NCBI GenBank assembly: GCA_025765595.1
Contig: JAIVFH010000001.1
Coordinates: 496,001 to 560,000, forward strand
Origin: Obelidium mucronatum
Taxonomy: Eukaryota > Chytridiomycota > Chytridiomycetes > Chytridiales > Chytriomycetaceae
Direction of reading: 5' to 3'
Length of the DNA stretch: 64,000 bases
In this document: positions 1 through 64,000 of the stretch, piece by piece
Position numbering within the stretch: the stretch's first letter is position 1
How the letters are laid out: the number at the start of each line of letters is the position of its first letter
The notes under the pieces: generated by a model
The model's input: the letters and a program-made list of their open reading frames with translations, nothing else
What the model was told of the DNA's origin: nothing
The model's database searches: none
Translations under genes and position numbers: made by a program

Positions 1-215
1 TCTTCTTCTTCAGCGAGGGGCCTAATACTCAATCCAACTTTTCATGTGCAAGTAAACAATCAGCAAATTAATTCAGCAAACGCAAATCGGGTTTTCGTCA
101 ACTCATCGAAATAAAGACAGCGGAATTATTTTATGGATATACATTTAGTAATGAAGAGACCTTTAAGAAAGACACCAAAAGAGAGGTTTAAATAGGATAA
201 ATAAAGAACTGCAGT

Positions 216-944
216 TTATGAAAGGGATGATCTCCGAATCGGATAACTTGGTCGTGGTACAGCAGAAATTCCTTGAGTAGATGCATAGGTCACTACGATA
301 GTTGGAATATTCTGAGACCCAGGAGTCACGTCCGAAGAATCTTCATCCTGCACGATTGCCAAAGCCGTCAAGTTAGCCCTCAGTTTTGAGTTTGAAGCCC
401 ACCAAAACCACTCTTGGCGATTCCCATCGTTTTCAAAGTCAGCTCTTTCCTCCTCTTGGGTCCCGCTTATCTCCACATTGCATTCGTTCAGTTCTCGATA
501 TAAATCCAGCCGGCTCTGCCGGCCACTGCCACTTGGGCCAACAACATCATGTTCATTGGTTGGAATCACTGTCGTCTGAAAGCCCATACCATCCTCAACC
601 CCTTCAAAACTTTTCTTGTACACGGGCAACGGCTCGTCCTCAAAGTCCGGTGTGCAATCATACTGTCTTGCTCTCCTCCGTTCAATTTCCCGCTCCATTC
701 TTCTGGTTTCGCGGACCGTCTTGATAATAATACAAACGAGGATGGACAATGCAATAAGAAATGCGATTGAGATGGCAATGATGATGGGAATAGCGATAGC
801 TAGTGGAACTTGTGTGTCAAGGCCAACGGTGGTTGCTTGTTGGTTTTGTTTTGGTTGTGTGATGGCAGGAAGGAGAGACGGGAAAGGCAGTATTCCGCCA
901 ATATTTGGCGGCGTCAGTATTGTAGACTTCAGAGCTATAGCCAT
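216..944 (-). CDS. Single-pass membrane protein with an EDEPLPVY motif
   Basis: An intronless 242-aa ORF starting at an ATG. A Pro/Thr-rich N-terminal stretch (about residues 1-45) is followed by one long hydrophobic helix (about 48-75) and then a basic stop-transfer run (RETRRMEREIERRRAR). The rest is a hydrophilic, probably cytosolic tail that begins with an acidic FEDEPLPVY motif near residue 100 and ends in a basic/Ser-rich segment. I recognise no enzymatic domain. The same acidic-LPxY motif recurs in the small membrane proteins at 1341-1544, 1880-2113 and 51386-51961, so this looks like a lineage-specific family. LPxY and PPxY motifs can bind WW-domain ubiquitin ligases, so an adaptor role is possible but only inferred. 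No signal peptide is obvious. Confidence 0.6.
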   Translation of the reverse strand: MAIALKSTILTPPNIGGILPFPSLLPAITQPKQNQQATTVGLDTQVPLAIAIPIIIAISIAFLIALSILVCIIIKTVRETRRMEREIERRRARQYDCTPDFEDEPLPVYKKSFEGVEDGMGFQTTVIPTNEHDVVGPSGSGRQSRLDLYRELNECNVEISGTQEEERADFENDGNRQEWFWWASNSKLRANLTALAIVQDEDSSDVTPGSQNIPTIVVTYASTQGISAVPRPSYPIRRSSLS

Positions 945-1340
945 GCTAACAGGAATGAGGCGATATCAATTGCTTCTTGGTTGAGTTTGCTTGGTTATTT
1001 TGTTGTGCTGCGTTGCCAATCACCTGCTCATTCAATTGCTTGGGTTTTTGGGCTTGGCTTGCCGTTGAACAAGGGCGCCTAAGTTTTCTACATTCCTTTG
1101 TAATGCTCAACTGATGTTTTTGGCATACTGGATACCTATTAACATCTCGAAAAGAATATTGGATGAGATATCAAAAAATTCGTACAACAGAAAAGACATT
1201 ATGGGGAAGGTGATGATGCATTTCATTGCATTATTATATGTTTATTTTCAAAGGGTGGTGTCATATTCCGTTGGTTGGGAAACAATCATAGAGACGCAGA
1301 TGTTGGTGAAGGGCTGGTCCACTTGAGAACCAAAATATTT
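945..1340. other. Intergenic stretch, no gene seen
   Basis: About 400 bp between two minus-strand membrane-protein genes. ORFs here are short, lack composition bias and overlap no recognisable motif. It presumably holds the promoter of the upstream gene and the 3' UTR of the gene at 1341-1544. Confidence 0.4.
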
Positions 1341-1544
1341 TCACACCAAGTATTGCGGAAGAGGCTCGTCATCTTTGTATTCTGGAACAGGTCGGCTTGC
1401 GATTTCCAAGGCAGCAGCTTTCTTTTGCTGCACTTGTTGATAGTAAAAGTGACAGGCAGCCGCGGCGAGTACAAGGGCCAAAATTATGTAGAAGGCGGCA
1501 GGGGTACTTTCGCTTTGAATTTCGTGTTTTGATACTTCGTCCAT
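1341..1544 (-). CDS. 67-aa single-pass membrane protein ending in DDEPLPQY
   Basis: A very small ORF with an ATG start, a short polar N-terminus, one hydrophobic helix (about residues 17-35, AAFYIILALVLAAAACHFYY) and a Gln/Lys-rich juxtamembrane segment. The protein stops three residues after the motif YKDDEPLPQY. That motif matches those at 216-944, 1880-2113 and 51386-51961, which is the main reason to accept such a short ORF as real. Its extreme C-terminal position suggests a peptide ligand for a cytosolic partner. Function is unknown. Confidence 0.55.
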   Translation of the reverse strand: MDEVSKHEIQSESTPAAFYIILALVLAAAACHFYYQQVQQKKAAALEIASRPVPEYKDDEPLPQYLV

Positions 1545-1879
1545 TGTAGTTGTAACTAATGTTTTTTAGAAGTCTTTTTTCGAGCGCCTTCAATATAAAT
1601 CAATCGTGGAATTTCAATGATACGTATTATTTGATATGATTTCCATGACATGCCGTGATTTCGAATATGAAAATCTTGCAAAAATCTTATCAAGCACTTA
1701 TCCACAACGACGATGATGACATAAGCCAACACTCTGTCAATCCATTTCAATTCTCCTTGCCCTTCGTGAGCCATTCAGACGCTATAATCACTGAAAGTAG
1801 CAACTTTCTAATTGAAACTTGGGCATGAGAAATATACTTTTATTTAAACTTGGCCTGAATGGAATAAAAGGCGAGAGCT
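1545..1879. other. Intergenic stretch, no gene seen
   Basis: AT-rich spacer of about 335 bp. A 72-codon minus-strand ORF inside it has no recognisable motif and was not accepted. Presumed promoter and UTR sequence. Confidence 0.35.
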
Positions 1880-2113
1880 TTAAGAAGACGCCCGATATTC
1901 AGGTAACTGTTCATCATCAATATATGCAGGAGCTTCTAAGTCAGTGTGTGTGTCTCTTTTCTGGGTTCGCGACCATCGATAAACAGAAAATAGAATTGCA
2001 ATCAAAGCGAATGCCCCAGCCAACATAAGTGGGGCGTCATTCGGGGACGAAGAAGAATTTGAGCTACTGCTGTTACTTGAGGAGAATGAAGATCCTGGGA
2101 CTTGGTCAGTCAT
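1880..2113 (-). CDS. 77-aa single-pass membrane protein with a DDEQLPEY tail
   Basis: ATG start, a Ser/Asn-rich N-terminal segment (about residues 8-25, possibly extracellular and O-glycosylated), one hydrophobic helix (about 28-45) followed by RWSRTQKRD, and a C-terminal YIDDEQLPEY motif six residues from the end. Architecture and motif match the neighbour at 1341-1544, so the two are probably paralogues from local duplication. No enzymatic domain is visible. If the positive-inside rule holds, the acidic LPxY tail is cytosolic. Confidence 0.55.
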   Translation of the reverse strand: MTDQVPGSSFSSSNSSSSNSSSSPNDAPLMLAGAFALIAILFSVYRWSRTQKRDTHTDLEAPAYIDDEQLPEYRASS

Positions 2114-2362
2114 AATTATTTGAGCAATTTTTGGGATTCCGAATCCTTGAATTTCTTATGACGTCAAGCACTTGTGTTTTTGATATCAATTCACTACACT
2201 ATTTTGATGATTTATTTAGAAATGCCTTTTATACAACAATAGAAGAATAATATATGTACAGACAATATGCGACCATAGATGAAAAGTAAAAACGTCCACA
2301 GATTAAACAAAAAATACAGAATGAGATGTAAAGAAACAAGATTAAAAAGAAAAAAGCCCTGC

Positions 2363-2854
2363 TTAACACTGATAACGCAAATATATGCCGAGGCCAATGT
2401 GACCTTCGTTGTTAACGCATCCTTGGCAGCATCGTTGTTTCAAAAGATTGGTGGCCTCAGACTTACGAAAAATAGTAGCTGTTGGTGATTTCGAATCGTC
2501 TGTAAAAAACTCTTCTTGGTATTCGCTCGATTGCGTACAACTGTTGTCCTCGTGTGCCTTGTTCAGCCGCGCTTGGCCAATATTTGGGTCACGATGTTGG
2601 TAGCGTGCTGGGTTTTGGAGGTCTTCTATGGAGGGTTTTGCGAAAGTGCTGGGTATTGAAGACTCAAGGTCGTTGATTTGTTTCTGCGGACTGAGGCGAT
2701 GCTTGAGAACATGTACACATACAAGTCCGAGAGCAACAGCAAGGCCGAGACCAACTGTAAGAAGTATTGCCGCTACAACTGCCTTGTCGGTTGCAGATGA
2801 AGTCCCGGCAGCAGGCGGTATCACCGTCGGAGCAGCTGTCAATAGAGCAGTCAT
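2363..2854 (-). CDS. Single-pass membrane protein with a CCQxC...GLGI tail
   Basis: The start was placed at the ATG of MTALLTAAPTV (2854); an upstream in-frame ATG gives a non-hydrophobic extension. A Thr/Ala/Pro-rich N-terminus leads into one hydrophobic helix (about residues 24-46) and a polar tail. The tail ends in KQRCCQGC, then EG and GLGI. The gene at 3062-3595 ends with the same pattern (NSCCQDC, EG, GLGI), so the pair are paralogues sharing a C-terminal cysteine motif. CC next to basic residues could be palmitoylated (inference). It lacks the DDExLPxY motif of the neighbours. Confidence 0.55.
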   Translation of the reverse strand: MTALLTAAPTVIPPAAGTSSATDKAVVAAILLTVGLGLAVALGLVCVHVLKHRLSPQKQINDLESSIPSTFAKPSIEDLQNPARYQHRDPNIGQARLNKAHEDNSCTQSSEYQEEFFTDDSKSPTATIFRKSEATNLLKQRCCQGCVNNEGHIGLGIYLRYQC

Positions 2855-3061
2855 TGGCCAAGATGAGAATGACTCTGTGATGTGTTTTTTTTGAGTATGT
2901 CGTGTGTGGATTTCAATTGCTTGGATTCGATGAACGTGACGTGCCCCACGTGACAAGTGCCTGTGTCACTGCGTTCAAGTTTCCTCATGCCTTTTTGAAC
3001 TGAATAGATGGATATATGTATTTGAAAATAAAAAAAACATGCTTCATATAGGAAGGTGGAC

Positions 3062-3595
3062 TCATGAGGAATTGGAGAGGTTGTTGTTGTTAGATGAGAA
3101 GGTAAAAGCATGGGTGAATATGTTCAGGATTCCAAGACCAACCCCGCCCTCCAACATCTCACAGTCTTGGCAACAAGAATTGGGCCGCTTCAAAAGGCCC
3201 GATCCTTCACTTTTGATGGTACTTGAGCTTTCTGAGTGCATCGAGTGGCGGACTGTGTCTCGAACACAATCGGAACAGCCTTCGTCGTCTTGCTCATCGG
3301 GAATGTACAACTGGCCATCATAATCCATCTTGCCTGAATGGATATCCAATGTGGTGGTGTTATGAACATCCTCAATTCCGACTGAAGCCGCTGCTTTCAT
3401 GTGGGAAAGACAAACGCGGCGGTGATTGCGACCATTTCGATACCAGCTGTAGCAGAAGATCCCCGCAGATAAGAGACATAAAGTTGCTCCAAAACCAACC
3501 AAAAAGATCAAAGTCGGTGACCATGCGCTTGTACCAGCAGGGCTCAGGTTGTTTCCTGCATTGGATACAGGCAAAGATACAAGTTGCGATTCCAT
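3062..3595 (-). CDS. Single-pass membrane protein, paralogue with a CCQxC...GLGI tail
   Basis: ATG start and 177 aa. A Ser/Asn/Gly-rich, probably extracellular N-terminus (about residues 1-25) precedes one hydrophobic helix (about 27-50) and a basic stop-transfer (RNGRNHRRVC). The tail contains PDEQDDEGCSDC and near its C-terminus the CCQDC...EG...GLGI pattern shared with the gene at 2363-2854. The last 20 residues are Asn/Ser-rich. Function is unknown. It is one of five small single-pass membrane proteins transcribed in the same direction over 3.4 kb, which suggests a locally expanding accessory family. Confidence 0.55.
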   Translation of the reverse strand: MESQLVSLPVSNAGNNLSPAGTSAWSPTLIFLVGFGATLCLLSAGIFCYSWYRNGRNHRRVCLSHMKAAASVGIEDVHNTTTLDIHSGKMDYDGQLYIPDEQDDEGCSDCVRDTVRHSMHSESSSTIKSEGSGLLKRPNSCCQDCEMLEGGVGLGILNIFTHAFTFSSNNNNLSNSS

Positions 3596-3971
3596 TTTGG
3601 AAATGAGTTCTGATACCTATTTCCAGATGCAATAGGCACGCAAATCCATCATATTTTTCTTCATTTGGAACAACGTGTCAAGTATTTATTGAAAAGCAAT
3701 TGTGATTTGCCGAAAGCTGTTTTTGGTCATTTAGTTGGTCATTATAGTTATGATAACAACAAGTAGATACCAGAAGAAGGAACCGTTGTTGATGAATAAT
3801 TACAGTAAGCACAATTGTGGATGAGTTAGTGTGACTCACGGTGGTTCCCCCTTTTCCACGTGCAGCCGCAACAAAGATAAATCGTGCCCCCCAAAATGGC
3901 ACCAACAAAAAAATCAGAAAATCAGAAAACAGCTACACTACCACAACCAACCAAACGTTGATAAAATCAAA
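3596..3971. promoter_or_regulatory. Divergent intergenic region between the membrane-protein cluster and a kinase
   Basis: About 375 bp between divergently transcribed starts, at 3595 (minus) and 3972 (plus). It must hold both promoters. It contains AT-rich tracts and no clear coding signal. I cannot assign specific sites. Confidence 0.35.
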
Positions 3972-5597
3972 ATGAGCACGCAAGTTATCCCCTCGCCAAG
4001 AATGACACCGAAGCAGTCTCCTCGCTCGGTGGCAGCAGAGTTTTCCCGCAGAGCTTCACTCACCTCAAAAGTGTCTCCCGCTTCATCACCAGCAATGGCA
4101 CCTGTTTCTACTTTGGCCATCCGACAAACAAGCCGCCTCGATGAACACCCACACGACCTTGTCTATGTGGTGCCCACTTTCGCCCAGCCAGCTGGCACTA
4201 AGCTGAGCATCAGTTCATCTCCACTGGTCAACACCTCTGCCTGGTACCAGTCGCCCCATGGCTACTCGGTCATCGATTCAAAGACTGGAGAGGCGGCCGT
4301 GGAACAAGAAATGGAGGAGTTGACCCTCGATAGGGTTCAATCCGCTATCCAATTAGCCTCTCTGGCCACTGAAGAGGCCGCTGCAGCGGAAATTGAAGCT
4401 GAGCGATATACATTCGCCAACATTAGCAATATCGAAATCGACCATGAAGGGGAAACTGATACGGAGGCAACAAGTAAGCCCCCAAGCAATAAGGTACGAA
4501 AAAAGTGCCCCCTTACGTAAACCCTAAATTTCGTACCTTTATTTACTAACAATGAATCAATAGGACACAATCACCCCTCTTCCTGCTATCACTGCCGGTA
4601 AATTCAAGTGGCCAGTCCTCAACTTTCGCCTTGGCAGCAACACTGCCAAGACACTGATACCATCCCCCAAATCCTCCCCGCTTGCATTCCTCGCTCTCGT
4701 CTCAGGCGAGTCCTTATCTTCTCATGAAAAGAAGCAAGAGTACAAGCAACTCAAGACTTTGGGACATGGTATCCAAGGAGTCGTCACATTGGCCGTGCAT
4801 CGCGGAACTGGCAAGAAAGTTGCACTGAAGGCAATTCCACTTGCGTCCAGCATTGACCCCCATGTCCGTCAATCATTCCGCAAGGAAGTAGCGTTGATGC
4901 AGGAAGTGAGAAATCATCCGAACGTGATTCGGTTGGTGGACTTTTGGGAAGGGAAGCAGAAAGTGTACCAAGCATTTGAAGTCTGTACTGGTGGAGATTT
5001 GGACACTGGGTTGGATCAAGTCACGCCAATGCAGGAACCGTACGGAGCGAGATTGTTTGCGCCGATTATTGATGCTGTTCGGTACTTACACGAATTTGGT
5101 GTGCTTCATAGAGTACGTTTTTTTTCGCTTGATTTGTCGATATTATTCTGACAACGCCATTTTAGGACATTCGCCCACCCAATGTTTTCCTTCGAAAGAC
5201 TCTTACAGGAAACGAAACCGCGCAAGAACTGAGGAGCATTCCCGTCCTGGCAGATTTCGGTATCGCCACCAAAGAAGGAGCTTGGGGCCGTTTGGGAACC
5301 CAATTCCTCCAAAGACCACCTCACATTGCGCCAGAAGTCGTTGATGGGGAAAGATACACCAAATGCGCGGACGTTTTTGGACTAGGTGTCTGCCTGATTA
5401 GAATTCTGCTGGGAAGAGCGATTGATCTGGATGACCAGAATCCAAAGCTTTCTTCGCGCGAAGAAGCGTGGGTGAATTTGTCTGCTGTCGGCAAACTGTT
5501 TGTCAGATCTGTGCTTGAAGTTGACCCTGTCAAACGTGTCACTGCAGCTGATGCCCTCAAGGACCCTTGGTTCCAAATCTGTGAAGCTTCTTTGTAA
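3972..5597 (+). CDS. Serine/threonine-type protein kinase
   Basis: Three exons (3972-4493, 4564-5112, 5166-5597) give an in-frame 500-aa protein. The first about 230 residues are Ser/Pro-rich and probably disordered. The kinase domain follows: a glycine loop GHGIQGVV, the VALK lysine, and HPNVIRLVDFWEG in the N-lobe. The catalytic loop is HRDIRPPNVF, with the HRD codons split over intron 2 and the usual Lys of HRDxKxxN replaced by Arg. Then come DFGIA, an APE-like APEVV, and DVFGLGVCLIRILLG. The C-terminal DPVKRVTAADALKDPWF matches subdomain XI. The subfamily is not clear; it is loosely CAMK/Chk-like. The HRDxR substitution is conservative, so activity is plausible. Confidence 0.85.
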
Positions 5598-5699
5598 AAT
5601 ATTCCATCTATATATATGTTTATACTCTCTTCCTTTTTTCCTCCTTCGTTGCTGTGCTGTTCAATAAGTAAATAAATGAAAAGTAAAATTTATTTTCAA

Positions 5700-6857
5700 A
5701 AGTCTTCGATAACCTCGTACGCCTACACTCCACACGGTCACCTATTCTACTTTCTCAGACCAGAAAGTTGTTGGGTAATTCACCACAGTGCTGGCTTCTC
5801 TTCGAGACTTCCTTGATCAGTGCAGGACGCACTCAACAAACAACAAGAGCGCCATGGATTCAAGGAAATGATACCATATCTACTCATATCCGCGATATTG
5901 TTTCAGAGGTGTCTCCTCAACCAATCTGGTAACGCCTGGTCCACCCTGACGGCAGCACTCTCCCGGGCACTGAATCAGACTTGATTGATGTTACTTCAGG
6001 ATATCAAATTGCTCGCTTCGAGGCTGCTTTGCGGGAAAAGAACCAAACCACTCTCAAAAGTGTCGATGCTCTCAGCCTCGTTGTGTACGAAAACCAAGTG
6101 GCTTTTGACGCTTATCCAAAAATTGCGCTTAAGCCAGGTACTTGTCTCGGGGCTGAAGTAAACTCGGCTAAAGGTAAACAAAAGAATATGTATTCAGACT
6201 AGATTCTAATTCTCTTGAAGTTCCTTCTTGGATTATGCCCTTGGCTCAGGATGCCTTGTTCGATCGGCCGTCGTCTTTAAACGGATACTCAGATAAAGTT
6301 TAAAAGCAACTTGTTAAAGTTCTATGATAGCAAGTCAAATAATTCGACTGCTCAGTGTGTGCTCCTCAATCGAGATCTCAAAACTTCAATCGTCTATTCG
6401 TCACACTTGTTTCCAAAGGCGAAAGAAAAATACTTATCTGAGATTCTTGGCGTTGCGGATATCAATGATGAACGTAATGGCCTTCCTTCATTTAAATGCT
6501 TTAAACATGCAAAACGTAACAATGCGAATCCTGAACCCGGCGTTGCAAAATACAAAAGTTCGGTGATTATTTGAGGGTGTTCGATGCAAAATTGATTATG
6601 GATTTACCTCCGGATTTGGTATCTGAGAAGTTTGGGATGTATGATGGAAAGGACTTAGAATCGGCCGTATAAACGATGTCCGAGTTTTCAAGTGTCGGTA
6701 GCCCTGGAGTTGGATTGAGTGCAGGCTGGTTTACGAATGTAGCTATTGATACAGATGAATTGGATTGGTCAGACGAGGATTTGGCAAATAGGATGAGGTT
6801 GGTCAAAGACTGGCTGGATGAAGTCACTCGTTCTTCAAATGAAAGCCCGGATGAATA
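5700..6857 (+). pseudogene. Decayed HNH-type nuclease/effector-like gene, truncated by a retrotransposon
   Basis: Several short plus-strand ORF fragments in different frames are separated by stops. One (5981-6202) carries an LREKNQTTLKSVDAL-like header loosely reminiscent of Crinkler-type effector N-termini; this is low confidence. Another (about 6311-6574) reads SHLFPKAKEK then GVADINDERNGL, which resembles the HNH_2 nuclease core (aHixP, D-xx-NGL). A third (6598-6857) has one in-frame TAA before MSEFSSVG. Before the insertion this last frame ended in a TAA that was split by the copia element, whose target duplication GAATA is at 6853-6857. Multiple stops argue for a dead gene. No intact product is predicted. 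Confidence 0.45.
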
Positions 6858-7089
6858 CGTGGACTTCCATGAATTCTGGAAGCGCCATGATGAATATGCC
6901 TTCTCGGCGCGTTACGGAACTTATCGGAAAATTAGCACAAACCGGAAATCTTGGTGATTTGGGACAGATAACACATTGTGTTCCAAATCACCAGGTGTGT
7001 ACTTCATCACAATTCACTTTACTTATTCAGTATGAGCTTTATTAAATAAACACATTGTGTTCCAAATCACCAGTACTCGAGAACACACG
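6858..7089 (+). repeat. 5' LTR of the copia element
   Basis: 232 bp, identical to the copy 4900 bp downstream. It contains a short inverted repeat (GGTGATTTGG...CCAAATCACC) and two copies of AACACATTGTGTTCCAAATC about 90 bp apart. These may act in transcription or termination, but that is inference. Confidence 0.93.
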
Positions 7090-7153
7090 GATTAGGAGTC
7101 TTAACCCTCCATTGAGCGACAAGAAAAAAAAACGAAAAGAGACGACTACGGCC

Positions 7154-10100
7154 ATGACATACACCCTCAAGAGAGGGCAGAGTTTTGAACCACTCACGAC
7201 CCAGAACAAGAGCTATCATTCGGTTTCCTGGCTTGCAAGTGTAAGATCAGCAGTTAACAAGAACAAGCTAGAAAAGGCCTACTACTACAAACCAGCAATT
7301 ATCTCCTTCGACAACAGCGGAGCTGAATTTCAATCCACCAAGACAATCCGCTTATACTCAGATTTCATCGTCTATGAAATCCCTGAGCCTTCGGAAGGCG
7401 ACCCAATTTTCCAAAGCAATAACAGTTTCGATGAAGACAAATACTTCGAAGCATTCTCAACCTGGAATGAAGTATCATCAAAGATAAACGAAATTGTCAC
7501 TCCTCACCTTGACGCCACACTATTGGCCTCCTACAACTCCGCTACGGGATCAATCAAGGCGAGATTTGACGCTCTTGCAACCACTATAGCTTTCAACCCA
7601 GGCCAAGCCCTATCCAAAGCAAGAAGAGATGTTTCCACGGCCAAGAAACACTCTCACGAATCCAAATATCAATGGTTCACCCGCTTCAACCTCCTGAAGC
7701 TCAAGGCGCAAGAACTCGGCCAACCTGACGACGAAAACTGGAACAACGAATGCGGTTACACTCTAGTTTATGGCATTGAAGACCATGGCCAGAGAGACAG
7801 CATGAGAACCCAACTTACCGGATGTCCTCCAGACGATTACAAGGCCTTCGCCCGTATCCTGTCGGTCATTGCTGCCAGGGAAGAGGAAAAGCTTGCTCAA
7901 CCAGTCCAAGCCATAGCGGCCGCTGCAACTCAACAAACCGACCCCAGCATGGCCACCATGATGGAGTTAATGAAAGCAATGGCAGCCAGACTTGAAGGAA
8001 ACGACAAACCTAGACAACCGCGACCAGTCCCATCAGACAGAAAACCAGCTCAAATTGTGATGACAAAACTGGCCGGCGGGACGTCGATCCAACAGGTTGC
8101 GGAATTCTTCAAACCAACAAAACTGGCAGACGACTCTTTTGTAGCAGTGTCCAAGAAATCAGGTGGAACATACGCCATAATCGTCTTGGAGAAACCATTC
8201 ACAAGCCTGGATGTCGAAAAGTTAGTGAAGGAAAAGGATGGGAAGGTGTTGAACGGAGCCGAAATAAAGGTGGCGAAAGCTACGATGTCCGCTTACATCT
8301 CTGCTCCAGTTTCCGAAAACAAGTCCCCAGCATACCTTGACTCAGCATGCAGCAAATCGATGACGGGTGACGTAAAACAACTGTCAAACCAGATAGTTGG
8401 ACCAACGATAGCATATGAAACGGCATCAGGAAATAATATCCAAAGTGCCGGAATCCAAGGGTCAATGAACTTCGGCGAGTTTGAAGTTGACCAAATCCAG
8501 CTAGTACCCAAAGCACCAGCAACTCTCATTGCAGTCGTCAACCTATTAAAAAAGGGCTACGACGTCTGGTTCAACCACGTCGACAAGAAGGTAGCAATCG
8601 GCCGCCTGGATTTGTCAGGTCCGCACAAAATACTAAAAAGCGTAGACGAAGAAGACGGAACATGGAAAATCAATACAATACCTGCGGATCAAGCACTACT
8701 AGCAAAAGCCTTCATTGGAAAAGGAATCCCCAGCGAGAAGAGCATCCAATTGTGGCACTCAAGATTCATGCACGCGTCTCCAGACCAAATAATAGAAACT
8801 TCGAAAGTGGTTCACGGGCTTAAAATTGACGGTCCAAAGACCATCAAGGATTTCTTTTGCGAGGACTGCGTCCTAGGAAAAAGCCATCAGCAACCCTACA
8901 ACAAAAAGAAACCAAGAGACGGAAATATACTCTCACAAATATCTATGGACGTGGGTTTCCCAGGAAAAGGGGAAGACGGTACGACAAGACTAGGGAGAGG
9001 CGGGGTCATAGGCTATCTTGGAGTGAACGTTCACCGAACTCAACTGAGGCTGATGTTCAAACTTTTCTCCATGAAGATGGAGGAAGCCACCAGTATCATC
9101 CTATGGGTAAAAGACATGTTAGAAAGAACCACCGGCGAAAAACTGCAAGAAATATACTCTGACCAAGGAAGTAACTTTACGGGATCCACATTGAAGGACG
9201 CCTGTCATGAGGCCGGAATTCGGCTCATCACAACATCAACCGGCGCGCACAACCAACACGGGGAAATTGATGGATGGTTCCGAACCGCAATGGACGGAGT
9301 CAGGGCGACTCTATCTGAAACCAAAATGCCAAGGGACCTATGGCCGGATCTCTTGGAGTGCAAATGTCATGTTTGGAACAGATCAAAACACTCATCAATG
9401 CCACTCACCCCATACGAAATGACTTTCAAGCGCAAGCCCACAGTATCAGATCTCCGAGTCCCTGGATGCTTAGCATACCCTTTCATTCCAGGAAGCGGGA
9501 AGACCCAAGACAGAGCAAGAAGGGGACGTTTCATCTCCTATGCCTATCCTGATGGGCAGACAAACGCGCAACGGGGATACAGAATTCTCTTTGATGACAA
9601 CAGCACGGTTGTTAGCAGAGACGTCTTCTTTGTCGAGAACCAATTCGATGTCGAGAACCCGAAGACATCTATGGAAAAGATTCAGTTAACTCAATACAAC
9701 AATAACCACGATAAAGAAGGATGGGATGAAGACGAAGACTTCGTCAACGCAAAGGAAAATGTACAAAAAAAGGAAAAGATCGAAGAAGAAATTGACGGGA
9801 TGGAAGTCGAGAGGAGTGTAGCGGAGCTGGAAAACATTATCCAGGACAACGGAATGGACATCCAAGCCATGGACATGGAAACTCACCAGGAAGACTCAAG
9901 ATCCAACTACGAACCCCAAGACGAAGACATGTCAGAAACATCCTCTATTTGCAGCGACGCACCAAGCACCACATCCCTACCACCCCTCGACTCCAGCAGC
10001 ACTCCATCTCCACCACCAACTCCTCAAACTCCACCAAGGCGGTCTCCCAGAGAATCGAAACCACCAAATCGGCTTGCCCTCTTTGCCGGACTTGCGAGAC

Positions 10101-11857
10101 TTGACGACAACACCGGATACATGATCCACGAACCAACATTCCTAGCATTCATTGCCTTGAAAAGAGGCCTGGCATTTGGAACCATCGACGGACCAAAGAA
10201 CATCAAAGAAGCGTTGAAGGACAAAGAGTGGGTGGCGGCCATCAACGAGGAACTGGACCAATTCACGGAGAAGGCATCTTGGAAACTCGTCGAAGCAGAA
10301 GCAGGACAGCACCTATTAAATACAATCTGGGTGTTAAAAATCAAAGTCGACGAAAGCACAGGATCGAAGAAGAAGAAGGCGCGTCTGGTCATCAACGGCT
10401 CCAAGCAACTCTCCAGCGAATATGACAAAGTATTTGCCTCGACCCCATACCACGAATCAGCAAAAATATTCCAAGCCATTTGCACGCATCTTGGCCTCCA
10501 CATGTCGAAGGGGGATGTAAAGGGTGCTTACCACAACTTGGACATCGACAAAGTAATCCACATCAGAATCCCGCAAGGAATGCAACTAGGAGAAGAGGAC
10601 AAAGGAAAAGTATTGTTAGCCTTAAAGGGAATTTACGGCCTAAAACAAGGGGCTTACCTCTGGGAGTGTCTTAGAAACGAATTCCTCGCCGAGTATGGAT
10701 TTGAAGAATGCCCCGGATCCCCATGTCTTTTCAAAGCCATATCAAAGAAGACAGGAGGCATCATGTACACTCTTTGGCATTCCGACGACGGAAAGCTTGG
10801 CTGCCAATTCAAGGAAGACACCCTAGAATTTTGGAAATGGTTAGCTTCCAAAGTCGAAGTGAAATGGCAAGAAGGAATCGGAATGTGGGCTGGAATCAAC
10901 TGCGAATACCACAAGGGATACTCTACCATGGACCAGACAGTGTACATTCAAAGCATCATTGACGAATTTCTGGAAGAAAAATATTTTTCGGGAAACAAGC
11001 CAATTTCAAGATCGACTCCATGGAACTCAAAATTGGAAGACACTTTCGATACGGACCAACCAACTCCAAGTGAGGACATTGCGTTCTTCGAGGGGAGATG
11101 GATGAGACTACTGGGACTACTACGATTCGCATGCCTCACCAGAGCGGACATCATTGAAACTCTAGGCAGATTGTGCTCCTATGCCAACAACCCCAACAGG
11201 ACCCACTGGGCGGCAGCTCAACATCTACTGCAATACCTAAATGGATCCAACACGACGAAGCTGTACTTCAAAGCGAACACGAACATGATACTGGAAGTAT
11301 TTAGTGACGCGAACCTGGCTGGAAACAAAGTCACAAGGAAGTCGACCTCCGGAATTGTAATGATGTTGGCTGGCGCAGCAATAGCTCCAGTATCAAAAAG
11401 TCAAGATATTGTAACGGACTCCACAGTCGCATCAGAGACATTGGCGCTAGCAAGCGGCGGAAAGATCGCGGAATGGGGAAGAAACGTGATGGAATGGCTG
11501 GGATTTCCACAGCCGAAGCCGACTGTATTGCACTGTGACAACGCCGGAGCCGTGAGAAACACTCAGGAAGGGGCGGACAGGCACAAGACAAAACACATGG
11601 ATACGAAGTATATGTTGCTACGATGTATGGTGAAGAGGGGAGTTATTGAAGTGAGGAAGATCCACACGTCAAGAAATGTGGCGGATGTGATGACGAAAGG
11701 CCTGGGTAAAAGTAAGCATGGAGACTTCACGTGCGAGATGGGCCTGTTCAAGGGGAGCGTGGACTTCCATGAATTCTGGAAGCGCCATGATGAATATGCC
11801 TTCTCGGCGCGTTACGGAACTTATCGGAAAATTAGCACAAACCGGAAATCTTGGTGA
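7154..11857 (+). CDS. Copia gag-pol polyprotein
   Basis: Start chosen at the first ATG (7154, MTYTLKRG); about 1567 aa with no stop. Domains in order: a Gag/UBN2-like region (about residues 60-260); a protease with active site LDSACSKSMTGD (DSA rather than DSG/DTG); a gag-pre-integrase zinc domain (LWHSRFMHAS, then CEDCVLGKSH); and an integrase core with the D in SMDVGF, the D in YSDQGSNF and the E in HGEIDGWF. The reverse transcriptase follows with HSDDGKL at the catalytic box, where YxDD is usual, and then RNase H (VFSDANLAG, ASETLAL, HCDNAGAV). The frame reads 33 codons into the 3' LTR before stopping. Gag and Pol are in one frame with no frameshift, as in many copia elements. Confidence 0.95.
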   Translation: MTYTLKRGQSFEPLTTQNKSYHSVSWLASVRSAVNKNKLEKAYYYKPAIISFDNSGAEFQSTKTIRLYSDFIVYEIPEPSEGDPIFQSNNSFDEDKYFEAFSTWNEVSSKINEIVTPHLDATLLASYNSATGSIKARFDALATTIAFNPGQALSKARRDVSTAKKHSHESKYQWFTRFNLLKLKAQELGQPDDENWNNECGYTLVYGIEDHGQRDSMRTQLTGCPPDDYKAFARILSVIAAREEEKLAQPVQAIAAAATQQTDPSMATMMELMKAMAARLEGNDKPRQPRPVPSDRKPAQIVMTKLAGGTSIQQVAEFFKPTKLADDSFVAVSKKSGGTYAIIVLEKPFTSLDVEKLVKEKDGKVLNGAEIKVAKATMSAYISAPVSENKSPAYLDSACSKSMTGDVKQLSNQIVGPTIAYETASGNNIQSAGIQGSMNFGEFEVDQIQLVPKAPATLIAVVNLLKKGYDVWFNHVDKKVAIGRLDLSGPHKILKSVDEEDGTWKINTIPADQALLAKAFIGKGIPSEKSIQLWHSRFMHASPDQIIETSKVVHGLKIDGPKTIKDFFCEDCVLGKSHQQPYNKKKPRDGNILSQISMDVGFPGKGEDGTTRLGRGGVIGYLGVNVHRTQLRLMFKLFSMKMEEATSIILWVKDMLERTTGEKLQEIYSDQGSNFTGSTLKDACHEAGIRLITTSTGAHNQHGEIDGWFRTAMDGVRATLSETKMPRDLWPDLLECKCHVWNRSKHSSMPLTPYEMTFKRKPTVSDLRVPGCLAYPFIPGSGKTQDRARRGRFISYAYPDGQTNAQRGYRILFDDNSTVVSRDVFFVENQFDVENPKTSMEKIQLTQYNNNHDKEGWDEDEDFVNAKENVQKKEKIEEEIDGMEVERSVAELENIIQDNGMDIQAMDMETHQEDSRSNYEPQDEDMSETSSICSDAPSTTSLPPLDSSSTPSPPPTPQTPPRRSPRESKPPNRLALFAGLARLDDNTGYMIHEPTFLAFIALKRGLAFGTIDGPKNIKEALKDKEWVAAINEELDQFTEKASWKLVEAEAGQHLLNTIWVLKIKVDESTGSKKKKARLVINGSKQLSSEYDKVFASTPYHESAKIFQAICTHLGLHMSKGDVKGAYHNLDIDKVIHIRIPQGMQLGEEDKGKVLLALKGIYGLKQGAYLWECLRNEFLAEYGFEECPGSPCLFKAISKKTGGIMYTLWHSDDGKLGCQFKEDTLEFWKWLASKVEVKWQEGIGMWAGINCEYHKGYSTMDQTVYIQSIIDEFLEEKYFSGNKPISRSTPWNSKLEDTFDTDQPTPSEDIAFFEGRWMRLLGLLRFACLTRADIIETLGRLCSYANNPNRTHWAAAQHLLQYLNGSNTTKLYFKANTNMILEVFSDANLAGNKVTRKSTSGIVMMLAGAAIAPVSKSQDIVTDSTVASETLALASGGKIAEWGRNVMEWLGFPQPKPTVLHCDNAGAVRNTQEGADRHKTKHMDTKYMLLRCMVKRGVIEVRKIHTSRNVADVMTKGLGKSKHGDFTCEMGLFKGSVDFHEFWKRHDEYAFSARYGTYRKISTNRKSW

Positions 11858-11989
11858 TTTGGGACAGATAACACATTGTGTTCCAAATCACCAGGTGTGT
11901 ACTTCATCACAATTCACTTTACTTATTCAGTATGAGCTTTATTAAATAAACACATTGTGTTCCAAATCACCAGTACTCGAGAACACACG
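11758..11989 (+). repeat. 3' LTR of the copia element
   Basis: Identical to the 5' LTR and followed by the GAATA target duplication. The gag-pol stop codon lies inside this LTR at 11855-11857. Downstream sequence (11995 on) continues the interrupted host locus. Confidence 0.93.
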
Positions 11990-12198
11990 GAATAAACCAT
12001 TTAAAACTATTCTTTGGAACCCGAGTATTCAGAGATTGTTAGTGAGGCTTGTGTTTATTTTTTTATGCGAAAATTGGTTGAGGCTGAAGGGGGGAGCATA
12101 ACAATTCACTCAACTTTTTTGTTCATCATACATTCCAAAATACAAGTTTATTCAGGATCGAGTTTAAAATAGTACAACAATAATACAACGGTGCGGTC

Positions 12199-13805
12199 TC
12201 AATGATGAGACTCCTGCAGCACATCCCTCACTGACCAATGTGCAACCTTCTTGACCAGCCCGTCCACAGAATCTCTTGGTCCAGTCACTCCTCCATCAAT
12301 CAAAGTATCAACTGAAAACACAGTCTCTTCACCCGATACTCGAACAACCTTTCCCGGAGTAACTGCGCCATGGTCGCGATCAGACAGGGGATCAATTGTA
12401 CGTCTGTACTTGGTTCGAGCATGTGGTGCTTGTTGCATTTGAACATGGTCGGCACCATCAACGTCGAGCAAGAGGAGGGCAAAGTTGGAGAAAGCGATAG
12501 AATGGTGGTCAATTCCAGAGTCCATAGATTCAGCGTGTACCAGCTTATTTTGGTGGTGGTGGTGGTGGTGTCCAGCATTACTCTTGCGACTGTGATGGGT
12601 TTCTTCTTTCTTTTCTGTTTCATTGGACTCTGAAGTTTCTGGCTCTGCAGTGAGCTTCCCGTCCGCGCGCAATGCTTCTGGAGAAGACATCTCGACGGAA
12701 GACAGGGTGGCTTCCAGACTTGTCACGAGAGGTGCTGGCTGAAGGGCTTGCGGTGATGGAATGACGGTTGCAATGGCTCCACCAACAACTGATGGCTTGC
12801 GGTCTTCATGGTGGTGAATGCGGTGGAATCCAGCGCCACCCGAGCGACCAACGTCGTGATGGGTAGTTGGCCAGGTGAAGGAAGCTCGACGGACGGCGGA
12901 AATCTTTCTCCAGACGTCTTTACGAGTTTGTTCCCAGTCAAGTTGTGGAAAGTGGAATGAGTGACCAAATGGTTGTGGCACCTGGTGAGAGATGGACAAG
13001 GGATGCGTGGGTGCAACGACGAGGTGCAGTTGTCCAGAAAGACGAATCTGTTCGCGAGTGTCTGGGAAGATCCTGTTACATGCGAGCTATTTTTAGTAGG
13101 TGCTGCATAAAACACTCTAAACTGCAACATACCAACACACTTCTCCAAACTTGGATCCGTGAATCAAGTCTTCAACACTGCCGCTTCGTACATCGACTGC
13201 AAAAATGAGAACATTGGAAAGACGCTCCAGGCAGCCGTGCGAGAGGGCGTTTTGCTTGTTGGGTTGGTGTTTGTGGTGGGGAAAGGTAACGTGGTGGTTT
13301 GAATGAGATTGCTTAGCATCAGCCGTAGTATCGTCACTATGTGCGTCCAAGAAGGGAATAAAAATAAAATTAGAAACGCGGTCAGAGCAGCTCAGCATGA
13401 CTCCCCAAGTAACTCCTCAACTCACGTAACAATGCCATCGGACAGGAAGCCTCTGAAGAACACTGATCTGTTTGACGGCCGTCCAAAGGCCTTGATCGTT
13501 GCCAGCGATGCATACACTGGTTGAGTCAGTCAGTATCATTTCCAAAGTAACAAAGTCATAGAATACTCACAATGCGCCTGGTCGCTGCGCTCATTCTCCT
13601 TCAGTGCGGTCTCGAGCGAAATGCGCCACGGCGGAAAGTGGTCTGTGGTCTGGTCCAGCTTGTCGTCCTCGGAGGCCTCGGGCTGGTGGTGTGAGTGGTG
13701 GTTGAGTGTTGGCAGCCACGAGGGCCACGCGCCGCCCTTCATTGCGCTGCCGTCGACTAAAGTCTTGGTTTCGTTCTGGTTTGCGTTTTGTTCGTTGTTG
13801 AGCAT
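12199..13805 (-). CDS. FMN-binding PNPOx-like protein (Alr4036 family)
   Basis: At least four exons: 13571-13805, about 13426-13516, about 13131-13340 and 12199 to about 13065. The spliced protein carries hallmarks of the Alr4036-type pyridoxamine-5'-phosphate oxidase domain. These are FPPWRISLETAL near the N-terminus, YASLATIKAFGRPSNRSVFFRGFL, a LIFAVDVRSGSVEDL strand and the TREQIRLSGQLHLV strand after the W-I-F-P. Such proteins bind flavin (FMN) at a dimer interface; the substrate is generally unknown. Unusual here are a His-rich insert between core strands (about 13255-13335), a poly-His run near 12550-12565 and a long low-complexity C-terminal part. Assignment rests on motif order. Confidence 0.72.
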
Positions 13806-14005
13806 TTTTCGTGTTTTTTCTTTGTGTGGGAGAAGGGGGCGCTTCGATTTTTATAGGGATTTGTCAGCTTGAGTCACACACGATCAGAGACGATCGAATT
13901 TGTTTATCTCTCTTTAATCGGGCGTTTCTAAATCTAAATAATAATTCACTGAATAACTACTGATGAAAAATTAAATGTGTGTTGCTGCGGCTGAATGAAT
14001 GGTCT

Positions 14006-16420
14006 TCATCTTTTGATGTTGTCAGAACTTTTTGCTCCGCGAATAATTGGCGATCCAGCAGCTGCAAAACCCCCCGACTCCGCCCGCAAACTTTCGTTTG
14101 ATTTACTAAGGGGTCTTCCAGCCTCGTTCGCCATTACTTTTAGAAGGAAGGGCTGGAAGTTGATTGTCTCTGCCGAACCAACCACCTTCTCTCCGTCCTT
14201 CTTTGAATATGCACCAGGCGTCGATACCAAAATCGCGGATTTACTTCCTCGAAGTCCTGAAAGATCTTGCTTTGAACCTCCCTTCTTCTGGGACAGAGAT
14301 GCTGTTGTCTTTCCGGTATCTCCAGAATTCTTGACAACATCATTCACAAACCAATGTGCCGACAGAACTTTTATAAAGTCGCAAATATGGCTTCCAAACT
14401 GAGTTTGGGAACTCGGAAGCCACACAGCCAACTGTAAAAAGAGTTTGACGAGCTGAGCGGCTGTATCCAAGAAGGAACCTCGGACATCGCAGCTAAGAAT
14501 ATACGATAGCTTTGCGTAAGAATCCCAGGATTTGTCTGTATTGTTGACGTGTTTCATGATGGCGGCACCAAACAAGACAGAAATAAGTGCATTGATGAAA
14601 ACCTTTAGGAGTTAGTTAGTCAAGGATTTTTAATATTCGACCACAAAAAATTTAACGCATAATATATTTTATGCTTACATCCGCCGCGATATAAACCGAC
14701 TGAGCGTCTCGACTAAATTTGACAGCACAGCGGTCAAGCTTGGGAGCAGTCAAAGTTGTGCCAATATATGGGAATGTCACTGCAGAACAAATAACACAAG
14801 CAAGTAAGACTCCATGGCAGACCCACGGACGATTCTGATACATGGATTGGAACTTGATGTATTGTAACCACCACACGCAGAGAATCACAGCTTGAGAAAC
14901 AAATCCAGAAGCGTATTGTCGCCAAGTGCAATCCACCAAGAAGTGCGGTGCAACGTTAAACACGATAATAATCAAAGTTCTTGTGATCCACAGTAAAAGC
15001 TGAATGATGTTCGCAAAGGTCAGCCAACTTCTTCTTGGCCTATAGAGCTCCACCGCTTGGTATAAAAAGATGGTCGACATTCCAAGAAAGATTCCCTGCA
15101 AGGGTAAAATGAGAATCCCGAAGGAGTGAGAGCAGAAAAAAGGAGAATTTTTAGTTGAATGGAAGGGAAATAGCCGAAACGTAAATCCTCCTCCGCGAAA
15201 ACAAACCTGCATCATGATGGATGCCGCAAAAACAATCAAATCTTGCTGCACGATTTCCAAAACCGTTGTAAGGTTCTGAGAAGGTTGAGGAGAAGATTCC
15301 ACATAAGTTTTGGTCGTGGCGGCAAATGGAGTTATATCCGTGACAAGACCCCAACAAGTAAATCGAATCGAATCGGAAAATTCAAAATACCAGTTGCCGT
15401 CTTTCAGCATGGACCGAAAAGCATCGAGCCTGTAGGTTGTGTTTTTGAAAACTCCTTGCAACACTTCCTTCAAATAAAACTCGCGCGCGTCCAAGTATTT
15501 CTCGAGCCAAATGGATTCATTCGTGGTGGAGCGAGGAGTTTTAAGTCTTGCAGTTGCGTTTTGGGCGATTTGTTGGACGACAATAGGGCCAAGCTGGATA
15601 CTCGAGTCAAACAGTTGAGCGATAGCAAGAGGTGACGTGATATTAAACTCTTCAAAGTAAGACTCGATCGGTTCAAAGTATTGATTTTTCTGAACTTGAA
15701 GTTGTGCTTGTTGAAATAATAGGTCCTTTGCTGATGCTTCCCAATCAGTGCAAAATGTCTCCAGCCCAGGAGGTGTAAAACGACCCTCCCTGGGACAGTT
15801 GTTGAGACCAATGGCGTTTTCAAGCAGCCTTGTTTTCTCTCCCGATGTTTGTGTATATTTGGAGCAGAACGTTGTTTTGTTCTCACTCAAGTGGTTGTAA
15901 TCCTCGCAGACTTTCAACACAGCGCCTTGACACGTCTTAAATGAAGCGAATCCTGCTGAAATTCCTTGGCCGTCGTTTTCGGTGGAGCAGTAAGCATAAG
16001 GCCTTTCGGTAATCACAAGTTTTTTTTGTTAGTTTCAACACCAAAAAACAAAAGGAGATTCTTGATTCAGTTACTTACAAATCAAGCTGGGCCTTTTCAA
16101 AATAAGATGTAAGCTTGATCATTATTATGTATTGGCAATCGTTCATGTAAGCTGTAAACGTATGAGCCGAACAGTTCGTGCCCAACTCCTGCAGTAATCC
16201 GGTCGCCAAAACAGGAAGGTCTCTTTCTGTCGTACAAAAGATATTTAATCAACTGTTTGCGACGCAATAATATGCAGCGTCTGATCAGGGAACTGTTAGG
16301 TCTGGGAATACCTTGCACCAACACTTCTTCCAGAGACAGATCGCGTTTCCACTCAGGTTTCAGACCAATCGCTTTCACCATTAGAGTCACCAGGGAGCTG
16401 AAGAGAAGTATCAAGAGCAT
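14006..16420 (-). CDS. GH46-type chitosanase fused to a seven-helix membrane domain
   Basis: Five exons (16312-16420, 16079-16226, 15207-16002, 14679-15095, 14006-14602) splice into an in-frame 688-aa protein. A signal peptide (about residues 1-17) precedes IGLKPEW, shared with the paralogues next door. The GH46 chitosanase domain follows with the general-acid Glu in TSYFEKA (about E80) and the second catalytic Asp in NDGQGISAG (about D96). The FQQAQ...YFEP and SPLAIAQLFDSSIQLGP blocks and YRLDAFRSML also match the family. From about residue 335 there are roughly seven hydrophobic helices, then a Ser/Lys-rich cytosolic tail of about 110 residues. Intron 3 is a multiple of three, so reading it through would be silent in frame. 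The fusion suggests a chitosan-sensing receptor or a membrane-anchored enzyme. Confidence 0.82.
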
Positions 16421-16593
16421 TTGATGAACTCTTTGGGCGTCTTTTTTTTCAAATTTCAGATTTACCAAACGGCAAAGAACGATTCAGATCCTTTTGGAAT
16501 AATTCTTGAATAATCGCCTATTTTTTTGTTTATTATCTTACTTAATATACTTCAAAAGAAATAGATCCGTTCCGCTTGTATATTTTTTGAATT

Positions 16594-17666
16594 CTACGTG
16601 TTGCATTTGTTTGCGCAAGACAGTGTAGTTGGTGTATTCCAGCAGGTGAATTTCAATTCTTTTGCGAAATTGAAATACCAGTTTTTGTCAGTCAGCATCG
16701 ATCGGTATGCGTCTACGCGGTATTTAGTTCCTGGATATGCCCCACCAAGTCTGTCCCATTCTTCGCTCCTTGCCGTAAAGAAATTGAGAAGCCACCACGA
16801 TTCGTCAACTTTGCCAGGCATTCCACCGGACAATTCAGTAGCTCTGTTTGCAATTTTTTCAATAGATCCAGGACCAAGCTGCACGCTTGTGTCATACATT
16901 TGAGCAATCGTAAGCGGAAATTTGATGTTGTAATTTACGAAGTGGGGTGTGAGGTTCTCGAAATAGGATGAAAATTGAATTCTCTGTTGTGCTTCTTGGA
17001 ACAAGGGATCTTTTGCTGCCGCTCTCCAGTCTTTGCAGAAATTTTCTAAGCCTGGAGGAGTGATTGCTTCTTTTCCTCCGAAAATGCAGCTGCCAACGGT
17101 GCGACGTAGTGGGACCAGATACTTTTTGCAAAAGGTACTCTTGCCGTTGCTTTTGGCAAGCCCTTCGTAAGTCTCACAAACAGTAAGTGCACTTCCTGAA
17201 CAAGTTGTAAACTGAATAAATCCAGCAGAAATCCCTTGACCGTCGGCCGTGGTCGAACATTCAGCGAATCCTCTAGGTCCAGAAAAATTAGACAGTGAGG
17301 AGAAAAAGAATGGATTGCGATAAAATCGAGTTCACTTTACAAGTCTGTTTTGGATGTCTCAAAATACGATGTCAGTCTGAGCATCAAGCTATATTGGCAA
17401 TCGTCGAGATATTTTCGGTATGAACGCGTTTTGCAAGAATTTTTAGCGTCGACTGCTCTTGCGACAAGATCCCGTTCTAGGAGCAATTTTGGTTTCTCGC
17501 GTTTTTGCCTGTATGAAAGAAGGTCTGATTCACCTTGAATTGAGTTGACGTCGGTCAAATATAGCTCGTTGTTGTTGTTAACCCACTCGGGTTTAAGCCC
17601 AATACTCGCAGCGACGGCGAATAACTGAGCTAAGTACGCAAGAGTAGTCCAACGGATATGGTACAT
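16594..17666 (-). CDS. Secreted GH46-type chitosanase, tandem copy 2
   Basis: Two exons (17341-17666, 16594-17272; 68-nt intron) encode 334 aa. It has an N-terminal signal peptide and IGLKPEW. The catalytic Glu sits in TSYFETSKTDL and the catalytic Asp in TADGQGISAG. ATPPGLENFCKDW-type and LFQEAQQRIQFSSYF blocks are followed by PLTIAQMYDTSVQLGPG and YRVDAYRSML. The protein stops shortly after the strand KFTCWN with no membrane domain, so it is predicted to be secreted and soluble. Chitosanases of this family hydrolyse beta-1,4 glucosamine linkages with inversion. It lies 174 bp upstream of the fusion gene and is transcribed the same way. Confidence 0.85.
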
Positions 17667-17852
17667 TCGGTAGTAGGTTGTTTTTGTTGAACAAGATTGA
17701 CCACAGATTTACGAAACAGAGGTTCGAGAGTCAACCGTGAGTAACAATGATACTACAAAACCACTTAATTTCCGAACTTAATTTATTAGGCACTGTCTTA
17801 ATTGATTCTAGAATGAGCTTTTGAAATGGTTGATGAGGCTGGTCGCCCATCT

Positions 17853-18959
17853 TCATTCACATTTAACAGCAACAGTTTCGCCCCCCACAATCAAATCCGC
17901 GTGATCCACTTCGAAATTCATCATTGACATGTACGCTTCGACGCGAAACTGCGTCTTTCCATATTCCCCGTCTAAATAGGTCAGGTATCTAGATCGTTGA
18001 AACAAGAGTGCAAAAAGCCATCTCTTTTCAGGAATAGGTAAGCTACTTGCTGGACTTCCTCCTGCTGAGATAGTCGCACTCGCGGCCAGCATCTTTGCAG
18101 CCTCGGGGCCGAGTTGAATTGAAATGTCAAACAACTGACCCATTGCCTGTGGTGTTTTCAAGTTATACTCCGAAAACAGGCTCGTTATCGGAACGAAATA
18201 GGACGAAAACTGAACATTGATTTGAGCTTGACGAAACAATGGATCTTCTCTCGCAGTTGCAGTCCAATCCTTACAAAACGAGCTCAACCCAGATGGCGTA
18301 AATTCGCCAGATTTCTTTTTACAAAATGGAAGTCCTGCAGCATCGTTCAAGGTGGGCATGTATTTGTCGCAAAATGTCGTGGATTTTTTGAGACTCTGAT
18401 ATTCGCGGCACACAATCTCGACACTTCCGCTGCAAGTGGTAAATTGATTGAATCCGGCTGAAATACCTTGTGCGTCTGTGGTTGCGTTGCAAGCATCGTA
18501 TTCTCTGTCAACCCGAAGAAACCCTCATTTCAGTTCAAAGGTTGCATCCAAAAAAAACAATTTTGACTTAACAAATCGAATTTCGAAGTTTCCAAATAGG
18601 ATGTGATTTTTAGGATTATTTCGTAGTGACATTGACTCATGTAGTCTGTGATTTGAGGACTTTTGTTGAGGTGTTTCGGTGGGTCACCCACAGGCAAGGA
18701 ATCGGAGTCGCGCGCTTTGCAGGAGGAATATAGAGTTTAAACAGTCATTCTGCGACTACTTGCAATCGCATATATTTTATAAGTTACCTTCCACAGCAGC
18801 TAATTCAAGTTTCTTTAAGTCATCTGCGGACGGTGTTCCAAGCCTTGCAGCAAATCTCAAGCTGTCTTGGTTATTTATCCAATCTACTTTGATTCCAAGA
18901 GAGGTGGCAGAGGCCGAAAGCCATGCAAGTAGCACAGTGGCTAATAGGACGCGACTCAT
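17853..18959 (-). CDS. Secreted GH46-type chitosanase, tandem copy 3
   Basis: Three exons (18788-18959, 18573-18714, 17853-18504) give 321 aa. A signal peptide precedes LGIKVDW. The catalytic Glu is in TSYLETSKFDL; the Phe common before the Glu is Leu here. The catalytic Asp is in TTDAQGISAG. DPLFRQAQINVQFSSYF, PQAMGQLFDISIQLGPEA and FRVEAYMSMM follow. It ends in VAVKCE with no transmembrane helix. Intron positions around the two catalytic residues are the same as in the other copies, which supports origin by tandem duplication rather than separate acquisitions. Confidence 0.85.
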
Positions 18960-19110
18960 TTCTTTTCACAATGTGAAGATCTGTTTGAAAATCGTTGATT
19001 GAACTACAGTATAATTTTCTATTTTAAATAATCGAAAACAAGAAGCAGCATCAGAACAAGAAGAGAAGCAGAAGAAAAATGGGAATCGCTCTGGCAGGAA
19101 CAGAGAAATC

Positions 19111-20251
19111 CTAGACTTGACACTTGAAAGGGAACACCTTTTCTCCTTGAAAATCGTATACTAGCTCCACATAGTCGTTCGAAAACGCCATATTGTGTTG
19201 AGCTTGGATATCCGTGAGAGATGGATTCACGCTGGAGTCGACAAGTCTTTGAATAGGTGGAATTCGGTTTGGGATCGTCTCTCTGAAGTGATCATTGTCC
19301 TCATATTGAATCCTGTTGCGCAAATATTGAATTAACCAGTCTCTTTCTGAATTGGCTTCGATGTTGCGAGTAATTGTTGGAATACTGTCAGGGCCCAATT
19401 GAATTGCCGTATCGTATAACTGACTTATTGTCAAGGGGCTTTTGATCTTGAATTGGTCAATATATTGTGTTATTTTCGAATAGTATGATCTTTTGGCAAC
19501 ATTCAGTTGTGCTTGTCGGAATAATTTATCGTCAGCGGCTTTTGTCCATTCCGCGCAATAATTCTCCAATCCAGTCGGCGTGAACGCGTCTTTTTTTCCT
19601 GCGTCGCATCTGCGTTCTTCTTGTACCGTTGCGCGAAGAAGTGAACCATTGTCTATAAATTCATCGCAAAAGGTACGTCCCTGTGCCAAAATTTGATATT
19701 CCTGGCACACTTGCATCGCTGATCCAGAGCAAGTGGTAAACTCAAAAACGCCGCTGGAAATCCCCTGGTCGTCCGAAGTAGGTTTGCACCCACGAAACGT
19801 GTCCTCGCTACAGTAAAACACTTTTCAATCAATCGGATAGGTTAAAAGAGATTATGATTGAAATTACTATTTTTGGTCGGAGTTTTCAAAGAAAGCTGTG
19901 AGATGAAGCATAATGTCGAACTGGCATTGGCTTAAATATTCTGGATTAGTTTGGCCGCTGGTGTCTGGGGCCACCTTGGAATCAGAGGTTGTGTCGGATT
20001 TCGAGCCAGATATCTGACTGAAAGATTGGGTTTGGAGACTCCTATCTAAATAAAGGCGAATTTAAGGCTGAATAAACCAGTGGTGTTATTATAATAATAC
20101 TTTTCATACCTTGAATCAACTTGTCGATCATATCACGTGTAAACTCAGGATCGCGGACTTGGATACCCCCGTCTTTCCATTCTGGCTTCAAGGCAAGGCA
20201 AGCAACTTGAGAAACCAGAGCTATCGCCGCACTAAATGCAATCAGGATCAT
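19111..20251 (-). CDS. Secreted GH46-type chitosanase, tandem copy 4
   Basis: Three exons (20110-20251, 19868-20045, 19111-19807) give 338 aa. A signal peptide precedes LALKPEW. A Ser/Thr/Asp-rich linker of about 40 residues lies before the domain. The catalytic Glu is in TAFFENSDQ, the closest of the five to the canonical bacterial ENS motif, and the catalytic Asp is in SDDQGISSG. LFRQAQLNVAKRSYY and PLTISQLYDTAIQLGPDS follow. The segment corresponding to RVDxxxxxL is diverged (IQRLVDSSVN). It ends FPFKCQV without a membrane anchor. Confidence 0.84.
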
Positions 20252-20425
20252 ATTTGAAAGTCTCTATTTTTTTGTTGATCCCTTGTTTTGCCTTGTGAAC
20301 CCAACAGATTCACATTCAATCAAAATATTGGAAAAAAAAATTTATGACAATAAATTGAAAAGACGAAAGCACTGCAGTGTTTTTTATTTTACCTTTTACA
20401 ACTGGAAGGTCGAAAATTCAACAAA

Positions 20426-21548
20426 TCAACAACCAAATTGCTTAGAAGAACTTCCTTCATCATCCAAAAGAATCGTAACAGAGTTCCCTTTAAACCACAA
20501 ATGGTCATGAATCTCTTCCTTGTTAAACTTTGAGCGATCCAGCAATCTTGTAATCGCTTCCACGCGTAAAAGAGTGTGATCAAAAGGAGCTTTGGATGCT
20601 ATGAGATACTGTCTTCGTTCGTTCAGCAAAGATGCGAGCCAACGCGCTTCATCAATCTCTTGGCGGGATGCAGGACTCCCCCCAGCCATACGTGTGGCAC
20701 CTAGAGCATGCAAAGAAGCTGCTCCCGAGCCCAACTGAATGGAAATATCGAAAAGCTGAGAAATCGCGAGTGGACTTTTGATGTTGTATTCGTTGGCCAC
20801 TTTTGCAACTGATTCGAAAGCCGTTGTACCGTGGACCATCATTTGAGCTGTGCTGAAATAATCACGGTCATACTTGATTGCTGCAGACCAATCGGCACAA
20901 AAGTTTGTGAGGCCGGCAGGAATAAAGGCCTTCTTGGCTTCAGTGGAGAAGCATAGTTTGTTATGGACGGCGTTGTAGAGTGGCCCGTTTTCGTCGTTAG
21001 TGCTACTAGAGCCATCGCTTTCGCTTGAGTCATCACGCGCGGAGCTGCTTTTCAAGTAAGTGGCGCAGAATGTTGGGGTTTTGGATGTGCTGAGAGTTTG
21101 ATAGTTTCTGCAGACTTGGAGAATACTTCCGGAACAACTGGTGAACTGCGAGAGTCCGGCTGTTAAACCTTGGCCGTCAGATGTTGCTTCACACGCGGCA
21201 AACTGATCATAGCTGTTATATTTTGGGTTATTTTTCCTTTTGTCAGATGAAGTTTGAACTCAACAAATCAGCGCTGGGATCTTCGAAATAAGAGGATAGC
21301 TTCAGCATAATTGTATATTGACAGTTGCTCATAATCGGTGTGATCGTTCTAGAGCCTTGAGAGTCACGGGCGAATAAAGTGCTGCTATCTATTGCATGGG
21401 TTTCCAAACTATCGCGCTCGAGCAACTCAACAACCGACTCCGCAACAGCTTCTTTAGAGACGCGTATTTCTTTCCATTCTGGCTTCAGAGCAATTGCTGA
21501 AATATATTCTACAGAAACAGCCAGGCTGATGAGAGTGATGATCTTCAT
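20426..21548 (-). CDS. Secreted GH46-type chitosanase, tandem copy 5
   Basis: Two exons (21265-21548, 20426-21212; 52-nt intron) give 356 aa from the ATG at 21548, chosen because it begins the hydrophobic signal (MKIITLISLAVSV); an ATG 12 nt upstream is possible. IALKPEW follows. The catalytic Glu is in SSYFEDPSADL and the catalytic Asp in TSDGQGLTAG. A Ser/Asp/Asn-rich insert of about 25 residues sits between the Asp motif and FIPAGLTNFCADW. PLAISQLFDISIQLGSGA and LRVEAITRLL follow. This is the most upstream copy of the array and may be the founder, but that cannot be decided here. Confidence 0.84.
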
Positions 21549-21632
21549 TTGAATATACAATGTAAATCTGCTAAACTGTCAACTGATAAAGCGAATAAAG
21601 AAGGTTCGACAGGATGCAAATTCAAAAGGTGG

Positions 21633-22735
21633 TTATTGCATGTACTGTTCTATGAACGAAGGCACAGGAAATGAAACCTGTCCACCAATACCAGATCTCA
21701 CATACTGTGCGGAAAATAACCGCGTCGTGCAGAGCAAAGTTAGAATGGTTGCCACCCAGCAAACACAATCCCACAACCAACCAAAGCCCCAGCTAACTCC
21801 AAAGCCCGTCACATCCTGCATCCACACCTGACAACAAACCAAGCATCCGTGAATACCGAAAAAGAGCAGATTTTCGAATCGTGGAGGCGCAGAGTCCCAA
21901 CCAAACTGCAGAAACGCAATGTATTCATGGAGAATCCCTGAGAACAGAAAAGCCGAAAGACAAGCAACCGAAAAGTAAAAAGAAGCTTTCTTGTTTTTCT
22001 TGCTCATGCGGGAATGCATTGAAAACGGGATTGAATACTATCATAGTCAAAAAGTCCTTGACTAGCATATTCCAACGGAGAGACCAGAACTCAGCGGAGA
22101 CTTGTGGAAAAGTAAGGCGAGTACATTATAGGTTCGTACGCAACGCCAGTAACTACTGATATGCTGATTGGTATTGTCAGTGAGAATATGTTGACGAGAT
22201 CAGCCTCACAGGTGAAAAACGACACTGTAACCAAGCTCCAGTTGTGACCAAAACAGTATGAAAAATACGATTTGGTCTCTCATTCCATTCAAATCAAACG
22301 GCGAAACGAGTCCAAATCCTTGTGGATCAAGGGGGTATTGAGCCATCAGGATGCGACCAATGCAATAGAACGTATATAGTGCAAGCCAACGAGTCCCTTC
22401 CGCAATCCAGTACATGATGCTTCTATCTTCTTTTTGGAATGCTTTTCTCTTCTTTGACAGCCGTATTGGTTGAGAAAGATCTCGAGTTGATGCCAAAAAC
22501 ATTCCATATTCACGTAACGAGTTGATACTCGGTTGAGTAACCATAGCTTGAATTGACTTTAGGAGAAAAATGACTCCAATGTTTCCCGCAGCCATCCTGA
22601 TGGCCATTTGATTTGACGTGAAGAGCAAAGGCACCCCAACTATAACCATAACCATGACGAGTCCAACTGCAACGGGCCTGGTGGCGAGTTGACTTGGACG
22701 ATAGAAGGAGATAGTGGAGCTGGGGAACTGTAATA
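21633..22735 (-). CDS. Wax-synthase/MBOAT-like acyltransferase, reading frame disturbed
   Basis: A multi-pass membrane protein. The first coding block (22206 to about 22727) starts FPSSTISFYRPS and contains PVAVGLVMVMVIVGV-type helices. A 46-nt candidate intron (about 22167-22212) leads to EPIMYSPYFSTSLR, then FWSLRWN, then SAFLFSGILHEY. TSLR-EFW-xxRW and FLxSGxLHE are hallmarks of wax synthases and related sterol or alcohol O-acyltransferases. The frame breaks at CTC CGC TGA G, where skipping one T restores TSLREFW. A second shift is needed before FSGILHEY; a 40-nt intron could explain it. No clear ATG joins the N-terminus: an ATG 9 codons upstream of the block meets TGA. It may be a pseudogene or an assembly error. 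Confidence 0.55.
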
Positions 22736-22835
22736 CAGTACGTCACAGCGACAGCCATTGTGAGGTCATCTGTGACATGTATCATGAGTCAGGAAATGAA
22801 ATAACATTGCCTCTTTATTGAATTCCAACTCATCA

Positions 22836-24189
22836 TCATTTCTTATTCGCCTTCCATCTTGGAGTAACAATAAACCATCTCTTTCTGCGCACAGTTTTCC
22901 AACCTTTGGTCAACCAACCCCATGGAGTTCTTGGATGCTTGTTACCTGCACATATAGACGAATAAACCAAAATTGCAACAATAAACACAACGGAAGACAT
23001 ACCTTTAGAGTTACTTCCACCACCGTGTGGGTGATCACACGGGTTCTGCGTAATACCTCTGACAGATGGTCGAATACCTCTTCGTCTGCGAGCACCAGCT
23101 TTACCCCAATTCGTGTGATAGTGATCCTTGTTTCCTACAACACCAATTGTAGCTGGGCAATCCACGTGCACAATACGGACTTCTTTACTTGCCAATCGAA
23201 TCTGAGCAGTCTTTGTAATCAAATCTGTTGCAATCAATTGAGCACTGGTCCCCGCACTTCGACAGAGTTGAGCAGGTCCATGTGGTTTGAGACCAATGTT
23301 GTGAATCAAGGTACCAACGGGAATATCGCGCAACAATAAACAGTTTCCGGGCTGAATCAGTTGGTTACGGGCGATTCCAGCATGTTCAAGACCAAGACCT
23401 TGACGGTAACTATATACGATCGATCCTGGTTCGGTTCCTTGGCAGTGGACCATGTAGCTGAATTCGTTGGTGCTGAGGTTACGGAGCAAGGCAAGATCGG
23501 CACTTCTGTTTGGGTCATATTCCAGGCGAACAATTTGATGAGGACCCGGCGTTGTACGCATAAAATCTACGGTTCGAACGCGACGCTTATGACCTCCACC
23601 TGTATTTTTGCTTTTGTTGAGGTGTTGTCCTTTGAAAAACTCATTCGTCATTAAATGCATACCCTTGTGGCGCATAGTAATACGCCCAGATTCGTTACGA
23701 CCACCAGTACTTCTTTTTCCGTAACTTAGACGTCGAATACACGAGCCCTTGTGATCATTATTTTCAGGACAATCCAAAGGAGCTTCTTGAAAACACAGAA
23801 AAACCACAAAAGATAACACACCTTATGTAAATGGAAACGAGTCGCATGTCTTCTGTTTCTGCAACCAGGAGACACTGGTTTGTACACCTTCATGCCGTTG
23901 CTGACTTTCCAGAACCGGTTCTCAATCACGTTGACCTGGGTCTCCGGCACCGGCAGACCTTGCTTCTTCAGCTTATCCACGAATTTAAAGTATCTCCGCT
24001 TGTGGTTTTGACATGTTTTTGCGGAAAGTCTTGAATCTCTTTTGCGACGAAAGAAGCGGGCGAAACAGGGACGATTGTGCCGATGTGCGAGTTGACGTTT
24101 CTGGACAGAGTTGCCAGCGATCGCTGCGGCTGGCCCAAAAGGGCATTCGCAGCCGTGGTTTGGCTGAGCTTCAGTCTCAGCGCAAACAT
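22836..24189 (-). CDS. RML2: Mitochondrial large-subunit ribosomal protein uL2m
   Basis: Conserved uL2 blocks are clear: SYGKRSTGGRNESGRIT, HKGGGHKRR (split by a 63-nt in-frame intron), PGPHQIVRLEYDPNRSADLALL, IPVGTLIHNIG and the signature VRGITQNPCDHPHGGG, whose second His is essential for peptidyl transfer in bacterial L2. A further intron follows SNSKG before the C-terminal basic tail. From the ATG at 24189 the N-terminus looks like a mitochondrial presequence (LSQTTAANALLGQPQRSLATLSRN), so a mitochondrial isoform is inferred. One base appears missing near 23985-23990 (TTTAAATTC): the frame changes with no splice sites available, probably a sequence error in a housekeeping gene. Confidence 0.9.
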
Positions 24190-24397
24190 TTGCTGTGAAA
24201 TCTGAAGAGTAAAAAGAGAAAACAAATGAAATAACTTCGCTTTAATCGACTGAGCGTGTTCACTCCTTGCTCTGCACTCAGAATTGAAAATGGGGGTTAA
24301 TTACATTTGATAAAGCAGTCGAGACGAATTCGTGTGGTCAGCAGCAGCTGCTACAAACACAGTGAATCATAAAAAAAAACAGAGCAAAAATAACAAA

Positions 24398-25748
24398 ATG
24401 TCAAACATGATTAACGTCCGTAGCGACGTTCAAGACAAGTTCTACCGATACAAGATGCCTAAAGTGAGTGATTATTGAGGCAGCTGGTGCCCGGTGTTGG
24501 GCCCATAAGTTGCAGTTGACGCTTACATGGAACACCGACGGCTCTAGATCGTCTCAAAGATTGAAGGTAAAGGTAACGGTATCAAGACCGTTATCCCAAA
24601 CATGGCGGATGTCTCCAAGGCTCTCTCTCGTCCACCCGCCTATGCTACAAAGTGTACGTAGTAGCTTCACCACAAAGCAACTCAACTCCAACTCACTCGA
24701 CATCAAATTTAATATCAATAAACCAATGCAGACTTCGGTATTGAATTGGGAGCGCAAACGAAAGTCGAGGAAAAGACGGACAGATACATTGTAAACGGAG
24801 CTCATGATGCCAACAAACTTCAACAAGTACTAGATGGTTTCATCACAAAGTTTGTCTTGTGTCCTTCTTGCAAGAACCCAGAAACAGATTTGGTAAATGC
24901 AGTACTAGCATGAAGCTTTCTTTAGGACCTTGATTCTTACTGCCTTGCGTTTTTTTTTTTCAGATTATCCAAAAGGACGAAACTATCACACGTAACTGTA
25001 ATGCCTGTGGTGCAAACCTTCCCGTTGATTTGCGTCATAAGCTTTGTGTTTTCATCATCAAAAATCCTCCGGCCATTTCAAACGCGACAGCCAAGTGAGT
25101 CATACTTTCCATCTTTCATATTATGCTGAAAAGTTGAAACAACCAAGAGCTCGCGCTGCCGCCGATAAAGCTACGGACCGAAGCATGAACCTTGGTGGTG
25201 CTTCGTCAGGTGCAGCCAAGGCCGACGACAACGCGGATGATAATGCAGATGACGAAGATGGAGATGCCGCTCTTGACGAGTTTGCCGCCTTCACGGAAGA
25301 AATCCTCGCTGCGGAAGACCCAGAAGCCGAAATTCAAATTATTGACAAGGCCTCAGAACTGGGCATCAAGGATTCAAAAGCTATCATTATCCTCATGATG
25401 ATTCTGTTTACAAAAGAAATGCTCCTGGCCAGCCAAATCAAGAACCACGCCAGTTTGTTGCATTTCTTTGTCAAGAATGAAAAATCGCAAAAAGCTCTCT
25501 TGGGAGGAATCGAAACATTTATTACAAGGGATGAAGATGTCAAGAACGCTCTCTACAACAAAGTTTCGCTAATTTTAAAGGCGTTTTACGATGAGGAGTT
25601 GTTGGAAGAAGATGTTGTTCTTGCTTGGGCTGACAAGCCAACTAAGAAATACGTCGACAAGAAAGTGGCGAAAGATATTCGTGAGAAAGCTGAGCCCTTT
25701 TTGCACTGGTTGAGGGAAGCTGAGGTCGGCGATGATGATGACATGTGA
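24398..25748 (+). CDS. TIF5: Translation initiation factor eIF5
   Basis: Five exons (24398-24463, 24548-24653, 24732-24892, 24964-25094, 25148-25748) give a 354-aa protein. The N-terminal eIF2B5/eIF5 domain shows [25 protein letters not shown] and the conserved ELGAQTK. A C4 zinc ribbon follows (CPSC...CNAC). After an acidic, Asp-rich linker the C-terminal W2/HEAT domain has the two acidic-aromatic boxes, ending [12 protein letters not shown] and FLHWLREAE. eIF5 is the GTPase-activating protein for eIF2 in the 43S/48S complex and joins eIF3, eIF1 and eIF2-beta through W2. It is divergent from uL2m with about 200 bp between starts. Confidence 0.96.
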
Positions 25749-25949
25749 CAATTGGTTGGGTTGGAGTGTTAATTTTCCAAAGATGCTTATGATTATCATT
25801 TTCATGTATTCAGTTGTGATTTCTTCAAACGTCGTTTTGCCAGTGTCTTCTGTAATTTAATCCGCGTTTTGATTAAATTTCCAACCACAACAGGTCACGT
25901 GAAATGTGCCAATTTGCTTAACTTCCAAAATTTGCTCACGAACGAAGCT

Positions 25950-26659
25950 ATGGAAACACTCTTTACCATCATCTGTAAGTGCGCCTAGGGCTCTCATACT
26001 TCAGCTTGCCTTGTAGACTGACGCTGTCGATAGGGTGTGTTGCCTTCTTCAGTATCTTCGGCCTTATTGCCACCGTCTGGTGCACCCTCCTAAGCCGCTG
26101 CAAGAACGGCAGCGACAACGAGCCCTATGTGGCGACCAACTCTCCCTACGCTCCGCAAAACGTGGTCTACGTGTCTCCCAACGCCCAGGGCTACAGCCAC
26201 AACGAGCCAGAGATCCAGTACGCCGCAGTGTCCAAAACCACCTATGACGAACACGGCTACCCCACAGTGGCCAAGACAACCTACGAGAACGGACATGTGA
26301 CCCACGAAAGCGCTACGTACGATGGACAAAACATCACTTACTCCTCTGCTGACCACAACGGCGCTACTTATGCCAAGATCACTCCCCACGGTGCCGTCTC
26401 TGCTCATCGCACAAACACTGCAACCTATGTTTCTGTGCAGAAGGAAACTCCAAATGGAATTCAAACTGTCATTGCGAGGGAACCACATCGACAACCGCCT
26501 CCACAAAAGGTGTTTGTTCAAAGAACTGATACTGCCACATATGCTGCCGTTCAAAAGCAGACTCCCCAAGGAACTATCACTGCTGTGGTTCGTGAACCAC
26601 ATCATCAGCAACATCAGCAGCAAGAGCCAACGAATGTCTATGTTGTCCGCCAGTACTAA
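25950..26659 (+). CDS. Short single-pass membrane protein with a duplicated RTxTATY...REPH unit
   Basis: A first mini-exon (ATG at 25950, METLFTII) is joined after a roughly 60-nt intron to CVAFFSIFGLIATVWCTLL, making one N-terminal transmembrane helix. The long tail is polar and Tyr/Thr/His-rich. It contains a two-copy repeat, RTNTATYVSVQKETPNG...REPH and RTDTATYAAVQKQTPQG...REPH, each ending in a Gln/Pro/His spacer. KTTYDEHGYPTVAKTTYENG upstream is a second internal repetition. No known domain. Codon use is markedly C-rich in the first half of the tail. Function unknown. Confidence 0.6.
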
Positions 26660-26789
26660 AGGATCGAATTATCTATCGATTTGTGTATTAATTGAGATTG
26701 ACGAAACAGCTCTACGTGGTTGTTAATAAAAAATGATAAGGCGCACAAGCCCGGACTTGATAAGAAAAAAAAGTTGTCAAACGGAAGTA

Positions 26790-28550
26790 ATGCGGAAAGA
26801 TATTGCCCTCATATGTACCGCTATACTTGCTCTGATGGCTGCTTTCAATGTCTTTGTGATCTATCTCAAATCACGAGCCCACATCAGTGCCGAAAGTGCC
26901 TCGCATTCTGAAAGCACTCTACCGATATTGAAGACGTTTGGACAAACACCGCTTATACCAGATTACTCCTCAAAGTGTCCCGAATGGAAGGCCTTACGAC
27001 AAGCGATCTCAGATAGTCAAAAACTTCGGTGACTGCAGGAATGTACATCTAGAATCCACCACCAACTTCACTGCTATGCTTTGTGAATCCAAAGAATTTT
27101 GCGGCCAAGGATATTTCGTTATTACTCGAATTGATAAGGATTATTGCCGTCAGGAAATGGAGCGCCCCTTGTCTTACAATTCTCACTTGGAAGAATATTA
27201 TCGTAGTGCAATTGGGGCCGGTATGTTCGACAGACCGTTTTACCTGCCTCATGCCTCTCGCTTATATCTTGATTTCTAACTATGCAACAGGACTCATTCC
27301 ATCTCATCTTTGATGGGCCTCAAAAGGAAACCCCACCAATGTGGACTCACTTAGGAAATTGCGTTTACAAACTACCCTTCCGTCTGACGAGTCCCGGATC
27401 CTACTCAATTCAGCTCATTCACGCGTATGACGCTTTCAAGGCCGTCAATGAACTCACCCCAGTTCGCCCAGAACCACTGTTTACCCAACTCTTACCCAAA
27501 AATTTCAGTATCTCAATCTGCCCGGAATGTCCTGTATTTACTTCCAAGCAACTTGATGCCCTCAAGTTACCTCTCTGCTTCTAGATCCGAACCACAACAA
27601 GGCGTGTTTTTGAAAATGACTCTCGAAACAGAAAGAGAACGAAGACATTTCAAAACACATCAGCATGGATATATTTGGGAACCGTTAGGCTGTAAATTTG
27701 ATCACCGGTTTGGGACAGACGCAGATTCTATTTGCCATCGCCGTCGGAATATTTCCATTGCAGCAATGGGAGATTCGCAGATGCGATCTCAAGTCCTGGG
27801 CTTGGATCACCGACTTATCCCCAATAATGAGAACGAAATCCCTCATAAAAACTATCTCCAACTTCACATGAAGTACTATGATGTGTCCGAGAACCCTGCT
27901 TCAAATCGCCTCATTATCTCCTTGGATTCAAACAAATTGATGAATTCCGAAAACGCCTACGTTGGTCGTAATCACACCGAGATTACATTCACTTTTATGC
28001 GATTTATGGACAACTTCATCAATACAGACTCTTACACTGGGTTTGATGACGCAAAGCAAGCTGCAGCAACGGAGGAAATGCTACTGAACTACGATAAACT
28101 TATCATCAATCACGGACATTGGGCTATGCATTCGTACCAAATCGGAGGCCATTATTCCGTTGAGCGCTATGTCGATTCCATCGAGTATGGCGCCGACTTG
28201 ATTGATCTGATCAATAGAAGACGGCATATTCACCACAAAGAACCTCTTGACGTCGTCTGGAACGGTATGCAGTCTGCGTTTTTTCTGATGGCATGTTCCA
28301 CAAAACCAATGCCCACAAACAGGAATCAATGCTTTCCCACTATTATCGCCAGAAACGCGGGAGCATGCAAAAGCCACATGAATGGCGAACCAATTATCGT
28401 TTAAAAGTATGGTCGGACTATGCCGAGCAAGTTTTCCGTCGACGTGGGTTGAAGATGATGAATTCTTTCGAGATTACCCTTCCTTGGACGCAACACAGCT
28501 TAGACTACAACCATTTAGGATTATACACCAGCAATAGAAGGACAAGTTGA
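26790..28550 (+). CDS. Type II membrane protein with PC-esterase (SGNH/Pmr5-Cas1)-like domain, several frame breaks
   Basis: From ATG 26790 (MRKDIALICTAI) an uncleaved signal-anchor helix (about residues 4-25) is followed by a luminal domain. Key motifs are FGDCRN, a long Ig-like strand region (GSYSIQLIHAYDAF), the catalytic-type AAMGDSQMRSQ block and a C-terminal DYNHLG that would supply the Asp-x-x-His pair. Together these resemble the GDSL/SGNH acyl-esterase family of Pmr5/Cas1p/TBL proteins, which act on wall or glycan acyl groups. The frame changes near 27026 (CAAAAAC), 27220 (GGGG before an intron), 27570 and 28281 (T6). All but the third are in homopolymers, so sequencing error is likely. 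It ends convergent with the coiled-coil gene. Confidence 0.6.
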
Positions 28551-28669
28551 TGAGGTCTTGCACAAGTTGGGCCTGTGCAATAGTTCATAATAAAGAAAAA
28601 CCTCATACATCCGCGAAAACAATATTTCATGGCTAACAAATCAATCCGACATTGGACTTCCTGACTTTT

Positions 28670-31600
28670 TTATTCGGACAAGACGTCATTATCATCCTCC
28701 AAAGTGCTTAAGAAAACATCGATATTGTGATGAGTTGAGCGACTTCTATTTTTAACGCGTTCTATTTCGGCTTGGAGGGCTTTCACGTCGTGTTGACTAT
28801 CGCTGTCGCTCTTACAGGAGTCAAGTTTGTTGGACCTGAATCTTTGTATTACGAGCCGTCGCACTTTGCGAAACACGATCTACAAACCTTGTTGTCTGTC
28901 GTATGGCACCCATTTCCCTGTTCTCTTTATAGGAACGTTCTCGTTCGAGTCTCTCCCTTTCCATGTGCATTCGGTCAATCTGCCGCTCTAAAATGCGAAT
29001 TTAAGGTATGAAAAATTAAATAAAACCCCTCCAAAAATCCAAAACTCACGGAGATGCTTCTTCTCGACTGAGGCGTCATGTTCATTTTTTAGTAATGTAT
29101 CAATACGCCTAGTTAGTGAATCGCACTTGTCTTCTGTGCTTCTCAACATCAGCTTTGACTTTTGAGTATTTCTACGTTCTGCTTCCAGTTCCAGTAGAAT
29201 CTCTTTCCGTGACTGTGCTGCATCTTGCACTTCTGTTTCCAATGCCTTTATCTTCTCCTGACTGTGACTAATTTGACCACGAAGCTCTGTGACAACAGAC
29301 TCATAACGAGCTACAAGAGAATTTGATTCTGACTTCCATCGAGTGGATAGGTCATGCTGAGTTGAAATTAAATGCTGCAGCTCTTGGCATGTTTTTGAAT
29401 GTGCCGAAGTAACAGAATTTAACTTGGATTTCAGCTCCGTCGTCTTTTTTTGTTTTGAATGATTGATATAGGAGTGCGGAATTTTCATACCTCGGTTTCG
29501 TGTCTGCTCTGAACTGCCTGAAGCTCACTTTCCTTTTGCATTAATGACTTTAATTTTGTATCTTTCAGCTTCTCATTTTCGTGTTCCAATTGTGTAACTT
29601 GATTCATGAGTTTGACAGTGCTTTCCTGGAAATATGAGGGGTGAATCAGAACATCCATGCATGAGTGCCAACAAACGAGTACCTTGGAATCCTCCAGATC
29701 TTTTTCTGCTCGACGAAGTCTGCGGTAGAAATCATCAACCTGGAAAACAAGCTCCTCCTTCTCTTTTTCGTAACGGTTTTGATCGCGAGAGAGTTTTTGT
29801 TGGAGGCTGGCCATTAAAAAGACGCCAAGGTGTTAAATTGATATTCAGCACCGAGAAAATTGTAATACCTGCCAAGGGCTTCTAGGTTATCGCTTTTTTC
29901 TCTTTCTGCTGAGCGAAGTCGTCCGGCCACTTCTTCAATAATCCCGTTCAGCCTTTCAACTTCGTCTGGAATGTGTTTCATCATTTTCTCAAGTTCACTT
30001 TCAGCGGCTCTCTTTTCTCTCAGTGATCGTTCTGCTTGCGACTGAGGTTGTTACTCGATAAGATAGATTTCATGGCGGAGAAACAAATGGCTATTTTCTT
30101 ACATGCGATTGCGATACTTTTGCTTCAAGTTTTGCGATATCGTCCCCTAGTTTCTTTCTATCTTGCAAGTGCTGAGCTCTCATGCTAGAGAAGATGATAA
30201 CGATTAATTTACTGAACTCCAACCGAAACGAGTTATCTTACTTTGCTATCTCTGTTTCTGCCTTAACTTTCCATTTCTGAGCGGTGTCATTATACTTTTC
30301 ATTCAATCTCTTGATCTCATCAAGCGCTTGTTGTTCGCGTAACAAGGCCTTGTCTCTTTCCAAGAAGGCTTCCTCAGTCTTTCCAACGGCCAGCTCCAGC
30401 CTTGGAATCATCTCTGATTCTGCTTCTTGTAGCTCTTCAATCTTTTTCTCAAGGTTTTGGGAGAGTTTTTGGAGGTGAATAATTTGTCCGTGTAGGGATT
30501 CCATTTCCAGCTTCGCATCTGAAAGAGATGTGCTCAGATCTGCAATTGGGGAATTATTCTAATGTCTTAAATTATAAAGAGATGAACTTCCGCCACTTTT
30601 GTCTACCTTCGTTTTCAACCTCCAGAACTCGCACAGCTCCAATCAGCTTCCCGCTCTCTAACTGCGGCAATTTCCGATTCCTCGACGTGATCGTGATATC
30701 TTTCAGTTATTTGATCTAGGGCCAGCTTCAAAGCTTCAAACCGATTTTTCTCTGCTTGGAGAGCTTCCCCTGCTTGTTGCAGATTTGATTCCAAGCGTGA
30801 AGTTTCCTCGTTTGATGCAGCCAAGTTTTCATGCAAGTCAGCGATTTTTGAAGACTCTTGAGAAAGTTTTGCAGTAAGAGAGTCGATTTCTTGAGTTTGT
30901 GCTGAAATTTGAGAATCGAGCTCGGTTTCGCGGTCCCGAAAATTTGAAACTAAAAGGGATTTGGGTTTGAGGGATTTTCGCTTGTGTAACTCATTGTGCA
31001 TCAAAAATGAAACATACGCTCTTCTCCCTGCTGTTCAATAATGGTAGAGAGTTGTTCAATCCCCTTGGCACGCGTTTTACTCTCGTCCACAAGAGCATCG
31101 TTCTCGCTGATGAGGATTTGAATTTTCTGTTGAAGCTTAACCCTGATATGGAGGCAAAATGATTCGAATTGAGTTTAAAAATCCCCCAATTCTGAACCTT
31201 TACCAATCTTCAGATGGCACTTTAACATAGTTGAAGCCTTCTTGCTCAAATAAATCAAGTTTGTTCATAAGTTCCAGATTTTCGCGCTGTAGCCGTTCAG
31301 CTGTTGCGTCACGCTCTTTTTGGAGATGGTTAATTGTTGTGACTTGCTTTTCGGTTTCCTTTTCGAGCCTTTTTGTTCGTTCCTTCAAGCGGTCGGTTTC
31401 GTGTTGAAGGCTTCCATTTGTGAACTAAATATGGTGCTAGTGTCAAATACGGCGCCTTAAGACTATTATATCAAATACCTCTAAATTCGCAACAGTTTCT
31501 TCCAAGGGTTAAGATTTCATGCAGCCGTTTTTTGTAGTCCGAAACGTCAAATTGTGGAGGGCCTCCAAAGTTGAGTGTTGAAGTTGTATTTGGGATGGAA

Positions 31601-31976
31601 TCAGACGGTTTATTTGTAGCTGGTGCAGGCACAGCGGCAGTTGGCTGACTTGTTGGCTGAGGCACAGGTTGAGGAGGTGGAAGTTGCATGGGGTCATACA
31701 AAGAATGGAATGATCTCGCTGGCGACTTTGACCCTTTGACTTGAAAAAGGGAATCAGATGCCAAATATATAAACAGTTACATCCAGGATACTATTCACCA
31801 TCGGTGTACTCAAGTGCCCTGCTTAAACTCATCACAGACTGCCTTGTTGACGGAAACTTTAAATCCGCATGCTCATCGCCAGTAGCTCCGCGTTTGGGGC
31901 CAACATGATATGCTTTCTCGATGTTGTATCCTGGAGAAACTGAGAGCGAGGCGATAGAATTGGATGCACTCTGCAT
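28670..31976 (-). CDS. Long coiled-coil protein
   Basis: About ten short exons. The start is the ATG at 31976 (MQSASNSIASLSVSPG); the first exon ends near 31804 at LEYTDG, and VKGSKSPARSFHS follows. A Pro/Gln-rich segment (PPPQPVPQPTSQP) precedes FDVSDYKKRLHEILTLG. From there almost every exon is heptad-rich coiled coil (for example KERTKRLEKETEKQVTTINH and LEIKKIEELQEAES-type segments), with a basic C-terminus and an acidic last few residues. No globular domain is seen. The length (roughly 900 aa) and continuous coiled coil suggest a structural role, for example at centrosome, basal body or cytoskeleton. That is inference from architecture only. Confidence 0.6.
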
Positions 31977-32007
31977 CCCCTTTTTGTTTTTTGAAATTGA
32001 CAATTCG

Positions 32008-32538
32008 ATGGCCACACTGGAGTCCCTCCCCCAAGAGCTTCGAATGAAAATAGCGCGTTTTCTTCATCCTATTTCTATCGGTCCTTTGAGTGAAGTCTCG
32101 AACGCGTTCAGATTCTTACGGAATGACGTTGTGTTTGCAATCTCTCATTTGAAGTTGTTCAGCAAAAAGCCGCTGGATGTAACCTCCCCTTCAAAACTCA
32201 ATTTAAACTATGTTGCAGCCCATGTGATACTATTCCAGTCCTTCTCTTCGGTTGCAAGGTTTCACTTGACACAACCACAAAAGAGGTCATTTGGGTTTCC
32301 AATATTATGTCGTTTAAAGAAATGTGATCAGCTATATGATTTGATGAACGCTGAGAATGGATATGCTTTAAAGTGGGCGTGCGCGTGGGGCGAAAGAGAT
32401 GCAGTGGGGCTAATTCTTTCCGGGCCTTGTTGTTCACCGACTATCTTGAAGGAGGCATTTGAGCTTTCCACCAGCTTTAGGCGCAAAGATATTGCGATTT
32501 TACTTGCACAATTAATCAAGAGAATAGAGGGGCAATGA
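32008..32538 (+). CDS. Small F-box-like protein
   Basis: An intronless 176-aa ORF from the ATG at 32008. The N-terminus, LESLPQELRMKIARFLHP, fits the F-box pattern (LPxExxxxIxxxL), and a region with ankyrin-like spacing (YALKWACAWGERDAVGLIL) lies near residues 110-135. Fungal and amoebal F-box/ankyrin-like proteins often look like this. A role as an SCF substrate adaptor is inferred. Its start codon is only 31 bp from the divergent start of the coiled-coil gene, so the two share a tiny promoter region or overlap in their 5' UTRs. Confidence 0.5.
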   Translation: MATLESLPQELRMKIARFLHPISIGPLSEVSNAFRFLRNDVVFAISHLKLFSKKPLDVTSPSKLNLNYVAAHVILFQSFSSVARFHLTQPQKRSFGFPILCRLKKCDQLYDLMNAENGYALKWACAWGERDAVGLILSGPCCSPTILKEAFELSTSFRRKDIAILLAQLIKRIEGQ

Positions 32539-32648
32539 AGAGACTCTCTTTTTAAATTTTTTTTTTTACGTCAACGATATCCGCAATATAATGGCCATAC
32601 TGCCTCGAGGACCATTTGGTCTGCACAATAAGAAAAATGTTCCAAGAT

Positions 32649-35600
32649 TCATACAAGTGCGACCGCTTTAAGAGAGCGTCTGTCGTTAAAACGGTTAAAT
32701 AATTTATAAAATTCAAAAACTGGCAAATATCTTACGTTAAAGCGGCGGAAACAACGGATTCAAGCACAACTTTCATGTTTTCAACATCAGTGGCCTGTAT
32801 CAAATGGACGTCCACTTTTCGTGAGGGGACCTGCTCCAAAAACTTTTTCACAATGAAGTCTCTGGTATCGTCATATGAATTTGGAACACCTAAGATGAAA
32901 AAGTCTTAACGTCAATAAACTCAGTTGTGAGAAAAGTGTTGAAGAATTGGCCCTCACCCTCATATTCCGGTAAGTACATTTTAATGGAGCGAACGTTGAT
33001 TTTCTGTTTGAACAAATCAACTTTGTTTAGAAATAGAACTGTTGAGGCGTTGGCAAGAGCTGCATGATTACAGATCTTGCCAAACAATTCGATAGCAAGT
33101 AACACTGAGTCCATAGTTAGTGAATTAAAACAAGAGAATATAAGAGATTCAAGGAAGTTTAATAGTTACATTTGGTTGTTCCACCTCCATCGCCTTGGAG
33201 CACTTGATCATAGGAGCCAAGGGCGGCAACAAAAACAATTACCCCAACGTCCTCAAACAAATGCAGCAATTTTTTACAGTTTCCCTTCTGACCGACTATA
33301 TCCAGAACTTCAACCCTTGTTTGATTTATAAACAATTCAGGTTGTGAATTTGAAGGCCCGCGAATATAAGCATGTATCATATCCGTTGAGGTGGGAAGAT
33401 AGCCAGGAGATGTGATTCTTTGAACATGCGAGAACAAACTTGAAGGAAAGCGAATTAAACAACTGTTAATCAAATGCAGCATTGTTTTCTTGATCTCACT
33501 CACTATGAACAGGAATCAAGTTGATCATCACTACACTGGCTATAGCAATATTGAACGCCCAAATCATCCCAGAAGATTCGAACAGCCGCTGCCACTTCCG
33601 AAGAAACTTTAAAGCCATGAGAAAATTGCCTGAAAGTAGCTTCCGACTGAAGTATTTTTACGGCATCTTCAACCGTGAGCATTCCAGCTCGACTAGTCGC
33701 CATCGCCTTTTGCTCATTAAGTAGAACATGATTTAGGATAGGCATTGCCTCATGATCAAAATTTGGTTGTTCTTGAATGCTCCCAAGCGATATTCGGGAT
33801 CTGGACATTCCATACGGCGAAGGAGACTCTGGCCGAAGAACGGTTTGAGTTATTTTCAAACCCGATCGAACCGATGTTGTGGGAGAGTCTTTGGGGGAAT
33901 CTTCATTCGCTAAATTTTCCAAGTCTATTCCACTCGATGTGGATGACTTGTGAGATGATTTCGGCCTTTCCAGCGAATTGTCAGGAGATAAGTGAGATGG
34001 GACTTCCTACGACATGAGCGGAAGATTTAATTGCTTCAACTGGTGTGGATGATGACCTTTTTCTTTGTTTGAACTTATCATTTGGAGCGACCGTTGGTGT
34101 TGCTGTAGTTGTTGCTGCTTTGTATTGCTTCCCAACAGAATTGGTTTCATCCATCTCAGTTAATCCACCATTTGTAGAACCTCTCTCAAAAAATTTATCA
34201 GGAAGACACTCGGATTTCAAATCCGAAGTGGGTCTTGAATTATTTGGCGAATGTCGCCTTTTTTCTGGTTGAGGTAAACTCCGAATGGATTTCACGGGTG
34301 GAGACATTAAATCAGTACTCTTTAGTGACTGGGTTCCTGACTTTGAAATGGATCTTTCGATAGAAGTAGACGTTGGTGGAGTTAAAATTTTTTCTGCTTT
34401 TGGAGGGTTGGATGGATCAGGGGAAAAGAAATTGTGCAGAATAACAGCAGGGGATGACTGTCTTCGCGAAATGAAATCACTTGATTCCGGTTCACCTGTT
34501 TCAAAGAAATATCCCTTCAATTATACTTGAGAAGAAAAAAGCGATTCTGTGTGATTATTATTTACCAGCTCGTTTCGTTGATGACTGTTGTGAAACAGTC
34601 GATGGTCGCTGGCCAAGTTCTTTCCCGACAGTTTCCCTAGCCTCCAGTTTCGCTTTATTAACCTCGTCCTCCTCTTTGATTTTTGAAGCTAGTTTGGCCG
34701 CAATACTGGCCGTCGATGACCTCCGAGCCTTGGATTGAATTGAAAACGTCCTCTGTAACGATATTTGAACCGACTTGGCGGCTTCCTCCGATTCTCTATT
34801 TGATGACGATGACGCCTCAGAGCGGCCCAAAGAAGATGATAATTTGATTTCATTTGAGTCGGTTTGTGAAAGATATTTGGCTTCGACAATAGATGATCGC
34901 CGAATCGTTGCCTTTTCATAAATACTTACAACAGAATGACGCTTGGACTGAATAGAAGACTGCCTCTTCAGACTTGTAGCTGAAATATTGTTTGGTTGTT
35001 GCGATGGAGACGGCTGTTGTTGATCTGCATGATATTGAGTTTCAATAATAGAGGACCTCCTAACAGCCGCCTTTTCTGAAATGCTTGCAACAGAATGCCT
35101 TCGTTTTGATTGTATCGACATGGTAGCGATTGAAGGCCAGATGTTGTTGCAACCCCTGGCGATGCTTCTAAAATCAGTTTCTCAGCATTGGGAATATTTG
35201 TTGACTCGGCAGATGATTGTTGTTCTGCAGTGGCGTTGAGAATCGACAATGGAGGACCTCCTGAAAGATGCTTTTTCAGAAACACTCGCAACCGAGTGCC
35301 GACGTTTAGACTGTATAGACATGGTGCGATTGAGGCCGGATGTTGTTGTGACAACTGGTAGAACCACGTCTACCAACACTCCCTCGGCACTATACTTTGG
35401 CCTCCACAATACTAGACCTCCGCATCTCGGCCTTCTCCAATATACTTGCAACAGAAGTCCCTCCTTTTAGACTGAATAGAAGGCCCTCTTTTCAATTCAG
35501 TGGCTACGCGATCGACCGCTGATATATCGGACGAAGGAGAACGCCCTATGTTGGCCATATTTTTTGATTCGGCTTCAGCTGTTGTGCCATTATTATCGGT

Positions 35601-36585
35601 CCAAATGACTGGAGGTACTGAAGCTTCGGCGACACTCGTAACTGAATGCCGACGTTTTGATTGAATTGAAGGCCGTCTCTTCAAATATCCCGCACCATCT
35701 GGATCTGTCTTCAATGGGATAGGTTCCGCGTATTCGATTCCAGGTTGTGGCAAGGATCTTGCATGCTGAATTACCGATGGAACTTGAAGTACCGGCGCCA
35801 CCGAGCTTTTCTGCTCTATAATAGATGACCTTCGAATCGCAGCGTCTTCAGTGACGCTGGCAACTGAATGTCGACGTTTGGATTGAATTGAAGTATTCCT
35901 TTTCACCAAAGCAGCTGCTTCGGGTTTCAGCAAAGGAGTTTCGTGGCTGGTTGAGTTTCCGGGTTCTCCTGATGATGGTGTTGTTGCGATAGAATGCCTC
36001 CGGCTCCTGGTTGTGCCTGCCCCCAACACGTCCGTTGCCTCCAGAAACTTGAGCGGCGGTACATACTTCACTTCATTGTATTTTACCGCCTCGGAAGACG
36101 CGCCGGATGCTTTTGCTCCGCCAGTAGAAGGTTGCCTTGAGAGAGACTGCTTCCGTTTAGACTGAATCGAAAGAGTTCGCTTCAATCCATTGGCAGAAAT
36201 TTCTATAGAAGGAAGTGTCTGTGACGTTTGATGGCCGTACTGGATGTTTAAAGTGTCCATTGCTGAAATAAGGGTTTTCACGTTGTCCAGCAGATTCATG
36301 ATGATTGCTTTCCGATAGACTTCCACCTCTTCATCCGAAAACGAAACATTGTGAATCATTCTTAGCTGCTTTAAGACGGTGGACTTTCCACTGGCAGCAG
36401 GTCCTGGAATAAGATTTTAAAAAAAAAAAAATGAAGAGAACACGTTGAAAATTACCCAACAACAACATCTTGACGTGCTTCCTTTTCCCAATTTCCATCC
36501 TCTCGCGATCGAGCTCTTGATCGATCAATCTGCTGTTTTCCACAGCCTCCGAGTTGTTTGCAGGAGTTGACGTTGCACAACCCAT
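32649..36585 (-). CDS. Divergent G-protein alpha subunit with a giant phospho-repeat insertion
   Basis: Starts MGCATSTP (G2 myristoylation, C3 palmitoylation type). After an intron the P-loop reads GPAASGKST, then LKQLRMIH and helix alpha-A (EVYRKAIIMNLL...AMDTLNI). An insertion of about 780 residues follows (about 36230-33830) with eight repeats; alpha-B then resumes at LTVEDAVKIL and IFWDDLGVQYCYSQCSD. Switch I is degenerate (HAYIRGPSN for RARVxTxGI), switch II is DIVGQKGNCKK for DVGGQRSERKK, and NKVDLF is intact. The TCAT loop is IQATD and the end is SLKAVALV. Total is about 1,200 aa versus about 355 normally. Several one-base frame breaks occur (near 35460, 35395, 35140 and 34008), each restoring the repeat or flanking sequence if ignored. 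Confidence 0.82.
34693..36185 (-). repeat. Eight degenerate SIQSKRRHSV...RRSSI repeats inside the G-alpha gene
   Basis: Copies at about 36138-36185, 35814-35906, 35622-35684, 35395-35495, 35242-35334, 35041-35121, 34882-34971 and 34693-34758. The consensus unit is LKRxxSIQSKRRHSVAS, about six residues, then EKAxxRRSSIVE, about 30 residues separated by variable low-complexity spacers. I count about ten perfect RRxS-hydrophobic sites (RRHSV/I, RRSSI), the classical protein kinase A consensus. Copies 4-6 are recognisable across frame breaks, which shows the indels are younger than the repeats or are artefacts. Confidence 0.85.
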
Positions 36586-36924
36586 TTTCAGACGTAAATC
36601 TTTTGAGGCAAATCGCAAGGGAAAGCAAGTAAAAATGTAGAGATACATTCTTTCATTTTGGAAAGAAATTCCGAACACGAAGAATTGTATAATCGAGAAT
36701 CTTTGGACAGAACTCTTTCGGCATTCTATGCTTTTTTGTTTGTTGGTGGGGGGCTTGATCAAAACGATAGTCTAGTTTTACCCGCCTTCCTTTTATCCAT
36801 TATCTTTATGCATTCTGTTGTACAAATTTTGATTTTTTCTTCCTTTTATATCGTTTTTTTTTTGTTTTGCTCTCTTATTCCCTCCCTTATTGTTGTTTGT
36901 TCCCCATTGTGCCAACAACGCAAG

Positions 36925-38973
36925 ATGGAAACTGGTTCACCAACCACAACGTCATCCACAACCAAACGTATGTTCAATTTCCTCTTGAAACATAATATTT
37001 TAATTCTTATCATGTATAGTTGTGGATCGACAACAATCATACTTGGAGTACAGTTTCCACAATATTCTCCGAGTCGAATCCAGCAGCAGCAACAGCATTA
37101 ATAACAGCAATCCAGCCATAACCCTCTCAACCCAAGAATCATGGTCGAAATCGAGACTTATAACAGTACAGCCAAGATCCCCAAATCCAGCAGCAGCAGC
37201 AGGGCTCTCAATCACTGGCGGAATCAACAGTTTTCAACCATCAACCAAAAACAGTTACTCGAATCTAACGACACCGCTATCGCCCTTGAAACCAATCATC
37301 ACACCCACAAAGCAGAAACGCGGCTCCATATCCCTTCAACAGCAATCAATCATAACCAAACACGACCACCTTGTCGCGAATATCATCGTGAATACACCAA
37401 CACTCGCAACTACAGGAACAACTTCAACAACAGCAAGTTCATCAGTATGGCACATTTCTAGCTGTCCATTGAAATCCTTGAAGGCACAGAAACGCTGGAA
37501 ATGGGCTTTTTCGAAAGTGAAACAAATGGTGAAGGCGTCGAATGCGGCTCATGAGCTATCTGCATTCGAAATGATGGGGTTTATGGGTGGGAATATTCCC
37601 AAATCAAATCGAGGCACAATCGATAGCGGTAATGGCAGCAGCAGCAGCAGTGGTACTCCGCGAGTCGGCGGCGGCGGTGGCGGTGGCGACCTGATTTCCG
37701 GATTCGATTCCAACGCCTTTAAAATCACAATGAAGCCGGGGGGTAGCGATAGAGTCATGTGTGCATTGATCAAGAACGCGGAGGAGAGGAATCCAGAGGA
37801 TTTGAGAATCTTGGATGTCTTGATTCGGAATTTACCTCTTTTTTCAAAGTATAGTCCGGCAGTCATTGCGGGGCTATCGAAAGTCGTTGGGTATAGTCGG
37901 TTTGGTCCAAGAAGGCATATTGTCAAAGAGGTTTGTAAAAAAAAAAAGGCAAAAAAAAAAAAGAAGTCTTGAACTTTTTTTTATTTTAACAAATATGATA
38001 AAACAAAATCTAGGGTCATCCAGGACGGAACTTTTACTACATAATGTCAGGAGAGCTTGACGTGACAAAAATAATCGAAGGACGCAGCGCAAGCGTCAGG
38101 AAACTCAAAGCAAGGAATGATATTTGGAGAACTCGCACTCCTCCTCGACAATGCCAAAAGAACCGCCACCTGTAACAACAAACACAGACACTGAACTACT
38201 CTGGTTAAGCAGACAAGATTTCGATGAAGTCTTGAAACGCGAAACATTCCAAGAAGTACAGTCTCGAAAACAATTTTTAAGCACTGCACCCGTTTTTCCA
38301 GCAATTGGGGGCTGCGGCTGTAAACCATTTAGCCTTGACTGCACAAACAGTTCAAGTGAAACCGGGCGAAATGATTCTCGCTGAAGGAGAGGTCCCCGAT
38401 TGTATATACTTGATTTGTGAAGGGGAAGCCAAAATCTCAAAGTGTGTTCAAATGGCAAAAGTGCGGTTAGCCAAGCGGGGAACTAAATTCAAGCTGTATC
38501 CGCACCCGCTTCCTGAAAATGTGGACGCTCCTTTTGGGATGCAAATCAGTCCTGAACTTGTTCATGTTACTGTGGTTGGGAGTGGTGAATATTATGGAGC
38601 TGCAGCTGCTCTTGTCACGGGAGGGAATCCATCTCAGATCGCGACTCTCAAGTCTTATTTTGATATTGTCTCGGCTTCTCATTCCCCATTTTCGATTGTT
38701 GCTAGAACTAGTGTAAAGTACATTGCGCTCAATAAGTACAGTCTGGCAAAAGAGTTGAAGCCATATCCAGATGTATTGGAAGGCATTGCGAAGCGATATG
38801 CAGTTTTGTACGAATACTTTAATCATTCAGGGATAAAGAATGTGCAGGACTTGTATCTTGAAAGACACACATGGTGGCTTTTCAAGCAAAAGACTATTAA
38901 AAAGATACTGCTTGAACAAGATGCGGCAAAAGAGAATCGTATACGTAAAGTTTGGCAAATAAACGCGAGATGA
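36925..38973 (+). CDS. Cyclic-nucleotide-binding domain protein
   Basis: ATG at 36925, then an intron (GTATGTTC...TATAG) to LVDRQQSYLEYSFHNI. A long Ser/Asn/Gly-rich region leads to LPLFSKYSPAVIAGLSKVV and, after a second intron, GHPGRNFYYIMSGELDVTK, a cNMP-binding beta-barrel. The phosphate-binding cassette FGELALLL...AKRTAT keeps the key Glu and Arg. A second barrel follows (VNHLALTAQTVQVKPGEMIL, DCIYLICEGEAKIS) with a degenerate cassette (YYGAAAALV). Frame breaks occur near 38102 (AAA), 38170 and 38297 (T5); ignoring each restores the domain. The order of tandem CNBDs recalls PKA regulatory or channel-type proteins, but no inhibitor site or transmembrane region is visible. Divergent from the G-alpha gene, 339 bp apart. 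Confidence 0.75.
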
Positions 38974-39048
38974 AAACAAATGATTGACGACTCGTTACCA
39001 ATTTCCAACCGTTTTTGCTGTAAATTGTTGGAATCTTGGCAAAACAAA

Positions 39049-39501
39049 ATGCACATTGTGTCTACACTCCTCTTTCTCACCGCCAGCCTTGCTTCCGCAG
39101 AGGTCCTTCGAGTAGGTTATTGCACCGACAAATGCACTCCCTGCACCACCACCGGAGACGCCCAGCTTTTTGTGTGTTGGGCTCCTTCCGCCAGTGCTCC
39201 ATGCACTCAAGTCCCAATTTCTATTTCGTCAAAGTCTGTGGCTCTCCCACCACCGGCAACGGACCCCGCCATTGTTATCACTTCGAGATACGCGGATAGC
39301 AACGTTGGATCGATCGCGTTGACTGGAAATACTGGTGAAGCATTCAACAAGAAGCGCAAGTTTGTGTGTGTTGGGACTCCCACCACTTCCACCGCAAATG
39401 GAGACAACACGTTTTTGACTCCAATCAAGGATTGCAAGCCGCAATTTTACTTTAGTTGCATGTCTGCTTCCGAGTACGGATTTAGTGGAGACTTTGTTTA
39501 A
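39049..39501 (+). CDS. Small secreted cysteine-containing protein
   Basis: 150 aa from the ATG at 39049. A classical signal peptide (MHIVSTLLFLTASLASA, cleaved about residue 17) is followed by VLRVGYCTDKCTPCTTTGDA and about seven cysteines in a mostly beta-like, Ser/Thr-rich protein. There are no membrane segments. I recognise no family. Secretion is well supported; the function is not known. Confidence 0.65.
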   Translation: MHIVSTLLFLTASLASAEVLRVGYCTDKCTPCTTTGDAQLFVCWAPSASAPCTQVPISISSKSVALPPPATDPAIVITSRYADSNVGSIALTGNTGEAFNKKRKFVCVGTPTTSTANGDNTFLTPIKDCKPQFYFSCMSASEYGFSGDFV

Positions 39502-39567
39502 GAGTTTGATGTGTCGAAGAACCTCATTGTCATTTTATCATGTCATCATCAAAAAAGTAAAAATTAA

Positions 39568-40471
39568 GGCCTCGTTCGGCCACAAAAATGAAAATTTTGC
39601 TCTTTTTGCAAAAAGAGCATTATGGCTGAAAATGCTCTTTTTGCAAAAAGAAGAAATATCTATTTCTGCAAAATGCAGGTTTTTGTGTTTTCAAATTTCG
39701 AAAGTGGCCACGTAGCTTTCGAAATTGATTTTGTGGAGAAGCCCCGAATTTTCGTCCCTTCGTTTTTTTTCTCACCAAATCAAACCCCCCTCCCCCCCCC
39801 CCCCCCCCCCCGCCAACCTGCCAGGACAGGGCCAATACCCAGCAGCCTGAAACACTAGCGCCTGCCTCATCATCTAGCAGTAGTTCAACATGCTGGTGTT
39901 GGAACTTCTAGTCCTCTCGAATCTTCAGTCCTCTCGTCAAATCAGCGATTAACTTCCACAGCTCTTAGTGACTGTCCTCCACTCACACACAATACACCTT
40001 GTAAAAGCATCAAATCGACTTCTTAAAAGAAGCATTGATGATGCTGTGCAGGCTTTGGCAATTGAACTCATCAATCCACCACCAATTCACCGCATTCAGT
40101 GCTTCTATCTTTTTAGGAATGGCGTCAGATTCGAATTCAGCGGAATTTCTTAAAAATGTGTATTTTAAACTCAAATAAAGACTGCAATATTTCTTGATTT
40201 TCCGTCTTTTTTTCAGTTTTCAAATGCATTTTGGAAAGGAAAAACAGCTATTTTCTATTTTTGGTTTTTGACCTCTTTTTGGCCTCTTTTTGGCCCTAAA
40301 ATGCATTCCGGAAGTTTTTTGGAAAAAACGCATTTTGCATAATGCCTTTCTGGATCAAAATGCATTTACGAAGCCAAAAAGAGCTTTTTGCATTTTGCAG
40401 AATGCACTTTTTGAAAAAATAGGTTCTTTTTGGTGGAAAAAGAAGGAAATTTTTCGTGGCCGAACGGGGCC
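39568..40471. mobile_element. Non-autonomous MITE, PIF/Harbinger-Tourist-like
   Basis: A 904-bp element bounded by about 22-bp terminal inverted repeats: GGCCTCGTTCGGCCACA on the left and, reverse-complemented, GGCCCCGTTCGGCCACG on the right, with two mismatches. The flanking target duplication is TAA (39565-39567 and 40472-40474), which fits the TWA preference of PIF/Harbinger transposases. Subterminal regions are rich in AAATGCATTT and TTTTTGCAAAAAGAGC-type short inverted motifs. A C20 run lies at 39792-39811. No transposase ORF is present, so mobility would depend on a copy elsewhere. The interior (about 39815-40190) is unlike the ends and may be captured sequence. Confidence 0.75.
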
Positions 40472-40572
40472 TAAATGTTTCCTCTTTTTGTCTTGTCTGT
40501 ATTTACTTGTTTATTGGTTGAGAGATACGGAAAACAAAGTCGGTAGATGTCTGCACTGTACTTTTATTAAGA

Positions 40573-42674
40573 TCAAAACTTGTTACTGGATAATACTCTG
40601 TGAGGTGTTGCAGGCTTTTTCTCAACCGATTCAGACGCTCCAATTCCAACAACAGACAATCGACTGATAAGAGCAGATACATCATCAGGCGGGTAAAGCA
40701 CCGAATCTTCCAACTTTTCCTTCTTGTTTTCGCCTACAGAACCAGTGTTCCACTCGAACCCGTGAAATCTTCGGTATCTTTCTGGAAGCGACGGAGCGGG
40801 TGCTTGAACGTCAATATCGTTCCGATGAATACTCTTGAAAACCATTTTACTGTATCGAGTCAGTGGGTCGATTGTCCAGTTGTGTTCTCTAGAGTTTCCG
40901 GTTGCCGCTTTTACTGTTGGGTTTGTGGGAATAGGCGTTTCGAGACAGGATTCAGTCAATGGGTACCATTCCATGGCACGGAATGCAGTCATGCGCTCAT
41001 AGACGGCAAGGTCGTAGTTTTGGGTTGTCGCGTGGACGTAAATTGCATGGACAGCGTCCAAAGCAGAGTGGAAGCCGCGATTAATACCCAACCCTTGTGG
41101 CCAATATGGATTCTGTAAGGCATCACCAACAGGTAAAACCAACGCAGGCGGACGAGTTTCATCGACAGTGCTCTCCAACTTTCGAATCGTTTCCACACAT
41201 TGCCCTTTACAACTGAAATCAAAGATCTGAACGCCATGCTTCTTACTCAATGGACAAGATTGAGGAACGCCCGCCAAGTTGCCCAATTCCCGCGCAAATA
41301 CTTCCAATTGAGGGATATCTAAATTTGAATAGTCGAGAAGTTCTTTGATAGTATCCTTTTCTTGTTTGACGATTCCGCAGGATTTCAAGGTTTGTTTCTT
41401 GATTGTGCATACAAAGAAATGGGTCTTCATGCTTCGCAAGTATTCCAAGTTTTCAAGCTCGAAGCCCAAGTCGCTGAGTTTTCCAAGGGGTCCTTCTTTC
41501 CATTTGGCAGCCATTCGAGTAACAACAAATTCTGGAAGTGTGCGTTCGAGAGACGATGGAGACTTTAAGGCTGCCGGAGTAATGTCGATGTTGACGACAA
41601 TACCTGCAAGGAATGCGTTTTAGTTTGAGGAATCATTGAGATCAATGGTTACCAATCATGTTTGCAAACTTCCAGACTTTGCGGTCAAAGCCCAGATGGC
41701 GAATCAGACGCGACGATTCGCCCTCGGCGACCAGCAGATACTCGAACGGAATGGCGTGTGCGGGCAGCGGCGCCGCGCGCTCGACGGCGCCGTCGTTGGA
41801 CGCGGCGGGCTCGAAGAAGTCGACGGCGCTGCGCTTCGCCAGGCGCGCGGCGTCCTGCTCGCCCGGCTGCAGCGCCACGGCGTCGCACGCGGCCGCCCGC
41901 AGCTTCAGCGCCGCGCGTGCTTCGGCGGCGGGCGGCGCGCGCACGGCCCAGGCGACCCCGGAGTCGGCGACCGCAACGACGCCGCGCTCGTAGGCGACGC
42001 CGGCGCCGAGCAGCAGCGCCGCCTTCAGCAGCAGCGTCTGCATCTCGCGGATTCCAAGGTGCAGCGTGCCGCCGCCGTGCCCCGAGAACGCCGGGTAGAA
42101 GTGGCTCAGTCCAAGCGCCTGCAGGTCCGCGATCGTGCTGTTCCCTTTTTTGTAAAGTATGGAAAATTAAAATTAAAATTAAAATTAAAATTAAAAAAAA
42201 ATAAAATAAAAATAAAATTAAAATAAATTACTTACACGTCTTGATCACATTGTGTCGCGAAAACTCGCTTCGAAGTTCAACCACCACAACTTGGAACCCA
42301 ACCAACGCCGCTTCAACAGCTGCACGTAAACCCACGGGTCCAGCGCCAGAAATGACCACTCGTTTTCCCGCAACACCGTGACTGCCATCACCACCACTGT
42401 CTTCATTATGATTCATTGCGCTGGCTCGCACTTTACAATCAAACACTCCCAACAGTGATTTTCTCTTGTATGAAACAAGTGGCGTTACATGGGATGAAAA
42501 TAGTTTGTATGAGTATGGCTGATCCGCTGGGAGACATGCTGCTGCTATGGCTGCTGCAAAGGCTTCAAGAATTTCAGCAACTTCTTCGCTTGCGATAAAG
42601 GTCTCGAATGCAGCTGCAAAACTAGCTTGTGTGGTTGTTGTAGTATTGTTGTTGGTGGTGGTGGTATCGACCAT
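40573..42674 (-). CDS. MICAL-like FAD-dependent monooxygenase
   Basis: Start MVDTTTTNNN at 42674. Three exons are visible, with introns at about 42142-42237 and 41605-41652. The FAD-binding motif is VVISGAGPVGLRAAVEAAL, followed by VVVELRSEFSRHNVIK and IADLQALGLSHFY. A FAD/substrate block reads LPVGDALQNPYWPQGLGINRGF, then LDAVHAIYVH and WTIDPLTRY. This order and spacing match the monooxygenase domain of MICAL proteins, which oxidise actin methionines, rather than ordinary aromatic hydroxylases. The CH and LIM domains of animal MICALs are absent. The middle exon (about 41740-42130) is extremely GC- and Ala/Arg-rich compared with its flanks. Actin as substrate is inferred. Confidence 0.78.
42166..42229. 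repeat. AAAATT-type simple repeat in a MICAL intron
   Basis: Tandem ATTAAA/AAAATT units decaying into A-rich sequence, lying in the intron between the FAD-motif exon and the GC-rich exon. A simple sequence repeat with no coding content. Confidence 0.8.
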
Positions 42675-43219
42675 TGTTGTTGATTCTTGTTGTTGTTCCT
42701 TCACGACTGTGCTATTTATACAAACATGTTTTATTTTTATCCACCCCAAAAACAATACATCCACCCACAACACTCAAACAAACCCTACAACAACAAATCC
42801 ACCCCCTTCTTCATTCATTATAATATTTTTTTTATTTATTTTTTTTTGTTGGGACATCAGAACATTCCCCAAAAAAACAAAAAAAAAAAAAAATAAGAAA
42901 CGGAATCCGAAGCTTTCCTACCCTCCAAATGCCGACTGTACTTCAACGCAACACAACTCATTGCCAACACACTCCCTCACTCGCCCACTCTAAGAAGAAG
43001 TAGAAGAAAAACAAAAAAAAAACTATACTACAAAAACCCAGATTCCCTCCCCCCCAAAAAAGAAACAACCACCAAACGAAAAAAATAAAACTACAGTTAA
43101 ATGACAAACTTGGATATCAAATCCAACCAAAAAAATTATAAAAAAAAAGTAGATGCCATGATCCCTTAATTATCCACACCACTCAAAAACAACACCAATT
43201 ACGACTTGGGATTTTTTTA
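42675..43219. other. Intergenic AT- and A-tract-rich spacer, no gene seen
   Basis: Contains poly-A and poly-T runs (for example near 42828-42848 and 42867-42892) and Asn/Thr-only ORFs that are composition artefacts. It presumably holds the promoter of the MICAL-like gene and the 3' UTR of EPL1. Confidence 0.45.
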
Positions 43220-43273
43220 TCACCCATTCAGCACGCTCAACATACTCTCAGCACCGTTATCACCATTCGGATC

Positions 43274-43309
<36 letters not shown>

Positions 43310-46300
43310 TTGCTGGTGCTGCTGTTGTTGAGCCTGTGCAATCGCAGCAGCCGCCATCATCTTTTGCCGATTCAAAAGCGCATTATACTGAATAGCTTGA
43401 ATCTGTAGCGCAGTCATAACCTGTCCATTCGGTAACGTGAATGTCCCATTCCCATTCGGTATAACCTGATTCGGCATTCCCGCTGGAAACCCGGCATTCG
43501 CGGCTGCTCCCAACATCCCGGCCGCAATGTTGGCAGGACTGTTTTGCTGTTGTTGCTGCATTCCACCAGCGGCACCGGCACCACCCGCGCCGTTGTTTCC
43601 AGCCGCTTGAAGCATCATCAGTCGTAGTCGATGCTGTTGTATCATAAACTGCTGTTGCATTTGTGGGGTATTGGGTTGCTGCATATTCGCTTGGAGAGTT
43701 CTCATGGCCATCAGTATCTGCTGCTGCGATAGATTGGGCATTACGCCGCCGACACCAACACCGCCGCCGCCTCCAGCTGCTGCAACAGCTGCCATTTGTT
43801 GGCGAAGCAGCATTTGTTGTTGCTGTTGCTGCTGCTGCTGTAGAAATGCCATTTGCGCGTTGGGACTGTTGGCTAGTAAGTTTGCGTTTGGTGCGAGCGG
43901 CGTTCCCATTGCAGCAGGGGTGGGGGACATTGATCCATTCATAACGTTTCCGGCGGCGGCGACAGCCGCAGCAGCAGGGTTCGGGATGACGCCGTTTCCT
44001 ACTACAGGAGTCGGTGCTGTTGAATTGACACCCGTTGTGCCGCCGACGGCCGTAGTCGCCGTGGCTCCTCCCGGTGTTGCTGTTGTGGCTGCTTTTTGTT
44101 GAGCCTGTTGAGCCGCTGTTTTTGATGATTCAAGCATATTCTTGAGTTTTTGGGTGCGTTCGTCGAGGACGGGGGGTGGTTTCTTTGGTGCTTTCGCTGC
44201 TGCTGCTTTTTTCTTTGTCGTTGCTGGGGTGGGCGCTGAGGGTGTTGTTCCATCTGTTGATGTTGTTGTTGCTGCTGTGCCAGATTGTGCTGCCGCTTGA
44301 GCTGCCGCTGCCTGCTGTGAAGCGGGTGGGGCATTTCGAATGATTTCGTATTGCGGTAGTGGTATTTTGTTGGCTAGCGGATCCACGGATGGTTTTGGAT
44401 TGATTTGTTCAGGGTATGCAGGTTTAGTTAGGAAAAGATTGATTTCTTCGCTGTTTGGAGATAAATAGAAGGCTCGGAATGCCATGTTGCTGATAAAAAT
44501 GAAAATCAAAAACAATTTGCGTGTTTAACAAAGATATCGGGTGATGAAGATAATGAACATACTGAATTGTGTCCTCCAGCTCCACCACAGTGCTGTCGTC
44601 ATCGACATCCATTGGGTCGCCGTGCGTCAATAGCAGTTGCTTACGATTGTCTTTTGCTTCTGACGGCGTTCGGATCAAATCAAACCGACGATCAAAACAC
44701 AACCTTCCGCCCCGCCCAATCCGCCGACGCGTAAGGAATGGTGCATTACTTGAAGAGGAGGGGGTGGGTCTTGAACTAGAATTAATATCGGAATAAGGAT
44801 ATGTTGTTGCAGGCGCTGAAGGAAATGCAGTTGGGGGAGCTGTGGATGGTGGAGCTGAGGACGTTGTGGGAAGCTCTCCTATCGTCGAGTGGAAAGCGGT
44901 TGGAAATGACCTTTCCCAGAACTTTGATCCAGGTCGCGTTGGTGGGATATACGGATTCTATTTTCACAAGGAGTTAAAAAAGGAAAAAGAAATTTTGAGG
45001 CAAGACAAACCTCAGTGAGATCCACAAAACCAGCAGCTTCGTCGTCTGCTTTCCGTTTTTTAATCTGCTCCAGAATTCTGACGTCTTCGGAAACGGGATC
45101 TATCGGAGACTTTATCAAATCTAGATTGTCTGAGCTTGGATTTCGTAGTTTGATTTTGATGGAGGACGGTCTGATCCAAAAAAAAAAAACAACGAAAATT
45201 TAGTAAAAAAGCAACAAACCAACCCGAACAAATACCGAATCTCGTCCGTCCTCCGTTTCTTTTTCTTATTTTCATCGCCATCTGCAACACCAAACGTTCT
45301 CTTGAGCCTCCTCACCAAACACCTCTTTTCAAAAAAGGCTGTATCCATCGCCAACAACTCTCGCCGCGTCTCCTCTCTAGCACTAACATGATCCAGCATG
45401 TTCCGCACTTGGATTAGATCCTGATGCAACTTTTTCAGTTTGTCAAGCGAAGCCATATCCACTCGCTTTGTGTGCTTCCGCGCAGGTCGTAAATCTCTCT
45501 TTCGGAAACATATGTATGGGTCACTGTCGTCTTGTTTGGGGTTTGCAGTAAAGTCGTCGACTCGAAGAGGAGGGGCAATGGGTCGGCCTGGATTCATGTT
45601 TGTTACTTGGATTCGAGGGGTATTGTAACGACGATGAATCCAGTGGTTGAAGACACGTTCAAATGTAGCAGGAGGGTATGATAGGCTTGGTTCATTTTGG
45701 ACAAAAAAGGTGATGGCATCATCCATGGTGGGTAAATCCGATATTAGCTGTGGTTTTTTTTTTTTTTGAATGATCAGTAATCGCCCTTTAATAGTCGGAA
45801 GGCAAAACACAAAAAAAGGGGGTACTCACTCTCTCGTTTCCAAACCGTTCCAGTAAATCCATACAGTGTTCAAAAGCATCTTCGTCCAAAAGAACTTCCG
45901 CCTCTTCTCCTTCCTTGACAACAGCAGTTTCAGTTGAGTTTGCCTTCTTTTCCATATCCAGTTTCCAAGCATTCAAAAACTCATCGTCAACTTCATCAAG
46001 ACAATACGAAGAACCAACGTAATCGTCCATTTGAGCAGCGAACTTGACTAGATTTTTGGAAATCACATAAGTTGGGGAATAATACTTTTCGTAGTCGGCG
46101 AATTTGGCAGATGCATCGGGAACTGGAATCACAACGGATTGTTTCACGACACCAGCTTGATTTGCATCCAAGGCGGCACGTAAATGGTGTTCCTATAGGG
46201 TGCATTTGGGGGGAAAAAAAAAGAGGGAATATTGCGGAATTAGTAACTGATAATACTTGGAAAAAAAAGGAGGATTTATTGTTCTTGTTGAAAGGGGTTC

Positions 46301-46520
46301 TCAAGTGTGTGTTGGTTTGTTGGGAGGGTTTGTTGTGGACTAGCTGCAATCTGATTGGTGGACAGGAGACACTTACATCTTCCTCCTCCTTGTCAACACC
46401 AGTTTTGATGTTAGGCACACCCCTCCCGAGAAGGGCAGTGTCGTCAATGTCCAAGCACTCGTTCCAGCGAAAGACCTGGAACTTGCGCTTGTAATCAAGC
46501 TTCCTCGAGCGTAGGGCCAT
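43220..46520 (-). CDS. EPL1: Enhancer of polycomb-like protein, NuA4 subunit
   Basis: About seven exons. The EPcA domain is recognisable in order: MALRSRKLDYKRKFQVFRW, VPNIKTGVDKEEED, IPVPDASAKFADYEKYYSPTYVI, YCLDEVDDEFL, FEHCMDLLERFG, then FERVFNHWIHRR and DPYICFRKRDLRPARKHTKR. The basic PYxCFRxRExRxxRKxRR signature is diagnostic. The C-terminal exons carry MAFRAFYLSP and a long Ala/Gln/Pro low-complexity tail with poly-Gln runs near 43275-43320 and 43815-43845. EPL1 bridges the histone acetyltransferase and nucleosome in NuA4/Piccolo, so nuclear transcription and repair roles are expected. The Gln-rich tail is longer than in yeast. Confidence 0.9.
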
Positions 46521-47407
46521 TTAAATGCAAAAAAACCACAAAAATACGGGTCCAGCGCCGGTGGATAGCGCGTAGTTTGTTTAGGTTGGGACAGGCGGTC
46601 GCCGCAGGCTTAGGTGGCGGTGGGGGGCTCGAGGGGGTTAGCCAGGCTAAGTGTGGGTTGGTGAAAAACGAAGATTGTCCCTCAGGTGGCTCCCAAAATT
46701 TTCACTCTTTTTCGAAGAGCAGCTGGGGGGAGAAGCGCTCGCAAAATGCACTATTCCGCCTTCTTTTGCAGTCTTATTAAACACACACGCGGCAAAAGCG
46801 CATCCCGGTGGGGGGGAAATCCAGTCGATGAAGGGGTGAAAATTTTCACACTCTCGGCCAGGAAACAACAACAAGACTGGCGTGAAAATGCAGGGACTCG
46901 CAGGCGGGTTGGAATATCGGCAGCGCGAGGGCAGCGCGGGCGATGCGGCGATTCCTAGGCAGCTCTGCGCCAGGGGCGGCCGTCCAGATCAGTGTGAGGC
47001 ACTCCAGTAACACGCTAGCAGCCCGACAACTCGACACAGAGTCCGGCGATTAGGTCTGCGCTGATTGCAGATCATCGTGGGCGAGGGACTCGTAGCTTCT
47101 GCGTTCAACCACATTGAGTGAAGCTGTGAGGCCAGAATGCCAGTGATAACTGTTACCTGCTCTCCCCCCGGAATCAGCCTATCCCGGCGCCGAGTCTGTC
47201 ATAGAGAGTCCCAGCAGTGTCCTTGATCGTGGTCCATCGTTTGTACTCCGTGTTTTGGACCGTGAGCTTGTTCGTGTTCCAGGCAGTGTGCAGAATGAAG
47301 AAAAAAAATCTTGTTGAACGGAGACTTTCGAAGCCCAATCAACTCCTCCACTTGTGCTTATTTAATACACGCTACTATCTACAAATTCTGTCTCTGAACG
47401 CGATTTT
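46521..47407. other. GC-rich intergenic region, no gene recognised
   Basis: About 890 bp between EPL1 and the CCDC97-like gene. The 46560-47200 part is clearly richer in G and C than its surroundings. ORFs of 60-90 codons occur in several frames with no motif. A structured non-coding RNA is possible but I could not identify a family. Both flanking genes are on the minus strand, so this holds the EPL1 promoter. Confidence 0.4.
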
Positions 47408-48275
47408 CTAAAAATCATATTCTGCGTTATTGACGCTTCCCTTCTCTGCCCAGACAGCCGCCCACTCGGTCCGTGTCCTCCCCTTCCCACCAGACTCGGT
47501 GGAAACGCCTGCTTCTCCATCATTCATACCTTGATCATCGAACTCTTCCTCTTTGTCAAAGTATTCCTCTTGGGCATCTCGTGTGGCAGTATCCATATCA
47601 TCCAGGTCTGAGTCATCATCCACAAAGGCGTAATCAAAAAACTCCCCATCACGCCCATCTAAAAACCGCTCCTTCATAATCCTAACCAATTCCAACCGCA
47701 AGACGTTGCGTTCCTCGAGAGAGACTTCCTCAACGTATTCACCATGTTCCTGTTGCGACTGCACCTGTGGCTGATATCTTTCGTGTTCCAAGCTACGGTT
47801 CAACGCATTTTGAACCCGCGCCCGCTGATGCATTATCCGCCCGTCTTCATCGTCACTGTCGAATTCAACATCATCAGCCACTTCTTCCTCTAACTTTGCT
47901 TTTGGTCCACTGGCAACACCATCAACATCGACACCTAGTTTCTCCAAGTATTCTCTTTCATCGATATCGTGAAACATTCGGTCAACGAGAGGAACTGAGT
48001 TTGAAAACGGCCGTTGTCGCTCACTTGAAGGAATGTGCCGTCCAATAAACTGATCAAAGAGAGCAGGATCTCTCGTTCGCATGGCATAATCGCTGGGTTT
48101 TTGTGTTTTTTTATGTTTTTGATGAAAGGCTCAGCGCTTGGGAGGTTCATTCAAATGACAACCTTCGCTTTTACCTGAAGTAGAAGGCTGGATCTGTGCT
48201 GGGCTTTGTTGATGGGTCTTGAGCAAGAGACTGAAGATGCTTGAATCTTCGGTTTCTCTTTGTTTGCTCGGACCT
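47408..48275 (-). CDS. CCDC97-like (DUF2052) protein
   Basis: Two exons are visible (about 48126-48275 and 47408-48092). The joined protein reads YFSDYAMRTRDPALFDQFIGRH, matching the N-terminal core of animal CCDC97. After an acidic middle it has the diagnostic MKERFLDGRDGEFFDYAFVDD and DAQEEYFDKEEEF. CCDC97 associates with spliceosomal SF3B in animals, so a splicing role is inferred. A 5' exon upstream of the AG at 48276 is required for the start codon and was not resolved. The last about 45 residues are Gly/Glu-rich and lack the domain. Confidence 0.8.
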
Positions 48276-49189
48276 CTGGTGAGTATTGGTTGATGTTGTT
48301 TTGGTTGACATTAATAATTCGTAAAAAATCGATAATTATTATATTTAAAAGAACTGCAGAAATCGAAACGACTGTCTTCCATAGATTAACATTGCGTTTG
48401 TGTTTTTTTAAAAGTTTTTCTTATTTTTTCCATTGTCATTGTAACAAAGAACCAGCCAACTACTTAACCAAACGAATTAAATGGTGCGACTCTTTCTAAT
48501 AATTGATTCTACTCGCATACTACTTTTTCGTGCACTCAAGCAACACGTCTGGTTCAGTCCAGAATCCACTCACAGGGATACGAACAAAATCTACAAATTT
48601 CTTCCATGTAAGTATGCGGGAAAGCGAGAAAAAAGCATCACGAAATCGTCCAGGCCTAATAGCTATCACGATGGTAAGGATAGCACTAATGGCCGGGTTA
48701 AGTGACAGGAGTCAAGGGACGATGATAAGTTGCAAAGATGACATCGTTTTCTTTTATATTTATTATGACTGATAAAATGGAATCATACAAGTTTATATAC
48801 CGTGTTATTATTATCAATTATTAATTTACTTTTAATTTATTTATCTTGTGGGAAACGATTGTTTGATGAACACTGCGGAACTATTTGATCGGTGTCGAGA
48901 TGAATCCTTCTGGACTCGGCTCATTATTCGTTAGTCGCTCTTGAATAGCTGGCAGCGGCCCAAAGTTAAATCATCAAAACCGCCATCGCCTGCAGAAGAA
49001 GTGTTTACACCTGAGCACATACCACACAATGCGAAAGAATCCATTGCCCGTGATCTCATACAAGAGAGAGATTCATGCTTGATGAAAGCATCTGGTCTGT
49101 TGAACATTTGTGTGTGTTGATAACTGTCAAATCAGTTTCTCATCATCAAAAACACCAATCCCGAATATTTTAGAATGTGGACTCTTTCT
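48276..49189. other. AT-rich intergenic region with unresolved 5' exons
   Basis: Contains the missing first exon of the CCDC97-like gene (minus) and probably the first exon of the coiled-coil gene (plus). No long motif-bearing ORF is seen, and tracts near 48770-48850 are almost pure A/T. Confidence 0.4.
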
Positions 49190-51325
49190 CCTTCATTTAC
49201 TGGACGTTGTGCAAGCGGAGAAGGAAGTCTTGAAGTCTCAGGTTTTTTGCTCACGCCACTCTTCAAAACATCATCTAAAAACAACCGTACCGAATAACAT
49301 CCAGTGCGAAAGCTTGACAAATGCAGGAATCTCACAAGAACTTGAACTTGCTGAAGCAAAGTTGGAAATATCCCATTTGATTAAGGTCTGGCCACCCTCT
49401 GCCTCAACAGAATTCACTAACACCAAATCAAAAAGAAATCAAAGTCATTATCAAACCAGCTACAAGCCTCCGATACCCGAATATCACAGCTTCAATCAGC
49501 TCTTGAAAAGTATGGCTCAAAACCACGAGGACCCGACAGCGGCGACAACACATTGGACAACCTATTCCCATCAACATCCATGCAACAAGACTCGAAACTA
49601 ATAATCCGAGACCTCAAAAAGCAAGCAAAGCAACATGCATCTGAAAAACGCCATCTGGAAACCCAAATCCAACAATTGAAGGAAGACCTTGTGGTTTTGC
49701 AGTGCGTTTCTACGAATAAACAGGCTGGAACTGGGAGATCTGGGTCGTCGCAACAAGGTTTCGTGGATGACGCACAGCAGACGCACCATCAGCAAACTGA
49801 CTTGTTGGTTGCTCTGGTCCGTGAATTGACGAATGCCAATGGGAAGATGGAAGGAGAATGTAAGGAGTTGAAAGCGTTGTTGGAGAAAAGTCAGCAAGAA
49901 GTTTTGCGTTTGGCATCTCACATGGAAGAGTTGGAGTTCGGGCTTCATGCTGCTGACGCTATGAATGGGGCCAATATGATTGGAGGAAGCCATGAAAGTT
50001 TCTTGGACACCAGTTTGGCACGCGAAATACTTGGGGATGATAGCAGTGCCTTGCAAATGAGGGGATTGGACAGTGAATTCGATGACAGCTTTGTGAGTGA
50101 TGCAGGTGGTGTAGGAAGTGGGTCACCCAAATTCGGCAAGGAAGGGTTTGATTCTTCTTCCTCTTCTTCCATCGATATTTTGAAAGGGTTGGAGAAGGGA
50201 CTCTCCGTGTCACCCAGTTCATCTGCGAGTGAAGGAAGGCGAGGCAGACCATCGGCAGCAGCAGGTTCTTCAGCGTCCTCAACATATGCAACGATTCGTA
50301 CTCTGCATTCTACGGCAATCTCTATTCACGCTCGTCTCGTTTCAACAGACACAGTTTCTATCAATCGTTAGTACTTGCCTTTTTTTTTTCATCACTAACA
50401 CTTGTTTATTTACTTTGCAGGCCGTCTCCGCCGAGCATTCGATTTAACAGAGCTCACAAGGCTGTCTCATAGCGTTTTAACGAACATTGAATACGACATT
50501 CAAAATCTGACTACGCGATTCCCATCTCCTTCACCGAGACGGAGTCTTTCATCGCAAAACTCCTCTGACGATATACTCATGATTGTAGATCCAATGGTGA
50601 AACTTGTTCAAATTTTGCTGGGAGAGATTGCAGGATTAAGGAAGGGTGTGAATGATCTGTCACTGGCGTATTTCGAAGTGGTCAAACGGAAGGCAGAAGA
50701 GAGTGAGATCAATGTAGCGGCGAAATCTCCTCGACTTGGAAGCAGAAGCAGAAGTAGTAGCAGTGGCTTTGACAGAAGGGGTCTCGAAAATGGAGATACA
50801 ACACCGCTGACTGCTGGGTTTCAATGGCCACCGTTACACAACGTATTGTCGAACCCTGGTCTAATATTTGGACAAAGCAGTTCATCACCTTCAAAAAGCA
50901 ATAGTGCGTCAATTACTTCATCAAAGGAACCCGTTGGAATTCCATTACCAGCTGCCGCACGATCGTCTTCACGGGGTAGCACAGCGACAAGATCCCCTGT
51001 TTTAAGGGAAACAGCGAGTCTTAATTTAACTTCCGGTCTTCAGCTGTTGTCCACAACTCACGTATCTGTATCCCAAGCGAGCGTCACAAGCCCTGCAGAA
51101 ACTGATGATGTAGTTGACGTAGCTTTTGACCCCCCACCAGACCATCCATACTGGAAAACTGTATCGCAGGAGCAAATAGTGCATGGGATAAATGAAGAAG
51201 GTGTGCTGGGAGACCCACCCCCTGATCACCCATTTTGGAAATCACGAACACGAACAGTGTCTGCAAGCTTAGGAGAGATGGTGGGATCGCTGCTATCGCC
51301 GAAAGGCAAACCGCCAACGGCGTGA
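49190..51325 (+). CDS. Coiled-coil protein with a DPPPDHPxWK duplication
   Basis: Three or more 5' exons carry heptads (VQAEKEVLKSQ, ISQELELAEAKLEISHL, QLQASDTRISQLQSALEKYG). A long exon from about 49470 to 50368 continues coiled coil (LIIRDLKKQAKQHASEKRHL, LLVALVRELTNANGKMEGE) into a Ser/Gly-rich region. After a 52-nt intron (about 50369-50420) comes RLRRAFDLTELTRLSHSVL, a helical region, and a Ser-rich tail. Near the C-terminus are two copies of DPPPDHPYWKT / DPPPDHPFWKS. No known domain is recognised. It could be a cytoskeletal or trafficking scaffold; the start codon was not fixed. Confidence 0.55.
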
Positions 51326-51385
51326 ATGACTGTTAATGTAAATAATATTTAAAAAAACAAGTTGATATTGAACACAGCGTGAAGC

Positions 51386-51961
51386 ATGAATGACCTCGAG
51401 CTCCAGATCGCTGTCTTGATTGCCATTGGTGTTATTCTGCTCGTCAGCGTGGCCGTTGTTGTGTATGTGTGGCAGCGGTTCCGCCGCGAGGAGGCGGCGT
51501 TCTTTGCGCGGCAGGCGGCGGCGGAGATTGAAAACTATTCGCAGCCGCCGCTCGTCGACGACGAAACGCTGCCGAAGTACGCGGCGGCCGACGACGCCAC
51601 GCAGCACGTGTCGCTGTTCCACTGGCTCGGCTTGCGCGCGCCGAGCTACGCGGGCCGGCGCCCGGACTCGCAGGCGTCGGCGCACTCCGGTGCGACGTCG
51701 CACGACAGCGCGCGCCTGTCCGTGCACGCCGCCTCACGTGACGCGCTCCGAAGACACGCACGGCTCGGCGCCGAGCATCGCGCCGCTGGCCACGCCGCTG
51801 CCGCGCCGGTCGGCTGCAACGAGCACGGGCAGTCCGTACACTTCGGACGACGTGTCGATCCCGGCTGTTCGGCCGGACAGCAAATAAGGAGGCCAAGCTG
51901 TGCCAAGCTGCTCTCAAGTCTCAACGATAAACAACAAACCCATCAGCATCTCAGTATGTAA
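51386..51961 (+). CDS. Single-pass membrane protein with a DDETLPKY motif, GC-rich body
   Basis: ATG at 51386. An N-terminal helix (LQIAVLIAIGVILLVSVAVVVYVW) precedes RFRREEAAFFARQAAAEIE and the motif LVDDETLPKYAAADD at about residues 57-71. This is the same acidic LPxY motif and layout as the three genes at 216-2113, nearly 50 kb away. The segment 51470-51890 is strongly GC-rich, unlike flanking DNA, and in this frame becomes His/Arg/Ala-rich after about residue 105. The true C-terminus may therefore differ: a frame break or intron near 51730 is possible. Conserved up to the motif, uncertain beyond. Confidence 0.55.
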   Translation: MNDLELQIAVLIAIGVILLVSVAVVVYVWQRFRREEAAFFARQAAAEIENYSQPPLVDDETLPKYAAADDATQHVSLFHWLGLRAPSYAGRRPDSQASAHSGATSHDSARLSVHAASRDALRRHARLGAEHRAAGHAAAAPVGCNEHGQSVHFGRRVDPGCSAGQQIRRPSCAKLLSSLNDKQQTHQHLSM

Positions 51962-52250
51962 TGTAAATTGCGCATGATTCTACAACTCTTCCATATTTAG
52001 ATTTATTCATTGAATAAAGACCGCATATAGACAGTATTTTGGTACATCCTAGAAATTTGTTCAGACTGGTCAATTGAGTTCAAGATATACCTTCCCTGAC
52101 CCTGACCCTGTATTCAATGAAGAAAACATTCATGCATTCAAAAAAAGACACTGGAAACCAGTCACATGTGGTTTTAATCAAATTGAGAACTTAATTGAAT
52201 TTTTGACAAGCATTTATAGACCCCAAATTTGTTCTCCAAAATCTGACACG

Positions 52251-53435
52251 ATGTTCAGAGTTAAACTTGCTTCCGTCCTTGCTGTAACCTTAATGGCTAT
52301 GACAGTACATGCTTCGGGATGCTACCCAGACTTCTCTCCAACTGGCTCATATCCTGTTGGGTCGCTGGTGGGATACCGAGGGGCAAACTTTGTAATGAAA
52401 GGTAGTGGTTGGGAGTTTCTCACTTTCTGTGATGTGGCTGCTCCCATTATCTGCTATGCACCCTATGAACCCACTGGCATTTACGGGAAAGGCTCTCAAG
52501 TGGGCTACCAAGGCCACAACTTTGTGTTGGTCTCCAACGAATGGAAATGGGCAGGTGCATGTGAAGTCTTCATCGAAGTTTCCAGTTCTACAACTACCAC
52601 AACTACTACCACGACCGCCACGTCGACCACTGAGTCGACTACCACCACCAGTGAGTCCACTACCACCAGTGACTCGACAACTACAAGCGAGTCCACAACG
52701 ACACCAACTACGACAACTACGACAACTACGACCACGACTACTGCATCTACACCAACTACGACAACAACTGCACCAACAACAACTACCAATGCGCCAACTA
52801 CAACTACAACCACTACCACCACTACCACCACTACCACAACAAAGACCACGACAACATCAGCAACAAGCACCGGAAAAGTCAAGCCAGACTGCAACGTAAT
52901 TGCAGGAATCACCAGCAACTTCAAACTCACCAATGACCCTGCTGCGGACATTGTAGCCCTCTCCAACCAAATCCGCCAATACGTTGGCTCTGTAATCAAC
53001 CTCCAAATGCCAACCGTCACATGGAACGCCGCCATCGCCCAAGGAGCCGCCGAACACGCACAAACCACAGTCAACAACAAATGCTCACTCACTCACAATA
53101 CAACCGCAAGCGCGTTCTTCCCCAAATCCGTTGGTCAAAATTTGTACATGCAATACGGCCGTGGCAGCGATGTTGGCAAGAACTATATCGCGGCTGTGGC
53201 GGGTTGGGTTAGTCCTACTGAATGTAACGGGTACAATTCAAAGCAGAGGGGTGTGGATACGTTCCATACGTGGGGTCATTACTCGCAGGTGAATTACCCA
53301 ACTTCCGTTCAGATGGGTTGTGCGCTTGTTGGGTGTCCAAATGGGTGGTTTGTTACAGCCTGTGATTACTATCCACCTGGAAATATGATGACTTCGAGCG
53401 ATACCAGCTCCATCATGATTGGAAACGGTTATTAA
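52251..53435 (+). CDS. Secreted CAP/PR-1 protein with CBM5/12-like repeats
   Basis: 394 aa from ATG 52251 with signal peptide (MFRVKLASVLAVTLMAMTVHA). Two carbohydrate-module-like repeats follow: YPVGSLVGYRGANFVMKGSGW and GKGSQVGYQGHNFVLVSNEW, each ending in an aromatic-Cys segment as in chitin-binding CBM5/12. A Thr/Ser-only linker (about residues 105-205, encoded by ACN repeats) leads to a CAP domain with IVALSNQIRQYVG, TWNAAIAQGAAEHA, SVGQNLYMQYG and the signature HTWGHYSQVNYP...MGCALVGC. CAP proteins are extracellular and often bind sterols or lipids. The repeats suggest wall or chitin anchoring. Intronless. Confidence 0.88.
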   Translation: MFRVKLASVLAVTLMAMTVHASGCYPDFSPTGSYPVGSLVGYRGANFVMKGSGWEFLTFCDVAAPIICYAPYEPTGIYGKGSQVGYQGHNFVLVSNEWKWAGACEVFIEVSSSTTTTTTTTTATSTTESTTTTSESTTTSDSTTTSESTTTPTTTTTTTTTTTTASTPTTTTTAPTTTTNAPTTTTTTTTTTTTTTTKTTTTSATSTGKVKPDCNVIAGITSNFKLTNDPAADIVALSNQIRQYVGSVINLQMPTVTWNAAIAQGAAEHAQTTVNNKCSLTHNTTASAFFPKSVGQNLYMQYGRGSDVGKNYIAAVAGWVSPTECNGYNSKQRGVDTFHTWGHYSQVNYPTSVQMGCALVGCPNGWFVTACDYYPPGNMMTSSDTSSIMIGNGY

Positions 53436-53665
53436 AAAATTAGAAGACCGCACAAAAAAAAAATGAAAAAAAGAAACCTGGGATGCTCCTTTCTATTCGA
53501 AACCAATAGAAACTATTAGAAGAAATAAATTTATCTTTTTGATGACTGTTCCTCTTTTTTTTTTTTGCTGGTGTTCTGTTTTGCCAGGTTGGAAAAAAAT
53601 TAAAACCTTTACTAAGGGAGATTGCGCAACTCCCCTGTTTATTTACATCAAACAACAAATATGTT

Positions 53666-54163
53666 CTAATCACAAAGGAATGAAATAGAAGGTTTTCGAT
53701 CAGAGGTTGTTGACACTGGCGGCGAAGGCGGAGTGGGAACAGTGATTTCCTTAATATAGCTTTTTTCCTTCCGCTTCTTGGTTTCAAGTTGGGCCAATAG
53801 CCAAGATTGAACTTGAGGATTCATCAGCGGCACCTGCGAACTATTCGGTGGCGAGGTTGTATGTATAAAGAGAGTGGGATTTGCGGTGTTTGGGACAACA
53901 GACTCGGTAGGACACCACAGGTTCATTGGTATTAAAGGCGCATCAGCAAGGCGACATCCGTGCTCTTGTTCGTATCTCCTAACGTGGGCTCTCTCGTGCT
54001 GGCTCAGGGCGTCTGTTCGATAGAACGATGAAGTACAACCCGGAACCTTGCAGCGGTATTGCCTTGCGGTCGTATGCTTCAGAGAGTGACGGGCAAGGTG
54101 AGGCTTGGTATTGAAGGACTTGTCGCACCCGGCAACGGTGCACTTGAACATTTTCTCAGACAT
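53666..54163 (-). CDS. Two-finger C2H2 zinc-finger protein, paralogue 1
   Basis: 165 aa, no introns. Finger 1 is CTVAGCDKSFNTKPHLARH with the last His four residues on; finger 2 is CKVPGCTSSFYRTDALSQH. After RRYEQEHG comes a Pro/Ser-rich linker, VQSWLLAQLETKKRK, and the extreme C-terminus KPSISFLCD. The same three blocks recur in the neighbours at 54337-54849 and 55376-55966. Probably a sequence-specific DNA-binding regulator; two fingers alone usually bind short sites. The C-terminal SISFLC peptide is a likely interaction tag (inference). Confidence 0.85.
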   Translation of the reverse strand: MSEKMFKCTVAGCDKSFNTKPHLARHSLKHTTARQYRCKVPGCTSSFYRTDALSQHERAHVRRYEQEHGCRLADAPLIPMNLWCPTESVVPNTANPTLFIHTTSPPNSSQVPLMNPQVQSWLLAQLETKKRKEKSYIKEITVPTPPSPPVSTTSDRKPSISFLCD

Positions 54164-54336
54164 GTCGTAATAGATGTTGGGTTGTTGGTTTCAAACGGTT
54201 TCGATCCCTATATACTAATTTTTGGTTTTTTTGTGATTTTATGGAATTTTCCATGCACTCATATGGCAGTTGAACATTGATTTTCCAGAAAATGTTTCAC
54301 CATCAAGAAGGCCAGCTTCTGGTTTTTTCTTTATTT

Positions 54337-54849
54337 TTATTCGCACAAGAATGAAATAGAAGTTTTCCGCAATGATCCTGCATTTAGCGAATGGGAAGAA
54401 TTGTGACTGTCTTCTGGAATCAGAGTCTTTGGGTAAAATGCTACAGTTTTTCGTTTCATTGCTTGTTCCAACAACCACGATTCAATATTAGTATTACTTG
54501 AATCTGAATGGGAAGCTTGTGGTGTGGGTGGGGATGGAGGCGGCGATGCCATGGCTGTCGGTTTATTAGCAGGTCTGTATTCTTGCTCATATCGCCGTTG
54601 ATGAGACCTTTGGTGCTGGTTGAGAGCGTCGGTTCGGTAAAAGGTGGAAGTGCATCCAGGAACGTTACATTGTAACCTTTTGGCTCCAGTATGCTTCAAG
54701 GAGTGGCGATTTAAATGCGGTTTCGTTCCAAACGACTTGTCGCATCCTGGAACTATACAAATGAACTGTTTTTTCGTAGTAGTAGTCGTAGTAGTAGTAA
54801 TAGTAGTAACAGTAGTGGGTGGCTGTTGGTTGAGAGGGCTGAAATTCAT
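54337..54849 (-). CDS. Two-finger C2H2 zinc-finger protein, paralogue 2
   Basis: 170 aa. A Thr-rich N-terminus (poly-Thr from ACT repeats) precedes fingers CIVPGCDKSFGTKPHLNRH and CNVPGCTSTFYRTDALNQH, then RRYEQEYR. A Pro-rich linker, NIESWLLEQAMKRK and a C-terminal KTSISFLCE follow. Its fingers are closest to the copy at 55376-55966. Head-to-tail arrangement with the other two copies indicates tandem duplication. Nuclear transcription factor by family knowledge. Confidence 0.85.
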   Translation of the reverse strand: MNFSPLNQQPPTTVTTITTTTTTTTKKQFICIVPGCDKSFGTKPHLNRHSLKHTGAKRLQCNVPGCTSTFYRTDALNQHQRSHQRRYEQEYRPANKPTAMASPPPSPPTPQASHSDSSNTNIESWLLEQAMKRKTVAFYPKTLIPEDSHNSSHSLNAGSLRKTSISFLCE

Positions 54850-55375
54850 ATCTACTCGTGTTGCAGTTTTCGATCCTTTTTTTCACGCTTCTGTTTTCCG
54901 CCTGTGGATGAAACAAAAAACAAGATTTTTCTTTACTCTTTTGATAATTCTGGAGGAGTTGAACCACACACGCCACTGATTTCCAAATAAAGTCGCTAGA
55001 CATGGGAACATCTTACCATTAACAAAAAACTTTTTATTCTGTTCTTTTTGTTATTGAGAAAAAGAAGATTCTTGGTTGTTACTCAGAAGTATGCTTAACG
55101 CTTTGAACGAAATTGAACCTTTTCGGCTTGTCAAATGGGAAAATTTTCGCGGTGCCCCCCCAGAGTTGGAGACTCTATTTCACTGATTGGCTGTCTCTTC
55201 ATAGTTTTTAACTCGTATAGGAATACGAGAAATTTACTCTGGCTTTGTCTTCGTGCAGTTTCAACTCATTATGACTAACAGTTTGGATAGTATTATAATA
55301 TCATTGATCAAATTATTATATATCAAATTATATTTATTACAGTTGTATTTTACAAGGCGAATATGAGAGATGAAA
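54850..55375. other. Intergenic spacer between zinc-finger paralogues
   Basis: About 525 bp, AT-rich, no accepted ORF. It presumably contains the promoter of paralogue 2 and the 3' end of paralogue 3. An A/T-only stretch lies near 55290-55345. Confidence 0.4.
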
Positions 55376-55966
55376 TCAGTCACATAGGAAAGCAATCGAC
55401 GTTTTGTCTTGAACCAGCACTGGTGGAGCAGGGATTCTGTACTGAACTGGACTTTTCATTGCAGTCAACGCAGGAGATTTAAGAAAGTATGTGGAAGCTT
55501 TCCGCCTCTTGATGTGTTCTGATAACCACGATTGAATTTCGCCATTTGCTTCTTGAATCCCACTTGACGACCGAATCATGAGAGTCGCTGGAGATACCGG
55601 TGGAGTAACAGGTCGCTGAGTATGAATCATATTTGCGGCTTGTAGTAGGAGATTGGCATTGTTGTTTGTGGGTGAGGAGGGGCAAGCGACAGTGGATGGT
55701 TCTGGAGTAATTTCCATTTGAGTTTGTGGATGAAGATGCTGTTGGTAACCCAGTTGTTGCTCATATCGCCGGCGATGAGCTTTTTGATGTTGATTAAGAG
55801 CATCGGTACGGTAAAATGTTGAAGTACAGCCTGGTACGTTGCACTTGTGTTTTCGAACTCCAGAATGGTTCAAAGCATGGCGGGAGAGATGCGCATTTGT
55901 AGTAAAGACTTTCCCACATCCTGGGACTGTACATTGGAATCGCTTGATTTGTTGAGAGTAGTTCAT
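55376..55966 (-). CDS. Two-finger C2H2 zinc-finger protein, paralogue 3
   Basis: 196 aa. Fingers CTVPGCGKVFTTNAHLSRH and CNVPGCTSTFYRTDALNQH, then RRRYEQQLGYQ. It has the longest linker of the three (Gln/Pro/Thr-rich). EIQSWLSEHIKRRKAS and a C-terminal KTSIAFLCD complete the pattern. The second finger is nearly identical to that of paralogue 2, while the first differs at helix positions, suggesting different DNA preferences. Confidence 0.85.
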   Translation of the reverse strand: MNYSQQIKRFQCTVPGCGKVFTTNAHLSRHALNHSGVRKHKCNVPGCTSTFYRTDALNQHQKAHRRRYEQQLGYQQHLHPQTQMEITPEPSTVACPSSPTNNNANLLLQAANMIHTQRPVTPPVSPATLMIRSSSGIQEANGEIQSWLSEHIKRRKASTYFLKSPALTAMKSPVQYRIPAPPVLVQDKTSIAFLCD

Positions 55967-56476
55967 TTTCGATTGCAGTTTGATTTTCTTTCTTTGTAGG
56001 ACCCTGTTTCTGGAAGGGGCATCAGCCTGCTTATATACTACTTTTTTGTTGCTTCAAGATCGACTATCCTGAATAATTTTTTCGTTTGGGAGTTGAACTG
56101 TCAGAAATTTGAATGAACAAGCAGAACTGCTTAAATAAAAGTCCGGGAACACGTTCCAGAGCAAAGAAATAGAAAACAATTGAACACAATTTAGGATTTA
56201 CCTGGAATACTTTGCTGCATCGTCGGGTATGCATTGATATTCATGAGTGTGTCAACACAATATTATTGAACCTGAAAAATTTTACAGTTTCAAGGGAATC
56301 TACATACACGCGCCACCCTCAACAATTGCACCACCGCAGAGTTCAAGGATTGTAGGGTGCAAACTTTGCGCGAAAGTAAGACAGTATGTCTAGTTTTTAT
56401 TATAACATAACAAAACAACACGAAATCCAAAAATTCATGAACCAGCACGCGATTTTTTTAATAAACAAACCCAAAT
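55967..56476. other. Intergenic spacer, no gene seen
   Basis: About 510 bp. It should contain the promoter of zinc-finger paralogue 3 and the 3' UTR of the next gene. No motif-bearing ORF. Confidence 0.4.
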
Positions 56477-57352
56477 TCACCTTTGAGCAGTCACAGCTGC
56501 CCTAATCTGTGCCTCGTAATCGAAATTAACACTTCGTACCCCATTACCAGCAAGGGGTTTTGAACCCCATCGAAATCCTTTCTCTTCAGACTGCAATGCC
56601 GTGAAAGAAATGGAGCTCTGTCTTGCCGGAAATTCGGCACTTCCGCGACTACCACGGCTTTCGTTATCCCAATGACTAGTACTGCTGAGAGTGCTTAACA
56701 TGACAGTAGACGTATTCTGGCCGAATCGCCCTGCTCCTACACTTCCCGTTCCAGTCAAAGTTCTCGATCTTTGCATTCCGACTGAATTCAACGCTCCAAC
56801 ACTTTTGCTGCGGCTTTGAGAGAGTGAGCGAGTTGGCGTAGAAGATTGAGAGCGACTATTTTGGGACGGCCGTCTCGAGGGAACATGATTGGGCTGATCA
56901 AAATATCGATGTTGTCGCTCTTGTTGCTGTTCTCGTGGTCGTTGTAAGTGAGCGTTTGAAATATGTTCCTGTTGTTGTTGTGGATCACTGTTTGTCCATG
57001 AATGAAAACTATGCGATGGAAGTGAGGGATGCTGAATAGGGATCTGAACAGAGTGCTCGATCTTTGTTGCTGGACTTGCTGGCGGAGATGGGTATGTGTA
57101 ATATTGTGATAGAGAGGCACTGTTAAGGTCGGGAGTGAAGCGCGGGTCCCGGTCCAGTGACGGCAATTCGTCAGAGTTCAAACGGTTTGTGCTGGATACA
57201 TAAGAGTCCAACAAGTCCAGCAAGTCTTCGTCTGTGGTTTGCTAAATTAGCAGCGGCCCTTGATTCCACCAGCTGTATTCTGTACCTTGATCGTAACTTG
57301 AAACGCAGGATTCCGATGCTTTAGCAGATGGTGTGGGAAGCCGTGGTGCCAT
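56477..57352 (-). CDS. Low-complexity protein with a DLLDSY N-terminus and DYEAQI tail
   Basis: Exon 1 (ATG 57352, MAPRLPTPSAKASESC) splices after SYDQ to DEDLLDLLDSYVS. The protein (about 270 aa) is Ser/Pro/Gln/Arg-rich and probably disordered. It includes RRPSQNSRSQSSTPTRSLSQ-type serine sites, RQSSISFTAL, and a C-terminus SVNFDYEAQIRAAVTAQR. The tail resembles that of the gene at 57535-58297 (TVNHGYKSQVAAHR), and the acidic-aromatic DSY start also matches, so the two are distant paralogues. Function unknown. Confidence 0.55.
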
Positions 57353-57534
57353 TTTAGGGTGAGGGTGCCCTTTTGAGATAGTGATATTGGGAACACAAGC
57401 CCACCTAAAATGTCAGTCGAGTGTCTTGGTTAATGGAATTTTTGAGGTTCTAATCAAAAGAGTTATGTTTTATTCGTGGAACAGTGGAACTATATCGGAG
57501 ACCATTAGAGAATAATAAGTAGTTGAGTATTAAA

Positions 57535-58297
57535 TCAACGATGTGCGGCGACCTGCGACTTATAACCGTGATTCACCGTTAATTTGGTGGCGGATTTTCC
57601 GGATAATGCAGCACCGCTTCCAAGACTAAGCGGACCCAGTGGAGAACTCGATTCTTTGTTTGAACTTTTTCTTGCAGGAATAGTATGCATTGGATGGGCA
57701 GATTGGTCAATCTTTTGGTTGATTCCCCTTGTTCGACCAAAACCAAAAGCGGAAGTATCCTCCGACCGGCGGGGACTAAAAGCGACAGCCGAATCACTCT
57801 GCGAACGGGAAGGGTCTTGTTCTTGTCCAAAGACTCCAAGAGTTGATTTTGCCCTTTGAAAAGCTGAACCAGTAACTCCTTTACTTCTACTACGATCTGA
57901 GGCTGTTGTCATCGACACAGGAAGAGTAAGATTCTGTTTAAGTCGATGACCCATTCTTTTGAAGACTTGTTGAGAGCTGCTGATGTTCTGTGCTGGTATA
58001 TGGGGTCTTGAACTGCTGTCGAAGGAGTGGTTTTGATCATTCTCCGAATAGTAGTCGCTCTCATCGAAACTAGCGTAGGATTCGTAAATATCTGCTTCAC
58101 ATTCGTCGGGTGTCGGGGTAGTTCTGTATGATTCGTAGATTTCAAGCACTTCTGCTGTGATAGATCACTTCAGCCCAACTCTTCCAAAGCACAGAAGATG
58201 AGAAAGCATCCAATATACCTTGTTCTCTCTTGAGGCTTTTTAAATTCAGAGACGCAATAATCTGCTTCGGTGAGGGTCGACTGTGAATTGCTGACAT
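57535..58297 (-). CDS. Low-complexity protein with acidic-Tyr N-terminal motifs
   Basis: Exon 1 from ATG 58297 (MSAIHSRPSPKQIIASLNLK) splices at KREQ to AEVLEIYESYRTTPTPDECE. It contains repeated acidic-tyrosine motifs, EIYESY, DIYESYASFDES and DYYSEND, followed by Ser/Arg-rich sequence and the tail TVNHGYKSQVAAHR. The ADIYESY..FDES block matches ADIFDSYVDVDES in the neighbour at 58389-60436. About 235 aa, no known domain, likely disordered and phosphorylated. Confidence 0.55.
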
Positions 58298-58388
58298 TTT
58301 CACTTTTGTGCTCAAAGTTTGAAAGTTTCTGAATTGAATTTTTATCTTTTTTAATCAAACACATGTTCTTAATCAAAAACGAGGCCTC

Positions 58389-60436
58389 TCAATAAGAGAC
58401 ACTCTTCGAATCTTTTCTTGACGGAATCGAAGGCGCCAATGCTTCCGATCCTGCAGTAGTATCTGCGGGGTTCGAAGGAGGCCTTGGTTCGGGAACAGTT
58501 CCGCCACCAGCAGCACCAGCGGGCTTACCACCAAACAACCAACCGACCCAAGTTCCACCACCCGCACCACCTGCTGCTTCCTTCCGCCCTTCGGCTTTTT
58601 CCGCCATCATATCTTTTTGAAACTCTGCAAACTCGCCATCTAAAGCACTGAATGAATCTTTAGGTGGGGGTGCAGGAATAACATCTAGGACAGATTCGTC
58701 TACATCGACATATGAATCGAAAATGTCGGCTTGAACCATATCTTGTGTGATTGTCTCGTACCCCTTGTTTTCGTACTTGACTCCAGCCGCTGGATTTGCT
58801 CCTGGACCAGCAGAAGCGAGAGTTGCAGTGGTGGTTCGGGGCCTTGGACCTGGCGGCCGTGAGAGGCTCGTGGAGGGTCTTGGAGCTGAAATCGTGGAGA
58901 CCGATGTCGTTAATGTGGAGGGTCTCGGAACAGTCGCTGCACGCTGTATTGAGGGTTGTTGTGAATTGCTGCCAATATTCACGGGTCTGTTGTTGTAAGG
59001 TTGCATAGATGGCGGTGGATTGGATGGTGACGGTTGGTAGGATGAATGATGATTGTACGGCGACGCTACTACGGGCAAAAAATTCGTGGACGGTATGAAC
59101 CCAGCAGGTGGTGGGGCTGGCTGACCAGGTATAAATCCAGGAGGTGGAGGTGCAGGTTGTCCAGGCAAATATCCTGGTGGTGGCCCATGTCCCGATGGTG
59201 AAACCGGAGAAGGAGAACCGGCATATACATTTGTAGCGAATGGAGCAGTCGGAGATATTGGAGGATATTGGGGTTGCGCCAGTTCATTTTGTTGGGGTGT
59301 ATTCCTCCGAGCATTGCCACCCCCAGGAACAAACAACTGCTTCATCTTTTCCTTTTGATTTTCAAGCTTCTGCATCATACGTTCTTTGAGTTTCTGAGAT
59401 TTGATGACTTTCATACCATTTGCAGCATGAGTGATGGGCTGCGGTTTCTGGAATGGGGATTTAGAACGCCCATTGCCGCTGTTTGACAAATGCGACGATG
59501 ACCTGCGGCTGTTGATGGAAGAAATCGCAGGTTCGTAATCCGGATCTTCGAAAATCCAATTGTTGTCTTCTGATGGCCGCAAGTGTGGCTCTGCCGAATC
59601 AGACGAATCAGCAGCAGTGGGTTCATCTATAACAACGATTTTCATCATTGTTTTGCTGGCCGCTTTTGCAGTTGATACAGGAGCTTGAGGTTGTGGCTGA
59701 ATAACATTAGTGCCAGTTGCAGGAGCATCTTCAGGCTGCTGCAGACCAACATGGTATGTATAAGCCTCGTTAAACTTTGATACTGCAGCGTATTGTTTGC
59801 GCTCAGCGACACTAGGCAGGGTATTTGGGGCAAAAGAAGACATTCGCTTCGGATGAGACCGTGTGGGAGCCGTTGATTCCAACGTTGAATTGCTTCTGAA
59901 CTTGACATTTTTTCCTTTTCCCTTCTTTTGTTTCCGCGGAAGCGCTGCAGCCTCTTCTTCGCCCTGGGTTCAAGATGTGTGATATTAGTGTGACATCCAG
60001 TCCCAATTATACACACCATTGAGCCAATAATAAGATTCGCTTTCGTATTCTGCATGACAGTGTACGAAACAGGGACCTCCTTCTCCCCCAAATCTTCAAG
60101 GAGTGGCTGTCCCGCTGCGACAACCTTCACTGTCGTCCAGTCCGTTTTCTCCTTCTTTGCCCACTTGAACTTGCTGGCAACAGCTTTTGCATCTTCCCAG
60201 TTTTGATCGTTGTCGGTGTCCTCCACGGGGCCATCGGCTTTGGCAGTTGGAGCTGCAGGAGGAGGAGGGGCAATGGCAGACTTTTTGCTGAGTTCTCTGC
60301 TTTTGACACTTTCATAGCTCTCATTTCGGCGGGCTACTCCGACGATATTCTGGTCGCTTTGGCTTCGAGGTGCCCGGATTCTCTTTGATGTTGAAGCTGT
60401 CCTTGGGGGTGGTGGTGCTGGGTGGTTGCTACTCAT
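58389..60436 (-). CDS. Proline-rich disordered protein with a GWLFGG motif
   Basis: Two exons; the intron (about 59967-60020, GTGTGTATAA...ACCCAG) joins LIIGSM to GEEEAAALPRK. About 660 aa. Features: an N-terminal PPPPRTAS stretch; a possibly folded part near DWTTVKVVAAGQPLLEDLG; a short Lys/Gln-rich helix (KLKERMMQKLENQKEKMKQL); tandem PPGYLPGQP / PPGFIPGQP / PPAGFIPS units; ADIFDSYVDVDES; and WVGWLFGGKPAG near the C-terminus. A GWIFGSNKNG motif in the next gene is similar, so the two may be related. No enzymatic signature; a cytoskeletal or polarity scaffold is only a guess. Confidence 0.6.
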
Positions 60437-60694
60437 CACTTTTTTTTTTGTTTTGAAGGAAATCTCTGTCACCATGGGCTTGAGCAAAGTGACATTGCAT
60501 CGACTTATTGAATGGTATGTGGAATGCATTTAAGGTGGCATCTTTGTTGTTTGAAGCTATCTGAAGAAATTCGAAGATTCCTTGTTGACCACAACAACGA
60601 AATGCATCATAAGTACTGTTCTGTATCATATTTATATATTTGCAGTTTCATCAAAGTGGTTAAAGAATTGGAAAATGGTATTGAAATAATAGTC
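60437..60694. other. Short intergenic spacer
   Basis: About 258 bp holding the promoter of the gene at 58389-60436 and the 3' UTR of the next. Nothing else seen. Confidence 0.4.
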
Positions 60695-63600
60695 CTAGTA
60701 CTCGCTGTCAAATGATGAGTCGCGAGCATAGCGGTTGTCGTTTCTTCTCCTTGAGCTATTGTTGTTGCGGGTATCGTTTCTTGATGTAGAAATCGGCGCA
60801 GCTTTGGGCGGCGGCGATCTCTTATTGTTGGTAACTGGAGTAGGTTCGCGTGAAATATCTCTTCGTCTCCTGCTGCTTCCGTCGTCTCGTTCTCTTGAAG
60901 AAGCCACCTGCTGTCGCGGCGGCCGAGGAGGACGTCTTTGTCGGCTTCCTGCATCAGAGTCAGTAACCACCTCTCTTCGATTGCTTGACGTAGGCGGTGG
61001 TCTTCGTTTTGGCGTTTCATCGAATGAATCCTTTCCTCGATGGGATTGTTCAGAAGCGGAAGCATCATCATCATCATCATCGTCATCGTCATCGTCGTCA
61101 TCACTTCTCTTTCCACCCAAAGCGACAGAAAGCGTTGTACTAGCTGTACTCAGAACCGAAAAAGTTGGGTCCACATTAACTCTCCCCACCAATTTCGGCT
61201 CTTCAGCCTGTGGAGCAGCTGTGCCTTGTGGCGTGCCATTTTTGTTGGACCCAAATATCCATCCCAGAACTCCACGACTTGGTCCGGCAGCTGCCGGTGG
61301 CGTTGTTGGCTGGTTACTTTTCACGGCATCCTTCTCCTTTTCTGGTTCCTCCGTTGTCGCCGCCTTGATGGATGCATCTTTCTTCTTTGAAGGCGGAACA
61401 GGAGCAGCACTGCTTGCAATAGATATGTTACTTGATCTGCTGGCAATACTATCCGACTTTTTAGGTTTCGACTCGTTGGAAGGGGTAACCGCTTGACTAA
61501 CTGATGGGCCAGAATTTGCGGTCGCAGCTGGTGTTGGGGGTGTACCAGCGGCACTTCTCCAAAGAGACCGTAAAAATCCTGGACTACTGGGGGTAGTAGG
61601 AGAAGATGACGCAGGCGGGGGTACAAGGTTCACAGGAGAAGGTGCCTTAAGATCCTTTCGGGGATCGTCCGAACTCAATGGGATATGAGAATCGTTACTT
61701 TTGATACTCAATTGGGAAAGGCGGGAGTTGGAAGATATCGGGGTGGCGTCGTAGTCGTTGCTGGGAGTGAGTGAAGGGGTTGCAGATCGCGAACGACGCT
61801 TTTTGTGGTTGTTGTTGGAACGTTTTTTGACGGGTGCGTCGCTTTCGTCTGAGACTGAATCATGCTTCTTTGATTTTGAGGCTTTTTTAACCAGACTTCG
61901 CCGCTTTGTTGGAGGCGGTGGTAATACAGAGCCATCAGAATCAAGCGATAGATCTTCAGTATCAGACGCTCCAATTTCCTTCTTTTTCGATGTGCGCCCA
62001 TTAATGTTGCGACGCGGGGATACAACGTCCTGAATCTGGAACGCAGAATCATCTGTGGCATCCCCACCAACACTTCCATACTCCCCACTAAATCGAGAAG
62101 AGACGATCGATTCAGCGAATCTTCGACTTGGTTCACTCCGATTTTTATGAATCTGATCAGGATTAGTTTTAGAGATTGGGGCAGACTTCAAGTCGACAGA
62201 AATCCTTTTCTTCTGCTTTCGGTGGTTCCTTGCACTTCCTCTTGGGTATAATTCATCATCGTCGGTTGCGCCGTCAATCTGGAACTCAGAATTCGTTTCA
62301 AGATCCGAAGCATGTGGTGAGGGCGAGGGTGGGGGAGGTGGTTGTCGCTTTGAAGTTTTTGCAAAAGATTTTGTCGCAATACTCTTGAATTCGTGTTCAG
62401 AATCTTGAAGTGTATCAAAATGCTTCTTCTTATTGTCCTTGGAGACACGATCGTCCGCTCGTCTTCCGTTCTTGGAATTCTTGGGGTTTCGGCCATATTC
62501 ACCATCTTCTTCATCATGGTGGGGTTTGGCTTTGGAAAACTTTCCTCGAGAATTTGATGAAGAAATCGGAACATCTTCATCGTCATCTTGCGCTTTTCTA
62601 GAATTGGACGACTTGACAACCACGTCTTCCTTCTCATCTTCCTCTCGCCGACTGTTTTTGGACGCAACTTTTTGTCTGGAATTAGAAGACTTCATAGCGA
62701 TGTCATCATCAGAGACCCCCTCCTGCCGACGGCCATTTTTGGAAGTGACTTTTCGAGAATTGGAAGATGAAATGGGACCGTCCATATCAGAATCCTCCAT
62801 GCACCGTGCGTTTTTCGACGAAACTTTTCGAGAATTAGATGACAACGAAGCGACGACGGGAATATCCATATCCGAGTCCACTTGACGCCCGTTCTTGGAA
62901 TCCTTTCGCTTTTCCTCCTTACCAGACTCTTTCCGCACCCCCAACAGCTTCTCTTTCGAACTCCTGGATCGCAATGAATCCATTGAATCATTCTCATCAA
63001 ATCGGTTTTTGGCTGCCTTCTTCGAATGCTTTTTAGAGTCAGGGAAGTCATCTTCAGTGTCGTGGTCTTCAAGATTCCAATTCTTTTTCGATGATTCCGT
63101 TCTCTTTGGGATCACACCAGCTCCAGCTCCACCACTAGCAGTTGCATTGTTTTCTGGTGGAACCAAAGCATATCTTCCCAACTGACTAACCCCCTCCGCG
63201 ATTGCTTTCCTGCGGACAAATTCCTTGACTTTCGGGGACGTGATCATGAGAACGCAGGATCGTCGTTTGGAGGCATTGAGCATGTGGAATGGTTTCCGTT
63301 TCCTTGATTTTTTCTGCTTTTTTGGGGCTGGAACTTTTGGAAATGATGATGGTGGAGGAGATGCTCCTACTCCTGCTGCTGCTGCTGAAAAATAATCTGC
63401 TGATGTTGTTGCCGCTGCTTGTTTGGACGTCTTTTTGGATGATTTTTTTGGTGGTAAGTTCGACTCCTCGCGGCCATCATCGTTATCGTTATCGCCGGAA
63501 ACAGCCGGAGTTTGTGGATGTTTTAATTTAGATTGTTTTAATGGGTTCTTGGACTTGATGAAATCTGCATCGAATCCTCTCTCGGCTGGAGATTTTGGAG

Positions 63601-64000
63601 GATCATGTAGTTGAGCTATTTGAGATGACCAAAAAAAAAAAAAGAAAGAGCATTAGTCTCTCTTTTCTTTTTTTTTTTCTTTTTCTCCAAATAAGAAAAA
63701 GAAAAGGGTAGCTTACGTTTTCCAAGAGGTAGTGGAGATGACTCCATCCGATTACGCGTCATACGGGTGGTGGCAGGTTCACCTGAATATAGAAGACTGG
63801 ATGTTCGATTTTGCTGGATATAAGGTGTAGAAGATCGAAGAGATAATGTTCGTGGAGGTCTGTTGCGTGATGCTATCAACAAAAACTATGGTCAATCTCA
63901 AACTTGAGGAAACTAAAATTATGGAACTAACCTTCCCCGTTGCCTCTTGGTGAGCCTTCAAAAAAGCGTTTGCCGCGTTCTCCGTCTTCTCGTCGTCGTT
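60695..64000 (-). CDS. Large disordered Ser/Lys/Asp-rich protein, 5' end outside the window
   Basis: Partial: the start lies beyond base 64000. Exons include about 63934-64000, about 63719-63871 and 60695 to about 63617. A small conserved-looking patch, HMLNASKRRSCVLMITSPKVKEFVRRKAI, is followed by over 800 residues of charged low complexity with a (S)SSNSRKVxSKNxRR repeat. Later features are poly-Pro runs, GVLGWIFGSNKNG, an Asp13 run (about 61059-61097), and an Arg/Asp-rich C-terminus ending SSFDSEY. The GWIFG motif echoes GWLFGG in the neighbour. No recognised domain; probably a phosphorylated scaffold or nuclear protein. Confidence 0.6.
62456..62902 (-). repeat. SSNSRK-SKNGRR protein repeat
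   Basis: Five to six degenerate units of about 22-28 residues, each with SSNSRK(V), then SKN(G/A/S)RR, then an acidic DSDMD/DDDI/EDEKED block. The basic-then-acidic alternation is regular; a remnant SKNGRR unit ends the array. This pattern suggests expansion by unequal exchange within the gene. Confidence 0.75.

Follow-up and report, generated by a model that had tools for sequence, protein, structure and literature searches.

The Saccharomyces cerevisiae G-alpha subunit Gpa1 is an active GTPase that carries an insert in its helical domain, near αA-αB, where it is phosphorylated and is not known to hold repeats. This insertion, a ubiquitination domain of 109 residues, has been described as required for trafficking to the endosome (PMC12483322). 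Plant XLG proteins are described with an extensive N-terminal domain bearing a cysteine-rich motif, and the same account mentions G-alphas of Dictyostelium, Naegleria and plants, some of which depart from the catalytic motifs, and lists 44 G-alphas for Naegleria gruberi, perhaps the most (PMC8584482).

Here we describe a G-alpha gene of the chytrid Obelidium mucronatum that also bears a helical-domain insert. The Gpa1 insert is about one eighth the size of this one, and the two are likened by position rather than by sequence. The XLG proteins are enlarged G-alphas as well, but the extra part of the protein described here lies within the helical domain, and a short N-terminus with an MGC start, rather than an extensive cysteine-rich domain, precedes its P-loop. 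We know of no XLG protein or atypical G-alpha of Dictyostelium, Naegleria or plants that joins an array of kinase sites inside this domain to the loss of switch residues. A literature search found no paper on such a G-alpha, a weak test of absence from print in which the species-name search was swamped by general papers.

The locus and its G-alpha scaffold

The window analysed is a stretch of 64,000 nucleotides within a 1.1-Mb contig (C1) of the O. mucronatum assembly (48.3 Mb, 694 contigs). The G-alpha gene occupies positions 32649-36585 of the window on the minus strand, from an ATG at 36585 to a stop codon at 32649-32651, and has six introns, all of the GT-AG type. Public annotation splits the locus into three proteins, P0005 (394 aa), P0029 (356 aa, hypothetical) and P0001 (301 aa), which carry spliced sequence wherever they span introns of the gene. 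Its features are as follows.

36456..36585, minus strand: exon 1, MGC...KMLLLG, with the predicted lipidation start and N-terminal helix; inside public model P0005
36404..36455, minus strand: intron 1, GTAATT...TCCAG
36234..36403, minus strand: start of exon 2, with the P-loop GPAASGKST, α1 and αA, ending AMDTLNIQYG; P0005 matches PF00503 positions 2-85
33764..36233, minus strand: insert of about 800 residues in the αA-αB loop, interrupted by intron 2 and predicted disordered in its first part
34729..36170, minus strand: eight SIQSK units, first bases 36170, 35891, 35669, 35480, 35319, 35118, 34956 and 34743
34882..35834, minus strand: five RRSSI(I/V)(E/D) sites, first bases 35834, 35422, 35262, 35061 and 34902
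34496..34565, minus strand: intron 2, within the insert, GTAAAT...AACAG, in agreement with public model P0029
33439..33503, minus strand: intron 3, spliced out in P0001
33351..33377, minus strand: switch I, IHAYIRGPS, with the catalytic Arg and the Mg-binding Thr replaced
33288..33302, minus strand: switch II, DIVGQ, with Gln kept and the first Gly replaced
33105..33169, minus strand: intron 4, concordant with P0001
33010..33027, minus strand: guanine-recognition motif NKVDLF
32890..32957, minus strand: intron 5, concordant with P0001
32680..32735, minus strand: intron 6, concordant with P0001
32649..32679, minus strand: last exon, C-terminus RSLKAVALV and stop

The scaffold, taken with the insert left out, matches two stretches of 6oik, which is a G(o) alpha subunit (E=1.3e-57). 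The Pfam model of heterotrimeric G-alphas, PF00503 (length 333, cut-off 48.8), is matched along its whole length by two complementary halves in series on one strand, P0005 covering positions 2-85 (75 bits) and then P0001 covering 103-330 (193 bits). A structure model of the C-terminal half (22 sequences, moderate, pLDDT 71) retrieves G-alpha structures in Foldseek, the best match being 9p82 (E=1.5e-17, TM 0.61 on query). The protein begins with the MGxC signal MGCATS, for which lipidation is predicted, and it has both a P-loop of the form GxxxxGK[ST] (GPAASGKST) and an N/TKxD motif (NKVDLF). A sequence-only reading of this DNA had proposed a G-alpha scaffold interrupted between helices A and B, and of its landmarks the MGC start, GPAASGKST, αA, NKVDLF, QATD and SLKAVALV were confirmed.

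If the annotation were right, the locus would consist of three separate genes, with P0005 as a protein of the N-half, P0029 as a protein of repeats and P0001 as a G-alpha of the C-half. These models stop or start at frame changes, with P0005 ending in misread repeat sequence and P0029 ending at a frame change; moreover, neither G-alpha half is a whole GTPase, and the Pfam halves complete one another. We regard three genes as hardly probable at all.

Elsewhere in the window, glycosyl hydrolase family 46 domains occur in two frames of the minus strand (14655-16028 and 20429-21259), which also has a frame of the ribosomal protein L2 type (22839-23822), and the plus strand holds a CAP-domain frame (52053-53432) and a frame of 1603 residues (7046-11854) with RVT_2, SH3_retrovirus and gag_pre-integrs domains, by which it is a Copia-type retrotransposon. 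No match to the window was found in a plasmid collection or in Rfam.

The repeat insert and its reading frame

The insert comprises about 800 residues of the αA-αB loop, or 852-853 by the loop measure used for the paralogs, with a net charge of +34 over 852 residues. It contains eight units with a core like [KR]R-x-x-SIQSKRRHSVAS...EKA..RRSSI, the RRSSI part being present in five of the eight, and each unit has up to three R-x-x-S-hydrophobic sites. The earlier estimate of eight SIQSK units and about ten RRxS-hydrophobic sites held up, the counts being eight and 11. In 5000 shuffles of the 800-residue insert, these 11 RR.S-hydrophobic sites compare with a mean of 0.23 and a maximum of 3, an excess beyond chance of the sequence expected in a PKA substrate; the 19 R..S-hydrophobic sites, one of which spans a frame change, compare with a mean of 3.2 and a maximum of 10, and the 20 [RK][RK].[ST] sites with a mean of 4.1 and a maximum of 15. 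The structure predicted for P0005 is of low confidence (mean pLDDT 47, with residues 126-337 below 50), and this model of the N-terminal half is taken only as an indication of disorder.

The units have diverged at the DNA level far more than in protein. Over their pooled alignable parts, the eight differ by 0.85 at synonymous and 0.067 at nonsynonymous sites; since they had been picked by the SIQSK motif, divergence was recomputed on the seven codons that follow it in four units, giving 0.73 synonymous versus 0.033 nonsynonymous. The linkers preceding RRSSI are more variable (0.85 synonymous versus 0.26 nonsynonymous, five units). With silent sites near saturation and the protein nearly fixed, the cassette has long been held by selection at the protein level, and this codon pattern indicates that the repeats evolved as coding sequence. 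Neutral growth of the loop, with repeats spread by slippage and without function, could be read from the range of loop lengths, 16 to 207 residues, across the 33 other G-alpha models of this genome. However, Tandem Repeats Finder detected no DNA-level array in the insert at a score of 50 or more, and synonymous change near saturation is paired with a protein change of only about 3-7% in the unit core, which makes neutral growth very improbable.

No relatives with SIQSK repeats were found among the candidates scored in protein searches. With the full-length query, a search of about 5.8 billion proteins gave no match among 7989 scored candidates, under a length rule that shuts out the fragmentary public models. 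P0005 as the query gave seven matches among 7991 scored candidates; P0005 itself and P0029 represent the window gene, and the others cover only about a quarter of P0005 or less. Against its own genome, the N-half fragment has 51 matches, three of them within the window gene; the remaining 48 start from the end with the P-loop and all stop by residue 150 of 310, so the repeats were not found elsewhere in this genome.

As assembled, the gene cannot be read in a continuous frame: about five frame changes were found in the insert, near 35456, 35395, 35245, 35130 and 34000, four of them within about 330 bases. The sequence-only reading had missed these, along with the many paralogs that have a shorter loop at this position and the replaced catalytic residues described below. 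Splicing was considered as the cause of the first four and rejected, since the junctions of a frame-aware spliced alignment use weak donors (GTATTG, GTCAAC and GTTAGG) and the bridges delete or misread conserved repeat units. The change near 34000 could be a 64-base intron.

As to whether these changes reflect error or decay, 19 pairs of near-identical G-alpha copies were compared, with 'coding' following our own gene models. Frame-breaking indels, mostly of one base, numbered 14 and 8 in two C13/C350 pairs and 6 and 7 in the comparisons of C486 with C440 and C433; four pairs had many, seven had one or two and eight had none. The five pairs involving C1, the window contig, had three in all. 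The strong bursts thus sit in pairs with small contigs (C350 and C486) and the C1 pairs have few, so that no burst was seen on C1; the assembly search revealed no other copy of the window gene. Because bursts of one-base indels separate some allelic gene copies here, consensus error is favoured over decay, and the frame changes are more likely to be consensus errors than real. In view of the indel bursts of C350 and C486 against C13, C440 and C433, gene models on small contigs need care.

If the frame changes were instead real, the gene would be recently broken, either a young pseudogene or the source of only a truncated N-terminal piece. The frame changes of the insert, next to scaffold exons in which none was seen, fit such a history, as does the lack of a demonstrated burst on C1. 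However, about 390 scaffold codons are free of stops and frame breaks, and GT-AG ends persist in the introns despite long divergence. The insert pieces are open in their own frames and the units are conserved at the protein level, so that any breakage would be recent, and one-base frame-breaking indels separate allelic copies of other G-alpha genes here. We consider a broken gene unlikely, though it deserves serious weight.

Switch residues and the G-alpha family of O. mucronatum

In G-alpha-i numbering, the window gene has Tyr in place of Arg178, Gly in place of Thr181, Val in place of Gly202 (the first Gly of the GGQ in DxGGQ) and Ala in place of Glu43, and it retains Lys46, Ser47, Asp200, Gly203, Gln204 and NKxD. 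The switch I Arg and Thr and the DxGGQ motif of canonical G-alphas are thus altered. All 33 paralog models from O. mucronatum keep Arg178, Thr181 and Gly202 and have E or D at position 43, which leaves the window gene as the only one with all four residues lost; among 14 more public proteins (two from O. mucronatum), position 181 is Ser and position 202 is Ala in P0022, and the other 13 are intact there. In G-alpha proteins, hydrolysis becomes slower when Arg178 is lost, and without Thr181 both the binding of Mg and the active state are weakened. With both residues lost, an impaired switch is expected and an ordinary GTP on/off cycle is unlikely. Judged by its sequence, the protein is a G-alpha by descent and not a canonical GTPase. 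Lost catalytic residues would also suit a broken gene.

The genome has at least 147 exon-level G-alpha matches and, with likely alleles set aside, at least 34 G-alpha loci, many in tandem clusters (C1, C7, C13, C22, C25, C42, C66 and others). The 33 paralogs are what remains of 51 modelled rows after removal of 17 likely alleles, on contigs C488, C249, C139, C302, C367, C433, C486 and C350 as judged from pair comparison, and of one C-terminal fragment (C7:533780). Frame changes in the frame-aware paralog models recur at the same alignment positions and look like artefacts, so they were left uncounted and the allele comparisons used instead; the same models underlie the loop lengths, site counts, charges, residues and tree, so that individual residues or the length of a given loop may be in error. 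The αA-αB loop has 70-207 residues in 31 of the 33 paralogs, 26 and 16 in the other two, and 853 in the window gene, which by these lengths takes a trait of the family to its extreme. A tree of 46 sequences (without P0011, P0022 and C7:535209) places the window gene, with weak support (56), next to a clade (93) of a Siphonaria protein, a C13 pair and four C1 genes. The branch of the window gene, at 1.57, is the longest of the 46, another feature that a broken gene could have.

The best match from another species is the Siphonaria protein, HDU68_010816 of Siphonaria sp. JEL0065 (P0002), which shows 40% identity across 57% of the scaffold query. In the tree it joins the C13 pair (support 100) and not the window gene directly. 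Its loop lies in the same place as the window insert and bears FRRGSLLG, YRRGSLLES and RKDSST, with RRGSLL occurring twice, but it has 133 rather than 853 residues, and the switch residues are intact. Other chytrid G-alphas, P0004 and P0006 among them, have loops of about 115 residues at the same insertion point, with a loop end that is alike by eye; the loops of these two are acidic (net -14 and -17) and have one and no [RK][RK].[ST] sites, respectively.

Kinase-type sites were also counted in the other loops, with patterns and clade chosen after the data had been seen. In the seven loops of the neighbouring clade, R..[ST]-hydrophobic sites numbered 10 versus 2.9 in shuffled loops, [RK][RK].[ST] 9 versus 2.4 and RR.[ST] 3 versus 0.5, and in two of the seven none of these patterns occurs. 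For the 27 other O. mucronatum loops the counts were 5 versus 5.7, 12 versus 4.5 and 4 versus 0.6, three of these four RR.[ST] sites being in one gene, C7:535209, and 13 further public loops (two from O. mucronatum) gave 2 versus 1.9, 1 versus 1.1 and 0 versus 0.25. Basophilic sites are thus commoner than chance in the loops of this genome, and the kind followed by a hydrophobic residue stands out only in the neighbouring clade. A special link of the sites to that clade is not firm, because the other loops are enriched by two of the three patterns. A G-alpha loop with three ARRGT/GRRGT sites was observed at C7:533780-536379 and C249:23049-25217 (loci L051 and L054), where about 0.7-1.1 kb separates the switch exon from the C-terminal match.

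Proposed control of the protein by its loop

In the reading that we prefer, the locus is one gene for a membrane-anchored, GTPase-impaired divergent G-alpha that is governed by phosphorylation at many sites of its basic, disordered loop; we judge it about evenly balanced between right and wrong. The N-terminal MGC, if lipidated as we infer, should put the expressed protein at the membrane. The G-alpha fold, the phosphate-binding Lys and Ser and the guanine motif are kept, and the nucleotide state would probably provide no normal on/off switch. The αA-αB loop, mostly 70-207 residues in the family, would have been amplified to about 850 basic and probably disordered residues, at many of whose sites phosphorylation by a PKA-like basophilic kinase is expected. 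Phosphates at some 19 sites would come close to neutralising the net charge of about +34, and the result could be a graded switch at the membrane, acting electrostatically or through a phospho-reader.

The earlier idea of a G-alpha phosphorylated at many sites is strengthened in part, by the site statistics and by the small protein change among units at a large synonymous distance. Related loops with more basophilic sites than their shuffled counterparts point the same way, but the contrast between clades depends on the pattern used. A fuller history, which we put forward only tentatively and think somewhat doubtful, is that the protein gave up GTP hydrolysis and came to be controlled by graded phosphorylation at many sites of its giant basic loop, in a chytrid family whose loop was already a kinase target.

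The sequence-only reading had raised a feedback point in cAMP signalling as a possibility; the rival drawn from it is an ordinary active G-alpha that PKA phosphorylates for such feedback. The sites are of the PKA type, and the genome has 42 pieces that match class III cyclase domains as well as a single RIIa domain, which makes a cAMP kinase system plausible. On the other side, none of Arg178, Thr181, Gly202 and Glu43 is kept here, a loss that the 33 other models do not show, and nothing ties the cyclase and RIIa domains to the window protein; an ordinary G-alpha is in our estimate improbable. A feedback role in cAMP signalling is possible for the divergent protein that we prefer, and other basophilic kinases share the PKA-type consensus.

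If this reading is real, the helical domain of a G-alpha can become a phosphorylation module, and the gene offers a natural test of a G-alpha that signals although its GTP cycle is not a normal one. The gene also calls attention to a large fungal G-alpha family, of which the window member is fragmented in public annotation. Elsewhere in this genome, at C60:19061-25440, cyclase-domain pieces and the sole RIIa match share a stretch of about 6.4 kb.
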